64,000 bases of DNA from a virus: IMG/VR virus record IMGVR_UViG_3300027985_000872, positions 1 to 64,000 of that record, one strand, 5' to 3'. Positions 1-64,000 of this stretch are shown piece by piece; the stretch's first letter is position 1; every line of letters starts with the position of its first letter. Below the pieces are notes generated by a model, which ran no database searches, was not told where the DNA came from, and saw nothing but the letters and a program-made list of their open reading frames with translations. The position numbers and the translations under genes were made by a program.

Positions 1-2
1 CG

Positions 3-308
3 TACAAACTCGGACAAAGAATCAAAAGAGAGGAGTTTCAATCTGGCGGTACTTGTCTAGAATCTTCTATGAAGGTTATCGCGAAGAAGAGACCAGATCT
101 AAGTATCTTCTTGACCGATGGATATTTCGGTGATGTGAATGTGGAAGATATGGTTGGACGAAACAATAAGTTCCCTCAGACAATCTTTATCATCAGTAAA
201 GATGGAACAATGAATCATCCGTTCAATCAGCATGGTCAAGCAAACGAACGTGAATGGGCAAAATCTGTCAAGATTCCAGGTGGAAGAGACAGAGATGATA
301 GGTGGTAA
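3..308 (+). CDS. VWA-like metallopeptidase-type protein, C-terminal part (5' truncated by window edge)
   Basis: The frame is open from the first complete codon at base 3 to TAA at 306-308, so the internal Met at 69 is not the start. The visible about 101 residues contain a Gly-Gly-Thr segment followed by DLSIFLTDGYFGD, which resembles the C-terminal VWA-like domain (DUF2201-type) of proteins that usually pair with a MoxR-like AAA ATPase. That partner would lie left of the window. Role in the phage unknown. The assignment rests on the GGT and TDG motifs only. Confidence 0.6.
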   Translation, partial: YKLGQRIKREEFQSGGTCLESSMKVIAKKRPDLSIFLTDGYFGDVNVEDMVGRNNKFPQTIFIISKDGTMNHPFNQHGQANEREWAKSVKIPGGRDRDDRW

Positions 309-314
309 TAGTAG

Positions 315-620
315 ATGAGTGATAAGCTTACTAAAGACAGACGAGCGATGATAATCCAGAAAGAGATTCCCGTCGATTTTGAAGTACAGATCGACGAGCA
401 TATTTACTCCTTTAGTCTCAAGGAAGAGATATACTTGAAGTCAGAGGTGGAAAGTAGCGGAAGCATATCAAGTTGGTACAGTACTTTCCACCCCTTCAAG
501 TATACAGATGATGTCGTTTTTATGTTTGATAGTAGAGATGGTCGCTGGAGATACGCGCAAGATGAGATACAGAAAGCTTATAAGAACGCTATAGCTAACA
601 ATGCATTACTTGGAGTTTAA
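315..620 (+). CDS. Small phage protein, member of a three-copy paralogous family
   Basis: 101 residues, six bases after the preceding stop. No recognised domain. The layout (a short beta-rich N half, an acidic or aromatic middle, then IQKAYKNAIANNALLGV at the end) matches the tandem pair at 5430-5708 and 5709-5996, whose ends read QKAYRDYIVEQELL. I infer one gene family dispersed by duplication. The closing LLG recurs in other small proteins of this phage. Function unknown. Confidence 0.75.
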   Translation: MSDKLTKDRRAMIIQKEIPVDFEVQIDEHIYSFSLKEEIYLKSEVESSGSISSWYSTFHPFKYTDDVVFMFDSRDGRWRYAQDEIQKAYKNAIANNALLGV

Positions 621-622
621 TA

Positions 623-742
623 ATGCCTAAAGTTATTGTTGCATATCTTTTTGTGAGTACATTATTCAAGTTGAATATAATACCAAATATACCCAAAACT
701 GAATTAGATGCATTCTTTAATAAGCTATATAATTTCTGTTAG
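623..742 (+). CDS. Hypothetical 39-residue protein
   Basis: ATG at 623 is preceded by GGAGTTTAATA, and TAG at 740-742 abuts the SD of the next gene (AGGAGGAG). The N half (PKVIVAYLFVSTLFKL) is hydrophobic, so it may be a membrane-associated microprotein. It fills an otherwise empty gap between two genes of the same operon. Function unknown. Confidence 0.5.
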   Translation: MPKVIVAYLFVSTLFKLNIIPNIPKTELDAFFNKLYNFC

Positions 743-750
743 GAGGAGAT

Positions 751-939
751 ATGTTTAAGCTTTTATTTATACTTCTGATCATGTTTGTCGCTCTAGCTTT
801 TATTGTTGGAATGGCACTATTATTTCATAAGTTTTTATTTGAACAAGATTTACAAGATACCTTGGATGTTGCTGTGGAAGACGCGCGAAGAGCGCAGACT
901 GAAGAAGAAGCATCCAAGATCAGGGAGAACAAAGAATAA
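751..939 (+). CDS. Small single-pass membrane protein
   Basis: 62 residues with a strong SD (AGGAGGAGATATG). Residues 3-31 form one long hydrophobic segment (FKLLFILLIMFVALAFIVGM), followed by an acidic, Ala/Glu/Arg-rich cytoplasmic or periplasmic tail. It lies directly upstream of the SPFH-domain membrane protein in the same operon, so the two may act together at the membrane. That is an inference from position only. Confidence 0.7.
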   Translation: MFKLLFILLIMFVALAFIVGMALLFHKFLFEQDLQDTLDVAVEDARRAQTEEEASKIRENKE

Positions 940-957
940 TTTACAAAAGGAGGAAAA

Positions 958-2073
958 ATGACTAAAAGTAAGTTTTTTGCGGGCCTATTAGGTCTGGGAT
1001 GTATTATCGGGGTAATCACATTATTCTGCATGCTCGGTTACACGACCGTAGAAGGTAATCAAAGAGTGATTGTTCAAGACTGGAAAATGGGTGTTAAAGA
1101 TGAGATTCTCACAGACGGAACGCACTTTTACTTTCCGCCAACAACAACCCATCACAAGTATGACATCGGTACAGATAACTTCATCATGGGTAAAGAAGGT
1201 CTATACACCGGTAAGGGTTCTAACTTCGCAGATTTTCCGGCGTTTGAGGTTACCTGTGGTGGTTCTGGCAAAGAGCAACCAGCTACGTTCAGTGTTACAC
1301 TGCAGTACCACATCGATGCAAGTAAGTTGAAGGCATTACATAACACAGCTGGAAAGCAATATAAGGATTTAGTGATTAAACCTGCACTGACTAGGATTAT
1401 CTCGGACATGGCCACAACTAAAACAGTGCTTGATTTCTATTCTGGTGAGGGACGTGTAACACTTCAGAAAGGTATTGAGAAGGCCATTACAGAGCATCCT
1501 AAGTTAGCAGAGACTGGTATTGTAGTAGATACGTTCGTAATCGACGACATCGATCTAGACAACGAGTATGTAGAGCAGATTAGAGGTAGACAGATCGCCG
1601 TACAGAAGAAATTAAAAGCAATTGAAGAAGCTGCTGCTGCTGAAGAAGAAGCTAAAAAGGCAGAGAAACTCGCTGAAGCTGATAAACTAAGAAGAATTGT
1701 GTCTGCTGAGGCTAAAAAACAAGAAGAGATTAAAGCTGCTGAAGCTGCTGCAGCTAAGATTGAGTTAGATGCAAAAGCTAATGCCACTAGAGTTAAAGAA
1801 GCTGCATCTGCTGACAGATATAGAAAAGAACAAGATGCGAAAGGTGCTCTGGCCCTTGGTCTAGCACAGGCTCAAGTCGCTAAAGAGAAAAAGATGTCTA
1901 AGTACGCTGGTGAAGCTGGCCAAAGACAAGCTCAAGTTGAGATGGCACAAGCTAGAGTTGAAATGTTTAAAGGCATGAATCTTAAGGGTATCCTCGATAA
2001 AGACGTAGCCTTAACCATCATCCAAGATGATAGCGGTAAAGGTGTTGAAAAAGTTCTTAACGTATCTAAGTAA
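958..2073 (+). CDS. SPFH/band 7 (prohibitin-like) membrane protein
   Basis: 371 residues, SD AAAGGAGGAAAA. Residues 8-30 are a single N-terminal membrane anchor. Residues about 30-215 follow the band-7 pattern: a GN-QRVIVQDWKMGV strand, a beta-rich core, a helix with QYKDLVIKPALTRI, and the closing VIDDIDLDNEYVEQI before the coiled coil. Residues about 215-345 are an Ala/Glu/Lys-rich coiled coil of the flotillin/prohibitin type. Known SPFH proteins form large membrane rings that scaffold proteases or microdomains; HflK/HflC in bacteria influence phage lysogeny. Its role here is unknown. A strong terminator follows, closing the operon with the small membrane gene upstream. Confidence 0.88.
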   Translation: MTKSKFFAGLLGLGCIIGVITLFCMLGYTTVEGNQRVIVQDWKMGVKDEILTDGTHFYFPPTTTHHKYDIGTDNFIMGKEGLYTGKGSNFADFPAFEVTCGGSGKEQPATFSVTLQYHIDASKLKALHNTAGKQYKDLVIKPALTRIISDMATTKTVLDFYSGEGRVTLQKGIEKAITEHPKLAETGIVVDTFVIDDIDLDNEYVEQIRGRQIAVQKKLKAIEEAAAAEEEAKKAEKLAEADKLRRIVSAEAKKQEEIKAAEAAAAKIELDAKANATRVKEAASADRYRKEQDAKGALALGLAQAQVAKEKKMSKYAGEAGQRQAQVEMAQARVEMFKGMNLKGILDKDVALTIIQDDSGKGVEKVLNVSK

Positions 2074-2080
2074 TCTAGTA

Positions 2081-2110
2081 ATCCCCGACCTCGGTCGGGG
2101 ATTTTTGTTT
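2081..2110 (+). terminator. Rho-independent terminator after the SPFH gene
   Basis: A 9-bp perfect stem (ATCCCCGAC / GTCGGGGAT) with a four-base loop is followed by TTTTTGTTT. It starts 8 bases after the SPFH stop codon. Confidence 0.92.
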
Positions 2111-2120
2111 GAGGTGTTTT

Positions 2121-2426
2121 ATGAGTAAAGATAATAAAGATATACTTATTGTGTCTCTTGGGATGTTATTGTGTTTTGGATTAATATTTTTTATAGCTAT
2201 TAAATTTGAGTGCTCATCCAAGTCTAAAAAAATAAAAAATACTGTACCAAATGATACTATACATAGAGTTATGTTTCGTGTAAGATGTAGGAACAAAGGC
2301 TCAAATGTTTTTGTAAAGCAAATGGTTCCCGATCTAAACAGCATAAAATACGAACCAAATGTAGTCGAATGTAATTTAAGAAAAGTCGAAATAAAATATG
2401 AACCAGTGGAAGAAAACATAAAATAA
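2121..2426 (+). CDS. Hypothetical single-pass membrane protein
   Basis: ATG at 2121 is chosen because GAGGTGTTTT precedes it; an upstream TTG in frame lies inside the terminator. About 101 residues: a short charged N-terminus, a hydrophobic span at about residues 7-28 (ILIVSLGMLLCFGLIFFIAI), then a Lys-rich exported or cytoplasmic domain with two Cys. No family recognised. Confidence 0.65.
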   Translation: MSKDNKDILIVSLGMLLCFGLIFFIAIKFECSSKSKKIKNTVPNDTIHRVMFRVRCRNKGSNVFVKQMVPDLNSIKYEPNVVECNLRKVEIKYEPVEENIK

Positions 2427-2439
2427 TAAAGGTGGTGGT

Positions 2440-2829
2440 ATGAGATATTTAGTATTAGTTGTATTAACTTTATTAATCGGTTGTCAAGAATATGAGTATT
2501 CAAAGTATGAAAAAATCGATGCGACAGTAAAAGGAAAGCAATATACTCCTAGAAAATGTCGCATGGAAACACGAGTATACCATTTTAATAAGAGACCGCA
2601 GTATCGCCTAGAGACTGTATGTTATGGACCATACTACAGAACTCCAATTGTTATTTCTTCTAAGAATACTGTGTTAAGTCACAGCGATAGACACACGTAT
2701 GACCTCTTTGATGAGGGGCAAAATATTAAGGTTAACTGTCGAGATAAGTTCGCCATTAAAAAAGACAAGAATGACAGAACTATCTCGAGAAATTTTGTAA
2801 GAACGGAATGTAGTGTATATGAAAAATAA
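2440..2829 (+). CDS. Putative lipoprotein
   Basis: 129 residues after SD AAGGTGGTGGT. The N-terminus is a lipoprotein signal peptide with lipobox LLIGC, so Cys15 would be lipidated. The mature part has several Cys (CRMETRVYHF, ETVCYGPYY, VNCRDK, RTECSVY) that could form disulfides in the periplasm. Phage lipoproteins often act in superinfection exclusion or lysis; nothing here decides between these. A second lipoprotein lies at 20778-21137. Confidence 0.7.
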   Translation: MRYLVLVVLTLLIGCQEYEYSKYEKIDATVKGKQYTPRKCRMETRVYHFNKRPQYRLETVCYGPYYRTPIVISSKNTVLSHSDRHTYDLFDEGQNIKVNCRDKFAIKKDKNDRTISRNFVRTECSVYEK

Positions 2830-3106
2830 ATTGAAAATCATGCAATCAATGTTAAAAATATCGTTTTTCTTAATGTTGATTATCGCTGGTTTATCAATGT
2901 TACATAGTGTTGATTATGCCCCTCCGCGCAGGGCCGTTGTTGTGGGCATCAGTGTTACTTACGATGCGGTACAGTTTGACAGTGGGATTTTCCTCGTGAA
3001 GAAATCCCAGCCGCATCGTAGGTTGCACTCAATAGTTAGTTGTAGAAGAAAATTTGAAATTGGTTTGTTTTCTTCTAAAGAATTAGAACCAGAATGTGGA
3101 GTATAG
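2819..3106 (+). CDS. Hypothetical membrane-anchored or secreted protein
   Basis: ATG at 2819 overlaps the end of the lipoprotein gene; a GTG two codons earlier is possible. About 95 residues: basic N-terminus, hydrophobic stretch at about residues 12-29 (SFFLMLIIAGLSMLH), then a beta-rich domain with a Cys near the middle and one near the C-terminus (PECGV). Lies in a run of small envelope-type genes. Function unknown. Confidence 0.6.
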   Translation: MKNKLKIMQSMLKISFFLMLIIAGLSMLHSVDYAPPRRAVVVGISVTYDAVQFDSGIFLVKKSQPHRRLHSIVSCRRKFEIGLFSSKELEPECGV

Positions 3107-3107
3107 T

Positions 3108-3464
3108 ATGAGTCCATTAACAGGAATTACATTGTTGCTTTTGCTGTGCACAGTTGGATGCGCTTATTACATTTTTCAAGACCAAGTAGACAGACTCATA
3201 AAGGGTATACGCAACGACAGATTTGTAGCACCTACCGCACCAAGACCAACTATACCTAAGACAAGACCCGTCGTAAGAAACGCAATTAAGAGAGCTAATG
3301 ATAGTATTAAGCGCAAGGTTGAAGATCAAACGCGAAGAGCAGAAGAACAACTGAGACGCGCTAGAGAGCTCAACAGAAGAAAAACACGCTTCGATGAGAT
3401 GGATAAGAGTATGAAAGATCTCAACGATATACTAGCTGACCTCTTTGACGATGATTTATTCTAG
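3108..3464 (+). CDS. Hypothetical membrane-anchored coiled-coil protein
   Basis: ATG at 3108 sits after GTGGAGTATAGT. 118 residues: N-terminal hydrophobic span (GITLLLLLCTVGCAYYIF), then a Pro/Arg linker, then a strongly charged helix from about residue 60 to 105 (KRKVEDQTRRAEEQLRRARE) predicted as coiled coil. The shape, an anchor plus a long coil, is like i-spanins, but no partner with the matching arrangement is evident, so this is only a possibility. Confidence 0.6.
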   Translation: MSPLTGITLLLLLCTVGCAYYIFQDQVDRLIKGIRNDRFVAPTAPRPTIPKTRPVVRNAIKRANDSIKRKVEDQTRRAEEQLRRARELNRRKTRFDEMDKSMKDLNDILADLFDDDLF

Positions 3465-3471
3465 GTGAATT

Positions 3472-3777
3472 ATGACTGAAGATGAATACGGATACTATAT
3501 ATGGATGAATAACTGCAGTGAGTTATGCATCATCTTGGAGAAGAATACTGACGTTAAGTTATATCATATTATGGCTGTCTTGTATAAGCATGGGATAGAT
3601 GAATGCATCAGAAGATATTCTCCGAAGCGCTTAAGAAAGTTCGTGTACTTCATAGAGAGAAATAGAAAATTTAATGTTCTCGCGTTTACTCAAGAAGACG
3701 ATACACGGATAAGCGCAGAGAAACTTGTAAACTTGATTAAGAATCGTCTGGCTGAGAAATTTTTATTGGGAGTATAA
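3472..3777 (+). CDS. Hypothetical protein with C-terminal LLG motif
   Basis: 101 residues, last gene before the stand-alone tRNA at 3798. No domain recognised. It is basic and helical in the middle (YSPKRLRKFVYFIERNRKF) and ends NRLAEKFLLGV, the same ending style as the 315-620 protein. Confidence 0.65.
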   Translation: MTEDEYGYYIWMNNCSELCIILEKNTDVKLYHIMAVLYKHGIDECIRRYSPKRLRKFVYFIERNRKFNVLAFTQEDDTRISAEKLVNLIKNRLAEKFLLGV

Positions 3778-3797
3778 TTAACACAGATTGATATTAT

Positions 3798-3883
3798 TGT
3801 GGGGTATGCAAGCGGTCAAAGCAGAGGGTTTCATAAGCCATCGACCTCGGTCTTCGTGGGTTCAAGTCCCACCCTCACAACCA
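3798..3883 (+). tRNA. Class II (long variable arm) tRNA with CAT anticodon
   Basis: 86 nt with encoded CCA. The acceptor TGTGGGG/CCTCACA has one G-T pair. The D-stem has 3 bp, as in Leu/Ser tRNAs. Anticodon loop TTCATAA has CAT at 3832-3834; the anticodon stem has one G-A mismatch. The variable arm is 14 nt with stem GACC/GGTC, T-stem GTGGG/CCCAC, discriminator A. The scaffold looks like tRNA-Leu (A73, long variable arm), but the anticodon would read AUG, or AUA if lysidine-modified. Confidence 0.8.
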
Positions 3884-3893
3884 TAGGATATAT

Positions 3894-4328
3894 ATGACAT
3901 TTGATGAATTTAAAGAATTAAAACCAGGCGACTACAGCGGAAAATGTCGCAGTTACGAAGATCTGGTAAGGACATTTACTGATCAAATATTGATACAGGT
4001 AGATGATGATGATTATCAAGGTGATTCAAGACTTCTCGTAACTGATGCACAAGGGCGTTTTGGTATACTGATATTTGGATGGGGTAGCTGTAGCGGATGT
4101 GATGCTTATCAAGCATGTTACTGCTCGGAAGATTATTGGGATTTAAGAAATCGATTAAAAGATAGCACAAGATGGTTTGATACCTCGTTAGAGTGTCTCA
4201 GATTCTTTGATAACCATGATTGGGAAGGTAACTTTTACGGACATCAAAGTGAGACTATAAAATTTGTAAAAATGGGTCAAGATTATTTTGCAGAACTTAT
4301 ATTACTAGGAGAATGTGATGAAAATTAA
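3894..4328 (+). CDS. Hypothetical phage protein with GWGSCSGCDA motif
   Basis: 144 residues. Acidic; the mid-region reads FGWGSCSGCDAYQAC, a Cys cluster (three Cys within about 10 residues plus CYC just after) that could bind metal. The family is one I associate with uncharacterised phage proteins. The C-terminus has FAELILLGECDEN, again the LLG ending. The stop overlaps the next start. Confidence 0.65.
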   Translation: MTFDEFKELKPGDYSGKCRSYEDLVRTFTDQILIQVDDDDYQGDSRLLVTDAQGRFGILIFGWGSCSGCDAYQACYCSEDYWDLRNRLKDSTRWFDTSLECLRFFDNHDWEGNFYGHQSETIKFVKMGQDYFAELILLGECDEN

Positions 4329-4899
4329 TTTGAAAAAAGCAAGAAAACTAGAGGCAAAAATTCTTTCAGCTATTCTCAATGGCAGAGTATCGTTGGAGGC
4401 AAGAGTTAGAGTTCAAGCAGATATCAATGATGTTAAACATAAGATGGGAGAGAGTCGTACTGAAGCAATCAACGCTATCGAAAACGATAAGAAACTAATT
4501 GATCTGAGATTCAAGATCAGAAGAGCAATTGCCGTTGAGAACGAGGCCTCTGGTATTAACATTTTAATTTCCAACAAAGCATGTCTCATGGCACAGAGAG
4601 ACTTATTGAACAACTATAAAAGCGGTAGACCAGCGTTAGACCACGATGAGTTGAGAGACTACCTAGATCAGGCACGTAAAGATCTGGATAAAGAGAATTC
4701 GTACATGCGCAACAACAGTACGCTCATCGATGTAAATGTTTTCGAAGATAGCGATTTTGAAGATCTTAAAGATCAGCACGCACAAGTTATGCGCGACATA
4801 GAGAGTGTCGACGATATGATCGCAGAGAAAAACTATACATCAAAGATTACGCTGGATCAAGCAGATATAGATCTATTGAAGCTTAATAAGCTGATTTAG
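4318..4899 (+). CDS. Hypothetical coiled-coil protein
   Basis: ATG at 4318 follows AGGAGAATGTG and overlaps the previous gene by 11 bases. 193 residues, almost wholly helical and charged, Lys/Arg-rich at the N-terminus (KINLKKARKLEAKILSAI) and Asp/Glu-rich later. No catalytic motif. Probably an oligomeric cytoplasmic protein; function unknown. Confidence 0.65.
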   Translation: MKINLKKARKLEAKILSAILNGRVSLEARVRVQADINDVKHKMGESRTEAINAIENDKKLIDLRFKIRRAIAVENEASGINILISNKACLMAQRDLLNNYKSGRPALDHDELRDYLDQARKDLDKENSYMRNNSTLIDVNVFEDSDFEDLKDQHAQVMRDIESVDDMIAEKNYTSKITLDQADIDLLKLNKLI

Positions 4900-5088
4900 A
4901 TCACGAGGTAGCTGTTAAGTGGATAAATGTGAGGAATTACACTTCAATGGATATTTTTTTTCATTGACGAATGGCTAAACTGGTGTTGTCATCCGTATAC
5001 AACAGATTGTTAAAATGTCGCGGACCTCATCACCTTTATGTTCACTGTTTACTGTTCTTTTTTCAAATGTTGTCCTTAGTTTTGAAAT

Positions 5089-5118
5089 TTGACAGTTATC
5101 TCCCCTTAGGGGTAAATT
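5089..5118 (+). promoter_or_regulatory. Candidate sigma70-type promoter for the Met tRNA
   Basis: TTGACA at 5089-5094, 18-base spacer, TAAATT at 5113-5118, ending 8 bases before the tRNA. The spacer contains a CCCC-TTA-GGGG inverted repeat that could be an operator. The stretch 4900-5088 holds no convincing gene; a second weak promoter-like pair (TTGTCA, then TAAAAT 19 bases on) lies near 4987-5017. Confidence 0.5.
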
Positions 5119-5126
5119 ATATTAGA

Positions 5127-5203
5127 CGCGGAGTGGCGCAGTTGGCTAGCGCGAAGGGTTCATAACCCTTAAGTCGGAGGTTCGAGTCCTCCCTCCGCCT
5201 CCA
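5127..5203 (+). tRNA. tRNA-Met(CAT), with some initiator-like features
   Basis: 77 nt with encoded CCA. Acceptor CGCGGAG/CTCCGCC leaves C1-C72 unpaired, and the anticodon stem AAGGG/CCCTT has three consecutive G-C pairs next to the loop TTCATAA; both are initiator-tRNA hallmarks. The D-stem pair 11-24 is C-G, as in elongator tRNAs, and the discriminator is T. Preceded by its own promoter candidate. Confidence 0.88.
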
Positions 5204-5250
5204 ATACATTAGTATTAGTAACCGACGTTCGTCACAAACACGGAGAATAG

Positions 5251-5391
5251 ATGGCTAAAAACAACGGATTCAAATCAGGTCATGTTAGCAATGGTAAAAA
5301 GGTTACCAGCATTGGTAACTCAGTAAGAAGCAAACCAAAGAACAAACATAAAAGAAAGAGTCATAAGAAATATAGAGGTCAGGGTAGATAA
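5251..5391 (+). CDS. Small highly basic protein
   Basis: 46 residues from ATG at 5251, SD CGGAGAATAG. Begins MAKNNGFKSGHVSNGKK and ends in a Lys/Arg/His-rich tail (KHKRKSHKKYRGQGR). It resembles a small nucleic-acid-binding or ribosome-directed basic peptide; the role is inferred from charge alone. First gene after the Met tRNA. Confidence 0.55.
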   Translation: MAKNNGFKSGHVSNGKKVTSIGNSVRSKPKNKHKRKSHKKYRGQGR

Positions 5392-5429
5392 ACACTACTG
5401 ACACTGCTACGTGAGCAAAAAGAGGATAT

Positions 5430-5708
5430 ATGTTTGAGGGTGTTAAAGATAATAGTGATGTAGGTACGATGCCTATTATGATCTGCATTAAACCAGATAT
5501 AGAGGTAACCCATGATAGAGAGATATATAGAATATCGCTGAAACATCATGTGCTTAATAATAGCAACTGGGGTTCAATTCCGATAATTGTAATGGATGAT
5601 ATCTTATATACATGGGAGGATGATGAGGAGTCATGGATTCCCCTCGATGAGTTCCTACAAAAGGCATACAGGGACTATATAGTTGAGCAGGAGTTATTGG
5701 AGAAATAG
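5430..5708 (+). CDS. Small paralogous protein (family of 315-620), copy 2
   Basis: 92 residues, SD AGAGGATAT. Its last 17 residues, beginning LQKAYRDYIVEQELL, are nearly identical to those of the next gene, and the middle (ISLKHHV, VMDDILYTWEDDEESW) aligns with it. Tandem duplication is evident. Function unknown. Confidence 0.75.
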   Translation: MFEGVKDNSDVGTMPIMICIKPDIEVTHDREIYRISLKHHVLNNSNWGSIPIIVMDDILYTWEDDEESWIPLDEFLQKAYRDYIVEQELLEK

Positions 5709-5996
5709 ATGGCGACAACAAAGAAGAAAAAAGATCAAACACCGGTATTCTATGCGCACGTGGAGATAGTACCTGAATTAATTGTCGACGATGATGAAGG
5801 TGATACGTGGTATATATCTTTAAAATATAATATTGCAAAAGATGCGGGCGACTTTGACAATAATGCTATATCAGTAATGAATGATAGATTATACTATTGG
5901 AATAACGATGATGAGGGTGGGTGGGTATCCTGTGATGAACCTATACAGAAAGCATACAGAGACTATATTGTTGAACAAGAACTACTGGTAAAGTGA
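5709..5996 (+). CDS. Small paralogous protein (family of 315-620), copy 3
   Basis: 95 residues, starting on the base after the previous stop, SD TTGGAGAAATAG. It shares YISLKYNI, VMNDRLYYWNNDDEGGW and IQKAYRDYIVEQELL with its neighbour. A Lys-rich leader (MATTKKKKDQ) distinguishes it. Function unknown. Confidence 0.75.
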   Translation: MATTKKKKDQTPVFYAHVEIVPELIVDDDEGDTWYISLKYNIAKDAGDFDNNAISVMNDRLYYWNNDDEGGWVSCDEPIQKAYRDYIVEQELLVK

Positions 5997-5997
5997 T

Positions 5998-6480
5998 ATG
6001 GAAACCATCGATATATCTGAGGCTTTCAAGTATCACCTAACAAAATACGGTGCAGACGTATCTCCTTTAGATAATAAAATTAATGATTTAGTCTATGAGT
6101 ACAACGAGTTAACAGATAAAGGTTGGATTCGCAATATTGCAATATCTATATCTATAGCAGCAAGATTCGATGAGAGAAAGGTGAGCACTGATCTAGCGGT
6201 AGATTTTTTATCGAGCAAGATACATCATATATTCACCAACTATAAGATATTCGGATCAATGTTTCCGGGTATTCGTGTTGATCTAGCTATAGTTAGTCCA
6301 GGTAGATCATATGTTGTAGCATTATGGATAACTGTAACACCAGAAGCAGAGAATGCACTTAGGGATAATCGCTTCGTCTGTCCAGAGGGTGGTATACCAA
6401 CCACGATAAGCAACGAAGAGATAAACGAATTCTTATTCAATAAGCAATTTGATAAAGATTTAGAAGGTTTTTTAAAATAA
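5998..6480 (+). CDS. Hypothetical protein
   Basis: 160 residues, one base after the previous stop. Acidic, mixed alpha/beta, with no recognised motif; contains MFPGIRVDLAIVSPGRSYVV and a C-terminal helix. Belongs to the same closely spaced operon of accessory genes. Confidence 0.6.
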   Translation: METIDISEAFKYHLTKYGADVSPLDNKINDLVYEYNELTDKGWIRNIAISISIAARFDERKVSTDLAVDFLSSKIHHIFTNYKIFGSMFPGIRVDLAIVSPGRSYVVALWITVTPEAENALRDNRFVCPEGGIPTTISNEEINEFLFNKQFDKDLEGFLK

Positions 6481-6494
6481 ATTAAAGGAAAATA

Positions 6495-6673
6495 ATGAAA
6501 GTTACCAATCATTTTATAATAATTTCTATGATCAGATTGAACCTGAAGTTAGAGGTATAGTAAGAAATTTAAGAAATAGGGGTATTAATACTACTTGCTC
6601 TTGTGGACACGAGATGTATATTGAGGGCGTCATAGACGTCGACGAGATTCTTTTAGAAGACGAGGAGAAGTAA
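6495..6673 (+). pseudogene. Small phage protein gene with apparent one-base frameshift in a T run
   Basis: ATG at 6495 after AAAGGAAAATA begins MKVTNH. Reading one extra T in the TTTT run at 6512-6515 joins it to a frame with no start codon of its own that reads FYNNFYDQIEPEVRG, then a Cys-x-Cys-x-x-His segment (TTCSCGHEMY) and an acidic C-terminus ending at TAA 6671-6673. The joined product would be about 59 residues. Either a minus-one slip on the T run, transcriptional slippage, a real mutation or a sequencing indel explains it. The fused reading is clearly protein-like. Confidence 0.6.
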
Positions 6674-6807
6674 TGAAATATTATTTCGGGTTGGTTGTTG
6701 TAGTTTTTAGTCTAGCAGCATTCGACATGATGTTTGGAATAGATAGAACTATAGCTAGTATCAAATCATATTGTAGGAGAAAACATGAAGACAATAGTAA
6801 TAACTGA
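6673..6807 (+). CDS. Small membrane protein
   Basis: 44 residues; ATG overlaps the previous TAA (TAATG), SD GAGGAGAAG. Residues 3-20 are hydrophobic (YYFGLVVVVFSLAAF), followed by a basic tail. Ends inside the next gene. Function unknown. Confidence 0.5.
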   Translation: MKYYFGLVVVVFSLAAFDMMFGIDRTIASIKSYCRRKHEDNSNN

Positions 6808-7471
6808 TCCATGTTACACAGATGGCGGCAAGAAAGATATCGACGATCATGGTGATTGGTGCAAGGTAACACTAGAAGTAACAGATGAGTTCTTCGAAGT
6901 TCTAAAACAAAAACCGATAGTAGAGTTCAATCCTGAGGATAACTGGGACGGAGGCACGTACTTCTTCGGTGGTAAATACCCGATCGAATCGTACAAACAA
7001 GTTGGTAATCACTGCAACGATGCTGGCATGACATGCATCGCCGACTATGAGAACATCAAGGGGTTCGATTGGCATGAGTTATGCGATGTCTGGTTTAAAG
7101 CCAGTGCTACTGACGTGACATGTCCTATATGTAATGGAACTGGTAAAAAAGATAAAGTAGAGGAATTCAAAGAGAAATATAGGAAAATCTGTAGTGGCGA
7201 TGAAGAGTTCATGGAGTTATTTGGTAACTGTGATTGTTGTTATGGAAAAGGTGTAACCGAAGGTCGTGATCATAGTGCTACGCTGAACGATTACGGACAT
7301 TTCTTAATGCTTGGAGATACCTTCCTAGGCGACGTTGGAGCAACTGTCTACGCTCACTATAATGATAAGAATGAGATAGACGCTCTTGCATTGGACGTAG
7401 TCGGATATACTTTCAGTTGTGAAGATGAAGAGGAGTACGACGAAGAGTTCGAAGAAGAATGCGAGGAGTAA
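6785..7471 (+). CDS. Hypothetical protein with DnaJ-type CxxCxGxG zinc motifs
   Basis: 228 residues. Residues about 1-110 are an unrecognised alpha/beta domain (starts MKTIVITDPCYTDG). At about 116-160 there are two CPICNGTG and CDCCYGKG repeats, the signature of DnaJ-like zinc modules, implying one zinc site. The C-terminus is strongly acidic. SD TAGGAGAAAAC. The zinc module probably binds a protein partner; activity unknown. Confidence 0.7.
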   Translation: MKTIVITDPCYTDGGKKDIDDHGDWCKVTLEVTDEFFEVLKQKPIVEFNPEDNWDGGTYFFGGKYPIESYKQVGNHCNDAGMTCIADYENIKGFDWHELCDVWFKASATDVTCPICNGTGKKDKVEEFKEKYRKICSGDEEFMELFGNCDCCYGKGVTEGRDHSATLNDYGHFLMLGDTFLGDVGATVYAHYNDKNEIDALALDVVGYTFSCEDEEEYDEEFEEECEE

Positions 7472-7472
7472 C

Positions 7473-7568
7473 ATGCGAAGACGAAATATGTCTAGAAAAA
7501 AGAAGAAGACTAAGAATGATCTGATGAACCACGCAAGAAGAAGATTCGAGGAGAGATATGGAGAATAA
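7473..7568 (+). CDS. Arg/Lys-rich 31-residue peptide
   Basis: ATG at 7473 with SD GCGAGGAGTAAC. Begins MRRRNMSRKKKKTKN; ends at TAA immediately before the TTG start of the next gene. Likely a nucleic-acid-binding microprotein by charge; otherwise unknown. Confidence 0.5.
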   Translation: MRRRNMSRKKKKTKNDLMNHARRRFEERYGE

Positions 7569-7811
7569 TTGACAGAAGAAGAACTCCATGTCTACAATAA
7601 GCTCATAAGAGAGCGCAATGATAGAGTTGCTCTAGTGGAGAAACAGACCAACACGAGGAGTATCTATCTGATAGACGACAAGATATATGCCGTCTACAAT
7701 AATCAGTTGAAGAGTATCTGTACATTCTTGGTCAAGTATATGGTAGACAAGAATCACTGGAAAACTTTAAACGAAGATACAAATAAGGTGAATAATGGGA
7801 GTGATACATAA
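7569..7811 (+). CDS. Hypothetical protein, TTG start
   Basis: 80 residues from TTG at 7569, with SD GGAGAATAA immediately upstream. The sequence begins MTEEELHVYNKLIRERNDRV; a Tyr-rich beta segment (SIYLIDDKIYAVYNN) follows. No family recognised. Confidence 0.6.
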   Translation: MTEEELHVYNKLIRERNDRVALVEKQTNTRSIYLIDDKIYAVYNNQLKSICTFLVKYMVDKNHWKTLNEDTNKVNNGSDT

Positions 7812-8148
7812 ATTCGTAGCCAGTAAGGGAGAGAAACCAATGTACAAAGCGTTCAATGCTATGGAGTTGACCGACGAAGATTTCAAGAAGATACTGACTT
7901 ATGATGATATTATCTGGGACGATCACAAACGTCTACTAAAGCATAGATGCTGCCCCTTATGGTTAGCAAAGAAGTTCGGTAAATCTGATAAGTTCTACGA
8001 GAGAATCGTGGCCTTCGTTGCGTATCCAAATAGAAAGCATATGATAAGCAAAGGTCTATCAGACTCTGATAATAGAGTAAAAAACTACGTTAGACGAGTC
8101 ATAATGAACGACTTTTTATACATAATCTCCAAGCTAGAGATCTATTAA
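7795..8148 (+). CDS. Hypothetical protein
   Basis: 117 residues, overlapping the previous gene by 17 bases; SD AAGGTGAATA. Basic and helical, with CCPLWLAKKFGKSDKFYERI followed by a second helical pair. It resembles no family I can name. Lies just upstream of rtcB with 11 bases between. Confidence 0.6.
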   Translation: MGVIHKFVASKGEKPMYKAFNAMELTDEDFKKILTYDDIIWDDHKRLLKHRCCPLWLAKKFGKSDKFYERIVAFVAYPNRKHMISKGLSDSDNRVKNYVRRVIMNDFLYIISKLEIY

Positions 8149-8159
8149 ACGAGGTAAAT

Positions 8160-9257
8160 ATGCAAGAATATAAAGGTCAGTACACAGACTGTAAGGTGTA
8201 TAGCGACTACGTCGAAGAAGAAGCTGTCAGACAGATATTCTCCTTCCTAAATTGTCCTGTGTTCGACGGTGAGACTATACGCGTGATGCCAGATGTACAT
8301 GCTGGATCAGGTGCTGTTATCGGCTTCACTTCTACTTTCACAGACAAGATAATACCTAATGTCATCGGCGTCGATATCGGCTGCGGTGTACTATCCTGTA
8401 ACTTCAAGACTGATGACCTAGACCTGCAGGCACTTGATAGGTTCATAAAGCAGAACATACCGAGCGGTTTCTCTATCAATAAAAAAGTAAGACCGGAGAT
8501 CAAGAAACCATTTCTAAAGTCGATACGTGACGTAGTTGCTGTGATCGGTGAGAAAGAGCCTGACAGAGATGCTAGGGCTATAGGTTCTCTCGGTGGTGGT
8601 AATCACTTCATAGAGATAGGTAGAGACGTTAATGATGAATCTTACTGGTTGACTATACACTCAGGCTCTAGAAACTTCGGACTACGTATCGCACAGCATC
8701 ACCAACGGATAGCAAAGAAACTTAATCCTTTCGGTGATCTTTCTTGGTTGGACGGTGATGAGGCTCAACTGTATATAGAGCATATGAAAGTGGCTCAGCA
8801 GTATGCCTCTCTAAATAGAGAACTTATGATGAAGAGTATAATCAAGCATCTCGGCGTGAAGGTAATCGACACGGTTGAGTCAGTGCATAACTACATCGAC
8901 TTCGACAACAACATAATCCGTAAAGGTGCTATATCTGCTCAAGAAGGAGAGAAGCTTATTATCCCATGGAACATGGAAGACGGACTTATAATCGGTGTTG
9001 GTAAGGGCAACACTGACTGGAACTGCTCTGCTCCTCATGGAGCTGGTCGTGTTCTGAGTCGTGGAAAAGCAAAGAGAACTCTATCCTTAGATGAGTTCAA
9101 AGAGCGTATGAAGGATGTATACTCATCTTGCGTTAGCGAGAATACACTCGATGAATCTCCTATGGCATATAAAAACTGCCAAGAGATCATCGAGTACATC
9201 GAACCAACGATTGAGATACTTCATACTATAAAACCGATCTATAACTTTAAGGCTTAA
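8160..9257 (+). CDS. rtcB: RNA-splicing ligase RtcB
   Basis: 365 residues, SD ACGAGGTAAAT. RtcB joins RNA 3'-phosphate or 2',3'-cyclic phosphate ends to 5'-OH ends using GTP and Mn(II). All expected residues are visible: Asp72 and Cys75 in VDIGCG, His149 in GGGNHF, His167 in HSGSRNFG, His243 in SVHNY, and the guanylate-accepting His293 in SAPHGAGR. PDVHAGSG, RKGA and DESPMAYK are also present. It is shorter than E. coli RtcB but close to the compact phage and RtcB2-like forms. With a phage-borne tRNA array nearby, repair of tRNAs cut by host anticodon nucleases is the likely job. Confidence 0.95.
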   Translation: MQEYKGQYTDCKVYSDYVEEEAVRQIFSFLNCPVFDGETIRVMPDVHAGSGAVIGFTSTFTDKIIPNVIGVDIGCGVLSCNFKTDDLDLQALDRFIKQNIPSGFSINKKVRPEIKKPFLKSIRDVVAVIGEKEPDRDARAIGSLGGGNHFIEIGRDVNDESYWLTIHSGSRNFGLRIAQHHQRIAKKLNPFGDLSWLDGDEAQLYIEHMKVAQQYASLNRELMMKSIIKHLGVKVIDTVESVHNYIDFDNNIIRKGAISAQEGEKLIIPWNMEDGLIIGVGKGNTDWNCSAPHGAGRVLSRGKAKRTLSLDEFKERMKDVYSSCVSENTLDESPMAYKNCQEIIEYIEPTIEILHTIKPIYNFKA

Positions 9258-9266
9258 CCGATTCGA
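9256..9266 (+). promoter_or_regulatory. AACCGATTCGA motif, copy 1
   Basis: Overlaps the rtcB stop codon and lies 47 bases before the ATG at 9314. One of five exact plus-strand copies in the window, each placed before a gene or tRNA. Probable promoter element or regulator site. Confidence 0.6.
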
Positions 9267-9313
9267 TTTATTATTGATGAATAGTAGTCTATTTTAAAAA
9301 AGAAGGAGTATCT

Positions 9314-9877
9314 ATGGATGATTATAAAGAAGTAGTGTTAAGCGGACAGGTCTTTAAAGTTAGATACAAGAAAGAGCAGGAACAATTAGAGGTTCATGAA
9401 GAGACCGACGATGAAAAAGCCGAGAAAGAACTTCTGGAAATCGATACTAAGAACAGGCATGTTCTCAACGATGTCATTAATGATATTCAAGACGATCTTA
9501 TCAGGGAGCTTAAGTACAACGCGAAATCTGCGCTATTAAGTGCTATCGGATTTAGTGACTCGTGGGGTAAATGGCAAGTAGATCATTGCAACGGACGTAT
9601 GGGTGAGATCGCAAAATATATCAAGCGTAATGTAGAAGATGTATTATCTGATCTATCAGTAACGGTTCCAACAATCACTCAAGAAGACGCAGATGAGCTT
9701 GGTAAGGCCATGAAGAAAGAATATATGATGCACTATAGTCGTCAATATAAAGACACTTTGGTAGCATTGGCAAAACAGCAAGCCAGTGAAGATACTCATG
9801 CATTGCTTAAAGAAGTTTTGGAACAAGAAAAAGAAGTTAGAGACGCAATCTTAAGTAAATTACTATGCGAAAAATAA
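9314..9877 (+). CDS. Hypothetical acidic helical protein
   Basis: 187 residues, SD AGAAGGAGTATCT. A beta hairpin at the N-terminus (VVLSGQVFKVRYKKEQEQLEV) is followed by helices; the middle has SDSWGKWQVDHCNGRMGEIA, which could be a small functional site. It is the first gene after the AACCGATTCGA motif, so probably leads an operon reaching at least to 12 kb. Function unknown. Confidence 0.65.
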   Translation: MDDYKEVVLSGQVFKVRYKKEQEQLEVHEETDDEKAEKELLEIDTKNRHVLNDVINDIQDDLIRELKYNAKSALLSAIGFSDSWGKWQVDHCNGRMGEIAKYIKRNVEDVLSDLSVTVPTITQEDADELGKAMKKEYMMHYSRQYKDTLVALAKQQASEDTHALLKEVLEQEKEVRDAILSKLLCEK

Positions 9878-10155
9878 GATATGTCTACATTGTAGATACA
9901 GAACATTTTGATGGACCTGTTCTGAATCACGTAGAGGGTTTTTACTCTACTAAAAAAGAAATGTGTGGGGTACTCAGGGCTGTGGGTTTCAAGTACAACA
10001 GTGAGACCGGTGATTGGTACACGGGTAAAAGTATATATTATGGAGACTCATACGCGTACGTGAAGAGAATAGAGAGCGGCGTCGATAACTGGAAACAAGA
10101 GATAGAAGCTGGTATAAAACTAGTTTTATTTAAGTTTAAACTGTACAAATACTAG
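9865..10155 (+). CDS. Hypothetical protein
   Basis: 96 residues, overlapping the previous gene by 13 bases. Aromatic and basic, with YVYIVDTEHFDGPVLNHVEG near the start. No known domain. Confidence 0.6.
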   Translation: MRKIRYVYIVDTEHFDGPVLNHVEGFYSTKKEMCGVLRAVGFKYNSETGDWYTGKSIYYGDSYAYVKRIESGVDNWKQEIEAGIKLVLFKFKLYKY

Positions 10156-10163
10156 GGAATAAA

Positions 10164-10583
10164 ATGAAGAGGGAAGACAAAGATATACTCGAGCGTAAAG
10201 AGAAACTCATGAACGAGGTTCTGGATAAGGTGGAGTCAGCTCTAAGAGAAAATCCAGAGAATCTAATATTTGCATTAGATAGTCGTCGTTCTCCGTATAT
10301 TCATTTTGGCGTTAAATTAGACAGCGGAGATAAGGCTTGTTTTTACGTAGATGACAATCATTTGTCGCTCACTATAGTTAATAACAATGTCGATCATACT
10401 TACAACATCATGTATTATTATAATACATGGATATCGTACCGTCATATTTTTAAACGTGCTACACGTGTCAAAGCGGCAGTGAAAAAATACAAAGACAACA
10501 AAGAGCAATACGATCTGCTCAACATGTTAGAAAGAAAAGTCGCAGACGTAGATAAAATATTACTCGGAGAGGAGGAAAAATGA
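10164..10583 (+). CDS. Hypothetical protein with C-terminal LLG motif
   Basis: 139 residues. Charged helical N-terminus, beta-rich centre, and C-terminal DVDKILLGEEEK, which fits the LLG ending shared by several small proteins here. ATGA overlap with the next gene shows translational coupling. Confidence 0.65.
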   Translation: MKREDKDILERKEKLMNEVLDKVESALRENPENLIFALDSRRSPYIHFGVKLDSGDKACFYVDDNHLSLTIVNNNVDHTYNIMYYYNTWISYRHIFKRATRVKAAVKKYKDNKEQYDLLNMLERKVADVDKILLGEEEK

Positions 10584-10876
10584 AGAATGCAGTTACATTA
10601 GAGTCTCTAAAAGCACAGGGATTCAAGGTTTTCTTAAAGCATACAAGGGAGGACAGTGGTCGTTACATTACTAGAGTCGCAGTGTATCATGAGGAAACCC
10701 ATCAGATCAGTCACGCAGCAGCCATCACACATCCAAATGATCAGTTCTCACGCAAGAAAGGCAGAACTATCGCTCTTGGTAGAGCGATGAACGAGAGAAC
10801 AAGAACACTAGTTGATACAGAGGGTTGGTCTCAAGAGAGATTAGACGAGTATATTAGGCAAGTAGTGTTCTCATAA
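10580..10876 (+). CDS. Hypothetical protein
   Basis: 98 residues, SD GGAGAGGAGGAAAA. Compact basic protein with TRVAVYHEETHQISHAAAIT and a GRTIALGRAMNERTR segment. No family recognised; it looks like a complete small folded domain. Confidence 0.65.
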   Translation: MKNAVTLESLKAQGFKVFLKHTREDSGRYITRVAVYHEETHQISHAAAITHPNDQFSRKKGRTIALGRAMNERTRTLVDTEGWSQERLDEYIRQVVFS

Positions 10877-10890
10877 GTAGAGATATAAAA

Positions 10891-11142
10891 ATGAGCGACA
10901 ATAGTGTTGATATTTTAGCTAGAATATTAGGTTTCTATTATTCACTATTAGAAATAGATGAACCAATAAATAGAGAAACTGTCGCTCATTTTTATAATGA
11001 GTATCATGAAAAACGATTATTATGTAAGTTAGGTATTCATAACGTGGTTAATATAACTATTAGAATATATCATAGCGATATACATTACAGAGTATGCAAA
11101 CACTGTGGTAAAAATCATCCAGTGTTGACTGGGGAGTGGTAG
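10891..11142 (+). CDS. Hypothetical protein with a C-terminal zinc knuckle
   Basis: 83 residues. The end carries YRVCKHCGKNHPVL, a Cys-x-x-Cys with nearby His that could bind zinc with Cys46 (RLLCKLGIH). It abuts the next ATG exactly. Function unknown. Confidence 0.6.
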   Translation: MSDNSVDILARILGFYYSLLEIDEPINRETVAHFYNEYHEKRLLCKLGIHNVVNITIRIYHSDIHYRVCKHCGKNHPVLTGEW

Positions 11143-11469
11143 ATGAGCAATCTAGCTTTACCAAAAGGTAAGAATGTAAAGAGACCCATTAGAGAACCAG
11201 ATCATTATTCTCATAGGGGTGTACCGTATTGGTGGGCTCCAGAGTGGGTTCGTGAGTCTAACGGTTCTATGGGAAGAATCAAAGCAGTAAAGAGCGGCAG
11301 CGATGTCGATCTATACATGTGTTCAAAATCCGGCAACCTAACCTATATTAGAGGAAGAATTCAGGAGGAGTTTCAACGTTGGCATCAGGACAATGAGATT
11401 GATTATATCCTGTTAGGTATCGACATCGATGAGGTTCTTCTATCTGACTGGGAGTACGACGATGAGTAA
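11143..11469 (+). CDS. Hypothetical protein
   Basis: 108 residues, start immediately after the previous stop. Contains YSHRGVPYWWAPEWVRESNG (Trp-rich) and near the end DYILLGIDIDEVLLSDW, again including the LLG signature. Function unknown. Confidence 0.6.
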   Translation: MSNLALPKGKNVKRPIREPDHYSHRGVPYWWAPEWVRESNGSMGRIKAVKSGSDVDLYMCSKSGNLTYIRGRIQEEFQRWHQDNEIDYILLGIDIDEVLLSDWEYDDE

Positions 11470-11721
11470 ATCAAAAGAAAAAATATCTATGAGATTAGCA
11501 GTTACTTTGGTTGGTGGGGAATGTATCAGACCGTTATCATCGAAGCATCATCATATAAAGAGGCAACAACTAATCTAAAAGATAAAGTAAAAGAAATATA
11601 TGAGGGACTAGGTAGAGGGCGTAATCAACAAGAGTTTTACTGTAAGGTTGTTGGTTACAGAGTTATAAAAGAAGTTAAACCTTTTATAGAGTTTAAGAAA
11701 CCTCAAGTTTTCAATGATTAG
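11462..11721 (+). pseudogene. Small phage protein gene with apparent one-base frameshift in an A run
   Basis: ATG at 11462 overlaps the previous stop and has SD TGGGAG. It reads MSKSKEK, then leaves the coding frame. Adding one A to the six-A run near 11477-11482 gives MSKSKEKNIYEISSYFGWWG and continues into a 66-residue frame (MYQTVIIEASSYKEATTNL) ending at 11721. That frame alone could start at ATG 11521, but the upstream part is equally protein-like. Product function unknown; full length would be about 86 residues. Confidence 0.6.
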
Positions 11722-12082
11722 TCAAAATACCATGAGATTGCAAGAACACAGTATTAATAAAGCATGCTCTATCTTAAATAAAGGGGGATTTGTCTGTACA
11801 ACATCTTATACACATGCTATATACTACAAAAGAATTGATGGAACCATATGGATGTATCATTTTAAGTACGGATATAGAAAGTACTTTAATTCTATAAAAG
11901 ACCTTAAGAGATCTAACAAGGATATGACTTTTTATAGGTTGAAACGACAATTTAATCCTTATTTTAGAACAAGGTTCTGTTTTTATGAGGAAGCTTTTGA
12001 TAATAGGACTGTTAGAGGATACTGGTCATATCCTCATTATGGCTCATCAATGCGAACAAAAGTCTTAAAATTACCAACATGA
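11714..12082 (+). CDS. Hypothetical basic protein
   Basis: 122 residues if ATG 11714 is used; ATG 11732 is an alternative and neither has a good SD. Tyr/Phe/Arg-rich (IYYKRIDGTIWMYHFKYGYR). No recognised domain. The stop overlaps an ATG (ATGA) that opens the tiny-paralog group. Confidence 0.55.
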   Translation: MISQNTMRLQEHSINKACSILNKGGFVCTTSYTHAIYYKRIDGTIWMYHFKYGYRKYFNSIKDLKRSNKDMTFYRLKRQFNPYFRTRFCFYEEAFDNRTVRGYWSYPHYGSSMRTKVLKLPT

Positions 12083-12234
12083 GTGCTGATACCCAGAAAA
12101 CATTAAACGATGATGTGTACAGATGTTGATATTTTTTCACCATGATGTTATATAGATTAGACGTAGCAGATATGCTCGTAACTGGACGACCAGTTGACAA
12201 CTTCATAAATAAATATTCTATGAAAGAGGATTAG
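12079..12234 (+). pseudogene. Tiny paralog 1 of 3, split by an in-frame TGA
   Basis: From ATG 12079 the frame reads 16 residues to TGA at 12127-12129, then continues without shift to TAG at 12232-12234. Read through, it is 51 residues, matching the lengths of the next two genes (49 and 48). The second half (MLYRLDVADMLVTGRPVDNFINKYS) aligns with them at the R-L/I-x-V-x-x-L and F/L-x-K-Y positions. ATG 12142 could also start a 30-residue product. Probably a nonsense-mutated copy. Confidence 0.5.
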
Positions 12235-12235
12235 T

Positions 12236-12385
12236 GTGAGACATGTACCTATTAAATGGACGCAGTATGAATCATGGTTTAATATACGAATCACAGTCCG
12301 TAAATTACTTAATATCAAATGGAAAGGCAGTCCTAATAAATTGATTACTTACTTTGAAAAATACAGGGCAGTGGGCGAAGATTAG
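12236..12385 (+). CDS. Tiny paralog 2 of 3
   Basis: 49 residues from GTG 12236, SD AAGAGGATTA. Core WFNIRITVRKLLNIKWKG followed by PNKLITYFEKY. It shares IRIT-V/F-R-K/R-LL and Y-F/L-x-KY with the next gene, and the arrangement of two short helices is HTH-like, though too short to call. Function unknown. Confidence 0.55.
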   Translation: MRHVPIKWTQYESWFNIRITVRKLLNIKWKGSPNKLITYFEKYRAVGED

Positions 12386-12402
12386 ACGTCTATAGGGGAT
12401 AA

Positions 12403-12549
12403 ATGTATTCAAAAGATGTATATAGTTTGATACAATTAAACTCGCTTATTAAAATACGAATTACGTTTCGCAGATTATTAGGTATTGATTGGCTTACTCT
12501 CCCAAGCGCAATAGAAGGTTATTTAAAAAAATATTCAATAAAAAAATAA
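12403..12549 (+). CDS. Tiny paralog 3 of 3
   Basis: 48 residues from ATG 12403, SD AGGGGATAA. Core LIKIRITFRRLLGIDWLTLP then IEGYLKKYS, aligning with the two genes before it. A T-rich stretch follows the stop. Function unknown. Confidence 0.55.
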   Translation: MYSKDVYSLIQLNSLIKIRITFRRLLGIDWLTLPSAIEGYLKKYSIKK

Positions 12550-12762
12550 TTTTTTCTGTGTTTAGCCTTTTGTATGGGTATAATCAAATCATGATGTTTT
12601 TAAATTCTATAAAACACATTCAAGAAACGATTATCGGCGGTTGGCAACCGGCGGCGGTCGGTCATGCAATCGGGATAGAGCCGAAAGGCCATCACGATAT
12701 CCAAGTGCAGCAGTAAGCACGGACAAAAAACACTGAAAAACTATTATTAAATTAAAATTAGA
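12550..12762 (+). other. Leader region of the tRNA cluster
   Basis: No solid gene. A TATAAT at 12579-12584 could be the -10 of a tRNA promoter, without a clear -35. An ORF of 41 codons (12591-12716) has no SD. Bases about 12635-12700 are unusually GC-rich for this genome, with a repeated GGCGG/CCGGCGGCGGTCGG run, which may be a structured leader RNA or foreign insert. Confidence 0.35.
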
Positions 12763-12841
12763 GGGCGATGGGACTGCAAGGGGTGGTCACCAGTTTTGCA
12801 ATCTGGAAATCAGCAGGGTTCGATTCCCTGATCGTCCACCA
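12763..12841 (+). tRNA. tRNA-Ala(TGC)
   Basis: Acceptor GGGCGAT/ATCGTCC contains G3-T70, the alanine identity pair. Anticodon loop TTTGCAA; stem CCAGT/TCTGG has a T31-T39 mismatch. T-arm CAGGG/CCCTG. Encoded CCA, discriminator A. Base 8 is G rather than the usual T. Confidence 0.88.
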
Positions 12842-12862
12842 AAAAGAGTAAGATATATGAAA

Positions 12863-12873
12863 AACCGATTCGA
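12863..12873 (+). promoter_or_regulatory. AACCGATTCGA motif, copy 2
   Basis: Lies between the Ala and Gln tRNAs, 40 bases before tRNA-Gln. It may restart transcription inside the tRNA array, or mark a former gene start. Confidence 0.5.
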
Positions 12874-12913
12874 AAAAAGGGAGAAGTTACAGCAACAGGT
12901 TAAATAATTTAAT

Positions 12914-12989
12914 TGGCCTGTCATCTAAACGGTTAAGATACTGGACTTTGACTCCAGCAATCAGGGTTCGATTCCCTGCGGGTCTGCCA
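12914..12989 (+). tRNA. tRNA-Gln(TTG)
   Basis: 76 nt. Anticodon arm CTGGA-CTTTGAC-TCCAG, T-arm CAGGG/CCCTG, discriminator G, encoded CCA. Acceptor TGGCCTG/CGGGTCT has T1-T72 unpaired; a weak first pair is typical of Gln tRNAs. Confidence 0.9.
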
Positions 12990-12999
12990 GATATAAAAT

Positions 13000-13076
13000 G
13001 GGGCTGAAGATGAAGTGGTGGAATCACCGGCCTGTCACGCCGGAGGAAGTGGGTTCGACTCCCATCGGTCTCGCCA
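13000..13076 (+). tRNA. tRNA-Asp(GTC)
   Basis: 77 nt. Acceptor GGGGCTG/CGGTCTC with several G-T pairs, anticodon arm CCGGC-CTGTCAC-GCCGG, discriminator G as expected for Asp, encoded CCA. Confidence 0.92.
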
Positions 13077-13122
13077 AGATAGTAGTTTTCTGAGGGTTCT
13101 ACTTATAAAAACTCTCTATTGT

Positions 13123-13199
13123 GTTGGCTGTAGTTTAGTTGGTTAAAACGCTAGGTTGTGACCCTGGCAACGCCGGTTCGAATCCGGTCGGCCACCCCA
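13123..13199 (+). tRNA. tRNA-His(GTG)
   Basis: 77 nt including the histidine-specific extra G(-1) opposite C73. Anticodon arm CTAGG-TTGTGAC-CCTGG. T1-C72 is unpaired next to the G(-1)-C73 pair. Encoded CCA. Confidence 0.9.
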
Positions 13200-13212
13200 A
13201 AAAGAAAGTAAT

Positions 13213-13286
13213 GCCGGTGTAAGCTAGTGGCAAACTGCCTGACTTCCAATCAGGACTCGAGAGTTCGATTCTCTCTACCGGCACCA
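13213..13286 (+). tRNA. tRNA-Gly(TCC)
   Basis: 74 nt. Acceptor GCCGGTG/TACCGGC, anticodon arm CCTGA-CTTCCAA-TCAGG, T-arm GAGAG/CTCTC, encoded CCA. Confidence 0.93.
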
Positions 13287-13450
13287 TAAATAAATAGGGA
13301 GGTTGAAGACCTGCTGAAAGACATTAAAGTAGTTTGATCGAGTAACAGACGCAAAGGCAATAAAAACCACAGAGCTGGAGGAAGGGTCCAGACAGGCTCT
13401 TTCAGATGAACAGATGGGTAATAAGCAGGGGATAAACCTTTCCAGCGTTA
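13287..13450 (+). other. Non-coding spacer in the tRNA cluster
   Basis: No credible gene on either strand. It can fold into small hairpins (AGGT-TGAAG-ACCT near 13303; CTGGA-GGAAGGG-TCCAG near 13375-13391 within an AGAGC/GCTCT outer arm). It may be the remains of an eroded tRNA or a stable processing spacer. Confidence 0.35.
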
Positions 13451-13535
13451 AAGACAGTAGCTCAGTCGGAAGAGTGCCGGCATTTGCATTTGCGTTTGGA
13501 GCCGGAGGTCGCGGGTTCGAGTCCCGCCTGTCATT
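13451..13535 (+). pseudogene. Degenerate tRNA-like element with a 19-nt anticodon loop
   Basis: D-stem GCTC/GAGT, anticodon stem CCGGC/GCCGG and T-arm GCGGG-TTCGAGT-CCCGC are intact, and GACAG/CTGTC forms the acceptor core. The anticodon loop (13482-13500) is 19 nt instead of 7, made of three related hexamers (TTTGCA, TTTGCG, TTTGGA). No CCA is encoded, unlike all the other tRNAs. Best read as a tRNA gene spoiled by hexamer expansion. Confidence 0.65.
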
Positions 13536-13550
13536 AAAGCTATATATTAT

Positions 13551-13628
13551 CCGGGTGTAGCGCAGTCTGGTTAGCGCACTTGTTTTGGGAACAAGGGGTC
13601 GAAGGTTCAAATCCTTCCATCCGGACCA
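13551..13628 (+). tRNA. tRNA-Pro(TGG)
   Basis: Acceptor CCGGGTG/CATCCGG, anticodon arm CTTGT-TTTGGGA-ACAAG, T-arm GAAGG/CCTTC, discriminator A, encoded CCA. Confidence 0.93.
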
Positions 13629-13638
13629 TAAATTTTGT

Positions 13639-13713
13639 GGAGCGTTCGTCTAGTGGTCTAGGATGCCAGACCTTCAATCTGGTCACACGGGTTCAAATCC
13701 GTACGCTCTCCCA
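13639..13713 (+). tRNA. tRNA-Glu(TTC), T-arm one base short
   Basis: Acceptor GGAGCGT/ACGCTCT, Glu-like D-arm (TTCGTCTAGTGG), anticodon arm CCAGA-CCTTCAA-TCTGG. The T-stem reads ACGGG before the loop but only CCGT after it; one more C would restore a perfect ACGGG/CCCGT stem. Encoded CCA. Confidence 0.8.
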
Positions 13714-13723
13714 ATATAATAGT

Positions 13724-13801
13724 GGTTGGGTAACATAGTCGGTTTAATGTACCGGACTTTTAATCCGGGTTACGTGGGTTCGAGTCCCACCCCATCCACC
13801 A
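13724..13801 (+). tRNA. tRNA-Lys(TTT)
   Basis: Anticodon arm CCGGA-CTTTTAA-TCCGG, T-arm GTGGG/CCCAC, encoded CCA, discriminator A. Acceptor GGTTGGG/CCCATCC has a T3-T70 mismatch. Confidence 0.88.
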
Positions 13802-13807
13802 CTTAAT

Positions 13808-13882
13808 GGTCGCGTAGTTCAACGGTAAGAACTCCAGTCTGATATACTGGCAACAAAGGTTCGACTCCTTTCGCGACTACCA
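13808..13882 (+). tRNA. tRNA-Ile(GAT)
   Basis: 75 nt. Acceptor GGTCGCG/CGCGACT, anticodon arm CCAGT-CTGATAT-ACTGG, T-arm AAAGG/CCTTT, encoded CCA. Confidence 0.92.
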
Positions 13883-13893
13883 TTTTTTACAAT

Positions 13894-13966
13894 ACCCGGT
13901 TAGCTGGGGGATTATCGCCGTCCTTACAAGTCGGAGACGTTGGTTCGATTCCAACACCGGGTACCA
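13894..13966 (+). tRNA. tRNA-Val(TAC)
   Basis: 73 nt. Perfect acceptor ACCCGGT/ACCGGGT, anticodon loop CTTACAA on stem CCGTC/GTCGG with one T-T mismatch, T-arm GTTGG/CCAAC, encoded CCA. Confidence 0.9.
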
Positions 13967-13971
13967 TATAT

Positions 13972-14047
13972 GCTCCTGTGGTGCAATGGTCTAGCATGAG
14001 GTCCTTATAAGCCTTAGATTCAGGTTCGATTCCTGGCAGGAGTACCA
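13972..14047 (+). tRNA. tRNA-Ile(TAT)
   Basis: 76 nt. Acceptor GCTCCTG/CAGGAGT, T-arm TCAGG/CCTGG, encoded CCA. The loop CTTATAA gives TAT, reading AUA. The anticodon stem is either AGGTC/GCCTT with a mismatch, or GAGGT/GCCTT with an 8-nt loop. Confidence 0.82.
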
Positions 14048-14051
14048 TTAA

Positions 14052-14127
14052 GCTGGCATAGTTAAATGTGTTATAGCACTAGCTTTGTAACCTAGTATTC
14101 TCAGTTCGATTCTGAGTGCCAGCTCCA
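14052..14127 (+). tRNA. tRNA-Thr(TGT)
   Basis: 76 nt. Perfect acceptor GCTGGCA/TGCCAGC, anticodon loop TTTGTAA on stem CTAGC/CCTAG with C31-C39 unpaired, T-arm CTCAG/CTGAG, encoded CCA. Confidence 0.88.
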
Positions 14128-14169
14128 TTTAAGAATTATATAGTATAAAAGATTCCAAAGGAGAAATAA

Positions 14170-14324
14170 ATTGAATCTAAAATATGCACAAAGTGCAATG
14201 AAACTAAACCAATTGAAGAATTTTCTTGGAAGATAGAGCATGGTCTATAGAACATATATTAGAAGAGATAGCTAAATGCGAGGTGTTATATGCTAACTGT
14301 CATGCGGAAGAGCATGAGAAATAA
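14170..14324 (+). pseudogene. Remnant of an HNH homing endonuclease
   Basis: SD-like AAGGAG precedes a frame reading ESKICTKCNETKPIEEFS, the usual zinc-knuckle N-terminus of phage HNH nucleases, which stops after WKIEHGL. A second frame overlapping it reads WSIEHILEEIAKCEVLYANC then HAEEHEK and a stop, the usual C-terminal HNH/zinc end. The catalytic middle is missing and the frames do not join, so this is a decayed mobile gene within the tRNA cluster. Confidence 0.72.
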
Positions 14325-14331
14325 GTATTAA

Positions 14332-14406
14332 GGGTGTCTAGTATAACGGTAGTACTGCAGCCTCCAAAACTGCACAGTGAGGGTTCGAATCCTTCGGCGC
14401 CTGCCA
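14332..14406 (+). tRNA. tRNA-Trp(CCA)
   Basis: 75 nt. Acceptor GGGTGTC/GGCGCCT with G-T pairs, anticodon loop CTCCAAA on stem GCAGC/ACTGC with C31-A39 unpaired, T-arm GAGGG/CCTTC, discriminator G as in bacterial Trp tRNAs, encoded CCA. Confidence 0.9.
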
Positions 14407-14408
14407 TA

Positions 14409-14419
14409 AACCGATTCGA
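14409..14419 (+). promoter_or_regulatory. AACCGATTCGA motif, copy 3
   Basis: Starts 3 bases after tRNA-Trp and lies 26 bases before the ATG at 14446, so it likely drives or controls the gene after the tRNA cluster. Confidence 0.6.
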
Positions 14420-14445
14420 CAAGTACAATATACGAGAGGTATCGC

Positions 14446-14928
14446 ATGAATATATTTGTCACATCATTATCACCAACAAGATCTGCTAAATTTCTGGATA
14501 ATAAGCGTCTCGTAAAGATGGTACTAGAAACTGCTCAACTACTTAGTACGGCACTTAGGTATCATGGATCTACTGATGATGTATATAAAGCCACTCATGT
14601 AAATCATCCAGCTAGTATATGGGTACGACAGAATAAATCTAACTATAAGTGGTTACTAGCTCATTTCAGAGCGCTCAACGAAGAGTACACGAGGAGATAT
14701 GGTAAGATCCATAAGAGTTCTAGTAAATGGAACTTATTCAAGAACGGCATCAACTTGTTGCCTGCCGGTAAACGAACGATGTTTGCTAACTGTGCGGCCA
14801 ACAGTGAATTAAACTTAAACTTCAAGCACCTGCCAGTATTAGAGGCTTATAAAAAGTACCTGTATAAGCGCTTCACTGGAGATAAGAAACCAGCATTATG
14901 CAACTGGAGTTATAGTGAAACACAGTAA
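14446..14928 (+). CDS. Conserved phage protein (MNIF...KRLVKMVLETAQLL family)
   Basis: 160 residues, SD CGAGAGGTATCGC. The pattern MNIFVTSLSPTRSAKFLDNKRLVK, then HVNHPASIWVRQNKSNYKWL and EYTRRYGKIHKS, belongs to a widespread phage and bacterial family with conserved His, Trp and Arg. Some databases label such proteins as pyrimidine-dimer glycosylase-like; I cannot verify that and see no T4 DenV signature. Treat function as unknown, possibly DNA repair. Confidence 0.7.
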   Translation: MNIFVTSLSPTRSAKFLDNKRLVKMVLETAQLLSTALRYHGSTDDVYKATHVNHPASIWVRQNKSNYKWLLAHFRALNEEYTRRYGKIHKSSSKWNLFKNGINLLPAGKRTMFANCAANSELNLNFKHLPVLEAYKKYLYKRFTGDKKPALCNWSYSETQ

Positions 14929-15091
14929 AAAACTATCAATGATGTTCATAATGTATATGCTAGACATAGTTGATGCTAAATATGTAAAAGAGAATTGTAC
15001 GTACCATGAATCACAGGGGATTCTCATGGTTGCTAAATTTCACTTCATCAATCATAACGCTCAATGGCCAAAAGACATTGACGGCCTGTAG
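14915..15091 (+). CDS. Hypothetical 58-residue protein
   Basis: GTG at 14915 with SD GGAGTTATA overlaps the previous gene; an ATG at 14939 is an alternative. The frame runs to TAG at 15089. It contains NCTYHESQGILMVAKFHFIN. Plausible because spacing and SD fit, but no family is recognised. Confidence 0.45.
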   Translation: MKHSKKLSMMFIMYMLDIVDAKYVKENCTYHESQGILMVAKFHFINHNAQWPKDIDGL

Positions 15092-15110
15092 ACATAGTAA
15101 AAATAATACT

Positions 15111-15120
15111 TGGTATAATA
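15111..15120 (+). promoter_or_regulatory. TGGTATAATA extended -10 motif, plus copy 1
   Basis: TG-n-TATAAT arrangement in the gap before the gene at 15229. No clear -35. Matches the copy at 15201 and five minus-strand copies elsewhere. Confidence 0.6.
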
Positions 15121-15200
15121 AGACTCTTCAGAAAAAAGAAGCACATCAAAAAAATCCTACAACCAGGAAAAATCATTATCTTAACCACTATGTTGATTTA

Positions 15201-15210
15201 TGGTATAATA
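15201..15210 (+). promoter_or_regulatory. TGGTATAATA extended -10 motif, plus copy 2
   Basis: Lies 18 bases before the ATG at 15229, with an AAGGAG SD in between; the resulting leader would be about 12 bases. Confidence 0.65.
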
Positions 15211-15228
15211 TAGAGATAAGGAGATACC

Positions 15229-15831
15229 ATGGATGAGATATTAGAGAAGAAAGCAGCTGAATTAGAGAAACTTCTAGAAGACCTACAGGCACTAGAACCG
15301 TTAGAAAAAGCCTGTCCGAGATGCGGTAAGCCATCCAAGAACTCATCTAATCCATCTGGTAGATGCGCTTCATGCCTTGAGACACTAGCAGCCAACAAGA
15401 AGAAACCTGGTCACTGGCAGAGAGCTCAGACTAAAGCCGACGACGCCCTTCGTAGACAAGACGGTAAAAACGGAACAGCCTCGAAAAAGTCCTCTGGAAG
15501 AGGTACAAGAAAATCAATAGTAAAACAAATACAATCAGCAGAGAAGAAAACAGGTGAGAAACTATCACCAGATCGTAAAGATAACTCTAAGGGTTATGCT
15601 GCATCAAATACTAGAGCAGTTCCTGAAAAGTTAAATCGCGGACGTCACAAAGTTGACGGTAAGAAACTAGCCGCTTGGAGAAAGAAGGTCAAGAAATCAG
15701 AACTCGAAATAGATGACTTCCTGACACTGCTTCGTAGTCGAGCTTATCAATCAAATCCCGAACTAGCTAAATCTTTGGAAGACTTAACAAATGAAGATTT
15801 AGTAGAATTACTAGATGAGGGAATTCTTTAA
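15229..15831 (+). CDS. Putative HNH-like zinc protein
   Basis: 200 residues, SD AAGGAG. N-terminal coiled coil (1-30), zinc ribbon CPRCG at about 29-33 with CASC at about 46-49, a Lys/Arg-rich linker, then LSPDRKDNSKGYAASNTR followed by PEKLNRGRHKVDGKK. The DRxDxxxGY...N-x-R pattern resembles the second half of HNH nucleases that bind or cut DNA. A classic His-Asn-His triad is not clear, so it may be catalytically inactive. Two tandem TGGTATAATA promoters precede it. Confidence 0.6.
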   Translation: MDEILEKKAAELEKLLEDLQALEPLEKACPRCGKPSKNSSNPSGRCASCLETLAANKKKPGHWQRAQTKADDALRRQDGKNGTASKKSSGRGTRKSIVKQIQSAEKKTGEKLSPDRKDNSKGYAASNTRAVPEKLNRGRHKVDGKKLAAWRKKVKKSELEIDDFLTLLRSRAYQSNPELAKSLEDLTNEDLVELLDEGIL

Positions 15832-16084
15832 AGATCTTTTAAACGAACTAATCAGAGACTATCGCTATGCGTATGATAAACGCGAGTATGTCCTCTATTT
15901 CCTAGAGCGCATCATACTATTAAAACCAGCAAGAAAAACTAAACTATATAATACCGTGGTATACGACGGGCAGACGATCAACGACATGCTAGAAGACCAG
16001 CTGTGGTATGTTATGGCAAAACTACACATTCTTGGTCCTATCTGGAGAAAGAGATTCCGCCTCGACAACAAAGAAGATTTATAA
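15815..16084 (+). CDS. Hypothetical basic helical protein
   Basis: 89 residues, overlapping the previous gene by 17 bases. Helical and aromatic (LLNELIRDYRYAYDKREYVL), Lys/Arg-rich. Function unknown; it may partner the HNH-like protein to which it is translationally coupled. Confidence 0.6.
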   Translation: MREFFKDLLNELIRDYRYAYDKREYVLYFLERIILLKPARKTKLYNTVVYDGQTINDMLEDQLWYVMAKLHILGPIWRKRFRLDNKEDL

Positions 16085-16115
16085 TTTCGTATAATACTGT
16101 AATGAGGAGAATATA

Positions 16116-16331
16116 ATGACTATCGATGAACTAAAAGAGATAATAGATGCTGTACACGCAATCGATCCTCTAATGGAGGTTATGACATATTCCGGTCCTG
16201 AATGTTACGAGCTAGATCATGTCGATGTTAAGAAAGTAAAATATAAAAGACATTATCCGGGTGATTATGCATGGGATGACTGGTTGATTGACGATAGTGA
16301 GGGTTCCAAAGACGTATTATTATTGGAGTAA
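16116..16331 (+). CDS. Hypothetical acidic protein
   Basis: 71 residues, SD GAGGAGAATATA, with a TATAAT 25 bases upstream. Acidic, Asp/Tyr-rich (HYPGDYAWDDWLIDDSEGS). No known family. Ends one base before the next start. Confidence 0.6.
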   Translation: MTIDELKEIIDAVHAIDPLMEVMTYSGPECYELDHVDVKKVKYKRHYPGDYAWDDWLIDDSEGSKDVLLLE

Positions 16332-16332
16332 T

Positions 16333-16965
16333 ATGAAAAGAGCATGTACTATATGGTTTACCTCAGATTTACACTTCGGACATAAGAGTGTAAAGGATTT
16401 TCAACCTGATAGACCTGGTAACACCGTAAGTGAACACGATGAGGCACTCATCAGAAACTGGAATAAAAACATTGGTCCAGCCGATACCGTTATTGTTCTG
16501 GGCGATGTATTCTTCAGTGGATCGACGTATGCGCGCTCTATAATGAATAGATTAAACGGAAACAAGATACGCGTGAGAGGAAACCACGATAGTTGGTCTC
16601 ACACTCAAGCTATAGCGAGTGGCTTTTCTTTCTCATGTGATTATCTGGAAATGACTATAGCTGGTCAAAAAGTAATACTAAGTCATTATCCTTATAGATA
16701 TACATTCTGGCAAGAAGTTAAAGCCTTTATAAAAAATCCATTTCGTAAGAAACCTCGTTATTCAGAACGTAGACCGAGAAACGAGGGTGAGTGGTTATTG
16801 CACGGTCATACACACTCTTATAAGATACTCAGAAACAAGATGATACATGTTGGAGTAGACGCTTGGAACTATCGTCCGGTACATATATCACATATTGAGA
16901 ACATTATTCAGACTGGAAAACTACCTAAAAATTTACCTAAACAGATTCGAGATAGACAAAGATAG
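16333..16965 (+). CDS. Calcineurin-like metallophosphoesterase
   Basis: 210 residues from ATG 16333 (SD TTGGAGTAAT). All five motifs are present: SDLHFGH (11-17), GDVFF, GNHD, SHYP and HGHTHS, giving the usual two-metal site. The domain fits small phage and bacterial phosphoesterases of the YfcE/MPP-type. Substrate unknown; candidates are cyclic nucleotides, nucleic-acid ends or phosphoproteins. A separate recombination nuclease of the same superfamily lies at 53473-54483. Confidence 0.88.
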   Translation: MKRACTIWFTSDLHFGHKSVKDFQPDRPGNTVSEHDEALIRNWNKNIGPADTVIVLGDVFFSGSTYARSIMNRLNGNKIRVRGNHDSWSHTQAIASGFSFSCDYLEMTIAGQKVILSHYPYRYTFWQEVKAFIKNPFRKKPRYSERRPRNEGEWLLHGHTHSYKILRNKMIHVGVDAWNYRPVHISHIENIIQTGKLPKNLPKQIRDRQR

Positions 16966-16991
16966 GGTAATATTTTTTTGGAGGGGTAGAT

Positions 16992-17540
16992 ATGGATGTT
17001 GGTTCTTTTATTTGGGGGTTTTTAACATGTACTGGATGTGTACTGATGGTGCTACCTAAGGTAGTAAACAATCATCGTAAAGCAGATAGAGATATTATCA
17101 GGCATCTATCAAATGATGTTGTTATTCTAAAAGATAAAATAAAGTATTTGACAACCAAGAGACAGGTACCCGAGCCTATAATCCCAGAAACCACAGAACA
17201 AGATAACTGGGAAAAACTAAAGAAGATTAATGATCTAGCAAGAGAAATTGATGAACTTAGTGCTCATATAGAGATGCCATCAAAAAATCAACTACACTCT
17301 ATATTTAAGAACGATCTGATTAGAAAGGCCAAGGGGTTGATAGAGCAAAGAGATAATCTTCTATTAGAGATATGGAATAGTGGATTTAATCCATCGATAC
17401 CAGTTGAACAAGAAGATGGTAGTATGGTCAGAATGAATCTAAGAGACGCACTAGCAGACAAATTCAACAGCATAGAGAAAAAAGAACCAAAGAAAAGCCA
17501 TCTTAGACTAGTAAAGGATAACGAAAATGAGGATTCCTAG
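16992..17540 (+). CDS. Hypothetical membrane-anchored coiled-coil protein
   Basis: 182 residues, SD GGAGGGGTAGAT. Residues 4-24 are a membrane span (GSFIWGFLTCTGCVLMVLP), followed by long helical segments. Overlaps the next gene by 14 bases. Function unknown. Confidence 0.65.
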   Translation: MDVGSFIWGFLTCTGCVLMVLPKVVNNHRKADRDIIRHLSNDVVILKDKIKYLTTKRQVPEPIIPETTEQDNWEKLKKINDLAREIDELSAHIEMPSKNQLHSIFKNDLIRKAKGLIEQRDNLLLEIWNSGFNPSIPVEQEDGSMVRMNLRDALADKFNSIEKKEPKKSHLRLVKDNENEDS

Positions 17541-17808
17541 AAGAAAACCAGACTGTACTTATGTATCAGATACTGATAATCTTGTTGAGCTGTGGTTCGA
17601 TGAGATGGTTTTAACAACGTCTAAAGACGACGACATTAAGATAATGTGTCTATCTCGCGATGGAGATAAGTTATTAGCTTTTGCTCCAGCTATTGAAAGA
17701 AATAAGAAAACCTATTATCAAAAAGTAGAGCTAGATAGTAAGTGTGTTATTAAAGAATGGCAAGAATATCTAGCAAATAAAGAAATTAACAACATATTGG
17801 AGGAATGA
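17527..17808 (+). CDS. Hypothetical protein
   Basis: 93 residues, coupled by overlap to both neighbours. Beta-rich, with ends reading KEWQEYLANKEINNILEE, which faintly resembles the QKAY...ELL ending of the 315/5430/5709 family. Function unknown. Confidence 0.6.
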   Translation: MRIPRRKPDCTYVSDTDNLVELWFDEMVLTTSKDDDIKIMCLSRDGDKLLAFAPAIERNKKTYYQKVELDSKCVIKEWQEYLANKEINNILEE

Positions 17809-18086
17809 TGACTCCCGAAGAAGCAGCGAAAAAACTAATTGAACTAGATGCGAGAAAACCAGCGATCAAAGCATACTATGAAGAAGTAGCTGAGTGCCTG
17901 GAAATTCTCGGTGTTGATGCACACTTTCAAGACGACGAAGATGGAACTGTTTTTCTAGTGGAAGAACAAACAGGTCGTTTCGTTACTTTCGATAAACTGC
18001 GATATGTTCGCACTAAGAAAGCAGATGAGGTGCGCGGTGAATTATCCAAGAAAAGAGCTAAAGAACTCGGATACGACGTCGAATAG
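17805..18086 (+). CDS. Hypothetical acidic protein
   Basis: 93 residues (ATGATG start, the second ATG at 17808 equally possible), SD TTGGAGGA. Alpha/beta with DDEDGTVFLVEEQTGRFVTF, like a small modified beta-hairpin domain. Function unknown. Confidence 0.6.
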   Translation: MMTPEEAAKKLIELDARKPAIKAYYEEVAECLEILGVDAHFQDDEDGTVFLVEEQTGRFVTFDKLRYVRTKKADEVRGELSKKRAKELGYDVE

Positions 18087-18105
18087 TAATTGCGATACAC
18101 TTAGT

Positions 18106-18141
18106 GTCTTCGGTATTTAGTCTAATTCTAATACCGAAGAC
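18106..18141. repeat. 12-bp perfect inverted repeat in the leader of the HAD gene
   Basis: GTCTTCGGTATT at 18106-18117 and its exact complement at 18130-18141, with a 12-nt loop. No T tract follows, so it is not a standard terminator. It lies 21 bases before the next ATG and could be an RNA processing or stability hairpin, or a protein-binding site. Confidence 0.75.
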
Positions 18142-18162
18142 GATTTACATCATGGAGGCGTC

Positions 18163-18804
18163 ATGGAGATTCAGAAAAAAGAAGAATCAAAGAAAAGAAA
18201 GAGAAGACCATATGCAGTGGTTCTTGACTACGATGATACATGTGTAGATTTCATCGGTTTCTTATGTACTCTACATAATCATTTACATGGGACCTGCATG
18301 ACGCGCCGCGATGTTGTAAACTGGTGTTTTAGTGATATCGATATGAAAGATGCGAGAGGGCATACCGTAACAGGTGCAGAATTCAACAGCACATTCAAAG
18401 AATGGGAAAACGACGGATTATATGCATCGTTGCCAGCACTGAAAGATGCTAGAAGAGCAATTGATCTAATGAAAACACTGGGTTACAAGGTTATTATATT
18501 AACAGCTAGAGATGAGAAGTATCGTAAACAGACAGAACTTAATGCTATGCATCAGCATTTAAAGTATGATGAATTACACTTCTCAAATGATAAAGTTAAG
18601 ACCATTCGTGAATTAAGTAAGGTCTATAACATAAAGATGTTTGCTGATGATAAGGCATCTACAGTTATATCTATTGCTGAGAAATGTAAAGTAAAACACG
18701 TTTTCTTGATTGATCAAGAGCATAACTCTGATATAGATGATGATGACATCGTAAGAGTTAAAGATATTATGGAGACGATACGTTATCTCCCGGATGTGTC
18801 TTAA
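18163..18804 (+). CDS. HAD-superfamily phosphatase, 5'(3')-deoxyribonucleotidase-like
   Basis: 213 residues, SD TGGAGGCGTC. Motif I is LDYDDTCVDF (Asp22 nucleophile, Asp24), motif II VIILTAR, motif III KVKTI (Lys), motif IV MFADDK. These are the four HAD motifs and the cap size fits NT5C-type deoxynucleotidases, which hydrolyse dNMPs. A Lys/Arg-rich leader (res. 4-15) is extra. Consistent with a phage that reshapes host nucleotide pools; substrate not proven. Confidence 0.8.
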   Translation: MEIQKKEESKKRKRRPYAVVLDYDDTCVDFIGFLCTLHNHLHGTCMTRRDVVNWCFSDIDMKDARGHTVTGAEFNSTFKEWENDGLYASLPALKDARRAIDLMKTLGYKVIILTARDEKYRKQTELNAMHQHLKYDELHFSNDKVKTIRELSKVYNIKMFADDKASTVISIAEKCKVKHVFLIDQEHNSDIDDDDIVRVKDIMETIRYLPDVS

Positions 18805-18806
18805 CA

Positions 18807-18965
18807 GTGAAAGAGTACTCAAGAGAAAATATAGACTTCGAACACGCTTGTCAGTGTGTTTTTGATCTATTAAGGATGATGAGTCGTCTAGATATAGATA
18901 TTTCTAATATTTGGCTTTCTTCGTTTTATATTGATCTTTATGTGTGTTACCACATGACTACGTAA
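18807..18965 (+). CDS. Hypothetical 52-residue protein
   Basis: GTG 18807, two bases after the previous stop, runs to TAA 18963-18965. Contains FEHACQCVFDLLRMMSRLDI and a hydrophobic C half. The SD is weak, so existence is uncertain. Confidence 0.4.
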   Translation: MKEYSRENIDFEHACQCVFDLLRMMSRLDIDISNIWLSSFYIDLYVCYHMTT

Positions 18966-18971
18966 AATCTT

Positions 18972-18982
18972 AACCGATTCGA
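18972..18982 (+). promoter_or_regulatory. AACCGATTCGA motif, copy 4
   Basis: Lies 52 bases before the ATG at 19035; a TAATAT follows 13 bases later and could be a -10. Confidence 0.62.
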
Positions 18983-19034
18983 AATTTTATTGTGATAATA
19001 TATAAACTTATACGAATCAGTTATCGGAGGAATA

Positions 19035-19766
19035 ATGTTTACAGATAGCGTTTATCAAAATATGGATGAGATATCGCAACTAGTAGAACCTTTTCAATGT
19101 AAGTTCAATGCGGAATTAGCTAAATTACCAGAAGAAATTCAAATCACATATGAGATCTTAGAGAAACATGCGAGATTCCATAGCGGCTCATACGGCATTT
19201 CCTCTTTCCCTGTGGATAGTATTATAGTATTGACATGCCGTGAGGTCGGTGCAAATTACGAGATTCTAAAAGATAGGCGCTATATAGATTATAATGAAGA
19301 TCTATATAAGATATGGATTGAACAAGATGCAACGATAGATTTTGAGAAAAAGACTTTAGCCGGCGACATTAAATTAATTAAGGCAAAAGAGGCTTTAACA
19401 GATGAAGAATTATATAGTAAAGTAATTAATAACTTAGATGGTACACTATACAGTACCATGTATAAAGCTTCAAATGTATCTAAGGCTAACGTCAATGAGA
19501 TAGCTGAAATATTTGATATTGAGGGTGTTAATAAAGTAAAAAGCATTAGAGATAAAAAGAACACCCTGATAAAAGGCTTATTATCGCAGTTTGAAGATCG
19601 TAAGATAAATATACGCGATTTGGAATTAGGTTTTCGCTTTGCAGATTGGATAAAGGCATATCTATGTCGCGGTAACTTAGCTGCTATTAAAAATCTAACA
19701 TTATTTAAGGTGATGATGTTAAACGGTCTGCCGATCTATAGTTTAGATAATGAGGAGCCATTATAA
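19035..19766 (+). CDS. Hypothetical protein
   Basis: 243 residues, SD ATCGGAGGAATA. Helical, with a KSIRDKKNTLIKGLLSQFED segment. No recognised fold. First gene behind the fourth AACCGATTCGA motif and coupled by a one-base overlap to the next gene. Confidence 0.65.
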   Translation: MFTDSVYQNMDEISQLVEPFQCKFNAELAKLPEEIQITYEILEKHARFHSGSYGISSFPVDSIIVLTCREVGANYEILKDRRYIDYNEDLYKIWIEQDATIDFEKKTLAGDIKLIKAKEALTDEELYSKVINNLDGTLYSTMYKASNVSKANVNEIAEIFDIEGVNKVKSIRDKKNTLIKGLLSQFEDRKINIRDLELGFRFADWIKAYLCRGNLAAIKNLTLFKVMMLNGLPIYSLDNEEPL

Positions 19767-20263
19767 TGGATAATCTTAAAACACTTAAAGAGAAGATATC
19801 ACAGTTAAAACCCAGTGATTCTATTTTCCACATTATTAAAGGATGGGGTGACGAACTTAGGTTTGTAAAACTCGGTGTGGAAGAGAATTCTTCTCTCATA
19901 ACAATGGACGATTTCATAAAATATAGATTCTCAGAGTTTTTTAATGGAAACACCATGAGATTCGAGATTGATGAAGAGAAGATATATAATAATGTCATAT
20001 ATGATTATAAACGTGAATTCTTTAGAGTCTTCGATTTAGTGTGTCCAGCTAAGAAACCAAGACAAACTAAGTTTTTTAAAGAATTTGATTCATTCTATAA
20101 TAATATTGTTTATAGTGATAACAGTGGAGATGAGTTAAACAATACCGTGATATCTTTGGTTAATTATTTTAATGCAAACAAAGACAGTATGAATCCAGAT
20201 ACAGTTCATGGTAAAAACATGTACAATCTTCTTCGAGCTTTAATTAAGAAATATAGAAAATAG
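19766..20263 (+). CDS. Hypothetical protein
   Basis: 165 residues, ATG overlapping the previous TAA by one base. Mixed helical protein, Lys/Phe/Asn-rich. Function unknown; probably partners with its upstream neighbour, given coupling. Confidence 0.6.
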   Translation: MDNLKTLKEKISQLKPSDSIFHIIKGWGDELRFVKLGVEENSSLITMDDFIKYRFSEFFNGNTMRFEIDEEKIYNNVIYDYKREFFRVFDLVCPAKKPRQTKFFKEFDSFYNNIVYSDNSGDELNNTVISLVNYFNANKDSMNPDTVHGKNMYNLLRALIKKYRK

Positions 20264-20271
20264 GAGAACAT

Positions 20272-20652
20272 ATGGCGACAAAAACAAGAACAAACAGGGT
20301 CGTTACCAACGAGGACATTGAGAAGTATGACCCCATGATCGAATCATGGTTGCGCAAATCAGTAATTAAAAACTGGAATGAGGCAGATATGGGGAAACAA
20401 AATGGAGAAATATCTTTAGGTAACTCAGGTTACACGATGAATGACATACGTCAGCATCTTAGATGCGAGGTATTGATTGCACTAAAGAACTACGATCCGT
20501 CGCGTAAAGCAAAAGAGAGTACTTTTGTATATGGACATCTCTATAATCGCATCGGACAACTGATGAAAAAATTAACAGGTAAGTCTATGGGGTATGGTGT
20601 ATGGACTAATAACCTCGAAGAAGTATTACAAGAGATAAATATAGACGATTAA
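20272..20652 (+). CDS. Sigma-70 region-2-like protein
   Basis: 126 residues, SD TAGGAGAACAT. Residues about 60-105 read IRQHLRCEVLIALKNYDPSR, then STFVYGHLYNRIGQLMKK. This matches the sigma region 2.1-2.3 pattern in which a xxGL-x-ALxxYDPxKG-xFxTYAxxxIR core binds the RNA polymerase clamp and -10 DNA. No region 4 is present, so it resembles minimal phage sigma factors (T4 gp55 is a functional parallel). It could read the phage's own promoter motif. Confidence 0.65.
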   Translation: MATKTRTNRVVTNEDIEKYDPMIESWLRKSVIKNWNEADMGKQNGEISLGNSGYTMNDIRQHLRCEVLIALKNYDPSRKAKESTFVYGHLYNRIGQLMKKLTGKSMGYGVWTNNLEEVLQEINIDD

Positions 20653-20661
20653 GAGGTATCT

Positions 20662-20778
20662 ATGTTGAGAATATTTAAAAAGACAGCAGTAGCAATTAAG
20701 ATGCATGTATTTATCTTTATAATGGGGACTATCTGGGTTGATAAAAAATACAATGCTAATTATACAGAGAGATATTAA
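20662..20778 (+). CDS. Small membrane-associated peptide
   Basis: 38 residues, SD AAGAGGTATCT; the last A of TAA is the first A of the next ATG. Basic leader then hydrophobic FIFIMGTIWV. Precedes the lipoprotein gene and may be its partner. Confidence 0.5.
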   Translation: MLRIFKKTAVAIKMHVFIFIMGTIWVDKKYNANYTERY

Positions 20779-21137
20779 TGAGATTTCTGTTATTAGCAAT
20801 TTTATTACTATGTGGTTGTAGTAAAAATCAAGATATTGCAGATAAAAAGATTTACAATGATCTTAAACCACCTACAAAACACAATGTAAAAACTAATCTA
20901 TTTAGGGTGGGTGACTGTATTATTCATCATCTTGACCTAGAAAACCTTCAAAAAGATATGAATGAATGGGAAAGAGAACCCGTCTTATACTATAAAATAA
21001 CAAAAGTTGGTAAAGTAAAGTATGGCGTACTTGCTTTCGTAACTGACATGAAAAAACCAACACAGGGTCTTCAGCGAATAACCTGGTTAACTAAAAAAGA
21101 CTATCTATTAACTAAGTGCCCTGAGGAGTTACAATGA
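20778..21137 (+). CDS. Putative lipoprotein
   Basis: 119 residues. Signal peptide RFLLLAILLLCGC with lipobox LLCGC (Cys14), then a soluble Lys-rich domain with GDCIIHHLDLENL. Overlaps the adenylate-kinase-like gene by four bases. Probably anchored in an outer leaflet; role unknown. Confidence 0.7.
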   Translation: MRFLLLAILLLCGCSKNQDIADKKIYNDLKPPTKHNVKTNLFRVGDCIIHHLDLENLQKDMNEWEREPVLYYKITKVGKVKYGVLAFVTDMKKPTQGLQRITWLTKKDYLLTKCPEELQ

Positions 21138-21688
21138 ACGTCGTAGTACTATTAGGTCCTCCTGGTTCTGGTAAATCTACTCATGCTAAGTTGTTAGCTA
21201 AGAATATCCCATCGTGTTCTTGGATGTCTATGGGTGATTTACTGCGTGATGAGATAGAATCTGGTAGTGAGATAGGTGAACAAATACAGCGTACAGTGGC
21301 AAACGGCGAACTAGTGCCAAATGATGTATGTTATAAGCTACTTGAACCGTTCTTTCTTAGTTCGTTGCGCGACACGTTTATAATAGATGGTTTTCCAAGA
21401 AGTCTTAATCAAGTTTCGATATTAGATGATTTCTGTATAAAACCTATTATCATAGAGATAAACTGTACTTACGAAATAGTACTTGACAGATTAACGCGCA
21501 GGTGCCGTGACGACGATACAGAAACTGTGATAAAACACAGATACGATGTATATACTTCTGATACTACAGAGGCGATAAAGAAAATGCGCAAAAAGTATAA
21601 AGTATATAAGGTATACGGCGGAGATGACATAGATGTCATTCATGAAAAAATACGCAAGATAATAGAGGAGAACAATGAAGATATATAA
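21134..21688 (+). CDS. Adenylate-kinase-family nucleotide monophosphate kinase
   Basis: 184 residues. P-loop GPPGSGKST (8-16), MGDLLRDEI as the NMP-binding segment, IDGFPRSLNQ, and LTRRCRDDD with a short lid. The layout is that of adenylate kinase, shorter than E. coli Adk (214), with no zinc or long LID. It is translationally coupled to the thymidylate-synthase-family gene, so it may phosphorylate that enzyme's product, as T4 gp1 does for hydroxymethyl-dCMP. Plain AMP kinase activity is the alternative. Confidence 0.82.
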   Translation: MNVVVLLGPPGSGKSTHAKLLAKNIPSCSWMSMGDLLRDEIESGSEIGEQIQRTVANGELVPNDVCYKLLEPFFLSSLRDTFIIDGFPRSLNQVSILDDFCIKPIIIEINCTYEIVLDRLTRRCRDDDTETVIKHRYDVYTSDTTEAIKKMRKKYKVYKVYGGDDIDVIHEKIRKIIEENNEDI

Positions 21689-22493
21689 TAACATTCACGA
21701 CGCTTATTTAGGTACTTTAGCAGATGTATATGATAATCCTGAGTTTGAGTGTGCACCCAGAGGCCAGAAGATTAAAGAGTGTTTGGATTATCAATTTCGT
21801 GTACTGTGTCCAGAGGTAACTCCTATAATCACAAAAGATGAAGAAAGAAACAAAATTATAGCAGAATATACTGCTAAAGAAACAGCATTATACGACTCAT
21901 GCAGTAATAATGTTGAAGATTTTGCTAAAGCAAGTTCATTCTGGAGAAAAATAGCCAACAACGATGGCACTATTAACTCTGCATACGGCTATCTAATATG
22001 GAAAAATAATTCTTGCGGTGATCCTCTTCAAGAGCTGTCTTTTATAGATGATAGTGGGATTAATCCCAGAGTTATGGTTTTAAACTCGCTTACACAGACT
22101 GGTATGAAAGCCCACAGAGAATGTAAACGCACACCATGGGAATGGTGTGTTCAATCATTAAAGGCTGATAAAGATACAAGGCAGGCTCATTTAAAATTTA
22201 GTCTACCAGAGCATCTATGGATAGGTAACAAGGATCAAGTTTGCACATTACATGCTAACTTTCTGATACGTGATGATAAGTTGAATATGTCTGTAGTAAT
22301 GAGATCAAATGATCTTATGTTGGGTCTAGTATATGACCTACCTTGGTTTGTGAGCCTAATGGATAAGATGATCGATGAATTAAAAAGAGATTACCCAAGT
22401 CTAACAAAGGGACACTACACTCATACAGTTCACAGTATGCATATTTATGAACGCGATGAAGAAAAAGTCATGAAGATGCTTGGGAGAGTTTAA
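21675..22493 (+). CDS. Thymidylate-synthase superfamily enzyme, probably dCMP hydroxymethylase-like
   Basis: 272 residues. Catalytic Cys190 in VCTLHANF, phosphate-binding Arg169 (DTRQ) and Arg210-Ser211 (MRSND), folate-side motifs and His256/Tyr258 (SMHIYERD) are present. At the position of E. coli ThyA Asn177, which selects uracil, this protein has Asp221 (GLVYDLPW). In T4 dCMP hydroxymethylase and related dCMP enzymes this residue is Asp, so dCMP is the likelier substrate. The start overlaps the kinase gene. Hydroxymethylation versus methylation cannot be told from sequence. Confidence 0.8.
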   Translation: MKIYNNIHDAYLGTLADVYDNPEFECAPRGQKIKECLDYQFRVLCPEVTPIITKDEERNKIIAEYTAKETALYDSCSNNVEDFAKASSFWRKIANNDGTINSAYGYLIWKNNSCGDPLQELSFIDDSGINPRVMVLNSLTQTGMKAHRECKRTPWEWCVQSLKADKDTRQAHLKFSLPEHLWIGNKDQVCTLHANFLIRDDKLNMSVVMRSNDLMLGLVYDLPWFVSLMDKMIDELKRDYPSLTKGHYTHTVHSMHIYERDEEKVMKMLGRV

Positions 22494-22903
22494 TGGCCAT
22501 GATTTTTAGTGGAGTAACTATAACTACTACTGGAACTAGTGGTTTAACAACAGAAGAGTATAGCGAGCTGCATGAATTAAGACATGAGCATGAAAATAAA
22601 ATTAAAGATGAGAGACTCCGATTATTTAAAGAATTACCATCAAAGCTACGACAGAAAATAGTTGATAAAGTAATACTTAATAAACTTATAAGAGATATGA
22701 GGAATGTCACGGTAGAGAAAAATGAACGACATAAAGAGTTAAGCAACAGAGCTAATCCTGCATATATCATAGGGGATCATACTGTTTCCTGGGATGCATC
22801 TGCATTTAGAGATAATATTAATGAATTACTTAAATGGTTTACAGAAGAAGAGTTAATAAATGCTCACAATGACGCTTGTGCAGAAGAAATATTATCAACA
22901 TAG
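22493..22903 (+). CDS. Hypothetical protein
   Basis: 136 residues, ATG sharing the A of the previous TAA. Hydrophobic, Thr-rich N-terminus (FSGVTITTTGTSGLT), then charged helices. No family recognised. Confidence 0.6.
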   Translation: MAMIFSGVTITTTGTSGLTTEEYSELHELRHEHENKIKDERLRLFKELPSKLRQKIVDKVILNKLIRDMRNVTVEKNERHKELSNRANPAYIIGDHTVSWDASAFRDNINELLKWFTEEELINAHNDACAEEILST

Positions 22904-22911
22904 GAGGGAAT

Positions 22912-23535
22912 ATGGGATGTGATATTCACATGTATGGCGAATATCGTATGGGGAAAGGTGATACATGGAAATTATTACCTGAACATAAATTAGAAATCGA
23001 AGAATACGGAACTCCTGGAGAAGAGGATTACGAGCGATATGAACATATAAAAGAAATAGGCGGTAGCAGAAGCTACTCCCTATTTGGTCTACTAAGTAAT
23101 GTTCGATGCGATGGTCAGATGATAGAAGATAGGGGTTTCCCGGAAAATGCTTCTCCAGAGGTTAGAGCTCAAAAAGAACGTGATGGAATTGACGGTCATT
23201 CACATAATCATGTATCATTAGAAGATTTCAAGAGGGTCATGGAGGAACATAGTAAACTAGTAGAAAAAGAAAATGAATTTTACATAAAAGAGTTCAAAGA
23301 AATGCATGATAGAGGAATTATTACAGAAGAACAATACGAAAGAAGATTACGTATGTTCTCCATAAGAGAAGAGAAAAAACCCATATATGAAAATCCTTTC
23401 AAGAGTTATCAATGGCATAATGTTGTACCATATCTGGAACAATTCATAAAAGATAATACTGTTAATGTCCCAGAAGTAAATGGCTTACTAGATGCGATTC
23501 CAGAAGTTAGACTTGTTTTCTGGTACGACAACTAG
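22912..23535 (+). CDS. Conserved phage protein (MGCDIH family)
   Basis: 207 residues from ATG 22912, chosen for SD TAGGAGGGAAT. It begins MGCDIHMYGEYR and has SRSYSLFGLLSNVR, features of a phage and bacterial family that starts MGCDIH. Conserved Cys, Asp and His at the N-terminus suggest a metal or active site. Function not established. Confidence 0.75.
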   Translation: MGCDIHMYGEYRMGKGDTWKLLPEHKLEIEEYGTPGEEDYERYEHIKEIGGSRSYSLFGLLSNVRCDGQMIEDRGFPENASPEVRAQKERDGIDGHSHNHVSLEDFKRVMEEHSKLVEKENEFYIKEFKEMHDRGIITEEQYERRLRMFSIREEKKPIYENPFKSYQWHNVVPYLEQFIKDNTVNVPEVNGLLDAIPEVRLVFWYDN

Positions 23536-23572
23536 AAAAACTACATGAAGAACACTATTTACTAGATACATA

Positions 23573-23583
23573 AACCGATTCGA
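23573..23583 (+). promoter_or_regulatory. AACCGATTCGA motif, copy 5
   Basis: Lies 35 bases before the ATG at 23619, in an otherwise empty gap of 83 bases. Confidence 0.62.
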
Positions 23584-23618
23584 TTAATATGCATGATAGA
23601 TATTTGGAGGTACATATC

Positions 23619-24026
23619 ATGAGTAATCAAAATTTACCAGTTACACAACAAGAAGATTTCATTGCTGAATTAGAAGAAGGCAACATGGATTTATCGGCTC
23701 TTTATGATAAGTCTTTTGTGGTTGCAGTAAACACAGGAGATAGGAATAGGTGTAAGTTGCTTGCAAGTACGCTACGTGGACCATATGATTTTACTGAAAT
23801 GGTAGAACAAGTCGGTAAAATGTATCGTGATAATCAACACCATGCAAAAGTAACCATTCTTCATAGAGAAGAAAATAAAAGAGCTTCTTTTCTTGATGCT
23901 GGTACAACAGACTATATTGAGGCACACTGGGAGAATATCGTGTTTGAGAGTGCCTTTGAATCTGCATTAAATCAGGAGAGGACTATTAAGGCGGGTGTCA
24001 TCACTGAAGAAGAAGATGAGAAGTAG
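23619..24026 (+). CDS. Hypothetical protein
   Basis: 135 residues. ATG 23619 is preferred over 23589 because TTGGAGGTACATATC precedes it. Alpha/beta with DRNRCKLLASTLRGPYDFTE; acidic C-terminus. First gene after the fifth AACCGATTCGA copy. Confidence 0.65.
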   Translation: MSNQNLPVTQQEDFIAELEEGNMDLSALYDKSFVVAVNTGDRNRCKLLASTLRGPYDFTEMVEQVGKMYRDNQHHAKVTILHREENKRASFLDAGTTDYIEAHWENIVFESAFESALNQERTIKAGVITEEEDEK

Positions 24027-24210
24027 ATCACGAGAAAAGTGCTCTAGTCGTCAGATGAAGGTGTATGAAAAACGACAGTTAGTGAAACACCTTAAGAAAC
24101 AGAGTTATCTTAATAAGATAAAAAGACGAGAAGAGCGCTTTAAGCAGATAGAAGATTTAAAAATCAGTCGTCTTCTATTTAAAACATGGTTTATATTGGT
24201 TTATGATTAA
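24016..24210 (+). CDS. Small Arg/Lys-rich protein
   Basis: 64 residues from ATG 24016, overlapping the previous gene by 11 bases. Begins MRSRSREKCSSRQ; basic helix followed by a hydrophobic end (LLFKTWFILVYD). Likely a nucleic-acid-binding peptide similar in character to the next gene. Confidence 0.5.
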   Translation: MRSRSREKCSSRQMKVYEKRQLVKHLKKQSYLNKIKRREERFKQIEDLKISRLLFKTWFILVYD

Positions 24211-24231
24211 GATTTAACGACTTTTCATGGG

Positions 24232-24462
24232 ATGAAAATGGCTAAACCTAAGTATAAATTTAACAACAATAGTGGAAGAAAGGTTGAAAATCGTTGGCGA
24301 AAACAAGAATTAATTAAAGAACGCAAATCTTATGAAAATGCTCGACAATTTAAAGAATGGCGCCAATGGCAAAGAAAAGAAAAAGACAAAAGAATAAGAC
24401 GACAATTAATACACATTTTACAGAGATTAGACAGACGATATGATGGCGTAGGTCTTATATAA
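24232..24462 (+). CDS. Small Arg/Lys-rich protein
   Basis: 76 residues (or 74 from ATG 24238). Highly basic helix with Trp residues (NRWRKQELIKERK, EWRQWQRKEKDKRIRR). Second basic peptide in a row; possibly nucleic-acid binding. No family. Confidence 0.55.
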   Translation: MKMAKPKYKFNNNSGRKVENRWRKQELIKERKSYENARQFKEWRQWQRKEKDKRIRRQLIHILQRLDRRYDGVGLI

Positions 24463-24471
24463 GAGGTTTTT

Positions 24472-24804
24472 ATGAGTGATAAATTAAGCGAGAGAGCAAG
24501 AGTATATTCTTACACAAATAGGACATATTGTGATACTCTGGAAGAGATGCGACAATGTTTTAAAACTCTCAATTTTGGTGCAATTCAAGGTTTAATCGAA
24601 GAGTGTCAAACTTACGGTAACAGAATGGAAGCTGCATTAAGTGATCAAAAAGATTACCGCGCTATGAACGATGCTCTTTCACTGTTAAAGAAAGAGTATA
24701 AGCCACTTCTTAAAGAAATTGAAGAACTGGAAGAAAAAAGAGATGCTCTTAAGAAACAAATAGCGCAACTGGAAGGCAAGGAAGATGATCTCGAAACTGA
24801 ATAA
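24472..24804 (+). CDS. Hypothetical coiled-coil protein
   Basis: 110 residues, SD TAAGAGGTTTTT. The C-terminal half is a regular coiled coil (LKEIEELEEKRDALKKQIAQ). Overlaps the next gene by 20 bases. Function unknown. Confidence 0.65.
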   Translation: MSDKLSERARVYSYTNRTYCDTLEEMRQCFKTLNFGAIQGLIEECQTYGNRMEAALSDQKDYRAMNDALSLLKKEYKPLLKEIEELEEKRDALKKQIAQLEGKEDDLETE

Positions 24805-25351
24805 CCATCCAGTTTTAGATAAGGGACATGTGATTCACTTATCGTCCTCCAACGAAGGTAAATCACTGTCCTTTATTCAATCTACGTTTCTAAACGATTC
24901 TATTGATTTAGAATTATTACATATGGCTAGTATCACATTTGTCATTAAGATGCCGTTATTCGTACAATTACACATGTCTAGATACAATCTAACAATGATT
25001 CAATCAAAGCGTCTCAAAGAGATTGAGACATATATCCCCGATATTGTAGATATCGGTGGAAACTCCACTGAAGAAGCAATAAATATTCATGACTCAATGG
25101 GACAAACAGCAGAAGCTTTAACTCTTAATACTAAAGGGTACATCATGGATGGCTGTGATGAATTTGTAGCACAGGCTCAAAGTTCTATATCTGTCTATAA
25201 TGAACTTGTAGTTCATGGCTCATTATATGAGTGGTTAAACTTCATTAAACAAGGGAATTTACCAAAACCAATAGAAGCTTATCGATACGTTATTGAGAAT
25301 ATAATTAGTGCTGAATGGAAGAATATTGACAAGTTAAAAAAGATGAGATAG
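24785..25351 (+). CDS. ThyX-like fold protein lacking the RHRxxS motif (tentative)
   Basis: 188 residues. SITFVIKMPLFVQLHMSRYN followed by LTMIQSKR lines up with the ThyX segment F-x-I-x-x-P-x-FVxRQWxRHRxxSxNExSxR, and the later SISVYNELVVHGSLYEWLNF matches the ThyX helix that ends in a Trp/Leu-rich FAD-site edge. The RHRxxS signature is replaced by RYNLTM, so flavin-dependent dTMP synthesis is doubtful. A divergent relative or chance resemblance are both possible. Confidence 0.4.
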   Translation: MISKLNNHPVLDKGHVIHLSSSNEGKSLSFIQSTFLNDSIDLELLHMASITFVIKMPLFVQLHMSRYNLTMIQSKRLKEIETYIPDIVDIGGNSTEEAINIHDSMGQTAEALTLNTKGYIMDGCDEFVAQAQSSISVYNELVVHGSLYEWLNFIKQGNLPKPIEAYRYVIENIISAEWKNIDKLKKMR

Positions 25352-25352
25352 T

Positions 25353-25571
25353 ATGGCTTGCAAGCGCAAGAAAAAAAACATAAATAAAAATCCAGATATA
25401 GAAAAAGAGTATTGGGAAGAAATTGAGATAGTCAACCCCAAGACTGGAAAAATAATTTTACAAAAAGTTAAGATAACTAGATATAAAGCTGGACCACGTG
25501 TGGTAAAGTCAAGCGAGGATGACGATCTAATTGATGCTATTGAGCACCATGATTACCAAGAATGGGATTAG
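25353..25571 (+). CDS. Hypothetical protein
   Basis: 72 residues starting one base after the previous stop. Lys-rich leader then a beta hairpin (EEIEIVNPKTGKIILQKVKI) and an acidic end. Last plus gene before the convergent holin-like gene. Confidence 0.55.
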   Translation: MACKRKKKNINKNPDIEKEYWEEIEIVNPKTGKIILQKVKITRYKAGPRVVKSSEDDDLIDAIEHHDYQEWD

Positions 25572-25575
25572 TTTA

Positions 25576-25791
25576 CTATTTATTAGTCGTGTCGGTGTGT
25601 TTTCGAAACCCGTATATACCACCAATAGCTGTTGTTATAGCGGCAAAATCAACACCACTAAAAGCACCCATAGTGAATTTACCGATAGTCATACCTGCTA
25701 ACAATAACTTTAAGCAGCATATAAAGAACGCTACGACAAATAAAGTTAATGTCACTGATTTTTCACCTGTTTTTGGATCTTTAAACCACAT
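25576..25791 (-). CDS. Holin-like small membrane protein
   Basis: 71 residues, the only minus-strand gene in the left 27 kb. SD AAGGAGAAACAC precedes ATG at 25791. MWFKDPKTGEKSVTLTLFVV begins a first membrane span; a second hydrophobic segment (VDFAAITTAIGGIYGF) follows, with a charged C-terminus. The pattern of KDPxTGE-xSxTLT and two spans is found in phage holin-type or membrane proteins. It has its own TGGTATAATA promoter, so it is independently timed. Confidence 0.6.
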   Translation of the reverse strand: MWFKDPKTGEKSVTLTLFVVAFFICCLKLLLAGMTIGKFTMGAFSGVDFAAITTAIGGIYGFRKHTDTTNK

Positions 25792-25812
25792 GTGTTTCTC
25801 CTTTATATTATG

Positions 25813-25822
25813 TATTATACCA
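25813..25822 (-). promoter_or_regulatory. TGGTATAATA extended -10 motif for the holin-like gene
   Basis: Read on the minus strand, TGGTATAATA lies about 22 bases upstream of the gene start at 25791, with an AAGGAG SD between. Confidence 0.68.
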
Positions 25823-25862
25823 AGTATTTTAAAGAATTGTAGAATATTAATAGGAGAATTAT

Positions 25863-26642
25863 ATGAAATGCACTATGACAGATAAACAATTTGAAACCTG
25901 TAAGAGTAAGAAAGCTGTTGCTAGTGCATTAAGAATCTTACGAGCACATATTAAGATGCCTAAATTCAAAATAGGTGATGTAGTAGTTGCATACTATCAA
26001 AGAAGAAATCATAAAACTGATGAAATAACAGAAGAATTAATAATGCAAAATGAGGGTAACCCTACAAGATGGGTGGTGTGTCATATAGATGAAGACGGTA
26101 TAATTTTCGCTAAACAGATATTAAGCAGTGGTAAATTTGGACAAGGGGTGTATTGTTTGGCAGAACTAGGAGGAGAAAGTTATAGATTTGATATCGATCC
26201 AGATTTTTTAGAGTTAGTATTATTAGGTCAAGAAGATCAATACAATCCTATCGCTTGGACCAAAGATGTAGCTAAAAAGCGCGCTAAGTTGAGTAGGTTA
26301 AACAAGAGTAGAGAGCTTGAGTGGAACGATGTAGCACACGCACAGTCCGTAATAGATACGTGGAAAGTAGGTGATACCTTATATAAATGCAGTACCAGTA
26401 CACCGAGTGAAAAACATGTAGTAGCTCATAAGATAAAAGCAATTCATAAACATAAGATTCCAGATCTATTACATTCTTCGGCAGGTGGTTACCTTAGACA
26501 GTATGATAAATATGAAAGACATAGACAAGCTAATTTAAAATACTACTATGAAGTTGAAATGGAAAACCATTTTGGAGATATAAAGGATTTCTATATATAT
26601 TATTGGTATATCGAAAAGCCAGCAACTATGGAAACACTATGA
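25863..26642 (+). CDS. Hypothetical protein with two SH3-like KxGD repeats
   Basis: 259 residues, SD TAGGAGAATTAT. FKIGDVVVAYYQRR (about 37-50) and WKVGDTLYKCST (about 160-171) start two similar beta-barrel-like units. The segment RFDIDPDFLELVLLGQEDQY also occurs in the following gene (IDPDFETYILLGKEDEY), so the two proteins share a module. Function unknown. Confidence 0.65.
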   Translation: MKCTMTDKQFETCKSKKAVASALRILRAHIKMPKFKIGDVVVAYYQRRNHKTDEITEELIMQNEGNPTRWVVCHIDEDGIIFAKQILSSGKFGQGVYCLAELGGESYRFDIDPDFLELVLLGQEDQYNPIAWTKDVAKKRAKLSRLNKSRELEWNDVAHAQSVIDTWKVGDTLYKCSTSTPSEKHVVAHKIKAIHKHKIPDLLHSSAGGYLRQYDKYERHRQANLKYYYEVEMENHFGDIKDFYIYYWYIEKPATMETL

Positions 26643-27076
26643 CAAGACGTGAAAATCATAATTATAGAGGTGAAACTATAGTAGCGTGGTTAGAATACAT
26701 CAAGACGCATGATTTTAAAGTCGGTGATTATCTTGTAAAATATATACGCACAGGAAGAGCTTGGTCCATTGAGAAATTTAATGACTACAGCGATGATGAT
26801 GTGTTGAGAAAATATAAAGTAACATATAAGTGTGAATTAGGTATTCCATATGTTCAAAAAGTAAAAGTAGATGGTTCCCTATCTGAAGAGCAATTTCCTT
26901 TAGTAAATATAGACATTGATTATCATAGATATGAGATAGATCCAGATTTTGAAACATATATACTTCTAGGTAAAGAAGATGAATATGATCCACAAGCTAA
27001 ATGGAGGCAGCGTACTGTCGAACGGGCTGAAAAAAGAATTAAGACCATTAAAGAATCTCTTGGTAAAAATGAATGA
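26639..27076 (+). CDS. Hypothetical protein, paralog of the preceding N-terminal half
   Basis: 145 residues from ATG 26639, overlapping the previous stop. FKVGDYLVKYIRTG then YEIDPDFETYILLGKEDEYD and a basic helix align with residues 36-150 of the upstream protein. Duplication is evident. Function unknown. Confidence 0.65.
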   Translation: MTRRENHNYRGETIVAWLEYIKTHDFKVGDYLVKYIRTGRAWSIEKFNDYSDDDVLRKYKVTYKCELGIPYVQKVKVDGSLSEEQFPLVNIDIDYHRYEIDPDFETYILLGKEDEYDPQAKWRQRTVERAEKRIKTIKESLGKNE

Positions 27077-27399
27077 ATCAGATGATAATTAAGTGGAATT
27101 ATATAGAAAAAGCAGATAGTTTTGAAGAAGTATCAATGAATCTATATTGGTCTTTTAAAACAACTATATGCAATCATAATATAACCATGAATGCTTATAA
27201 TATAATGGGTGAGATTATATGGGAGGCTTTCATAGAATCAAATCGTAATAGATTATGGTACTCTTATTTACCAAGTTACGCAGAAATTAAAGGACAGACG
27301 GAAATGGAAAAGCGCATCATTGGTGGTTTGTTGATGGTTATATTCAGTAAGTTATCGCAGTATAAAACTGATTTCGGAGATGGAACAGGCTTATTATAA
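27073..27399 (+). CDS. Hypothetical protein
   Basis: 108 residues, four-base overlap with the previous gene. Aromatic, helical protein (Trp/Tyr-rich). Last plus-strand gene of the left arm; transcription meets the minus-strand block at the 27.4 kb hairpin. Confidence 0.6.
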   Translation: MNQMIIKWNYIEKADSFEEVSMNLYWSFKTTICNHNITMNAYNIMGEIIWEAFIESNRNRLWYSYLPSYAEIKGQTEMEKRIIGGLLMVIFSKLSQYKTDFGDGTGLL

Positions 27400-27402
27400 A
27401 AA

Positions 27403-27422
27403 AGCCCTCCATTCGGAGGGCT
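27403..27422 (-). terminator. Terminator of the minus-strand block (convergent point)
   Basis: 8-bp stem AGCCCTCC/GGAGGGCT with ATTC loop. On the minus strand it is followed by a seven-T run, on the plus strand by AATTAATT only, so it mainly stops leftward transcription. Confidence 0.88.
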
Positions 27423-27431
27423 AATTAATTC

Positions 27432-27614
27432 TTACTTTTCTTTTTTAATAGATTTCTTTTTCTTCTTTTGTACAGCCTCTTTAACCACTTCAATATCTTT
27501 CTCGTCAACAATTCCATCCTTGTTTACGTCAGCATCAACGATCTTTTTAACAACTGCTTTTTTCTCAAATTTAAGATTTTTTATTCTATTAATATTGTCT
27601 CTTCTATTACTCAT
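27432..27614 (-). CDS. Small EF-hand/dockerin-like calcium-binding protein
   Basis: 60 residues. Contains ADVNKDGIVDEKDIEVV, with Asp/Asn/Asp and a final Asp at positions 1,3,5 and 12 of an EF-hand or dockerin type I loop, flanked by Lys-rich segments. One loop only. Position at the end of the virion block suggests a structural or lysis-related role; calcium binding is inferred. Confidence 0.6.
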   Translation of the reverse strand: MSNRRDNINRIKNLKFEKKAVVKKIVDADVNKDGIVDEKDIEVVKEAVQKKKKKSIKKEK

Positions 27615-27624
27615 TTATTACTCC

Positions 27625-28266
27625 TTATTCTGCATCAGGATCAACAGCTGTTACTTTAAAAGGTGTATAAAGACCAGTTAAAGCGCCTGTACCTGCGCCA
27701 GCATCTACATCAAGCTGTGCAAGAGCAAGATTAACTGCATCTTGTACTGTATTGATAGCATCTAAAATCTGATCTGCTAATCTACGATGAGATAATGCTG
27801 ATCTTAAAGATTTTCTGAAAAATGCCTTATGTTGTGCTTCGTCTGTTTCTGTATCTGGATCAAAAGGTACGACTGCTAGAGTCGAAGCATAATCAATATC
27901 ATTAAGTGTACCAGCCTCTGCGTCGATTTTAGCCATAAGTGCATTAAAAGTAACTTGAAGCTCTTCAATAGAATCAATTACCTCATCTGCTAATTTTTTA
28001 TGAGATAATGCTGATCTTAAACACTTTCTCAAATCTGCTTTATGCTGTACACCTGTTGATTCCGCATCATACTCTGACGCAGTGATTGCTAGAGTAGCAA
28101 CATAATCTGTATCCATTGCTGCAGTATTATCTGCATCAATCTTATCCATAGCTAAGTTGAACTGAGTTTGGATACCTAGGATATCATCTAGAATTGAATC
28201 AGCTAATGTTTTATGTCGTAATGCTGATCTTAACGACCTTCTTAAGGTTGATTTGTGTTGGCTCAT
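27625..28266 (-). CDS. Virion-type protein made of three repeats
   Basis: 213 residues. Start chosen at 28266 (ATG after AAAGGAGTCTTTT), not at the GTG at 28287. Three copies of about 68 residues, each with QHK-x(3)-RRSLRSALRHKTLAD, a helix IQTQFNLAMDKIDAD and D-x-DYVATLA. The repeat resembles a small helical bundle found in phage structural proteins. Likely an attachment or neck component; not proven. Confidence 0.6.
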   Translation of the reverse strand: MSQHKSTLRRSLRSALRHKTLADSILDDILGIQTQFNLAMDKIDADNTAAMDTDYVATLAITASEYDAESTGVQHKADLRKCLRSALSHKKLADEVIDSIEELQVTFNALMAKIDAEAGTLNDIDYASTLAVVPFDPDTETDEAQHKAFFRKSLRSALSHRRLADQILDAINTVQDAVNLALAQLDVDAGAGTGALTGLYTPFKVTAVDPDAE

Positions 28267-28284
28267 AAAAGACTCCTTTTGAGA

Positions 28285-28302
28285 CACAGATTACAATCTG
28301 TG
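28285..28302. repeat. 18-bp near-perfect palindrome before the repeat-protein gene
   Basis: CACAGATT-AC-AATCTGTG, eight base pairs around a two-base centre, 19 bases upstream of the ATG at 28266. It could be an operator or a stabilising mRNA hairpin. No gene lies at 28303-28391. Confidence 0.6.
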
Positions 28303-28391
28303 ACAACAACATTAATATTTAAAAACAAAAGCGTAACCTCCTGCTTTCATTCTGTGACCATTTATTTTATTAGTTATTAAATAAATAATCA

Positions 28392-28697
28392 TTATTTTAA
28401 CATATCTAGTAGGCGAAGCACTCCGTATGTTGCACCTGCTATTGTACCAACTCCACCAAATACAAACACTAAATTCATAAATAGTGTTTTAACTGTCAAT
28501 GGTTCTTTGTGAATTTGCTTATCATTCTCATGTTGTTTAATTAATGCACGAGTTTGTTTAACACCTTCAATATGCTCTGCTAAATCTTTAGTATTACGCT
28601 CGATATTAGCTGTTTGTTTAGTGTTCTCAATCTTTAACTCTGATACATCGTCTTGAATTTTGTCTAATTTTTTTAGAACTCTTTCTTGAAAATCCAA
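28392..28697 (-). CDS. XhlA/holin-associated-like coiled-coil membrane protein
   Basis: 101 residues from TTG at 28697, chosen because AAGGAGAGTGCC sits six bases upstream; a GTG at 28742 would add 15 residues without an SD. The N-terminal about 65 residues are a coiled coil (VSELKIENTKQTANIERNTK), then a C-terminal membrane span (LFMNLVFVFGGVGTIAGATY). This arrangement is typical of XhlA-type or holin-accessory proteins in lysis cassettes. Lysis role is inferred. Confidence 0.6.
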   Translation of the reverse strand: MDFQERVLKKLDKIQDDVSELKIENTKQTANIERNTKDLAEHIEGVKQTRALIKQHENDKQIHKEPLTVKTLFMNLVFVFGGVGTIAGATYGVLRLLDMLK

Positions 28698-28829
28698 GGC
28701 ACTCTCCTTATGGAAGTGAAGCAGTGTCAGTACATCCGCCACATGGTTACTATATATCTATAATATCATGATGTGGGGTTAAGTGGGGTTCAATAAATAT
28801 ACCTGAAAACACATTATCATCAAGATGTA

Positions 28830-28839
28830 AAGGTATAAT
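28830..28839 (+). promoter_or_regulatory. Candidate promoter with -10 TATAAT for the small plus gene
   Basis: AAAGGTATAATA; TATAAT at 28834-28839 lies only 6 bases before the ATG at 28846. If used, the mRNA would be nearly leaderless. No TG extension, unlike the other seven. Confidence 0.4.
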
Positions 28840-28845
28840 ATTTTT

Positions 28846-29013
28846 ATGGAAAAAATAGAAAATAAGATAAAAGAATTAAACGAAGAGGCTGCTAATTTAG
28901 CAAATATAAGTGATCACTTGAATCAGCAGTTAAAAGATATTCAAATACGAATAACACAGATAGTTGGTGCTGTGAAAGCATTAAAAGAAATCTTAAATGA
29001 AGATAATGATTAA
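28846..29013 (+). CDS. Small coiled-coil protein on the plus strand inside the minus block
   Basis: 55 residues, regular heptad helix (IENKIKELNEEAANLANI, LKDIQIRITQIVGAVKAL). Convergent with the tail-type gene to its right, which ends at 29010. No SD beyond a distant AAAGG. Possibly a regulator or assembly chaperone; unknown. Confidence 0.55.
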   Translation: MEKIENKIKELNEEAANLANISDHLNQQLKDIQIRITQIVGAVKALKEILNEDND

Positions 29014-31076
29014 TGAATAGTTATATGTTCATACCACTCACTGCACCAACTAATATCATTAGATACAGCTAAACTAGTAATTCTTATAAGATAAGATTGA
29101 TTTTTAGCTAAAACAAATTCTCTTTCTCTTTGAAGAAAACCTCCAAATCTATTACCACCGGCTAAGTATCCAGAAGCTCTAGTGCCATCACTAGTTATAG
29201 TTGTAGGATCTTTTATTACAGTTGTTAAAGAGGTTTTTATGCTCTCTCTATTGTTATTTCTTGGAGTGAGTGCTGTGCCACCTGTTACACCAGCTGTCCC
29301 TTCAAATAATTCAATTGTAGCCCCTGAAGAAGAAGAAACCCCTAATGTTAAATGAATATTTGGGCCTGTAGCTGGTGTAGTCATTACAAATTCAATAATA
29401 GCTCCAGAAGCTTGATTAAGGGCGTAATCACAAATATTATAATGATCTCCATTGTGAATTTCATGGTGCTCTTGATTAATAGTAGTTAGATTCATAGTCA
29501 TGAAATCAATACCTTCATTACCTGCAACATAATTTAAACCACTTATTAAATTACCTTCATTCCCTAATGAATCAAAATTTGTGACATTTAATTGCGTATT
29601 TCCATTAGAAGAAATGGTGTTTTCTAGTTCTTCTAAGGACATTTTAAAATTTCCAGAAGCAGTAGCTTGAAAATCTGCTACTGTACCATCTGGTTTTAAA
29701 CCTTGAATTCTTGAAGTTGTTGGGAGACTTCTTTTAATACCTAAATAACTAATAGTAACAGGATTTACTGTATGAAATTCTAACTTAACACCAGAAATAA
29801 TAGTGGGAGAGAAATTCGCAAGTAAGGCTGTTTTTGGTGTGCCATCCCCTGATTCATCATATAATAAGATATAACCAACACCATGAGTATATCCATAAAT
29901 TTTAGCATTAGAAAAGGTTCCTACTCCCATTGTAGTTACAACACCAATTAAACTAGTTTCCATTGGTCTATTAAACCTAATTTCAATTACTTTAGGATTA
30001 TTTGCAGTATTATCTACCATATTAGTAAACTGTCTACCAATAAGATCTGGTAAACTACCTGTAAAATTTCCTACATTACTATTAACTAAATCCAAATCTC
30101 TCCTATAAGTAAGACTATCATCAACAGGAAGAGGGTTTTGAATTCCGACATTCTCTAGAGTAAATTCATCATAAATACCTGTCTTTAAAACAGAAGTATT
30201 TAAAGTAGTGTCGTCTTCAATAGTTACATTATCACCAATTTTATGTGTTGAAGGTTTAGAATTTGTCTTCTTTACAACGGTGTGTAGATCGAAAACAGTT
30301 TGATCTGCTCCACCATTGTAATAAGAAATTCTCATATACCTCTTATAAGGTTGAATCGAAAAAGTTTTTTCTGTGTTGGCGGGTATTTGAAAACAATCTC
30401 CTGATCTCCAAGTTATTCCATCGCTGCTAAATTCCGTACATAAACTTATAGGGCTCGCACCTGCAACATCAGAAAAAACAGTAACAAAAATTAAAGCATA
30501 GTCTAAAGTATCTGTAGCTGTACCAATAAAGTATGCTCCTGCAGCTAAAGGTGTACTAGAACTATTATTTTCATCTACTCGTCCATCTAAAACTACCTTC
30601 AATTGATTTCTATCATTTACTTCAATTTCATTGCCATTTGAGCTTTTAATATTAACATGTATAGTATTGTCTTCATCGTATTTAACACCATACTTATCAA
30701 CAAGTATTGTTCGTCTAGCAATCACTGGCTCTTCTTCATACGTTATTCGTTCAATCTCTTGTTCTGGGATTAATGGACGGCGTTGTTCTATTGCTTCTAT
30801 TGTTGATCCATCAGTTACAGTAAAAGCACTTACATCTACTCTATCACCTATTCCCTTTTTAGGATCACCTAGGTGAATTTCAGAACCACCGATTATCCTT
30901 TTAATACGAAGATAAGTGTTATTAATAGATGGATTAGTAGATTTTAATATAATATCTTGACCGACACGAAAAAGTGCTGATTCTGCTACAGTTACAACAC
31001 CGTTAGCCGTTCCATTTGTTGTAATTGCTACAGGACTAACAGTTAGTAGTCTTTTTTCTGTTATCTGTGGTAACAT
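29010..31076 (-). CDS. Large virion protein (tail/head fibre- or baseplate-like)
   Basis: 688 residues, beta-rich throughout with Thr/Asn/Ser/Gly, typical of fibres and decoration proteins. The last about 160 residues (EHHEIHNGDHYNI ... TPRNNNRES ... GGFLQRE-REFVLAKNQSYLIRIT ... SEWYEHITIH) match a recurring phage C-terminal domain of virion appendages that I have seen in capsid fibre proteins. Host-attachment is a reasonable inference. No transmembrane segments or catalytic motifs. Confidence 0.65.
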   Translation of the reverse strand: MLPQITEKRLLTVSPVAITTNGTANGVVTVAESALFRVGQDIILKSTNPSINNTYLRIKRIIGGSEIHLGDPKKGIGDRVDVSAFTVTDGSTIEAIEQRRPLIPEQEIERITYEEEPVIARRTILVDKYGVKYDEDNTIHVNIKSSNGNEIEVNDRNQLKVVLDGRVDENNSSSTPLAAGAYFIGTATDTLDYALIFVTVFSDVAGASPISLCTEFSSDGITWRSGDCFQIPANTEKTFSIQPYKRYMRISYYNGGADQTVFDLHTVVKKTNSKPSTHKIGDNVTIEDDTTLNTSVLKTGIYDEFTLENVGIQNPLPVDDSLTYRRDLDLVNSNVGNFTGSLPDLIGRQFTNMVDNTANNPKVIEIRFNRPMETSLIGVVTTMGVGTFSNAKIYGYTHGVGYILLYDESGDGTPKTALLANFSPTIISGVKLEFHTVNPVTISYLGIKRSLPTTSRIQGLKPDGTVADFQATASGNFKMSLEELENTISSNGNTQLNVTNFDSLGNEGNLISGLNYVAGNEGIDFMTMNLTTINQEHHEIHNGDHYNICDYALNQASGAIIEFVMTTPATGPNIHLTLGVSSSSGATIELFEGTAGVTGGTALTPRNNNRESIKTSLTTVIKDPTTITSDGTRASGYLAGGNRFGGFLQREREFVLAKNQSYLIRITSLAVSNDISWCSEWYEHITIH

Positions 31077-31133
31077 GTTTTCATCCTTATCCTTACATCT
31101 ACACCCTTTGTATAGATATTATATAAAAAGCTT

Positions 31134-31577
31134 CTATCTTAACATTTCTTTACTTAATTCTGCAGATTCTTTGTCATACCTATCTCTTTCTGCCTTAGTT
31201 AACCTATCTCTAAAGGATTCTCCGGTGCCCCACTCAACAGGTTCACTATCACCTACTTTAGTTTGAGCTCCAGTAAAAAAAATATTAAAAAAGTTATCCC
31301 ATTGTTTTTCAACTTCATCCCATTCTGCATCTGTCTTATTTAATTCAGGATAGATTTGCTTTAGTCTATTCTCAAATTCTTCTTTAGTTGCAGATTTAAC
31401 ACCTAGTTGTCTGAAGCCGTCTAGGATAAATTCGACATCCTTCCTTAGATCTTCTTCTGTAATGTGTTCTCCACCCTTATGACAATCTTTATTTACCGGT
31501 TTAGATAATGGATCTTCTTGTTCTCCAACTCGTCCTTCATATAAGTCTGTCCAATCAAGTTCTCCAACTTTCGCCAT
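31134..31577 (-). CDS. Hypothetical structural-region protein
   Basis: 147 residues, acidic, with DLRKDVEFILDGFRQLG and WDEVEKQWDNFFNIFF. Lies between the fibre-like and the scaffold-like proteins, four bases from the latter. Possibly a head-tail completion factor, but nothing in the sequence proves it. Confidence 0.55.
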   Translation of the reverse strand: MAKVGELDWTDLYEGRVGEQEDPLSKPVNKDCHKGGEHITEEDLRKDVEFILDGFRQLGVKSATKEEFENRLKQIYPELNKTDAEWDEVEKQWDNFFNIFFTGAQTKVGDSEPVEWGTGESFRDRLTKAERDRYDKESAELSKEMLR

Positions 31578-31580
31578 ATC

Positions 31581-33002
31581 TTACTCATCTTTTTTATCTG
31601 CCTTATTTTCCATGGCAGTAAGTCTAGTATAATAATCTTTCAATTCATCAAGATGATCTTCAGCTATATCTTTAAAGTAATATTTAAAGGGTTTAACTTT
31701 ACCAACCTTAACATCTTTTATTAATTTCTTTAGTGTGTCACTGTGTTCAGCTTCAATTTTGATTCCTAATTTAAGTTCTTTACTATCTTGAGATTTCTTA
31801 ATTTCTTCAGAAGAGGTCTCTGCTTCTTTTTGAGCCGCTTTATCTTTCAATTGTTGCAATTTTATCTTCAACTTTAAGTCAGCTTCTTTTTTCTTATTCT
31901 CAAGTTCTAATTCTTTCTCTTTAATCATGAATTGTAGCTCAATATCTTGTTTATTTTTTTGAGCCGTTAATTCTAGTTCTTTAAGTTTAGCGTCTATATC
32001 GAGCATTCTTTTCTTATGATCACGTTCCATTTCAGGATCATTAACTTCTATCTCTTTTTGCTTTAATTGCTGTTCAAGGTCTTTCATCCTCTGAGCATGC
32101 TCTTGTTCTAATTGATTCATCTTGAGTTTATGCTCGTGATCGGCATCACTTGAGCGTGTTTTATTGTCTCTATCCATTTGGGCAGCAGCACGTGAATCCT
32201 CTAATTTAGCATTACTAGCATCTATTTTAGATTGATCAACTGGATCAACTGTTGGTGCAGCATGAGCATGAACAACATGAGCTATCTCAGCATCCGAATA
32301 TCCGAGTTGTTGCATAATATCTTCTAATTCTTCATCTGTTAACTGTTCAGGCTGTATACCTTCTTGTTCTGCTATAGCAGCAACGTCTTCTGGTACATCG
32401 TCTTGATTACCCTCTTCTCCTTCGGATTCCATAACTTTAAGTTTAGAGTAATATTCAGGATCCTCAGCTAAGTGATCTTTTGCAATTTCTAATGCTTTAT
32501 CGGGGTCATTAGTATGTTCCATCTCAACTTCTTGACCCATTTTTATCTGTTCTGGATCAAACTCTGATGATTGTCTGCCATCGGCTAAACCACCTTCTAA
32601 CTGATCTACTTCTTTTTCTTGCCCTTCTTCTTGCGATCCTTCTCCATCCTCTCCCGCAAGACTTGCAAGTAGTTGATGTTCTTCGTCTGACAGTTCTTCA
32701 GGTTGTTCATTATCTTCTTGACTTTCTTGCTCGTCTTCATCTTCATCTCCTATAGACATAATTGCTTTATTGTGGTCGATTTCAGCTTTAAGTAAATTCC
32801 AAACTTCCTTAAGAGTCTTCTTTACTTTTTTCTTTTTTTTGCGCTCTAATTCATCTGCGTCTGCTTGTGCATCTTGATATGCAGCTTGTGCCTCTGCTTC
32901 CGCAGCTGGTTGAGGTTGTTTATCCAATGGTTCGCGACCCTCTTCGATTTCAACTTTACCGTCAGGGGTTACTTCTATAAATTTCTTTTCTATTTTACTC
33001 AT
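31581..33002 (-). CDS. Highly charged coiled-coil protein
   Basis: 473 residues. Acidic, Gln/Glu-rich low-complexity N half (to about 230), followed by a long Lys/Glu coiled coil (residues about 255-400), e.g. KEIEVNDPEMERDHKKRMLD. The C-terminus is basic. Could be a capsid-internal or tape-like assembly protein; no identifiable enzymatic domain. Confidence 0.6.
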   Translation of the reverse strand: MSKIEKKFIEVTPDGKVEIEEGREPLDKQPQPAAEAEAQAAYQDAQADADELERKKKKKVKKTLKEVWNLLKAEIDHNKAIMSIGDEDEDEQESQEDNEQPEELSDEEHQLLASLAGEDGEGSQEEGQEKEVDQLEGGLADGRQSSEFDPEQIKMGQEVEMEHTNDPDKALEIAKDHLAEDPEYYSKLKVMESEGEEGNQDDVPEDVAAIAEQEGIQPEQLTDEELEDIMQQLGYSDAEIAHVVHAHAAPTVDPVDQSKIDASNAKLEDSRAAAQMDRDNKTRSSDADHEHKLKMNQLEQEHAQRMKDLEQQLKQKEIEVNDPEMERDHKKRMLDIDAKLKELELTAQKNKQDIELQFMIKEKELELENKKKEADLKLKIKLQQLKDKAAQKEAETSSEEIKKSQDSKELKLGIKIEAEHSDTLKKLIKDVKVGKVKPFKYYFKDIAEDHLDELKDYYTRLTAMENKADKKDE

Positions 33003-33003
33003 G

Positions 33004-33828
33004 TTACACCCAATCTACTAGTAGTCCTCTTTGATAGTATGTTTTTACAGCACTTTTTTGATCAGCAATTATCTTCTCAAGATCCTTCAATCTAGATTGT
33101 AAAAACTGTGGTCCAGCTGTCCCTGTTGATTGCGATACACCATCAATAGAGATACCAACAGAATTAATGGGAAAAATAACTGGTCCTAGAATAGACAGCA
33201 TCTTAAAAGCTGCTATATTTTCAATTAAACCAGATAGTGCTGCTGGAACTTTATTTTCTTCAAAACCACATGTATATTTTACCCTAATTCCACCTGGGAA
33301 ATCAGTGACTCCCATGGTTCTCAATGCATGATATTGAACACCTGAAAATGCACTTAATAGAAAACCACTAAAACTAGTACCGTATGCTGGTACTAACTGT
33401 AATACTCCTTCTTGCGGCATAACATGTATAAACTCTCTTGGAAAGTCTACAATCTTTGTGTCATCATCATTACTAAAAGTAAGTTGAAGTTCTTCAACTT
33501 GCAGAACGTTCGGATGGTTTAGTTTTAAATAAGCATATGAGTGTATAAACATCTCTTTATTATAATCATATCTCTCTGTAAAAGTAACGGGATTGATATA
33601 GAGATCTAATTCATGTTCAACATCTGATATAGCTTGATCTATATATCTCTGTAAAGTATCATCACTAATCGTATCGTTAGTTAATGCAGAGCGTAATGGA
33701 ATACCAAATAATGCCCCAGATTTTAATATCTCTGGGGTAGGTAATGATGAATATCTCTCTACACCACCCTCTTGATCAGTAGACCAAACTGGAAATAACT
33801 CTCTCTTAGGCGTTTTACTGATTGCCAT
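33004..33828 (-). CDS. Head-tail connector/neck protein (inferred)
   Basis: 274 residues. Pattern of an adaptor-type neck protein: TNDTISDDTLQRYIDQAISD early, GGIRVKYTCGFEENKVPAAL near the end, and helical terminus. The IxxAxxxVExxLDLxINP core and the (G)IRVxYxxGF motif recur in phage head-tail adaptor and baseplate-region proteins. Overlaps the next gene by 14 bases. Confidence 0.6.
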   Translation of the reverse strand: MAISKTPKRELFPVWSTDQEGGVERYSSLPTPEILKSGALFGIPLRSALTNDTISDDTLQRYIDQAISDVEHELDLYINPVTFTERYDYNKEMFIHSYAYLKLNHPNVLQVEELQLTFSNDDDTKIVDFPREFIHVMPQEGVLQLVPAYGTSFSGFLLSAFSGVQYHALRTMGVTDFPGGIRVKYTCGFEENKVPAALSGLIENIAAFKMLSILGPVIFPINSVGISIDGVSQSTGTAGPQFLQSRLKDLEKIIADQKSAVKTYYQRGLLVDWV

Positions 33829-35113
33829 TGTTGGTTCCTTTAATATTAGGTTTTCTTATAACACCTAAATGTTTAGCTGCATTATCTACGTTTTTTAATC
33901 TTTTTTGTGCGTCTTCCGGTAAATGCTGAGATAATTTATCGCGTAGGCTCTTTACATACTCAGGATTAGCTTCTGCAAAACTAGCTGCAGGATCTTTAAT
34001 TGTGGATGAGCTATAACCAGCATCTGTCTTAAGACCGCCAACATGTTGAGCTGCCTCTTGAGAACTCATGCCGCCTTCTCCCATACCGGCAGTCATGATA
34101 TCCTTTAACTTATCTTCGATATGTTGTTTACGAGATTCAATTGCTTTAACATGGGCTTCGCTACCTTTACTAGCGGTAGCTGTTAATTGCTCTCTATGTT
34201 CTGGATTCTGTTCATGATATTGTTTTTTCCATTCACGCTCAGCGCTATATCTCTCACGTGGAGACATGGCTTTTACTTCATCAGAGTTTCTCCAATCTTT
34301 CAATGCAGAACTATAATCTCCCATTGCTGTTTCATGTGCTTTAAGTGTTTTACCTTTAGCGTACTTTATAGGATTCTTCTCTGCTTCTGCCCTATGATAA
34401 GAAACTTTACGAGCATTACTTAACCAAGGTCCAGTTAAACCTTTTAATTCTTCCATCATTTTTGGTGATATATCTGATGGTCTAACTCTATGTGTTAATG
34501 CCTGTTCAAAAGTCTCTGGTCCACGATGAGCATTAGCTAATCTTTCTGCTTCTCTAGGAGAATATCCTTGTTGCTGAAACTCTTCCATCATTTTTTCTTG
34601 TTTAGGGGTATAGTTTCCATGAGGTGACCAATCGGTGTAACCACTAGATGAGACCTCTTTTTTCTTTTGTGGTGCTGATTCTTTCTCTGATACTTGTACT
34701 GGTTTTTGTACTGATTCAGGTTCAGAGACGGCCGTTTCAGATTCATAGGGTTGCTCTTGATCTATCTGTTCGTATTCAGTTGGTGCTTCTTGTGCGTAAG
34801 CAGCATCTTCATCTCCCATATCGTTCTCTGGTTCATACGGGTTATCGAATAATTCATCACCTTCACCACCATATCCATCATCTTCTTGATAACCACCGTA
34901 TAAAGAATCTGCCTCATCCATATCTATATAGTCATCATCACTAAAATTAGGGTCATTGTCGCGCAACCATCTTTCTGCATCATCATCTACAGTTTTAGAA
35001 AGACGATCGTATATACCAGTAAGTATATCTGGGTTATCAGCTAAAAAATCCTTATTCTTTTCAATAATATTTTTTATCTCAATTAGGCTTTTTGCAATTC
35101 TTTCTTCTATCAT
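33815..35113 (-). CDS. Acidic structural-region protein
   Basis: 432 residues. Acidic, Asp/Glu/Tyr-rich residues 40-150 followed by a Lys/Glu/Gln helical domain. No known domain. Repetition of NVDNAAKHLG-type helix at the C-terminus. Coupled by overlap on both sides, so it probably belongs to the same neck or portal-interior set. Confidence 0.55.
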   Translation of the reverse strand: MIEERIAKSLIEIKNIIEKNKDFLADNPDILTGIYDRLSKTVDDDAERWLRDNDPNFSDDDYIDMDEADSLYGGYQEDDGYGGEGDELFDNPYEPENDMGDEDAAYAQEAPTEYEQIDQEQPYESETAVSEPESVQKPVQVSEKESAPQKKKEVSSSGYTDWSPHGNYTPKQEKMMEEFQQQGYSPREAERLANAHRGPETFEQALTHRVRPSDISPKMMEELKGLTGPWLSNARKVSYHRAEAEKNPIKYAKGKTLKAHETAMGDYSSALKDWRNSDEVKAMSPRERYSAEREWKKQYHEQNPEHREQLTATASKGSEAHVKAIESRKQHIEDKLKDIMTAGMGEGGMSSQEAAQHVGGLKTDAGYSSSTIKDPAASFAEANPEYVKSLRDKLSQHLPEDAQKRLKNVDNAAKHLGVIRKPNIKGTNNGNQ

Positions 35114-36144
35114 ACTAGCCCTCTTTCTTTTAATCTTGCCATTAGATCTGCAGGAATAGCCTTTTCATCGATGCCAGATAGATCAAGCTTATCATTTTTA
35201 GATTGTGCTGGTTTCTCTACAACAGTAGGTTCAGAAGTTAGTTTCTTTTGTGGCTCTTCTAGACTTAAAGGATTTTCAACTGCCGCATGTATTGGTTCAC
35301 TAGGATTGATGCCGCGTGCTGCATAAGCTTCTGGATCTTTATTTTGTAACGCTTCGTGTTTATCAAAATAAGCATCCATATGTCCTTCTTCATCATGGTA
35401 TTTATCAACCGAATCTAAGTATTTATTATAATTTTCCTCATTAAAGTCTTTAGGTGCTTTTTTATAATGCGACATAATTGGGTGATTATCTAATGGATGT
35501 GATTCAAAGGTGTTAGTTGTATCATCATGATCACCTATATGAAGATACTTACCGTTAACTTTTATTTGTTCAAGTGGATATGCCCCATTATGTCCATGAA
35601 CAGAAATTTCCTTTCTATGACTATCATGTGGTGCTTGTTGCAACCATGAATAATCACTAGTAAGACCACCGCGAGACCAACCTTTGGTATTTGTAGAGAA
35701 TTTACCGGCAGCATTCTTGTTTTGATAATGATTTCTTTCCCATGGTTTTGGATCCACAGCTTCTACTTTCAAAGAACCATTTGTATGATCAACGCCACCA
35801 TCATCAGTGAGTTTATTGATCATATGCATATACTTAAATATCTGATCAGCGTGTTTATTTGCTACTTTATTATTCTTGTTATTTAAAGCGGATTTGTATT
35901 GTGTGGCATGATGGCTCAAAGCATCTCTTATCATATCTGGATGAAGATCTGGATCCATTTCTGAACCAAAATGTTGAACTGCAAAATTAGCATTACGTTG
36001 CTGAGATGCTCTGGCCATTTTCTCTAATGACTCAATTATATTTTCTAATAAAAAATCTTCTCTAGCATACTTAATTAGAATTTGAAGATGTGGATCACCT
36101 TCTGCTTTCTTAATGAGTAGCTCCTTGAATTTATCAAGTTTCAT
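35110..36144 (-). CDS. His-rich hypothetical structural-region protein
   Basis: 344 residues, SD AAGGAGTAGTC. Contains many His-rich motifs (SHHATQYKS, DPDLHPDMIRDALS) and GDHDD, and ends DLMARLKERGLV. No family recognised. Overlaps the next gene by four bases. Confidence 0.55.
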   Translation of the reverse strand: MKLDKFKELLIKKAEGDPHLQILIKYAREDFLLENIIESLEKMARASQQRNANFAVQHFGSEMDPDLHPDMIRDALSHHATQYKSALNNKNNKVANKHADQIFKYMHMINKLTDDGGVDHTNGSLKVEAVDPKPWERNHYQNKNAAGKFSTNTKGWSRGGLTSDYSWLQQAPHDSHRKEISVHGHNGAYPLEQIKVNGKYLHIGDHDDTTNTFESHPLDNHPIMSHYKKAPKDFNEENYNKYLDSVDKYHDEEGHMDAYFDKHEALQNKDPEAYAARGINPSEPIHAAVENPLSLEEPQKKLTSEPTVVEKPAQSKNDKLDLSGIDEKAIPADLMARLKERGLV

Positions 36145-36153
36145 GACTACTCC

Positions 36154-36492
36154 TTAAACAGCAATTACCTCTACAGAGGGTGTTACTAATGCAGCTGAAC
36201 TTCTAATATAATCATCAGTTGCAAATACATAATGTGTTCCAACAGGAAGATAGACAGAAATTTCACTTACAGCACCAGTTGGAGCAGCAACACTTGAAGC
36301 GCCAAATGCAATATATCCGGCTGTTGTAACAACTATTCTAATTATATTACCTTTACCAACCTCTCTGGCTGTAGTAATAGCTGGATCGATGTGTGTTCCA
36401 GGAAAGTGAATTCCATCAACTGATTGAGCAATATCTACGATATTTTTTGTCAGGAAACGTCTGATATTGTTTGGTTTGAATGATACGGCCAT
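36154..36492 (-). CDS. Small virion protein, beta-rich
   Basis: 112 residues. MAVSFKPNNIRRFLTKNIVD then a beta-rich, Gly/Ala/Val domain ending PSVEVIAV. Fits a small head or tail surface protein. Its own TGGTATAATA promoter lies 32 bases upstream. Confidence 0.6.
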   Translation of the reverse strand: MAVSFKPNNIRRFLTKNIVDIAQSVDGIHFPGTHIDPAITTAREVGKGNIIRIVVTTAGYIAFGASSVAAPTGAVSEISVYLPVGTHYVFATDDYIRSSAALVTPSVEVIAV

Positions 36493-36523
36493 AAATACTC
36501 CTATAGTTATATAAAGCTATAAG

Positions 36524-36533
36524 TATTATACCA
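36524..36533 (-). promoter_or_regulatory. TGGTATAATA extended -10 motif before the 36154-36492 gene
   Basis: Minus-strand TGGTATAATA about 32 bases upstream of ATG 36492, just after the stop of the upstream nuclease gene. Confidence 0.68.
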
Positions 36534-36564
36534 TGGTTTTAACTCAACCGACACTTAATATCGG

Positions 36565-38205
36565 TTATAATCTCCATTGACCGTTAATTACGTTAATTAA
36601 TTGTCTAGAACCGTTAGGGTATAAAAGACAAGCTGTATGCATCCAACTAGAAGCGCCTCTATTATATTCTAATTTTAAATATGTAGATGTACCTACACAC
36701 CAAGCACCTCTCAATATTTGAGGTGAATGAGAGTGGCCAAAAACACATTGACCATAGGCTTTTTCCATAGTGCGAATCGAACCACGTGCTCCATTAGCGC
36801 CTAAGTCACCGTGTGCCCCAAGAAAAACTCTAGCTATACTAAAATTATCATCACGTTTAAGCCAGCGAATTTTATCTGGTTTCTTTATGCCACCAACTAA
36901 CTCACAGGCTGCCCTCAATGGATCCTTTTTATCTAGGTATTCTAAAAATATTTTTGCTGCAAAACGAGCGTTCAAAGGGTCTTTTGGAAAATCACCCCTT
37001 TTTAAATATCTATCTAAGAATTCATCGTGGTTGCTTTTCACTATAACTAATTCATCGGTTAATGCACTTAACATATTGATATCATTAACAACACCTTTAG
37101 TTTCTTCTTCTAAATTCAATTCACCGGCTTCTGCTCTATTAGCTCTTAAGATGCAGTTATTATCTTCATGATGATTAATAGATAAATGATCAGCTAAATC
37201 ATGAACGACAATCTTATCTGGTTTTAACGTCTTAGCGATATCTTTCCAACAATCTGATACAACGGGATCTGTGGATCCTGAGTGCCAGTCTCCCAAAATG
37301 AATGCAGCTGGTGCATAATTTATAACAGTATCAGGAAAATATTGTTTACCGAGATCAACAAAATTTCCATCCTTATCTGCTTGTATTTGTCTAAAGTGAT
37401 ATACTTTATTATCAACGACTTCAACGATGATTGCTCCCATAACATGATCATGAGTTGCTATGACAGCAGTTCTTCTACTCATATACATTTCTGTGGTGTA
37501 ATCTGGAACTGTTATAGCGCCTGTGGTCATAACAGCATGTGTATGTTGATCATGTGTTGCCACATATTGCAATCTTTGTTTTGGTGAAGCATAAATAAAT
37601 CCACCATCTCTGTGCCCTATTCTATCCAATGACGTAATCGGGTCTATATGTTTAGCACTTAATTTAACTGTATTAAGATGAATATTTGAATTGAGACTAA
37701 CATCATCTACGACTAGACAATCTTGTATAGCTGGATCTACGAAAAAACCATCTTTATCATATGGTCTAGCAGGATCAGATGCTAGGAGTATTAGGAGTTT
37801 TGCGTCATTGATATTACAGTAGTTTTTTATACTAGCTAAAAAATTATTATCGGCAGGACAACCTGTTACAGCGGTAGTTACAACAAAACGTTTTGTATTT
37901 TTTATTTTAGTTCTAAGGGATGCTAATGCCCTAGGATTAAATATGGAATCGTCTAGAATGTGTTTAAATTTGTCTGGGAAACGTTTTCTGGCCGTTATCT
38001 TCAATCTACCGAGTGATCCATGATGATGAGCAACCATGTCTTTAGTTATTCCACTTGCATCTTTAAATTCTTGCATTGTAGGATAACCGCGTAGACTCTG
38101 ACATAGTGTAGCATACTTTTTAACAATTAATGCTTTTTTACTAATTGTCTTCTTTTTAGTAGTCTTCTTTTTAACTGTTTTCTTTTTAATTTGCTTCGTC
38201 ATCAT
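36565..38205 (-). CDS. T5 A1-like metallophosphoesterase/nuclease
   Basis: 546 residues from the ATGATG at 38205 (SD AGGAAG). Lys-rich start (MTKQIKKKTVKKK), then an HTH-like segment (YPTMQEFKDASGITKDMVAH). The catalytic half has ILGDWHSGS, VHDLADHLSINHHE, KSNHDEFLDRYL, GAHGD and VFGHSHSPQ, the metallophosphoesterase metal ligands. Length and motif order match the T5 A1 protein (about 556 residues), a Mn-dependent DNase that degrades host DNA. Position in a virion block is unlike T5, so an injected enzyme is one possibility. Confidence 0.75.
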   Translation of the reverse strand: MMTKQIKKKTVKKKTTKKKTISKKALIVKKYATLCQSLRGYPTMQEFKDASGITKDMVAHHHGSLGRLKITARKRFPDKFKHILDDSIFNPRALASLRTKIKNTKRFVVTTAVTGCPADNNFLASIKNYCNINDAKLLILLASDPARPYDKDGFFVDPAIQDCLVVDDVSLNSNIHLNTVKLSAKHIDPITSLDRIGHRDGGFIYASPKQRLQYVATHDQHTHAVMTTGAITVPDYTTEMYMSRRTAVIATHDHVMGAIIVEVVDNKVYHFRQIQADKDGNFVDLGKQYFPDTVINYAPAAFILGDWHSGSTDPVVSDCWKDIAKTLKPDKIVVHDLADHLSINHHEDNNCILRANRAEAGELNLEEETKGVVNDINMLSALTDELVIVKSNHDEFLDRYLKRGDFPKDPLNARFAAKIFLEYLDKKDPLRAACELVGGIKKPDKIRWLKRDDNFSIARVFLGAHGDLGANGARGSIRTMEKAYGQCVFGHSHSPQILRGAWCVGTSTYLKLEYNRGASSWMHTACLLYPNGSRQLINVINGQWRL

Positions 38206-38662
38206 CTTCTTCCTGTTTTCTTTTACGAGTTGTCCAACGATCATCTAAATGTGGACATTCTCGTTCAAACTCTATAAGCATAGCTATGTTAGCAATAGCA
38301 TGATCTAAGTGAGATAAACCTGATTCTGGATCAATATCCTCACCGTCCTGCCATGCCATCATGTGCCTTATAAGACATGCGTAAGGCACACTATAATTAA
38401 ACCCGCGTCTCCAATTATCTGAGTCATATTTGTTAGCTCCATAAGTTAATACTCTAGCTAAAGCATTTACTGCAGACACAGGAACTAGATCCATTCTCAA
38501 TTTACCGTGATTAAATCTTTGAGCTTTACCATCAACTTTATTAGAATTCTCTTGTACTTGTCCCCATTGATTAATTATATCAAAATCTGAGTTACCGCAT
38601 GTGCACGGTGCTGCTAGATCATTATTATATTCTTTACCGCACTTAATACAGCGAAACGTCAT
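38186..38662 (-). CDS. dATP/dGTP diphosphohydrolase-type (MazG-like, DUF5664) protein with zinc ribbon
   Basis: 158 residues. Cys-x-x-Cys, Cys-x-Cys at residues 5-23 form a zinc ribbon. The main domain has RFNHGKLRMDLVPVSAVNAL, then YGANKYDSDNWRRG, ACLIRHMMAWQDGEDID and SGLSHLDHAIANIAML, the signature of the DUF5664 dATP/dGTP pyrophosphohydrolase family. The conserved E/D and H positions coordinate Mg. Z-genome phages use relatives to eliminate dATP or dGTP, but no PurZ is visible here. Confidence 0.8.
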   Translation of the reverse strand: MTFRCIKCGKEYNNDLAAPCTCGNSDFDIINQWGQVQENSNKVDGKAQRFNHGKLRMDLVPVSAVNALARVLTYGANKYDSDNWRRGFNYSVPYACLIRHMMAWQDGEDIDPESGLSHLDHAIANIAMLIEFERECPHLDDRWTTRKRKQEEDDDEAN

Positions 38663-39150
38663 TATTTCCTCCTACCTATTAATAATTTTTGATACTTTCT
38701 TAATGGTTTTCTTTTTAAGTCTTTTGTTGTTGCAGCCTTTATAGGTGTTGTAATTACAAAAATATCATCGTCTAAAAGCGGATCACCATCCTTTCTACAT
38801 TCCTCTTTAAATTTCTCGTCTTCTACTAACGCATGAATATCTGCAGCAAAAATCTTCATTGCTTCTCTACCAAAATACATTTCCTTATCTCGCGCCAGAT
38901 AAAAATCCTGTGTGATGTTGATTTTAATTATGGATTGTAGATATGATGTTATTAATGCGATCTCAGATGGAGAAGCTATTGGACTAAAAGCTATATCAAC
39001 TACATTTGGTTTGGCACTTATTGCTAAAATAACATGTGCTAACCTATCTGATGACGATACGGCTATAGCCTTATCAGTAATAGGACATTCTATATAATTA
39101 AATTTATCGCATAGTTTCTTGACAATATTAGAAAGATCATTAGGTGTCAT
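38662..39150 (-). CDS. Hypothetical protein
   Basis: 162 residues sharing one base with the next gene. Alpha/beta N-terminus, Lys/Arg-rich C-terminus (KAATTKDLKRKPLRKYQKLL). SD AAGGAATAAT. Unknown; operon neighbours are the nucleotide enzyme and A1-like nuclease. Confidence 0.55.
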   Translation of the reverse strand: MTPNDLSNIVKKLCDKFNYIECPITDKAIAVSSSDRLAHVILAISAKPNVVDIAFSPIASPSEIALITSYLQSIIKINITQDFYLARDKEMYFGREAMKIFAADIHALVEDEKFKEECRKDGDPLLDDDIFVITTPIKAATTKDLKRKPLRKYQKLLIGRRK

Positions 39151-39231
39151 ATTATTCCTTTAACTTGAATTATATTACTCTGCGGAGATAGATATTACAT
39201 TTTATGTATCTATTATACTTCAATGAAAATC

Positions 39232-40428
39232 CTATGTACTGTTCTTTAAGTATTTAAGCACCTCCGATGAAGATCCAGTAAATTTAGCTTTTTTACTTAA
39301 AGCTAAAATTCTTCTCCAGCGACTATATAAGCTTTTAGTTATTCTTCCACCTCTATTCAATATCTGCTGCTTAATTGTTAAAAAATCTCCAGTTATTGCT
39401 ATTAACTCTATATCGAATTGTTGTTCTGCTTGTTTCAAGAAACCTGTAATGTTAACAGTTGGATCGTAAACAGCGATCTTACCTTGCTCTATTTTTAGTA
39501 ATTTTTCTATGGGCGATTTCTTTTTATTTTTATCATAAGACACATAATGAAATTTATCAACTGGTAATTGATTACTGATCCAACTTTTACCACTACCGGA
39601 TACACCTATAATAACAATTAACTTAGGTTTACAATATCTCCAAATTCTTTTAGCTGCCGTTTTTTGCTTACCTTTAATATTCTTAACTATATTAGATGGA
39701 AAAACATTATAATGTGCAGCAGCATCCTTAATAGAGTTAAAAATTTCTCCAATATCATTAACTACTGCTTTTTGATGTCTTTCGTTGGCAGCTATTAATT
39801 TATTTTTAACTTCAGGACGCCGAAATGATGCTTTTACGCCGTCACTTACTCGTTTAAGATATTCAGGATCAGCGGACAATTCTTTTCCTATTTTACTCTG
39901 TCTTTGACGGTTTTCTTCTGATCTCCAATACTCCTTTTGCTTAATGGATTTATTAGCTCTATATATAGGGTCTTGCCAAGCTTTTGTAAAGCGTTTACTT
40001 CTCTCTTGTCGTAGTTCAGGTTTATCTTGAAATCTTTTCTTATGAGTATTACTCATCTTGTCTTTAGTTTCTTGGGGTAATTTAGTGCCCATTTTAGCAT
40101 CACTCATCTTCTGTTTACTCTCATCGGAGTACAGATTATTAAAGCCGCCAGATTTCAAGTTATAACCATTAGGGGTTAGTGATTGCTCCTTTTCAATATA
40201 TAATTCTTCTAAGATATTTAATTCTTCAATAGATGATGCAATGTGTATTTCTTCAATCTTAAAGTTATCAACTCCATATTTCGCTATTGCTCCATGGATA
40301 GCTGTTTTTTTCTTAGAATTACTAGCAGCACTGCGACAATGACCTTTCCAACGTCTCTTAAGTGTTTTAGTGGTTTGTCCAATATAAATCTTACCATTAG
40401 TTAAATTAGTAATACGATATATAATCAT
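39232..40428 (-). CDS. GIY-YIG homing endonuclease fused to a polynucleotide-kinase-like P-loop domain
   Basis: 398 residues, SD GAGGGAG. Residues 1-90: GIY-YIG nuclease (IYRITNLTNGKIYIGQT, KAIHGAIAKYG region, LEELYIEKE). Residues about 100-200: NUMOD3-type repeats (SDESKQKMSDAKMG). Residues about 215-265: NUMOD1/HTH (VVNDIGEIFNSIKDAAAHYN). Residues 267-398: P-loop NTPase with Walker A GVSGSGKS (275-282), YVSYDKN, AVYDPTVN and RGG, the same order as the T4 Pnk kinase domain. Cuts DNA to spread itself; what the kinase does is unknown. It sits downstream of the capsid gene and its terminator. Confidence 0.88.
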   Translation of the reverse strand: MIIYRITNLTNGKIYIGQTTKTLKRRWKGHCRSAASNSKKKTAIHGAIAKYGVDNFKIEEIHIASSIEELNILEELYIEKEQSLTPNGYNLKSGGFNNLYSDESKQKMSDAKMGTKLPQETKDKMSNTHKKRFQDKPELRQERSKRFTKAWQDPIYRANKSIKQKEYWRSEENRQRQSKIGKELSADPEYLKRVSDGVKASFRRPEVKNKLIAANERHQKAVVNDIGEIFNSIKDAAAHYNVFPSNIVKNIKGKQKTAAKRIWRYCKPKLIVIIGVSGSGKSWISNQLPVDKFHYVSYDKNKKKSPIEKLLKIEQGKIAVYDPTVNITGFLKQAEQQFDIELIAITGDFLTIKQQILNRGGRITKSLYSRWRRILALSKKAKFTGSSSEVLKYLKNST

Positions 40429-40520
40429 GCAGTTTACTCCCTCTTCAAGAATATCTACATTAATTGTACCTATACATTAATTAAACAGTTAACCATACTA
40501 TGTAAAAAGTAAAAATAAAA

Positions 40521-40540
40521 AGGGTCACCTAAGTGACCCT
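40521..40540 (-). terminator. Terminator after the major capsid gene
   Basis: 8-bp stem AGGGTCAC/GTGACCCT with loop CTAA, 28 bases past the capsid stop. On the minus strand it runs into TTTTTATTTTT; a T-run on the plus side makes it potentially bidirectional. Confidence 0.92.
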
Positions 40541-40568
40541 CATTTTTTAATAATTTTAAGTACTTAGA

Positions 40569-42020
40569 TTATCTACCAACGTTTTGGAATACACAGTTGA
40601 ACCTTGGAGTATACACAAAAAGTGCACCGTAAAGAACAATCGCGAATTCAAGTGCAGTACTTACAATTGCAAAATTTATTTTGGAGAGCGGAGCCAACTG
40701 CTTGAATCTCAAACATTCAGAACTCATATCCAAAAGGAATGCCTCACCGAGACCAGGAGCTTTCGCACCAGCATCTACATAAGTAGTACCAGATAGTCTA
40801 TAGTTAGCAACGAATTCTTCTGTACCAATAGCACCACCAGCAGCAGATCTATATACTCTGATATATTTCGTGTTAGCAGGGATATTAGAAAGAGTCAAAG
40901 TAACAACTTGACCAGCAGTTACAGCAACACCACCTGATTCTTGAATTGGTGCAGATTCACCAAAGTCATTCACGAATGTAACTTTGTATTGAATAGTACC
41001 AACAGGTAGATTACCACCAGAACCACCAGCAGCAGCAGAAACAGCTGCAGATCCCAATACAGGAGCATTTGCGTTAACAGCTCTTGCTCTAGCAGTTGAT
41101 CTTGGTCTCAAGAAAAGATTTGGTTTGAAATCAACTTGACCAGCAGATGTAGTCATTTTGTTAACATCATAACCAACAGTTTGAGAGGCCATACCAGGAG
41201 CACTTCTGAATTGAGGATAGAATTGTTTGATGAAAGAAGATAGAGCTAGAGGCTCAATATGCAATTCACTTGGAGAACCAAAGTTTTCCAAAGCAATTAC
41301 TGCTAAATCTTCAATATCATCTTGAGCGATAACGTTACCGTCAAGATCTTGAACAATTGATCTCCACTCACCGAATCCAGCAAAGTCTCCAGATCTATGT
41401 TGATCGTCGTCGTCACCTTTTAGAATTTGTTGTAGAAGGCCATTCATAGCAATTGAGTTGCTAGGAAGATCAGAGAGTGCGCCGTTCATAGCACCAGTTG
41501 CAATATTAGCAAAGTGTGCATGTCCCCAATACATTTCTCTTTCAAGATGCTTAAGAAGGTGCATTGTTCCTTCTTTAGCTTGTTGAGCTACAACATCACC
41601 AACAGTTGTACGGACAAGGGTCATTTGATGAGAAACTTTTCTTCTTGTTCCGAAGAAAACGATTCTTTGTCCGTCACGGATGTATGTAGAATCCTCTTCT
41701 TGAGGTGCTCCACCTTCTCCCATGTAAGGACTAGCATCAGAACCATATCCAACAAGACGGTTGTATTGTTCAAATAGGTTGTACGCTTTGTCGACAGATA
41801 CCGCAGGCCAAAACTTGAGGTTTTTCATGTCGAACGTTACTGATTTTAGTGTAGATTCTAGTGATTCAGCTTGAAGTACACCACCATAAGTTAGATCAGT
41901 CGGTTTTCCGGCTCCACCGTAACCAGCTGTGATCGCCTTATTAAGTGCTTCTACTTCTTCTGGAGACACTAGACCTTGATTTAAACCATTTACGATTTGA
42001 TTAATCATGTCATTTTCCAT
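40569..42020 (-). CDS. Major capsid protein (HK97 fold) with an Ig-like insertion
   Basis: 483 residues, SD AAGGAGAAAAAGAA. The N-terminal arm has AGYGGAGKPTDLTYGG then LQAESLESTLKS (32-60), the start conserved in capsid proteins of large phages, followed by FWPAVSVDKAYNLFEQYNRLVGYG, PQEEDSTYIRDGQRIVFFGT and SHQMTLVRTTVGDVV. Residues about 338-419 are an Ig/fibronectin-like domain (IQYKVTFVNDFGESAP to YVDAGA), extending from the capsid surface. The first about 30 residues are likely removed by the prohead protease. A terminator follows. Confidence 0.9.
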   Translation of the reverse strand: MENDMINQIVNGLNQGLVSPEEVEALNKAITAGYGGAGKPTDLTYGGVLQAESLESTLKSVTFDMKNLKFWPAVSVDKAYNLFEQYNRLVGYGSDASPYMGEGGAPQEEDSTYIRDGQRIVFFGTRRKVSHQMTLVRTTVGDVVAQQAKEGTMHLLKHLEREMYWGHAHFANIATGAMNGALSDLPSNSIAMNGLLQQILKGDDDDQHRSGDFAGFGEWRSIVQDLDGNVIAQDDIEDLAVIALENFGSPSELHIEPLALSSFIKQFYPQFRSAPGMASQTVGYDVNKMTTSAGQVDFKPNLFLRPRSTARARAVNANAPVLGSAAVSAAAGGSGGNLPVGTIQYKVTFVNDFGESAPIQESGGVAVTAGQVVTLTLSNIPANTKYIRVYRSAAGGAIGTEEFVANYRLSGTTYVDAGAKAPGLGEAFLLDMSSECLRFKQLAPLSKINFAIVSTALEFAIVLYGALFVYTPRFNCVFQNVGR

Positions 42021-42046
42021 TTCTTTTTCTCCTTAAAGTTAACTTT

Positions 42047-42760
42047 TTACAAGTTATATTTTTCAGCGATTGACTGTACATCGGCAGCTGAACCAGTTTC
42101 TACTCTGATAATATCAGCAGTATCTACAGCAGTCCCCGACTTTTTCAGTTCAAATAGTTTATTTGCCACATCTGACTTAGATAATGGCTCAGCTTCTTCT
42201 TCATCTGATTTTTGTAGAGCGTGAAATTGACCAGCGGGAATACCTTTTCTCTCTACAGGTTGATCATTAATAGAATCAATCATGTCAGTTAGTGAAGCAA
42301 TTTTCTTTTCTAATGAGTCAAATTTAGAGTCGATATAAGATTTAATTAGACTCTCTTGTTCTTCAAGAGATTTCTTCAATAGATCTTCGCTCTTTTGAAG
42401 ATCATCTTGCTCTTCATCGGATTTTTCAACTTCTTTATCGTCATCATCGTCGTCTTTGTCGTCGTTATCGTCGTCGTCATCTTTATCTTCTGCTTTTTCA
42501 CAGTCAGATTTTTCAGCTTCGTCGTTAACGCCTTTTTCAACTTCATCCTTGTCGTCTTCGTCGTCATCGTCTTCTTTGTCTTCTGCTTTCTTAGCGTCCA
42601 ACTCACCATTTGCGGGTTTGCCAGCGAGTTCTTTGTCGCCAGGACCTTCAATTTTAATCTCGGCCGCAGAAAACTTAGATTTCTTCAACTCTTCAAGTTC
42701 TTCAAGAGTTTCATCAATGAGACTAACAAGAGATTTTGTTAATTCATCATTTTTTTCCAT
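42047..42760 (-). CDS. Acidic scaffold or capsid assembly protein
   Basis: 237 residues, SD AAGGAGACTGAG. N-terminal helix, a long Asp/Glu/Lys tract at about residues 56-118, a coiled coil and a C-terminal helix (VETGSAADVQSIAEKYNL). Located directly before the capsid gene in transcription order, where scaffold genes lie. Compositional bias gives the many long opposite-strand frames here, which are not genes. Confidence 0.75.
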   Translation of the reverse strand: MEKNDELTKSLVSLIDETLEELEELKKSKFSAAEIKIEGPGDKELAGKPANGELDAKKAEDKEDDDDEDDKDEVEKGVNDEAEKSDCEKAEDKDDDDDNDDKDDDDDDKEVEKSDEEQDDLQKSEDLLKKSLEEQESLIKSYIDSKFDSLEKKIASLTDMIDSINDQPVERKGIPAGQFHALQKSDEEEAEPLSKSDVANKLFELKKSGTAVDTADIIRVETGSAADVQSIAEKYNL

Positions 42761-42788
42761 CTCAGTCTCCTTTTAGATTAGATTAAAA

Positions 42789-43190
42789 TTATTGTCCCAT
42801 TCCTAACATTTCAACATCAAAGATTACATCTTCATCATAAGATGCATCACTGTTTTCTAGTTGAACTAGTCCACCTTGTGAAAAGTCAGCACAAGCTGTC
42901 AATACACGCATTGCTACAAGTCCGTCAACTACGTCAACGTAAGTACCTGCTGTGTTAATTGCACTCTTGATTTTCAAAACACCAGGGTTGGCTACTTCTG
43001 TAAGACCTAAGAAAGGCGCAGATCCACCAAAACTTCCACCCATAGGATTTTGAATGCTAGCTTCAACATAAGAAATCGTAAGATCGTTACTTCCATTATC
43101 AACAACTACATCATCACCACTACGTGTTACTGTTAGTCCTAGAAGTTCGAGCTTACGAGCAATTTTGTCCATTCTTGCTACTTTAGCCAT
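42789..43190 (-). CDS. Head decoration-like protein
   Basis: 133 residues, SD AAGGAGAATGAA. MAKVARMDKIARKLELLGLT then a beta-rich Gly/Ser domain (NPMGGSFGGSAPFLGL). Size, beta content and position between protease and scaffold fit a small capsid surface protein. Confidence 0.6.
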   Translation of the reverse strand: MAKVARMDKIARKLELLGLTVTRSGDDVVVDNGSNDLTISYVEASIQNPMGGSFGGSAPFLGLTEVANPGVLKIKSAINTAGTYVDVVDGLVAMRVLTACADFSQGGLVQLENSDASYDEDVIFDVEMLGMGQ

Positions 43191-43320
43191 TTCATTCTCC
43201 TTATTCGTTCTGTTATTAGAACCGTTTGTTACTTTTTATAACAGTTCAGTATATTACTATACCATATATGCTTACCTAAACATAAGTAAGTACATCAGTA
43301 TTACAATATAATTATACCTG

Positions 43321-44889
43321 TTACTTTGCTATTAACTTATAAAGATCTTTAAGAGAAAAGTTTTTACTACAATCTCTGCATTTTACCTGATTTTTATGAT
43401 ATATCTGCTCTTTACCACAGTTTTTACAAGTTATATATTGAAAACCCTCTTTTTTATTATTATCTTCTAAGCTTTCAGATTGAATAACTGCCCCACCAGT
43501 AGCATCAGTTGGAGAACCAGAGCCACCATAACCAGCATATAATGCCTTAGTTATTTCTTTATTTTTAAGTTTTTTTGCTCGATCTAATCGTTCTTTTAAT
43601 GTGGGTTTACGATAAGCACCTTTAGGATCAATGGGTTTTCTTACATCCCATTCAATCTTTTTTTCACTATGTGGGATTACTTTTTCTTGAGGAACAGGCT
43701 CTTTAATTGCGGATTTCGGTGTAGTTTCAGGTGTCTTACCAATATTCTGAGCTGCAACAGCTAATGCTGCTGTACCTGCTAACCCAGTCAGTGCTCTTCT
43801 TATTTCACCTTTTTCAATATCACCTTCGTCTTTTTCTAGATGCTGTGATATTCTATCAACCATTAAATTAATGCGCTTATTATCAATGCCTTTATCCGTT
43901 AACTGCTGGCGTAAATTATCTAAATACTTAGGATCCTTATTTGCCCTATTTGCATGAATTTTAAAGGTATTTGTGGCTTTAACTTGACGTGCACTCTGTA
44001 CGGGCGTAATATCTTTTCCAGGCCCTGGAGGCGTAGTTAATATACCACTTGGTTTTTTAACTTGAGCAGTAGCAAAACGTTTTGCTCTTACAGCTTCTGT
44101 CAATTTATCGCCGTTGAACTGTTTCATCAAGTTATTGATTTTCTTAACATTGTTTAAGATTTTTGCTTCTAATGCACTTTTTATAAGTTGTTCAGGGTTA
44201 GTTTCTTCTATTGTTATATTTATTCCAGTGGCTTTAGCTAACTCTTTTATTTTCTCAATATTATTGATAATTCTTGATGCTTGGGCATTTCTTTGAACAT
44301 GTCTGAATGATGGAACATTTTCTTCTGCAAGATGCATTACACTTTTTATAAGTTCTTGATCTACCGCATCTTGTTCCTGATCTATGGATTTCTCCATATG
44401 AAGCGGTTCAATAAGTGTGGCTTTATTAGCAGGCGTAAAGGTAATCGCTATAGAGTGAATTTTAGTTCTTTCAAGGCGTGATGGATCTTTAATTCCGCGA
44501 CTTATAACACCACCTTCTACAGAGGCTTTAATCTTAAGTGGGCAATCTGATTTATGAATATTTCTTAGAATCGCAGCAGCGGCTTTAGCATTAGGGTGGT
44601 CTTCATCATTATATAGATAACCTGCAGCATAAATATAAGGAGCTTTAATTTGTTCCCAGTAGTATCTATGACGATCATTTTCACAATCTTCAGCTTTAAA
44701 GATCTTTTTTGCTTCAGTTACACGACCTATGCTGTTAAAAAAACCTTTACCGTGATTATCATTCCAGCGACCTCTACCAGCTTCTAGATCAGATATATCA
44801 GCACCCTCTACTGATAGAGTTTCACCTTGTGAATCACGTAATTCACTTCCAGCAACCCCGTCTATCCATAATGCCGTATCTTTTGCCAT
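43321..44889 (-). CDS. Prohead protease with C-terminal zinc ribbon
   Basis: 522 residues, SD AGGAGTATTAT. Residues 1-160 form the protease: NDNHGKGF (His46) and KASVEGG (Ser123) fit the His/Ser pair of the T4 gp21/U9-type prohead proteases, with ITFTPANKATL closing the fold. The long helical middle is likely scaffold-like. Residues 452-475 (AGYGGSGSPTDATGG ... SESLE) copy the capsid N-terminal arm motif. Residues 486-509 are a Cys4 zinc ribbon (CKNC, CRDC). Own TGGTATAATA promoter upstream. Confidence 0.8.
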   Translation of the reverse strand: MAKDTALWIDGVAGSELRDSQGETLSVEGADISDLEAGRGRWNDNHGKGFFNSIGRVTEAKKIFKAEDCENDRHRYYWEQIKAPYIYAAGYLYNDEDHPNAKAAAAILRNIHKSDCPLKIKASVEGGVISRGIKDPSRLERTKIHSIAITFTPANKATLIEPLHMEKSIDQEQDAVDQELIKSVMHLAEENVPSFRHVQRNAQASRIINNIEKIKELAKATGINITIEETNPEQLIKSALEAKILNNVKKINNLMKQFNGDKLTEAVRAKRFATAQVKKPSGILTTPPGPGKDITPVQSARQVKATNTFKIHANRANKDPKYLDNLRQQLTDKGIDNKRINLMVDRISQHLEKDEGDIEKGEIRRALTGLAGTAALAVAAQNIGKTPETTPKSAIKEPVPQEKVIPHSEKKIEWDVRKPIDPKGAYRKPTLKERLDRAKKLKNKEITKALYAGYGGSGSPTDATGGAVIQSESLEDNNKKEGFQYITCKNCGKEQIYHKNQVKCRDCSKNFSLKDLYKLIAK

Positions 44890-44910
44890 ATAATACTCCT
44901 ATTCATAGAA

Positions 44911-44920
44911 TATTATACCA
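44911..44920 (-). promoter_or_regulatory. TGGTATAATA extended -10 motif before the prohead protease
   Basis: Minus-strand TGGTATAATA 22 bases before ATG 44889, with an AGGAG SD between. Lies between the HNH endonuclease stop and the protease start. Confidence 0.7.
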
Positions 44921-44922
44921 GA

Positions 44923-46011
44923 TTATAACTTTAGATTGCGTAAGTAATCATATACTTCTTCTGCAGTACCACTATAATTACTATAATTACTACGAATTGA
45001 AAGCATTCTATTAAATCTACTAATAATGGCGTTTTCGTTAGATGTTCCTCCACGGGCTGTAATTCTCTCAATAACAACATCTGGGGATTCAACTATGAGA
45101 ACTAAATGAATATCGTATTTATCACAATAGCGATTATAAACAGTAGATATATTAGTAGGAATATCAAGTAATATGGGCTTTTCATTATAATAATTATTAC
45201 GTATAATTTTATCTAAATCTTTGATGTTTATTTTATCATAAGAAATAACAGTAAATTTATCGTTTAAATTATTCGCTATTGTAGTTTTACCAACCCCAAA
45301 TTGACCTGCCAACATATAAAATTTTCTAGGTTTATAATTACCTTGATATTTATTCATCTTATCAAGATTTTGCCATGCCCACATTGGCTGCAAATTATTA
45401 AGCGACCAGCATTCTTTAAATTCAACATCTGTTGCACTTTTATAAGTAAACCAACTATCTGGTTTAATATGATCTATTTGCCACTCACCATAATTATCCC
45501 AAGACATACCTTCTTGGAATTGAGATTCAAGGTGGTTATGTAGATCCTTTATGGAATATTGTAGAGCATCATGTATCATCTGATTCTGTTGATCAATGCT
45601 GTATTTAATAATATTATGGCGCAATGCACTCATTATGAAATTACGAAGTTTCAATTGATGTCCACTAGTTGCAAAACCATCAAAATCCTCAACTTTAATT
45701 CCTCTTTTTTGACAGCTCTTTTCAATTCGTTTCTTTAATAATGCCTCCTTATGCTCTTCACTTAATTTTTTACCCTTCTTTGCTTTAGAGATTTTATCTC
45801 CCCAAGTAATATCTCGACCTTTAGATGAAGTGTTGTATATTCCAGCTTCTGCAGCACATTTACGGCACATCTGATGGCGACGACACCATTTAACCCAACG
45901 ATAACCGTGTGGACATTCAACTTTAACCTTAATATTAGAATTTTCTTTGAGTTGATCAACTGAAATTAATTGACCTCTATACATAACTTTTTGAGTGATT
46001 ATTTTATTCAT
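44923..46011 (-). CDS. HNH homing endonuclease fused to a polynucleotide-kinase-like P-loop domain
   Basis: 362 residues. Residues 1-60: Cys/His zinc-like N-terminus (CPHGYRWVKWCRRHQMCRKC). Residues about 68-100: NUMOD3-like helix (KISKAKKGKKLSEEHKEAL). Residues 170-220: HNH nuclease (WQIDHIKPDSW, SLNNLQPMWAWQN, KMNKY). Residues 229-362: P-loop domain with Walker A GQFGVGKT (236-243), VISYDKINI, LLDIPTNIS and RITARGG, homologous to the tail of the GIY-YIG protein at 39232. TATAAT lies 6 bases before ATG, so translation may be leaderless. Confidence 0.85.
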   Translation of the reverse strand: MNKIITQKVMYRGQLISVDQLKENSNIKVKVECPHGYRWVKWCRRHQMCRKCAAEAGIYNTSSKGRDITWGDKISKAKKGKKLSEEHKEALLKKRIEKSCQKRGIKVEDFDGFATSGHQLKLRNFIMSALRHNIIKYSIDQQNQMIHDALQYSIKDLHNHLESQFQEGMSWDNYGEWQIDHIKPDSWFTYKSATDVEFKECWSLNNLQPMWAWQNLDKMNKYQGNYKPRKFYMLAGQFGVGKTTIANNLNDKFTVISYDKINIKDLDKIIRNNYYNEKPILLDIPTNISTVYNRYCDKYDIHLVLIVESPDVVIERITARGGTSNENAIISRFNRMLSIRSNYSNYSGTAEEVYDYLRNLKL

Positions 46012-46062
46012 AATTAAATTATACTATGAACTAACCTTAAGCATGATATAACATTATAGTTA

Positions 46063-46485
46063 TTAATGTCTTATAGAATATTCGGTATCACTATCTTGAG
46101 GATTGACTATTTCTTCGCTAGCAAAATTATCTTCTAATTGTTTAATTAAATCAGATTTCTTAAATTTTTCAATAGCTTTTTTAGTGGTTTTCTTAACGGA
46201 CTCTACTGAAACTGAATTCATATGAGCGATTTCAATATCACTAGGGGGATTATTAGAATCTAGATATTCTTCAGTATACTTAAAAAAACAATAACATGAC
46301 ATCTGATGATTTATAGCCCAACAGCAACCAGGTAGCTTGTTTTCTTCTTCTTCTGTTAATTCTTTTTCTGATTGACGTAAGCGCTTAAGACGAAGTACAG
46401 CTAAAGGACAAAATGAATCTGGTAGGTGCTCTAGTTTTCTAGGGCACCTACTATCCATTTTTAATAATTCAGCTTCGTCTTTCGC
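46063..46485 (-). CDS. Cys-rich protein with C-terminal HTH
   Basis: 140 residues from ATG 46485 (MAKDEAELLKMDSR), overlapping the upstream gene's tail by a few bases. Eight Cys, in CPRKLEHLPDSFC and PGCCWAINHQMSCYC, suggest a zinc or Fe-S site. The last third (PSDIEIAHMNSVSVESVKKT, AIEKFKKSD) is HTH-like. Possibly a transcription factor. Confidence 0.55.
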   Translation of the reverse strand, partial: AKDEAELLKMDSRCPRKLEHLPDSFCPLAVLRLKRLRQSEKELTEEEENKLPGCCWAINHQMSCYCFFKYTEEYLDSNNPPSDIEIAHMNSVSVESVKKTTKKAIEKFKKSDLIKQLEDNFASEEIVNPQDSDTEYSIRH

Positions 46486-46489
46486 CATA

Positions 46490-47131
46490 TTATTTATTAC
46501 AGTTTTCGCAGCATGTGGTTTCACAAGCTTCATTGTCATCTGCATGACATTCACAGCAACATCCAGGCTCATCACTAACTAATTCTAATTTAGCAGGGAG
46601 CTCTCTGATGCCGATAATTTCAACATTATGAATAACACCATTAATATCAGCTTGAAATTTATCGCCAACTTTTTTACCAATCATATCATTTTTCATCGCT
46701 TCATATGGTATCTGTACAACAGGAATTTTAGATCTAAAGATACCTTGATCAACATCGGTATCAGTCGTAGAACTAATAATAACAATACTTTCTTCTTTAA
46801 CTACATCTCCAATTGTATAACCTTTTTCAACGTCTTCTTTATCAGATGCCTCATTATAATCTTTTAATTTCAATTTATCTGCTTCCGCATCCAAAGCGTT
46901 AGTATCGATATTCATAAGGTTAATCATTGCTAATGTTCTATATTGAAGATCATTAGCTAAATTCAAACTATTAGCAGCATCTTGACGCATCATCTCAACT
47001 TGACTCATAAGTTGTTTAACCATCATTTGACTAATATTCAGTGCCATTTGAACATTCTTAAAGTCAACCTCTAATTGTCTAATGCGGTCTTTTGTTGTAG
47101 GTGCCTTACTTTTTTTGAATCCATTACTCAT
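46490..47131 (-). CDS. Coiled-coil protein with GreA/FKBP-like domain and Cys-rich tail
   Basis: 213 residues, SD AAGGAGCAAAA. N-terminal coiled coil (IRQLEVDFKNVQMALNIS). Residues about 120-185 (VVKEESIVIISSTTDTD ... GKKVGDKFQADINGVI) resemble the C-terminal domain of GreA transcript-cleavage factors. The end has CCCECHADDNEACETTCCENC, a dense metal site. The combination of coil plus GreA-like domain is like GreA itself, so binding in the RNA polymerase secondary channel is an idea worth testing. Confidence 0.55.
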   Translation of the reverse strand: MSNGFKKSKAPTTKDRIRQLEVDFKNVQMALNISQMMVKQLMSQVEMMRQDAANSLNLANDLQYRTLAMINLMNIDTNALDAEADKLKLKDYNEASDKEDVEKGYTIGDVVKEESIVIISSTTDTDVDQGIFRSKIPVVQIPYEAMKNDMIGKKVGDKFQADINGVIHNVEIIGIRELPAKLELVSDEPGCCCECHADDNEACETTCCENCNK

Positions 47132-47976
47132 TTTTGCTCCTTCTGTTTCTCTAATATTCGTTGTGCATATAATTTAAGAACAATTTTTTCTTGTTCGGTA
47201 AAATCATCATTATCATCATCTACACCAAATATTCTACTTAATTTATCCTGTAGAAAGTCTCGTATATCAGTTTCAAGCGAATCGAATGTGTCACCTCTAC
47301 GTTTTATTATACGTGAGGATAAAAGTGCATTGATTGCATTGGCTGTCTCTAACTTAATCTGCTGTGGAGTTTTTATCACACTAGCGTGCTGAGAATCATT
47401 AATGTGTAAGGATTCTTTATTATCTGCAATTTCCACATCGTTATTAATAGATTCTCTTGTATCTTCTGAGACACTCTCTTCTTTTTTAGTAATAAAATCT
47501 GTTACCTCTTTAAGCTCTGTTAATTGTTTCTTAACAAAGCCATTGTTCTCTAATCTTTCGTACATAGCAACAGCATGATTAAACTGCCCAAGTGTTAAAG
47601 GTTCATTATTAGTTACACACCTGTTCCAATGAGCATCGTAATCCTGATCCCACATTAATATATATTCAGTGCCATTCTGCTCTTCAAAGTCTCTTAGAAT
47701 TTCAAAGTCTTCATATGATAACTGTGAATTGCGACCATATACAGCTGGCCAAACTTTTTCTCCATATATCGAACGATCAAAAATTACATTTAAACCATCA
47801 CATTGAGTATATAATTCCAATATTTCATCGACATAACCTGGCCCAGTATAACCTTTTTCTCTATATTTTTTATCAGGGGCTTCCATATGAATATAATGGA
47901 AACCTTTATTTTTATAAAATTCTGCTACTGACGTTTTACCAGAACGATCAAGACCCTCTAATATAATCCAACTCAT
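47128..47976 (-). CDS. Thymidylate kinase-like protein with C-terminal extension
   Basis: 282 residues from ATG 47976, SD AGGAGGAATA. MSWIILEGLDRSGKTSVAEF is the TMP kinase P-loop; VIFDRSIYGEKVWPAVYGR is the DR(Y/S) motif that contacts dNMP. Residues about 165-282 are an unrelated acidic helical extension found downstream of the kinase. Likely makes dTDP or another dNDP for DNA synthesis. Overlaps the next gene by four bases. Confidence 0.78.
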   Translation of the reverse strand: MSWIILEGLDRSGKTSVAEFYKNKGFHYIHMEAPDKKYREKGYTGPGYVDEILELYTQCDGLNVIFDRSIYGEKVWPAVYGRNSQLSYEDFEILRDFEEQNGTEYILMWDQDYDAHWNRCVTNNEPLTLGQFNHAVAMYERLENNGFVKKQLTELKEVTDFITKKEESVSEDTRESINNDVEIADNKESLHINDSQHASVIKTPQQIKLETANAINALLSSRIIKRRGDTFDSLETDIRDFLQDKLSRIFGVDDDNDDFTEQEKIVLKLYAQRILEKQKEQK

Positions 47977-48017
47977 TATTCCTCCTGTCAAGATAATTAT
48001 ACTAAAAGCATAAAATA

Positions 48018-48040
48018 AAAAGGCCACTAAGTGGCCTTTT
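48018..48040 (-). terminator. Terminator after the portal gene
   Basis: 10-bp stem AAAAGGCCAC/GTGGCCTTTT with TAA loop, 22 bases past the portal stop, followed on the minus strand by TATTTTATG. Confidence 0.9.
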
Positions 48041-48062
48041 AATAGTTACATGTTGCTTTTTA

Positions 48063-49967
48063 TTATTCGATATTTAAGGGGTTTTTAATTGGTTTGCCAT
48101 CCACGTATTGAGCCTTATTTGCACCAAATTTAGCGGATTGTTCCCTCATTGATTCACGTCCAGCTTGAACAGCAGAGTGTGCTTGTGCTATTTCATTAGC
48201 ACTTTGTTCTGCCTGATGAGCTTCTTCTTGCCTTTGTTGTTCTTGCTCTGCGTGTTCCATTTCTTTAGCCTGCATATCCATTTGCTCTTGTTGCATTTTT
48301 TCTGCTTTCTTTTGAGCCTCTAATGCTGACAACATCTGCTGCCAACTCATAAAAGCAGGATCACCAGGAAAGTATTGGAGTTCTTTTCTTTCAGTGGCCC
48401 CCTTATCTTTAAAGAAGAATTCTCTGATTTCACCTTTAGTTAGATTCTTCTCTACTAGGGCCCAAAAAGCATTATTCATTGGAAGATCACCAATTGGATG
48501 CTTTAAACGTTCTTTACGGGCTGCATCTAATAAATCATTCATAGATTTATGAACAGTCATTTCAGCCTGCAATAACGCTACTTCAGTTTGAGGTGTTTCA
48601 TCTGTGTATCCTTCAAATTGAAAGCGATATTTCTTAGCAAGATCTTTATCGATCATTGGTAAAATATCTTGATTAATCATGTCCTCAATAAAAACTAAAA
48701 TTGGATATAAACCTCTTTCACGAGAGTATTCTATCTTCTGCTTAGGTCCTTGTTGACCAGCTGAAGTAGCTCTTCCTGTACCAGTGGTTAAAAAATCCAT
48801 ACCTAACTCAATAGGATCAATTTGGAACTGAGTGCATATTGCTCTCATTAAATGCATATTATAATTAATATATTCCATATCGCGTGCACTACCGGTCATA
48901 GGAATCCAACTCACTTCATCGAGACCTGCAACTATAGGGGTTCTCCAGGCGTTTTGTGTTCCACTGATAGAATTATAAAATTGACGTCTAAACGCTGTAA
49001 GTTGAGATTGAGTTACTGTCCCCTTTAAATGCAATAATCCACGAGCTGCATAACCGTGTGTAAAGAAGTTAGAGTTATAGTTCTCAGAGTTAAGATGATT
49101 AGTGATATTAATGATGGCTAACTCTAATGGACCATAACAGTAACCCATTGAATCTGCAAAGTTTTGAGGATTAAATAGCTTGAAAATCATATCCTCATCG
49201 CCGAATACAGCTAAAGTTTGTCCTTCATAAGAGGTCTGAACATATTTGAATTTATCTATATCCGCCTCATTAATCTCCTGACCTTTTCTAGGATCATTGT
49301 CTGATATGGGAGTATACATCTTCCTTGCTGAATCTTGTTCTGCCTGTACTTGTTTTTTAGACATATTCTTATTAATTAGAAAAACTTGTTCTGCAGGAAG
49401 CGGTCTAAAACGATGAAGAGATTTTTTCCTAGTTTGAATTTTCTCTACAGAAACATAACCAAAAGTAAGGGCGTCTCTCACAATAAGTTTTAAGAAATCA
49501 CCGAATAGCATCTTATCGTTTTCTGGAACATTGTCTTCACGTCCACAGTTGTATATAAAGGCTTCTAAGTCAGCTATCTCTTTTTTATCTATATCTGTAT
49601 ACTCATGATTATCATCCCGTTTAACAATTCGATATCCACTATTAAATTTCTTCTTCTGCGGTCTACTAAAGGCTGTTAATGTGTCAACCCTTATTTGAAT
49701 AATAGAAGAAACCAGCCAATCTCTTAAAGAGACATTTTTTAAAGTTTTATTAGTTAAACGAGAAGTTTTATGTTTTACAATTGTAGCTGTATTTTGATTT
49801 TGAAAGAAAGGATCTTCGATTATTGCCTTGCGTCCTATACTATCAGAATCGTTAGTAGTTTCCATAGGAACTTCTGGCACATTGTCGGCATCAGCCTTCA
49901 TAAGTTTATCAATTTCAGCTTGTTGTTTTTTGACTAGATATTCGCCAAATTTATCAAATAACCCCAT
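48063..49967 (-). CDS. Portal protein
   Basis: 634 residues, SD AAGGATATATT. Portal fold markers: SLRDWLVSSIIQIRVDTLTA, GYVSVEKIQTRKKSLHRFRP, FNPQNFADSMGYCYGPLELA, HLNSENYNSNFFTHGYAARG and MGSARDMEYINYNMHLMRAI region with QFQIDPIELGMDF. The C-terminal about 80 residues are a Gln/Glu coiled tail typical of large-phage portals. Forms the dodecameric packaging vertex. Transcribed after the terminase genes. Confidence 0.92.
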   Translation of the reverse strand: MGLFDKFGEYLVKKQQAEIDKLMKADADNVPEVPMETTNDSDSIGRKAIIEDPFFQNQNTATIVKHKTSRLTNKTLKNVSLRDWLVSSIIQIRVDTLTAFSRPQKKKFNSGYRIVKRDDNHEYTDIDKKEIADLEAFIYNCGREDNVPENDKMLFGDFLKLIVRDALTFGYVSVEKIQTRKKSLHRFRPLPAEQVFLINKNMSKKQVQAEQDSARKMYTPISDNDPRKGQEINEADIDKFKYVQTSYEGQTLAVFGDEDMIFKLFNPQNFADSMGYCYGPLELAIINITNHLNSENYNSNFFTHGYAARGLLHLKGTVTQSQLTAFRRQFYNSISGTQNAWRTPIVAGLDEVSWIPMTGSARDMEYINYNMHLMRAICTQFQIDPIELGMDFLTTGTGRATSAGQQGPKQKIEYSRERGLYPILVFIEDMINQDILPMIDKDLAKKYRFQFEGYTDETPQTEVALLQAEMTVHKSMNDLLDAARKERLKHPIGDLPMNNAFWALVEKNLTKGEIREFFFKDKGATERKELQYFPGDPAFMSWQQMLSALEAQKKAEKMQQEQMDMQAKEMEHAEQEQQRQEEAHQAEQSANEIAQAHSAVQAGRESMREQSAKFGANKAQYVDGKPIKNPLNIE

Positions 49968-50055
49968 AATATATCCTTACTAAAAAAAGCACTTAATCTT
50001 TATTATACTATATTTAACTTTATAAGTTTAAATTGTTCATATTAAATACTTAAAC

Positions 50056-52020
50056 TCAGAGACTCCAAAGAAAACCTCCACTTCCTTCAAACTCTTCTTC
50101 ATCATCATCTAAATCACTTAAAGAACCAATTTTACCTAATTTTGACAGATCTTGATCTTCTATGTTTAAATCTATTCCATTTGCTTTAGCAAACTCTTCA
50201 ACACTTGGATTTCTATAAAAATTACCATCATTGTCAGTTATATCAACAGTATCACCAACACCACAGGCAGTCATAAATTGAGTTTTACCTAATATAGCTT
50301 CAACTACATATCTAAAGCCGTCAAGCCAGTGATCATTCTCTGTATCTATTATTTCAGAAATAGTACCATCTGCTGAAGTCTTAAAGTGATATAAACCAAA
50401 TTCTGCTATTATTGGACTACAAGTCTCTTTAGCTAATAATAACTTAGTATCCATAGAACCAGGAACTCGCAGTAGCTTTTTAATGACTTGAACCCCTGTT
50501 TCTACGCTACCCTTTTTAGCATCGCCGTGTGCTGGTAAGCCGGCTTTTCTCATTTCAGTTACTGAACCTTGATCTGCTTGATCTGGAAAATATAACTGTG
50601 GTCTATACATGTTGTGATATTTAGTTTTTATATAGTGAATCCACTCTGGATTAGATGTGTAAGTCATACCATCAGCTCTAACAACATATACATTATCTTT
50701 TTTATCAATAAAGGCATATGTTATGGTTGATGGTTTGCTCCATCCCCAGTCAATACCACCATAACACGGTAACTTTAATTGATGGCATTTTTTAACGAAT
50801 ATATCATGCGTACATTCACCGGGAAAATCTTTTCCAGTTAACCGTTTCCACATTTTATTCCAGTCACACACGTGAATTCTATCATCAAATTCTTTATAGA
50901 CAATACCTTCAACCGACGGTTTAAGATTCATAAGTTGCGACAAGGCCCAATCTGTACCCTCAGCTCTTACTTTCTGTATAATCTCATCTATTGGTTTCAA
51001 CATCCATGATTTAGATTTTTGTTTCTTAGCATCACCTAAACATATAGATGCAGCTGGACACTTCATACATTTTTCACCTGGCAAAGTTACTTTCGTATAT
51101 TCTTTTTGCTTCTTAGCATCCTTACGCTTATAATCTTCTACAGTTATTACCTCCATATCTTCTAATATGGTATATGCATCGATTGGTGTTGTTCCAGATC
51201 TAGAATCGGGACATCTTTCAGAGAATTCAAAGGCTGTCCATCTCCTAACAACCCTACCTTCATTCTCAGCGTTTTCAATCTGCTTATTCATTAATCCATA
51301 TCTGGATTTTCTAGTTGAGATACCAACCCTAAGTGCTCTTTTACCACCTTTAGAGTCTAGCATACCGGAGATTTCCTTAAAAGCTTTAAGACCTTCCCCT
51401 GATACAGTATCAATCTCATCGACTACTACAAGCGGTACGTGAGGACCATTACACGCTTTAAGTGTACATGGTAAAATCTCAAGTGTTGGTTGAATACCAC
51501 CGACATTAAATATAGATTTACTCATATTGGCAGCTTTAAGTATTCTATTATCTTCATTTGATTTAGGTGGTGATACTATATCTTTAATTCTTCTGTTATA
51601 TAAGAAGTTCTTAATATATAAATAACAACGATCAGCTTGTGATAATACAGCTCCAACATGAACAACCTCCCTATGATCATGCAGTACTATCATTAACTCA
51701 GCAATAGCCATTCCTAATGTTTTACCAGAACCTCGTCCAGCAACATATAGTAGTTCTTGAATATTATCAGGGTTATTTTTATTAACGCAGATATCATAAA
51801 CTTCCCACATACAATCTAAAGGATTTGTATCTGCAAATCTAGATACATTTTGATCAGGCAGTGCTAATCCCAAAAATCTATCAATCCATAAATGGAATTC
51901 TTTTCTAGTCTTACAAGGTTTTAAGAAAACTGCTTCTTTTTGAGCAGGTGAAAGACTATCAAAAGGTACTTTCTTTTTATTCTTAGTGGTTTTTTTCTTA
52001 GTTACTTTTTTAACAACCAT
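50056..52020 (-). CDS. Terminase large subunit
   Basis: 654 residues. ATPase: GRGSGKT (95-101) Walker A and LVVVDEID (197-204) Walker B. Nuclease: Asp424 in GGIDWGWSKPS, FPDQADQGSV (second acidic region) and DHWLDGFRY (final Asp). Four Cys (270, 318, 321, 327; CMKCPAAS-IC) could hold a zinc. Lys-rich start (VKKVTKKKTTKNKKK). The pair with the small subunit directly upstream packages DNA into the prohead. Confidence 0.95.
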   Translation of the reverse strand: MVVKKVTKKKTTKNKKKVPFDSLSPAQKEAVFLKPCKTRKEFHLWIDRFLGLALPDQNVSRFADTNPLDCMWEVYDICVNKNNPDNIQELLYVAGRGSGKTLGMAIAELMIVLHDHREVVHVGAVLSQADRCYLYIKNFLYNRRIKDIVSPPKSNEDNRILKAANMSKSIFNVGGIQPTLEILPCTLKACNGPHVPLVVVDEIDTVSGEGLKAFKEISGMLDSKGGKRALRVGISTRKSRYGLMNKQIENAENEGRVVRRWTAFEFSERCPDSRSGTTPIDAYTILEDMEVITVEDYKRKDAKKQKEYTKVTLPGEKCMKCPAASICLGDAKKQKSKSWMLKPIDEIIQKVRAEGTDWALSQLMNLKPSVEGIVYKEFDDRIHVCDWNKMWKRLTGKDFPGECTHDIFVKKCHQLKLPCYGGIDWGWSKPSTITYAFIDKKDNVYVVRADGMTYTSNPEWIHYIKTKYHNMYRPQLYFPDQADQGSVTEMRKAGLPAHGDAKKGSVETGVQVIKKLLRVPGSMDTKLLLAKETCSPIIAEFGLYHFKTSADGTISEIIDTENDHWLDGFRYVVEAILGKTQFMTACGVGDTVDITDNDGNFYRNPSVEEFAKANGIDLNIEDQDLSKLGKIGSLSDLDDDEEEFEGSGGFLWSL

Positions 52021-52027
52021 TTTTAAA

Positions 52028-52642
52028 TTACTCTATATCATCTAGGTCTATTATGTCTTCTTCATCATCAATGTCTTGAGTTTGCTGTGTAATGACTTTC
52101 TTTTTATCGGCATTTGGAGCACTAAGTGCACCTAACATTGATGCCTTATTTGAATTACTACCGGTTCCAATCACTAATTTATGCAAAGCTTCCATTATAT
52201 CCTTATATTCTTTTATGCTCTGAATACGTAAATTTGGTAAAGGATTATTCTCTGGATCAAGGATATAGTTTTTCATCGCTATCATATGTTCAGCTGATGT
52301 AACCTCTAACATAGAAGTAAGAAAATCAACTTGATCAATTACTGATTTAATAACTTTTGCTTGAACTCTATCTTTTAAAGTTGTTTGCATCCTATCACGA
52401 TCAGTGCCCCATTTTTTTAATGCAGCTGTCAATATTATTTGCCCCAAATCATATTGAGGATATTGCTTGCTGATTTCAGTAAAAGAACAACCAATCATAT
52501 ACATCTCATATAATTTTAACGCTTCTGTATCAGACAGGGCTCCTGCTGTTTTATGTGTGCGAAGATATTTCTGACCTATTTTAATTTCTTCTTGTGTTAA
52601 GCCAGCTTTTTCTTCATCGGTAAAATTACGTTTCAATGCCAT
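52028..52642 (-). CDS. Terminase small subunit-like protein
   Basis: 204 residues. N-terminal HTH-like region (EALKLYEMYMIGCSFTEISK) and a helical centre; C-terminus Asp-rich (DIDDEEDIIDLDDIE). Position next to the large subunit and size fit a DNA-recognition subunit. Overlaps the upstream sigma-like gene by 17 bases. Confidence 0.72.
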   Translation of the reverse strand: MALKRNFTDEEKAGLTQEEIKIGQKYLRTHKTAGALSDTEALKLYEMYMIGCSFTEISKQYPQYDLGQIILTAALKKWGTDRDRMQTTLKDRVQAKVIKSVIDQVDFLTSMLEVTSAEHMIAMKNYILDPENNPLPNLRIQSIKEYKDIMEALHKLVIGTGSNSNKASMLGALSAPNADKKKVITQQTQDIDDEEDIIDLDDIE

Positions 52643-53021
52643 CTTGTCTCACCATGTTCCAATTAGTATTGTTCTTTATATTCTGTATCATTTGCCTAGT
52701 ACGAACTTGACACATATTATTTATACCAGATATGTTATCAACTGTATATCCTAATAATAACATAAAAATCACAGAACGCTCTACATCTGTAAAATAATCT
52801 AATATATTTGATAATTTCTTTGAAAATGGTTTATGGATTATATCATGAACTACTTTATCAATAGCTTCTTGTTCGGGGATTTGCTTCTTTAAACGCGCAA
52901 GGTGGTGCTCAAAAGTATCTGGAGAATTACCTTCTAAATAATATACCCACAACTCTTGTCTTAAATCTTCATCACTAGTTAAACAATTAATTCTCTCCGC
53001 TATCGAAATTGGAGTTTTCAT
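52626..53021 (-). CDS. Small sigma-like/HTH transcription protein
   Basis: 131 residues, SD CGAGGATGTAG. DEDLRQELWVYYLEGNSPD is a region-2-like helix, and FTDVERSVIFMLLLGYTVDN then QVRTRQMIQNIKNNT matches a sigma region-4 HTH (the xxExxVIxLxLxGYTxxEIA...RxRQxI pattern). It sits at the head of the packaging operon and may direct late transcription. An alternative is a terminase accessory. Confidence 0.6.
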   Translation of the reverse strand: MKTPISIAERINCLTSDEDLRQELWVYYLEGNSPDTFEHHLARLKKQIPEQEAIDKVVHDIIHKPFSKKLSNILDYFTDVERSVIFMLLLGYTVDNISGINNMCQVRTRQMIQNIKNNTNWNMVRQDGIET

Positions 53022-53442
53022 CTACATCCTCGTATCCTTCTACATACTCGGCAAAATCTTTCAAAATGGTCTCCGTTTGCCAAGTTTGACCACAATAGTC
53101 TTTAATAAATTTATCAAGGATACGATCTACGTGTAAATTTCCTTCTTTAATGAGCATTTTTTTGAATTTTCTTAATCCCCAAAAGCCTGTAGATTTAGAT
53201 AACTCCTTGAATTTATTAATTTTATTAAGGAGTTTTTTATTGACGAATAAAGTGTATTTAATATACTTAGTTTCTAAGTTAATATCAAGTTCTACAGCTT
53301 CTATATCTGGATGAGCTATAGCACCATAAGTCATGAGTTGATTCTTGATAACGTCGTTTGCTAAACCATTATTCATTAACCATCTACTTTGATCAATGAG
53401 TTCTAATAGATCTTTATTTTCAGCATTTAATTGATCAATCAT
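52987..53442 (-). CDS. Hypothetical protein
   Basis: 151 residues, SD AAGGAGTTAAG. Helical with a basic centre (FVNKKLLNKINKFKELSKST). Own TGGTATAATA promoter 17 bases before the ATG, so it starts a transcription unit through the sigma-like and terminase genes. Confidence 0.6.
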   Translation of the reverse strand: MIDQLNAENKDLLELIDQSRWLMNNGLANDVIKNQLMTYGAIAHPDIEAVELDINLETKYIKYTLFVNKKLLNKINKFKELSKSTGFWGLRKFKKMLIKEGNLHVDRILDKFIKDYCGQTWQTETILKDFAEYVEGYEDVDENSNFDSGEN

Positions 53443-53458
53443 CTTAACTCCTTATGAC

Positions 53459-53468
53459 TATTATACCA
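53459..53468 (-). promoter_or_regulatory. TGGTATAATA extended -10 motif at the head of the terminase operon
   Basis: Minus-strand TGGTATAATA immediately upstream of the ATG at 53442. The leader would be about 10 bases. Confidence 0.7.
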
Positions 53469-53472
53469 TGGA

Positions 53473-54483
53473 TTACACTTTCTTATATTTATCCATTATT
53501 TCATATGCTTTAATTAATAACTTACTCTTATCTCCTCCACCTTTATACACTTTATCTATAAATTCTTTGACTATCTCTTTCTCTGAAATAGCTTTAATTT
53601 GAACTTGCTTTTTCTCTTTATCTGTTGCGGTTATCTTGGGGGTTACATGCTTATCTTTAATTATTTTTTTATATTTTGCAGAGTTAAAATAAGCAGTTAT
53701 TTCAACCCTGGGACCAACAACCTGAAGAATCCAATGATCTGAAGTATTTAAGGTATTACTTAAGATATCATGAAAATCATCCATAGGTTGATCTTCACTG
53801 ACTTCAAATTTTATAGATTTCCATCTTGGAAAGGGAGATTCCACAAACGATCTCTCATATGTAGCTGTATCAAATATAGTTATCCCTTTTATCATATCTA
53901 TATCGTTAATATTATGAGAATAGGGAGTACCAGGGTATACGACTTTGCCGAATTCTTGTTTTTTATGAACATGACCACTAATTATAATATTAGCTTTTAT
54001 ATCGTCTGCATTAACTCCCGCATCAGGACGATGGTACCCATAATCGGCTCCTATAAAGGTTTGATGAGCAATACATATTTCTCTAGTATCAATTGGAAAA
54101 TTTTCTATATCTGCAATAAAAGGAACCATTGTAATGTTATCAATATCGATACGCTTATCGACTACTATAAAATTATCATTTATACCTACAAAAGATTGCA
54201 ATGCATGATACTTATTATCTTTCGGTCGATATTGATCGTGATTACCAAGTATATAATAATACTTAATGTTCAACGACATTACAAAATCAATATGTTTACG
54301 AAATTCACCTTGAATCTCTGAACGTATTACAGCATGATTATCAAAAGTATCTCCTAAATTAATAACAATATCAGGTTTATGTTCTGCTATTTGAAAATTT
54401 ATCCACTCTAAGAAAGATTTAGCCATATCAAAGCGGTTCATTTTTAAATGCGGATCACCAATAAAAAGTATTTTACTCATCAT
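53473..54483 (-). CDS. Mre11/SbcD-like (T4 gp47-type) recombination nuclease
   Basis: 336 residues. Motifs GDPHLKMNRF, GDTFDNH, GNHDQYR, AHQTF and SGHVHKKQ are the metallophosphoesterase metal-binding series in Mre11 order, followed by a C-terminal cap. Processes double-strand ends for recombination-dependent replication with a Rad50/gp46-like partner not seen in the window. Start may be the ATG at 54483 or 54480; it overlaps the NTase-like gene. Confidence 0.85.
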   Translation of the reverse strand: MMSKILFIGDPHLKMNRFDMAKSFLEWINFQIAEHKPDIVINLGDTFDNHAVIRSEIQGEFRKHIDFVMSLNIKYYYILGNHDQYRPKDNKYHALQSFVGINDNFIVVDKRIDIDNITMVPFIADIENFPIDTREICIAHQTFIGADYGYHRPDAGVNADDIKANIIISGHVHKKQEFGKVVYPGTPYSHNINDIDMIKGITIFDTATYERSFVESPFPRWKSIKFEVSEDQPMDDFHDILSNTLNTSDHWILQVVGPRVEITAYFNSAKYKKIIKDKHVTPKITATDKEKKQVQIKAISEKEIVKEFIDKVYKGGGDKSKLLIKAYEIMDKYKKV

Positions 54484-54917
54484 AAATCCAATAGTATATC
54501 GTCTAACATATTATCTATTCTACTAAGCACCTCTCTATCTTTAGGTCTATTAAACTTACGTTTCCAATAAAGTATCTGATCAATGGATTGAAATTTTAAT
54601 CCGTCTACTGTACCACCTTCAATAAGGTCTGGATAATAAAATACATCGTACTTAAAAAAAGTATAATCGGATTCAAAACGTTTAAATCCATAGCATGTAA
54701 ATTCTTTATGGGATTGAACTATACTTGCTGGAGTACTTTTCTTATCCTTATTGTAAAAAATAGACTGCTGACTTTTTGAACTAAAATCTATATCATGAAC
54801 ATCACCTTTAGGAATACATCCTGCTAACATTAAGGCGAGACTCCCAGCTACCAAAAAATCAGGATTTTGTTGTTGAATTATTTTAGCTAATAATATTGCT
54901 TTATCATAGTATATCAT
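54480..54917 (-). CDS. Nucleotidyltransferase-fold protein (MNT-like)
   Basis: 145 residues. FLVAGSLALMLAGCIPKGDV followed by HDIDF is the G-S-x-A-L-x-L-x-G ... D-x-D pattern of minimal nucleotidyltransferases, whose two Asp bind Mg-NTP. The remainder (TFFKYDVFYYPDLIEG, KFQSIDQILYWKRKF) fits AbiEii/DUF4111-like enzymes. Could modify a protein, tRNA or nucleotide. No antitoxin partner is visible. Confidence 0.65.
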   Translation of the reverse strand: MIYYDKAILLAKIIQQQNPDFLVAGSLALMLAGCIPKGDVHDIDFSSKSQQSIFYNKDKKSTPASIVQSHKEFTCYGFKRFESDYTFFKYDVFYYPDLIEGGTVDGLKFQSIDQILYWKRKFNRPKDREVLSRIDNMLDDILLDL

Positions 54918-54926
54918 AATTAAATT

Positions 54927-55130
54927 TCAATCCGTTAATAATTCTCTTTCTGCAATTTCATCAAGAGTAAGTTTACGAATCTTTAGTATGATTTTACCAG
55001 CATGGGTATTATATGATGGATATTCTTCTACTTCATATCCACTATCTCTCAACGATTCAATAAAGGAATATATTGATGAAAAATCTTCCAACATTAATAA
55101 GGTATCTATACTGAATTTTTCTTCACTCAA
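54927..55130 (-). CDS. Hypothetical protein
   Basis: 67 residues, four-base overlap with the upstream gene. Starts MSEEKFSIDTLLMLEDFSS, alpha/beta, no family recognised. Confidence 0.55.
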   Translation of the reverse strand: MSEEKFSIDTLLMLEDFSSIYSFIESLRDSGYEVEEYPSYNTHAGKIILKIRKLTLDEIAERELLTD

Positions 55131-55513
55131 AACTCTACCTCCGATCCAAAAATTATGCTTTCTGCATCTTGTGCTAATGCTCGCTCTAGTATATCACGAT
55201 GCATTTTGCCGTTTTTATCCCTATCTTCATTATCGAAATCTAACTGCATAAACTGTTCTCTATAACAAGCATATCTGCGTTTAGTAAGTTGCCAATAAAA
55301 TTGTATTCTAATATCATGCTGTTCATTTTCTTCTTTCATACAGTGTTCACAATTAAAACGATTTCGCATATCTTGCACCATAACACTATTAGCTATACCA
55401 GTCATGGTCTTAGATATGTCACTCCAACGATCAAAAATACTCATATCGTCTTCTAGCCATAATTGCATTTCTTCATCTATAGATATAGGTATTTCATACT
55501 GTACATCACTCAT
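55127..55513 (-). CDS. Hypothetical protein
   Basis: 128 residues. A Cys-x-x-Cys (NCEHCMKEENEQHD) with nearby His may bind zinc. Aromatic and acidic elsewhere. Lies directly after the dCMP deaminase in transcription order. Function unknown. Confidence 0.6.
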   Translation of the reverse strand: MSDVQYEIPISIDEEMQLWLEDDMSIFDRWSDISKTMTGIANSVMVQDMRNRFNCEHCMKEENEQHDIRIQFYWQLTKRRYACYREQFMQLDFDNEDRDKNGKMHRDILERALAQDAESIIFGSEVEF

Positions 55514-55515
55514 AT

Positions 55516-55971
55516 TTAATCCTTAGGTTTAAAAGTTAAAATATAATAACCATCTAACTCTTTAACCGCCAATCCAAGATCCTTTAATTTCTTATTTTCT
55601 TCATGATCTGTGTATAAATTTTTACAAATAACTTCTGTTACACCACATTGCCATAGTGCACGCATACAATTTTTACAAGGACTGTGAGTGCAAACCAATG
55701 TTGTATCATCCATAGATATTCCATGACGTGCACAATTATATATCATGTTAGCTTCAGAATGAATCATATACTCGTATTTTTCTGGTCTTGTTTTAGGAAG
55801 ATCTTTGTCCGGCGCTTCGCGCACATAACCATTAAAACCAGTAGCAACTACAGCATTTGTACTATTTTTAACTAATACTGCACCAACTTTGGTTTGTTCA
55901 TCTGGTGATTGCTCTGACACTGCTTCGGCAATTTTCATAAACTGTGAAATCTTATGATACTTAAAACTCAT
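55516..55971 (-). CDS. Deoxycytidylate deaminase
   Basis: 151 residues. Zinc site HSEAN (His71, Glu73 as proton shuttle) and SPCKNC (Cys99, Cys102); GFNGYVREAPD is the nucleotide-binding loop. Converts dCMP to dUMP and thereby feeds thymidylate synthesis. It overlaps the preceding gene by one base. Together with the TS-family, HAD and kinase genes it forms a dedicated pyrimidine set. Confidence 0.9.
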   Translation of the reverse strand: MSFKYHKISQFMKIAEAVSEQSPDEQTKVGAVLVKNSTNAVVATGFNGYVREAPDKDLPKTRPEKYEYMIHSEANMIYNCARHGISMDDTTLVCTHSPCKNCMRALWQCGVTEVICKNLYTDHEENKKLKDLGLAVKELDGYYILTFKPKD

Positions 55972-56288
55972 TAATACCCCAATAAAATTCGGTTGATCTC
56001 TTCATCAAGAGGATATATCTTATCTCCATTATCTAATTCAAACATCAGATCATAATGTTCGATATCTAATCGTGGTAAAGATTTGATCATCACAGTACCA
56101 TATAGTGACGTGAATTGCACATAATGCATAGGACCCGTACCCGTGTGTTGATAAGAATTATAGAATTCTCTCAAGAGATCTCGGTAAAAAGAACAAGACA
56201 TGAATACCTTAACAATATTCATGTCTACGTTATTCTCGTAATATCGATTTATCTCAGTTTCTAATCTACTCAAGATTGATGAGGTCAT
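55971..56288 (-). CDS. Hypothetical protein with C-terminal LLG motif
   Basis: 105 residues from ATG 56288, preferred because a longer frame to 56387 would lie inside uvsX. Ends EEINRILLGY, the same LLG ending seen in plus-strand proteins. Function unknown. Confidence 0.55.
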   Translation of the reverse strand: MTSSILSRLETEINRYYENNVDMNIVKVFMSCSFYRDLLREFYNSYQHTGTGPMHYVQFTSLYGTVMIKSLPRLDIEHYDLMFELDNGDKIYPLDEEINRILLGY

Positions 56289-57369
56289 CTGCTGTAATCT
56301 CCATTTCTTCATTACGTGCAGCAACCTTATCATCATTAACTTCGCAACAAGCGTTAAAGATTTCATCATGATACTGAGTATTATCAATAACCCACTGTTT
56401 CATGTTTGCTTCCCCCCTGATTGCAGGATAGTTTGCAAATTGCCACATCTGTGTATTAATTTTACTTGTAGAATCATTAATTGGGTGAAAGATGACATCT
56501 AAAGATTTTGCTAGTTCAAATAGTTCTTCACCTACGTTGATAATACCATCAGTGTAACTAAGTGTGAATTCTGCAACACGATATGGAGCACCAACTCTAT
56601 TCTTCTTTCCTTTAATGCGAACTTTATGGGCAACTTGTTGTTTACCTCCCATGATATTCTTGCCAACTTCAATAATACCAGCTTTAGTTTCAAGTTTTTC
56701 TACTTGTAACATATAATCACACGCATGTTTTAAGGCTCTACCATCAGGTACAATCCAAGGATTTCTCATTTTCTTGTATTGATCCATTTCTTCGTATACT
56801 TGCTGAACCAATACAGTAGTAATATCATATTCTTTAATAACGGGAAGAACACTCTTCCATGCTGAGCCAAGATATGATGCACCACCACCACCCATTACCT
56901 GATCTGTAGATTTAGTTTTAATATCCTTAGGATATTTAATGGATTTAACAGAATCGATTGCAATTGCAGTAATAGGGCATCCATCTTGCATTAATTCCAA
57001 CATCTCACCATAGATATAATCAAAGATCTTAAGTGGATCATTTGATTGTCTTACAATTAATTTATTTACATTACCACCTAATTGTGCAAACCATAGTTTA
57101 TTAAATGAAAACTCAGCATCAAATAATACCTGATATGAATCTGGGTACTTCTTCTGAATCTCAATTATCATTAATTGCATCAATAAAGATTTACCACCTG
57201 ATTCAGGGCCATATAAACAAGCCACCTTTCCTTCTGAAATACCGCCATTACCTACAGCCCAATTAAAAGATGGCGAAGCTAATTTAAATACATTTTCAGA
57301 CGGAGCTTTTGTATCTGCAGCTAACATACCAAAGTCTTTTGTTAGTCTACTCATCCATTTATCTGTCAT
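56266..57369 (-). CDS. uvsX: RecA/UvsX-family recombinase
   Basis: 367 residues. Walker A GPESGGKS (54-61), Walker B AIAIDSVKSI, and MGGGGASYLGSAWKSVLPVI before VLVQQVYEE, the RecA signature. The C-terminus is acidic. Forms presynaptic filaments for strand exchange. Flanked by the gp32-like SSB, an unknown 155-residue protein and replication genes. Confidence 0.9.
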   Translation of the reverse strand: MTDKWMSRLTKDFGMLAADTKAPSENVFKLASPSFNWAVGNGGISEGKVACLYGPESGGKSLLMQLMIIEIQKKYPDSYQVLFDAEFSFNKLWFAQLGGNVNKLIVRQSNDPLKIFDYIYGEMLELMQDGCPITAIAIDSVKSIKYPKDIKTKSTDQVMGGGGASYLGSAWKSVLPVIKEYDITTVLVQQVYEEMDQYKKMRNPWIVPDGRALKHACDYMLQVEKLETKAGIIEVGKNIMGGKQQVAHKVRIKGKKNRVGAPYRVAEFTLSYTDGIINVGEELFELAKSLDVIFHPINDSTSKINTQMWQFANYPAIRGEANMKQWVIDNTQYHDEIFNACCEVNDDKVAARNEEMEITADDLINLE

Positions 57370-57379
57370 ATTTATCTCC

Positions 57380-57847
57380 TTACATTCCTTCCCAATTACT
57401 TAATTGCTGATCACCATATGATATCTTTTTAACGTCATCATGTGCCAATCTAAATTCTTGAACCTTATTTTTTAAAAAAATAACAAGAGCAGTTGTACGT
57501 GCTTTTTCATTTTTAGCATCAATAACATCAGGATCAATGTCAACGTATTTTTTACGTGCTTCAGCAGAATCTTTAATACCTTTTTGTTTAAGATAATCTC
57601 CTGCTTTATCTAGAAAAGCGATTGCTTCAGCTTGTTTTAATGCTGTATCAGCTTTTATATCTAACTGAACAGCAACCGATAACATAGTAGATGATACATC
57701 AATTGCTTCGATAAAGTCCTTAAGATAGATGGGAGCCATCATTTTCTGAAGACTCCCGATGTCTTTTATTTTTCTAGTATATTCAACTAATCTAGTAACA
57801 TCTACTATCTTATTGGCCTTATCAACTGAATTTTGTTGATCAGCCAT
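57380..57847 (-). CDS. Hypothetical helical protein, possible recombination mediator
   Basis: 155 residues. All-helical, with SAEARKKYVDIDPDVIDAKN and LKNKVQEFRLAHDDVKKISY. Lies between the SSB and recombinase genes, the place of a UvsY-type mediator, but no direct sequence match to T4 UvsY is seen. Confidence 0.55.
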   Translation of the reverse strand: MADQQNSVDKANKIVDVTRLVEYTRKIKDIGSLQKMMAPIYLKDFIEAIDVSSTMLSVAVQLDIKADTALKQAEAIAFLDKAGDYLKQKGIKDSAEARKKYVDIDPDVIDAKNEKARTTALVIFLKNKVQEFRLAHDDVKKISYGDQQLSNWEGM

Positions 57848-57861
57848 ATAAACCCCGTTTA

Positions 57862-58932
57862 TTATTGGCTAAAAATATCATCTGCCATTCTCATTAAATC
57901 CTCTGTATCATCAACGGTAGTTGTCGATTGTACTGATTGAGGGGCAGGTTGCACAGGTGCTGTTACTGAAGGTTGAATTGGTGCACTTGCTGTTACATCA
58001 ATTACGCTATCAGGACTATCTAATTTTAATCCAACTGTTCCCTTACCTTGTGGCACAGATTGAACTGGAGCAGCAGATTGAACTGGAGCAGCAGATTGAA
58101 CTGGAGTTACACCTTTTACATTTGTGTCAACATAAAAACCATCGATCTTAAGATCAGGATTAGTTTCGCATAGAAGAGTTAAGTTAGCAATAAGAATCTC
58201 TAACATCTCATCATACGATTTTTTCTGATAGACAGATCCAAGATCATAAGCTAAATTATCATAATCATTGATAACATTTTGTGGCAACGATGATCTATCA
58301 TCTTGATAAGAAATTGCTCCTGTATTAGGATCTCTAATCATGGATTGATTTTTTTCTGCGCTGTATTCAGTTTGAAGACCTTGTCCTTTACGAGAGATAT
58401 TAAACCAAACACCAGAATCATTGATATCGGCATTTAATGATGTTGGATCTTGATTATAATCAGTAATGTATTTACCCATTAATTCAAGAACTTTTTTATG
58501 TGCAGTTGATTTTAACTCTAAAATACCTACAGTACCAGATTTATCACAGGCATTATAAGCATATCCAACTTTAGGTCGAAGTTGAGAAATAAAATAATTA
58601 GTTTCTTTTAATCTCTCTTTGATTTGTTCTTCTGTTAAACCAGAAGCAGCTAATTCTGCTTTTAATGCTTCCACTTTTACTTTTAAAAGATCCAAATATT
58701 CGTAAATTGGACATTTACCCTCATATGTAATAGGGGATGCAAAAGGTCTTTTTCTTCCAGTAGCTGGATCTACTAAACCCCAAATAACATTCCATTTACG
58801 ATATGGATAACCATTAGATTCTGGACCAAATGGAGGTAATAATCTAAAGATATTAGATCCATCTTGTACTTTGTGTCTTTTCCATTCTTTTTTTGGACGG
58901 AGTGAGTCCATGTTGATTTTAATGTCGGCCAT
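57862..58932 (-). CDS. gp32-like single-stranded DNA-binding protein
   Basis: 356 residues. N-terminal KKEWKRHKVQDGSNIFRLLP and CPIYEYLDLLK, an OB-fold core with YNACDKSGTVGILELKSTAH and VWFNISRKGQG. A low-complexity PVQSAA repeat tail (about 265-320) and an acidic end (DDTEDLMRMADDIF) follow, as in gp32, where the acidic tail recruits partner proteins. Own promoter upstream. Works with the UvsX recombinase. Confidence 0.85.
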   Translation of the reverse strand: MADIKINMDSLRPKKEWKRHKVQDGSNIFRLLPPFGPESNGYPYRKWNVIWGLVDPATGRKRPFASPITYEGKCPIYEYLDLLKVKVEALKAELAASGLTEEQIKERLKETNYFISQLRPKVGYAYNACDKSGTVGILELKSTAHKKVLELMGKYITDYNQDPTSLNADINDSGVWFNISRKGQGLQTEYSAEKNQSMIRDPNTGAISYQDDRSSLPQNVINDYDNLAYDLGSVYQKKSYDEMLEILIANLTLLCETNPDLKIDGFYVDTNVKGVTPVQSAAPVQSAAPVQSVPQGKGTVGLKLDSPDSVIDVTASAPIQPSVTAPVQPAPQSVQSTTTVDDTEDLMRMADDIFSQ

Positions 58933-58995
58933 GTTTTTTCCTTTGTTCTACCAAATTGGCATAGTTAATATTTACTACCTTAACGGCATGTTCAT

Positions 58996-59005
58996 ATTAT
59001 ACCAT
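58996..59005 (-). promoter_or_regulatory. TGGTATAATA extended -10 motif before the SSB gene
   Basis: Minus-strand TGGTATAATA about 64 bases upstream of ATG 58932, just past the stop of the 59007-59501 gene. Confidence 0.66.
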
Positions 59006-59006
59006 A

Positions 59007-59501
59007 TTATTCTTCAAAACTGTCTTTTTTATTTTTCTTTTTCTTAATACCTAAAAAATCATCTACTTCTTCTAGCGTAATACTATCAATACCGTTATGA
59101 GTAAAAACATCGCAATATTTAAAATCTGGTGCTACAAAATAAATTAATTTCACTTTGCTACCCCTATTAGAGATTTTTTTTGCAATTGCCTTATAAATAA
59201 GATCTGGTTTAACCGCCTCAATTATCTCCATGATGCGAAGTGCAACCTCATCTTCATCGATGGCAGAAATACCTTTATATCTAGTTAAATTAACATCTAG
59301 GAAAGCATTGAAGGTTGGATCATAGGTTGCACCAATTTCAGTAAAAATTGCTCTCAAATAGTTTATTGTTAATACTTTTTGTCTACCACGGCTTCTGCGT
59401 GCCTTAATAATTTCTTCTTTAAAATTAGGAAGGTTGATCACGAGTGTATCTGATCTGGCTTCCTCTGGTGCCTCATTAATTCTGCAATATTTAGTTGCCA
59501 T
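59007..59501 (-). CDS. Hypothetical replication-region protein
   Basis: 164 residues, SD AAGGAGAATAAA. Alpha/beta with IIKARRSRGRQKVLTINYLR and a Lys-rich end. Sits between the polymerase and SSB operons. No family recognised. Confidence 0.6.
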   Translation of the reverse strand: MATKYCRINEAPEEARSDTLVINLPNFKEEIIKARRSRGRQKVLTINYLRAIFTEIGATYDPTFNAFLDVNLTRYKGISAIDEDEVALRIMEIIEAVKPDLIYKAIAKKISNRGSKVKLIYFVAPDFKYCDVFTHNGIDSITLEEVDDFLGIKKKKNKKDSFEE

Positions 59502-59519
59502 TTTATTCTCCTTTTTTTT

Positions 59520-59744
59520 CTATTCATTATCTAGTTCTATAGTTGCTGTATACTCCTCAAAAATATTGTAAACTTGTTCTACTTCTACATCAACAACACA
59601 TAATCGCTTTACAACAACTTTTCCATCTTTCATATATGGCTTTGTTTGATAATATACTTTATTAGACATTGGATCATAAATAGCTTCAATTTGTTGAGCC
59701 CGATCTTTAGATAAAAATTTATCATTTAATTCTTTTTCAGTCAT
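59520..59744 (-). CDS. Hypothetical protein
   Basis: 74 residues, SD TAGGAGATAAC. Beta-rich (NKVYYQTKPYMKDGKVVVKR). Only 8 bases separate it from the polymerase gene, so it is co-transcribed with it. Confidence 0.6.
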   Translation of the reverse strand: MTEKELNDKFLSKDRAQQIEAIYDPMSNKVYYQTKPYMKDGKVVVKRLCVVDVEVEQVYNIFEEYTATIELDNE

Positions 59745-59752
59745 GTTATCTC

Positions 59753-62700
59753 CTATTGTATTAGTTCAATCTCTTGTATATTTAGACAAATCTTTGATTT
59801 CCACCCAGCTTTTAAAGTACCTCTAACGTATACTAAGGAGTTTATCGGGTATTTTAAAGCTTTAGTTCTGTTCCAATCGCTACCCTCAACAGAGATAAAA
59901 CCGTCACTGAGTTCAATACTACATACACACCATTCTCTACCTGTTTTCTTAGAAACACCTTTACGTATAGATGAACCGCCATATAGTAATATCATTCCAA
60001 CTTCTTTTTCAAAATTTTTCTCTAAAAGTCCAGCAGCTACATTAGCACTAGTTAGAACAGGGATATCACCAAGCATAAGCGGAATACCTTTACGACCTGT
60101 AATCTTAAAACCCTTCCATTTATCAGTAACACTCTTTAGAACATCTGGATCCGATAAAAGACTTTTATTAAAAGATTTATTAGCATCGCGCTCCATTAAA
60201 AATACATCTAATGGATTATTTTCATTAAGCTCTTGCTTAAAATTAGATGTAATCGGTTTACCAGCTGTTATACTTCTAGCTTTTTTATAATCTTCCATAA
60301 ATTTGAATCTTGCCGCCACATAATCACTAGTATCTTCCATAAAATCATCTGCAGCTCTAGCTTTTATTAATTGACTTACAACCCCAATATTAACCTTACT
60401 ATGATCCACTCTATCACTATAATCTTGAATATCTTTAAATGGTCCTTTAATCGTTAATTCCTCATAAGAAGCAGGTCCCACGCTTTTAACAACATTAATA
60501 GGTGATATAATTTTTCCATCTCTAATAACAAAAAGCTTTTCTGGATTTTTCATAGAAGGTGGCTTAATTAAATCACCTAATAGTGATATGTAGTATCGCA
60601 GTTTATCTTCATCATCTTCATTATTTAATACAGCAGTCCACCATTCTAATCTATGATGATGTTTTAAATACATCGTAATATAACCTAATTCAGCGTAAGC
60701 ATAAGAGTGTGATCTATTAAAAGAATAACGAGAAAAAGCTAAAATTGTATTACATAACTGATCAGCTTGTTCTGATGTCCATCCTCTAATCGCTGTGTTT
60801 TCCCTAATTTTATCAAAAGTAGCCATCATAACATCTTGTTTTTTCTTAGCTATTGCGCTTCTAACTTGATCTGTTTCTTCCATAGTATAGCCGCAAATAT
60901 CTACAAGGCATTTCATAACTTGCTCTTGATACACAAAGATACCATTTGTATTACCAATAATTGGGGCAAGATCTGGATGTATTAATTTCATCTCGCGCTT
61001 ACCTTGTCTAACATCTTCATACCATTTATCAGCCATAATACCGTCTTCAACTTCTGCATCCATTGCACCTGGTCTTTTTAAAGCAGTTAATGCCGATAAG
61101 TCTTCACGGCACGCAGGAACATAATCTGAAAGACATGCTTTGATAACACCAGAGTTGAATTGAAATGATGAATCTGTTTTCTTATTAAAAAAATCAACAT
61201 ACACTGCTTCGTCTTCTGGTAATCTATATACTAAATTTACCCCTTTATTATCTGGTTGTAAATAATCCACATCCACTAGTTTAACTGCATCAGTAACTAC
61301 CGATAAAGTTTTAAGACCCAATACATCAGCTTTTACAAGACCAACTTTTTCACACATCTTAGCTTCATATTGAGTAACAGAGATGCGTTCTCCCATCCCC
61401 TTATCGTACATTTTAAGAGTTGGTAAGCGTTCAGAAGGAAGATCTAGGGTAGATGTAACAAAGGCAGACGCATGTCTTGAAAGACCTCGAACAATTCCGA
61501 TTAATCTTTTAACCATATCAGCAACATCAGGATATGTATCAAAGAAGTTTTGAAGATGTTCATTAGTATCTAACTGACCTTTGTGATAATGCCCTTCTTG
61601 ATCTTCATAACCATAAAGAAAGTCCTTTTCAGATATCCCCTGTGGTGAATCTGGAATAGTTTTACAAACTGAATCAATCTCAAAATCTTTACGATTTCTT
61701 CCATATAAAGCCCACATGGCATCTTTAATTGCATTCTTAGTTTTCATAGTAGAAAAAGTAGCAACTTGAGCAAAACCAGATCCATATGTTTCTTGCATAT
61801 ATCTCATTAAATATGGTCGCGCTGTTTTAGAAATGTCCATATCAATATCAGGCCATGAACCAGCGTTGATACGAGCGTGAGATAAGAATCTCTCAAATGG
61901 CAAATCCTTAGCTACAGGATCAACATGGATGATTTGAAGATAGTACGAAAGTAATGAACCACCTGCTGAACCCCTAGCGATATTTTGTAAAAAACCTTGA
62001 TTTCTAGCGAATCTTCCAAAGTCTTCATACATTAAAAAATATGGTAAGAAATTCATTGCTTTATTGTTCATAACAACATCAATTTCTTTCATGAAACGTT
62101 CTTTATACTCAATAGTATCATTCCAACGACCATATTCTTTAATTTTCTCAAGTGTTAACATATAAGTTTGTTGATTATAATCAGATGTTTTTGATAGAAT
62201 ATGGTCTGGGATGGTGATTTTAGGTAAATGAAATTCAAATTCAATTTTTATATCACGTGCACCATCTAAGATAGATAATGAATTATTAACCCACTCTTTA
62301 TACAAGAGTTCATTAAATTTATCTCCTAAATGAACTTTAAGTTCTTTATAAAGAGTATTAGAGGTTTTTGCATGATATGATTCTTGATAATATTTACCAT
62401 CTTTATGGTTATTCTTACATAAGCAGTCCTGTAAAAGTTTGTCTTCCTTATTTAGAAAACAAGCGCCGGAAACCGGAATAGGTTTACCACCGTATTTAAG
62501 CATATCAAATAAGAAGTTATTATAAGCTTTTTGAAGATTATTTTCAGTAACAAAACAATTTTGATCAACTTTTTGAAAACCTATTTTCTTATCAAAAGAA
62601 TGTGTTATATCTACAGGATTAAATTCTATAAAGAGATCGTCGCCTAAGTGATGATAAAGCAGTTGATAACGTTGTTCTGCAGATTCTTTTTGACCGTTAC

Positions 62701-63727
62701 GTACTGCTTTTCCGATATAACCATCTATATCAGCAGTACCAAATTTAAGACCGTTGCGATATTCTAGTATCTGCTCAAATGAAACAACTGGTATTTCTTT
62801 TTTCTCATATTCAATACTGGTTTCCCACCCTATTGAAGCTAATTTCATTAAATTGAAATACCCTTCTTTTGATACAGCCCACGCATTAAGATGAAAATGC
62901 TCTTCATCTGATATATCCATTTTAAAATTAAGACCTACACCTGGAACACTAACTGTTTTAGAATTATCATTATTCTTAACATCATATAATGAGATTGCAT
63001 AACCTTGATCAACAACAGAGAACCCAGGAATATTATTGTCGATGCACCAATTTGCCCACTCTTCTGGAGTTGGAACAGCGTCATACATAGAATATTGAGA
63101 ATGTAGATGTAGTTGAGCAGGCTCTGGTAGTTTTTCTAAAACCTGTATATCATTAATATTAATCGATGGCTTATATATTGAAGCGCTCTCACCCAGCAAT
63201 TCTGCTAGAAACACATCTAGTTCAATATTAGCTGAAATATCAGATAAGGCATCATGAGCTTGAATTTCAATATCAAAATGCTTGCATAATGTTTCTAATT
63301 TATTATTATCAGTTTTTAATTTACCCTTTAATGAGCGTGCTCTATAAAGTGTATCATGTACATCTAAATTAAATAATTGAAAAAAATCAGTATTTCGATT
63401 ATATCTAGAAAAAAGCCCAGATACCATCTTTTTATCAAAACCCACATTATGTCCAGCAACACCAAATCTAACGCCGAAAGATCTAACGTAATTGATAAAA
63501 TTCTCTAATAGTTGTTCTTGTGGTTGAAAGGTTTGCATCATCTCAATAGTGATACCATGTACGTTAATAGCCTCTTGAGCAATATTATTCCAATTTACTG
63601 GTTGACCATATTGCATGAAAGCTGGTTGTCGAACACCATTTATTACAGGAATGCAGGCTATTTGAACGACATCATTCTTATTTGCATCAAGCCCTGTTGT
63701 TTCCGTATCTATCCACAATAAATTCAT
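59753..63727 (-). CDS. DNA polymerase III alpha-type polymerase with N-terminal proofreading exonuclease
   Basis: 1324 residues from ATG 63727 (SD AGGAGTACTG). Residues 1-180: DnaQ-like 3'-5' exonuclease (WIDTETTG, AGHNVGFDKKM, HDALSDISANIELD). From about 207: PHP domain (HLHSQYSMYDAVPTPEEW), but the canonical T-D-H-G is V-D-Q-G, so PHP metal binding is probably lost. Palm near residue 600-630: ARGSAGGSLLSYYL, DPVAKDLPFERFLS and PDIDMDIS with catalytic Asp residues. C-terminal OB/tau-type region ends LNIQEIELIQ. Replicates the phage genome. Confidence 0.92.
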   Translation of the reverse strand: MNLLWIDTETTGLDANKNDVVQIACIPVINGVRQPAFMQYGQPVNWNNIAQEAINVHGITIEMMQTFQPQEQLLENFINYVRSFGVRFGVAGHNVGFDKKMVSGLFSRYNRNTDFFQLFNLDVHDTLYRARSLKGKLKTDNNKLETLCKHFDIEIQAHDALSDISANIELDVFLAELLGESASIYKPSININDIQVLEKLPEPAQLHLHSQYSMYDAVPTPEEWANWCIDNNIPGFSVVDQGYAISLYDVKNNDNSKTVSVPGVGLNFKMDISDEEHFHLNAWAVSKEGYFNLMKLASIGWETSIEYEKKEIPVVSFEQILEYRNGLKFGTADIDGYIGKAVRNGQKESAEQRYQLLYHHLGDDLFIEFNPVDITHSFDKKIGFQKVDQNCFVTENNLQKAYNNFLFDMLKYGGKPIPVSGACFLNKEDKLLQDCLCKNNHKDGKYYQESYHAKTSNTLYKELKVHLGDKFNELLYKEWVNNSLSILDGARDIKIEFEFHLPKITIPDHILSKTSDYNQQTYMLTLEKIKEYGRWNDTIEYKERFMKEIDVVMNNKAMNFLPYFLMYEDFGRFARNQGFLQNIARGSAGGSLLSYYLQIIHVDPVAKDLPFERFLSHARINAGSWPDIDMDISKTARPYLMRYMQETYGSGFAQVATFSTMKTKNAIKDAMWALYGRNRKDFEIDSVCKTIPDSPQGISEKDFLYGYEDQEGHYHKGQLDTNEHLQNFFDTYPDVADMVKRLIGIVRGLSRHASAFVTSTLDLPSERLPTLKMYDKGMGERISVTQYEAKMCEKVGLVKADVLGLKTLSVVTDAVKLVDVDYLQPDNKGVNLVYRLPEDEAVYVDFFNKKTDSSFQFNSGVIKACLSDYVPACREDLSALTALKRPGAMDAEVEDGIMADKWYEDVRQGKREMKLIHPDLAPIIGNTNGIFVYQEQVMKCLVDICGYTMEETDQVRSAIAKKKQDVMMATFDKIRENTAIRGWTSEQADQLCNTILAFSRYSFNRSHSYAYAELGYITMYLKHHHRLEWWTAVLNNEDDEDKLRYYISLLGDLIKPPSMKNPEKLFVIRDGKIISPINVVKSVGPASYEELTIKGPFKDIQDYSDRVDHSKVNIGVVSQLIKARAADDFMEDTSDYVAARFKFMEDYKKARSITAGKPITSNFKQELNENNPLDVFLMERDANKSFNKSLLSDPDVLKSVTDKWKGFKITGRKGIPLMLGDIPVLTSANVAAGLLEKNFEKEVGMILLYGGSSIRKGVSKKTGREWCVCSIELSDGFISVEGSDWNRTKALKYPINSLVYVRGTLKAGWKSKICLNIQEIELIQ

Positions 63728-63746
63728 CAGTACTCCTAAAATAAAA

Positions 63747-63773
63747 AATCCCAGGTTTATTTGACCTGGGATT
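63747..63773 (-). terminator. Terminator upstream of the polymerase gene
   Basis: 10-bp perfect stem AATCCCAGGT/ACCTGGGATT with a 7-base loop, followed on the minus strand by a six-T run. It ends the operon whose last gene is the truncated one at 63804. Confidence 0.9.
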
Positions 63774-63803
63774 CTATCTAACAAAGTTGTACTGTTCTAA
63801 ATG

Positions 63804-64000
63804 TTAAAAAGCAAAGTCGAAATCAATTTGAGTATCAGTGGCATCCTCTGTATTTAATGCTAATGTTATCTCATAATTATAAATACCTTCTGCCGCTAGA
63901 GCACTCAAAACACCTGTTTTAAATGCATTCCAATATTTACCTTGTAAACGCAGCGTTGAAGGAGCATGGGTTACGCTTACAGTTACAGTAAATGTTTCCT
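63804..64000 (-). CDS. Hypothetical protein, C-terminal part (truncated by window edge)
   Basis: At least 65 residues, ending at TAA 63804-63806; no start in view. The visible part is beta-rich (KYWNAFKTGVLSALAAEG and ITLALNTEDATDTQI) and resembles a small virion or surface protein. No family recognised. Confidence 0.55.
   Translation of the reverse strand, partial: ETFTVTVSVTHAPSTLRLQGKYWNAFKTGVLSALAAEGIYNYEITLALNTEDATDTQIDFDFAF

Follow-up and report, generated by a model that had tools for sequence, protein, structure and literature searches.

To our knowledge, homing endonucleases are thought to require just a nuclease and a DNA-binding part. The locus described here raises the question of why two such proteins with unrelated nucleases would end in one and the same kinase domain. 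We analyzed a window of 64,000 nucleotides from an uncultured virus (positions 1 to 64,000 of IMG/VR record IMGVR_UViG_3300027985_000872), and all features given below lie on its minus strand. The open reading frame at positions 39232 to 40428 is predicted to encode a free-standing GIY-YIG homing endonuclease of 398 aa with a C-terminal kinase domain. Residues 2-90 matched the Pfam GIY-YIG model (PF01541) with 48.7 bits against a cut-off of 22.6, which identifies the catalytic domain, and the protein also matched the NCBIfam group I intron endonuclease model TIGR01453 (91.7, cut-off 56.05). The nuclease domain as placed by PF01541 comprises about residues 1-95 (40144 to 40428), and the P-loop kinase tail, as delimited by alignment with the other tail and by an AlphaFold model, comprises residues 267-398 (39235 to 39630). 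The second open reading frame (44923 to 46011) is predicted to encode a free-standing HNH or endonuclease VII-like homing endonuclease of 362 aa, also with a C-terminal kinase domain. This protein matched the PHROG endonuclease VII family (E=6e-7) and none of the Pfam HNH models, and its residues 115-228 were 38-52% identical to phage HNH proteins. Its putative HNH core spans about residues 169-221 (45349 to 45507; WDNYGEWQIDHI...NNLQP...N), the same residues that are covered by phrog_28061, and its tail, defined by tail alignments and a profile search, spans residues 229-362 (44926 to 45327).

The two tailed genes flank a protease-scaffold-capsid cassette on both sides. The HNH gene is immediately upstream of a prohead protease-like gene (43321 to 44889; PHROG head maturation protease, E=4e-9), which is followed by a scaffold-like gene (42047 to 42760; PHROG head scaffolding, E=7.5e-5) and by the major capsid protein gene (40569 to 42020; PHROG major head protein, E=9e-62), the product of which is about 31% identical to an SPO1-like major capsid protein. 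We regard the virus as an uncultured SPO1-like phage, and the tailed genes are predicted free-standing homing genes in a 'HEG-island' arrangement, with an essential module between endonuclease genes. The same arrangement was found at loci L070/L173, L099 and L114; in each of these and in the window, an HNH gene with a tail precedes the protease gene and a tailed gene of a different class follows the capsid gene. The 3′ flank of the major capsid protein gene is the putative homing hot spot.

The first-pass annotation had proposed that the two tails, each about 130 residues, align over their full length. This proposal was borne out, as residues 267-398 of the GIY-YIG protein and 229-362 of the HNH protein aligned with 40 of 132 positions identical (30%) and 72 of 132 similar (BLASTP E=8e-15), whereas no similarity was detected outside of the tails. 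The motifs that had been listed were also present: Walker A (GVSGSGKS or GQFGVGKT), (V/I)SYDK, YDPT or LDIPT, RGG, and in both tails the closing G-(S/T)-x-x-EV-x-x-YL-x-N. AlphaFold predicted a P-loop kinase fold with a pLDDT of 94.1 and a pTM of 0.87, the Foldseek neighbors of this model were almost exclusively P-loop kinases, and the tail has the Walker A motif, the catalytic Asp after strand 2, the lid Arg and the five-strand core of that superfamily. P-loop kinase folds may be catalytically silent. Across 45 tails, some merely about 25-30% identical, D33 and R93 were invariant and K15 was retained in 44; in the sole exception (L155, K15 to T), a second tail with an intact Walker A motif follows in the same open reading frame. 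Searches of Pfam, NCBIfam, PADLOC and PHROG returned P-loop matches only, with no family covering the tail above its cut-off. We rejected phrog_6931 as the tail family because it matched in all 14 control genomes and is hence unspecific. When the complete 166,618-base genome was searched with a profile of 29 tails, only two copies were found, both in the window genes. These two tails fall into separate clades of the tail tree, one with other HNH genes at the protease site and the other with capsid-site tails, which together with their 30% identity refutes a recent gene conversion between them.

To see which kinase the tail resembles, a profile of the fused tails was compared with a control panel (HMMER bits). 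Gluconate kinase of E. coli (gntK) scored 32.9 over most of the domain (99 columns), a PNK-like domain from phage G007 scored 26.7, aroK scored 19.6, and T4 Pnk scored 12.7 with a match to the P-loop region only. The special likeness to T4 Pnk that had been suggested at first is not greater than that to other P-loop kinases, and we rejected this identity for the tail because gluconate kinase fits equally well or better. Thus, an end-processing role of the tail is possible but is not indicated.

We next asked how widely the tail occurs. Neither window tail used as a single sequence gave any match in IMG/VR; relatives surfaced only when alignments of two and six tails served as queries. In IMG/VR phages the tail was found behind four types of nuclease head, GIY-YIG, two kinds of HNH and PD-(D/E)XK, as assigned by Pfam, PHROGs and fold; these span at least three unrelated nuclease folds. 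The PD-(D/E)XK heads, e.g. that of L013, resemble T7 endonuclease I. Their E247, D279, E290 and K292 residues, which form the E...D...ExK pattern, were invariant (6/6), the modeled alpha-beta-beta-beta-alpha-beta core had a pLDDT of about 90, and T7 endonuclease I was among the top Foldseek matches with a probability of 1.00 but an E value of about 0.01. Heads carry their own DNA-binding parts, either NUMOD3 or HTH. The tail also occurs alone in IMG/VR as a separate 135-aa protein, and other phages contain a separate clade of free-standing relatives without a nuclease. A scan of a genome collection gave one match, to a phage contig within a Flavobacteriaceae MAG. Among 50,697 deposited phage genomes, tblastn with single tails detected none (E<=0.01); none of the 1,010 deposited phages with related GIY-YIG heads had a tail, and no kinase-bearing architecture was found in these or in a set of 124 deposited phages with related heads. 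The large bacterial viruses whose predicted homing genes next to the capsid genes carry the tail belong to a family without cultured members.

A census of 64 non-redundant capsid-site loci revealed the tail at 21, each with an endonuclease-type gene beside it, and a tail lacking such a neighbor at none of the 64. At four loci one of the four head types was present without a tail, and L144 and L160 contain the 520-aa class found in L166 but without a tail. These untailed endonucleases at the same site indicate that homing as such needs no kinase. The GIY-YIG gene is absent from this site in related phages, and six related contigs of the capsid family (147-177 kb) contained no tail.

The supposition of the first-pass annotation that nuclease modules had been swapped onto a common kinase was supported. 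The tail tree shows 15 changes of nuclease class and three of genomic site. In Mantel tests, the distance between tails showed no relation to nuclease class (r=-0.02, p=0.57) and did correlate with the distance between capsids (r=0.32, p=0.0001; capsid sequences picked by BLAST). Three exact exchanges were identified. L013 and L166 share 98.6% identity until the capsid gene ends, then have unrelated heads, and share 95.9% identity from the first codons of the tail onward; L114 versus L070 and L003 versus L070 exhibit the same pattern. In these near-identical phage pairs, the swapped segment runs from where the capsid gene stops to the opening codons of the tail. In close pairs with different heads the tail dN/dS was 0.04-0.14; for example, the L023 (PD-(D/E)XK) and L070 (HNH) tails are 91% identical with a ratio of 0.04, and the fused L013 tail versus the free-standing L166 tail gave 0.07. 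The catalytic residues and the reading frame of the tail, as read from sequence comparison, are under purifying selection. Tails have also been exchanged across longer distances. A tail that stays resident fits some close relatives only (capsids 1-9% apart) and fails for pairs such as L028 and L155, with capsids 7% and tails 54% apart, and the association of tail and site owes partly to the shared ancestry of the phage family. Thus module swapping, recurrence, intact catalytic residues and the P-loop kinase fold all stood, and the specific T4 Pnk likeness did not.

From the sequences and models we consider it probable that the tail is an accessory phosphotransferase that is catalytically active and tied to a homing locus whose nucleases are exchangeable. 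A P-loop kinase module of about 130 residues would belong to the locus and not to any single nuclease; a nuclease cassette homing into, or recombining at, the hot spot would become fused in frame to the resident kinase, which would act in cis with whichever nuclease is attached as an NTP-dependent phosphotransferase that aids persistence or spread of the locus. As a tentative best guess, the substrate would be the end of a nucleic acid or a nucleotide, because relatives among P-loop kinases include enzymes of this type. The stronger version, in which the kinase is bound to the locus as a part of homing or of allele protection and is itself the lasting selfish unit with the nucleases as plug-ins, seems unlikely to us.

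The kinase might instead serve the phage in nucleotide metabolism, RNA repair or counter-defence, with the homing locus as its vehicle and nothing gained by the nuclease. The nuclease-free clade, the persistence of the L166 tail as its own open reading frame, whose ATG is preceded at 8 nt by a plausible AAGGA ribosome site, and purifying selection on the tail independent of the nuclease are consistent with such a cargo, but the constant company of an endonuclease-type gene at the capsid site, the six large contigs that lack the tail altogether, and in-frame fusion to several nuclease types make it a minority possibility. That the tail is a polynucleotide kinase acting on ends during homing, as first suggested, is less probable still, even though the first Foldseek match was mammalian PNKP and the top non-family match among the phage genomes searched was to a repair-type open reading frame of 769 aa in G007, in its PNK-like domain (33.8 bits). 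The control panel and the absence of a phosphatase domain speak against it, and the nuclease classes concerned leave 5′-phosphate ends, so a 5′-OH kinase would have no obvious job. We give equally little credence to a non-catalytic module for NTP binding, dimerization or DNA contact, comparable to NUMODs and other DNA-binding add-ons. Add-ons of known homing enzymes are mostly DNA-binding modules (PMC10448857, PMC1564403), and clustering of tails by genomic site is expected of a target-recognition part; however, the catalytic residues are retained in highly diverged tails, DNA-binding parts are already present in the heads, and the one tail that lost its Walker A motif is backed by an intact copy. 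Chance likeness, artefact or a single recent gene conversion is practically negligible given the E value, the many independent contigs and the separate clades of the window tails.

That selection has kept a kinase with four head types at a single hot spot suggests an extra homing step, immunity from self-cutting, or some advantage for the phage. Mutation of a single residue would make the role of the kinase testable, and the natural exchanges illustrate how one nuclease head can take another's place at a defined joint.

The tailed genes resemble the free-standing homing endonucleases of phages such as T4 (Seg/Mob; GIY-YIG and HNH classes) in their nuclease heads, their scattered presence, and their occurrence as single genes among late genes and adjoining an essential gene. 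Known homing endonuclease architectures combine nuclease and DNA-binding modules (PMC10448857, PMC1564403), whereas the genes described here carry a kinase domain; no other kinase-bearing homing enzyme was found in the open-licence literature or databases searched. In the HEG-islands of Barth, Dunham and Seed (2023), endonuclease genes bracket the protease-scaffold-capsid module and unlike classes replace one another at the same place (PMC10448857). Our loci share both features, but the replacing endonucleases retain one common C-terminal enzyme domain. The tail has the P-loop kinase fold of the T4 Pnk (PseT) kinase domain, with Walker A followed by the catalytic Asp and an Arg-Gly lid, but sequence similarity is confined to the P-loop region and the phosphatase domain of T4 Pnk has no counterpart. 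GntK and other small P-loop kinases gave the best control match, although the tail is smaller, is fused to a nuclease and has no metabolic context. Finally, like NUMODs, the tail is a C-terminal module common to unrelated nuclease classes, but whereas NUMODs are small DNA-binding motifs, the tail is a P-loop domain of catalytic type.

Two minus-strand genes of the window encode a GIY-YIG protein (39232-40428) and an HNH protein (44923-46011). Both ORFs lie where the first-pass annotation had placed them, and the full-length alignment that it had reported between their ~130-residue C-terminal tails (residues 267-398 and 229-362, respectively) was borne out (30% identity, E=8e-15); outside the tails the proteins are unrelated. 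The window belongs to a 166,618-base IMG/VR phage whose capsid protein is ~31% identical to those of SPO1 and relatives. A search of this entire genome with a 29-tail profile recovered the two window copies and no third. The window also contains 16 tRNA genes, 14 of them clustered at 12763-14406 and two further tRNA-Met genes at 3798 and 5127. Near the HNH gene is a kinase-like gene with a long C-terminal extension (47128-48027, minus strand; GLDRSGKTS), and in relatives a thymidylate kinase-type gene (EGTEGVGKTTQ) often neighbors the capsid gene downstream.

Structure prediction (AlphaFold, 29 tails), a check proposed in that annotation, yielded a P-loop kinase, compact and with five strands (pLDDT 94.1, pTM 0.87). 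Foldseek placed mammalian PNKP first, followed by dephospho-CoA, guanylate and gluconate kinases; the neighbors of the tail are P-loop kinases of several kinds (TM mostly ~0.6). The catalytic residues, whose integrity had been named as support, were retained: of 45 tails, 44 have Walker Lys15 and every one has Asp33 and Arg93. The sole exception at Lys15 is the first tail of the related phage locus L155, which has GAST in place of GSGK; the same ORF continues into a second tail, cut by the contig end, whose Walker A is intact.

The first-pass annotation had also likened the motif order to that of the T4 Pnk kinase domain; a special likeness to T4 Pnk did not hold up against a control panel of E. 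coli kinases. The fused-tail profile scored 32.9 bits with gluconate kinase (HHalign over 99 columns), 26.7 bits with a PNK-like domain from a repair-type phage ORF of 769 aa, 19.6 bits with shikimate kinase, 12.7 bits with T4 Pnk, confined to the P-loop region, and 8-10 bits with adenylate and cytidylate kinases. By the gluconate kinase and T4 Pnk scores, the tail is not SPECIFICALLY a polynucleotide kinase. With the stand-alone-protein profile the phage PNK-like domain came first (30.1 bits), and gluconate kinase (16.3 bits) and T4 Pnk (16.5 bits) were level. The tail is thus a P-loop kinase, the substrate of which cannot be read from its sequence. The 769-aa ORF, from a relative of the window phage (L180 in genome G007, the contig of L120), has by eye phosphoesterase-like, RNA ligase-like and polynucleotide kinase-like parts, and resembles a phage enzyme for the healing and sealing of ends.

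Scans of IMG/VR with tail alignments found at least 34, 25 and 33 loci, many in common; these counts are lower bounds because the scans start from short motifs and overlook distant relatives. The recurrence with several nuclease types that the first-pass annotation had named as support was evident, as the tail is C-terminal to four head types: GIY-YIG, HNH/endonuclease VII-like, NUMOD3/HNH, and repeated HTH plus a PD-(D/E)XK core. Heads of the last type retain E, D, E and K in six of six sequences, and the modeled core (pLDDT ~90) resembles T7 endonuclease I (Foldseek probability 1.00, E only ~0.01). Stand-alone tail proteins of roughly 130-170 aa, which form one clade (support 100/100), occur at no fewer than 11 loci where a neighboring nuclease of the four classes is absent. 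The fusion was also present on one bacterial MAG contig, which is a phage with the same capsid gene. No tail match at E≤0.01 was found in 50,697 deposited phage genomes, in which, as positive controls, a related GIY-YIG head and the HNH head matched 1,010 and 124 records, respectively. No deposited phage record reached 80% coverage of either query, and among the matches listed, alignments stop close to or at the boundary between head and tail. The tail was also missing altogether from six related contigs of 147-177 kb. At L005:5338-10286, in a phage whose capsid-like gene is different, a GIY-YIG-kinase gene again lies behind that gene, and farther downstream are another GIY-YIG gene and one that is HNH-like.

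Nuclease modules have been swapped onto a common kinase, as had been suggested. A tree built from 33 tails (32 fused plus the free L166 tail) required 15 changes of nuclease class, the possible minimum being 4, and 3 changes of genomic site. In Mantel tests across 21 capsid-site loci, tail distance tracked capsid-protein distance (r=0.32, p=0.0001) and was independent of nuclease class (r=-0.02, p=0.57). Exchanges were also visible at base level in related phages. Loci L013 and L166 are 98.6% identical until ~10 bases past the capsid gene, then carry a PD-(D/E)XK head and a 520-aa protein (DUF7487), respectively, and identity (95.9%) resumes at the first codons of the tail, which in L166 forms an ORF of its own, with AAGGA located 8 bases upstream of the ATG. 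Similarly, L114 (PD-(D/E)XK), L070 (HNH) and L003 (GIY-YIG) have capsid regions 82-83% identical and tails 72-80% identical, with unrelated heads between them. In L006 a tail-less HNH gene directly precedes a GIY-YIG-tail gene, as if the latter had inserted at the head-tail joint, an order of events that we infer. Right behind this GIY-YIG gene is L006:7205-7861, whose 218-aa product consists of nearly exact tandem repeats (HRVDGPAYIxYYxNGQVxCEQWxVN, with a period of 84 nt). By a simple counting method, with dS near saturation in most pairs though not in L013/L166, dN/dS was 0.07 for the L013 and L166 tails, 0.14 for L023 and L033, and 0.04 for L023 (PD-(D/E)XK) and L070 (HNH), whose tails are 91% identical. 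The P-loop kinase module is constant and selected, and the nucleases are exchangeable, at a homing-type hot spot.

At the 3' flank of the major capsid protein gene, 64 non-redundant loci comprised 20 with a fused tail, 1 with a free tail adjoining the 520-aa gene, 4 with a tail-less endonuclease belonging to one of the four head types, and 39 with none of these heads or tails. L144 and L160, both among the 39, have a gene of the 520-aa class found in L166 but no tail. By eye these 513-522-aa capsid-site proteins (L144:7563-9131, L160:7607-9148 and L166:7545-9107; DUF7487 in the one tested) appear to form a further, putative class of homing endonucleases bearing a Vsr/PD-(D/E)XK-like motif.

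That these genes home is suggested by their type and patchy distribution, and the tail would be an active phosphotransferase in service of the homing locus. Were the kinase pure cargo that benefits the phage, a tail without an endonuclease might occur at the capsid site, but none was found among the 64 loci. Retention of the catalytic residue set likewise argues against a purely structural role. Endonucleases that lack the tail occupy the same site, which makes it unlikely that homing strictly requires it.

In the window the HNH-tail gene precedes the protease-scaffold-capsid cassette and the GIY-YIG-tail gene follows it; L070/L173, L099 and L114 are also two-sided, with different second classes. 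This arrangement matches the HEG-islands of Barth and colleagues (PMC10448857), in which unlike endonuclease classes occupy the same places. That paper describes no kinase, whereas the endonucleases on both sides of the cassette in the window and in these loci carry a kinase tail.
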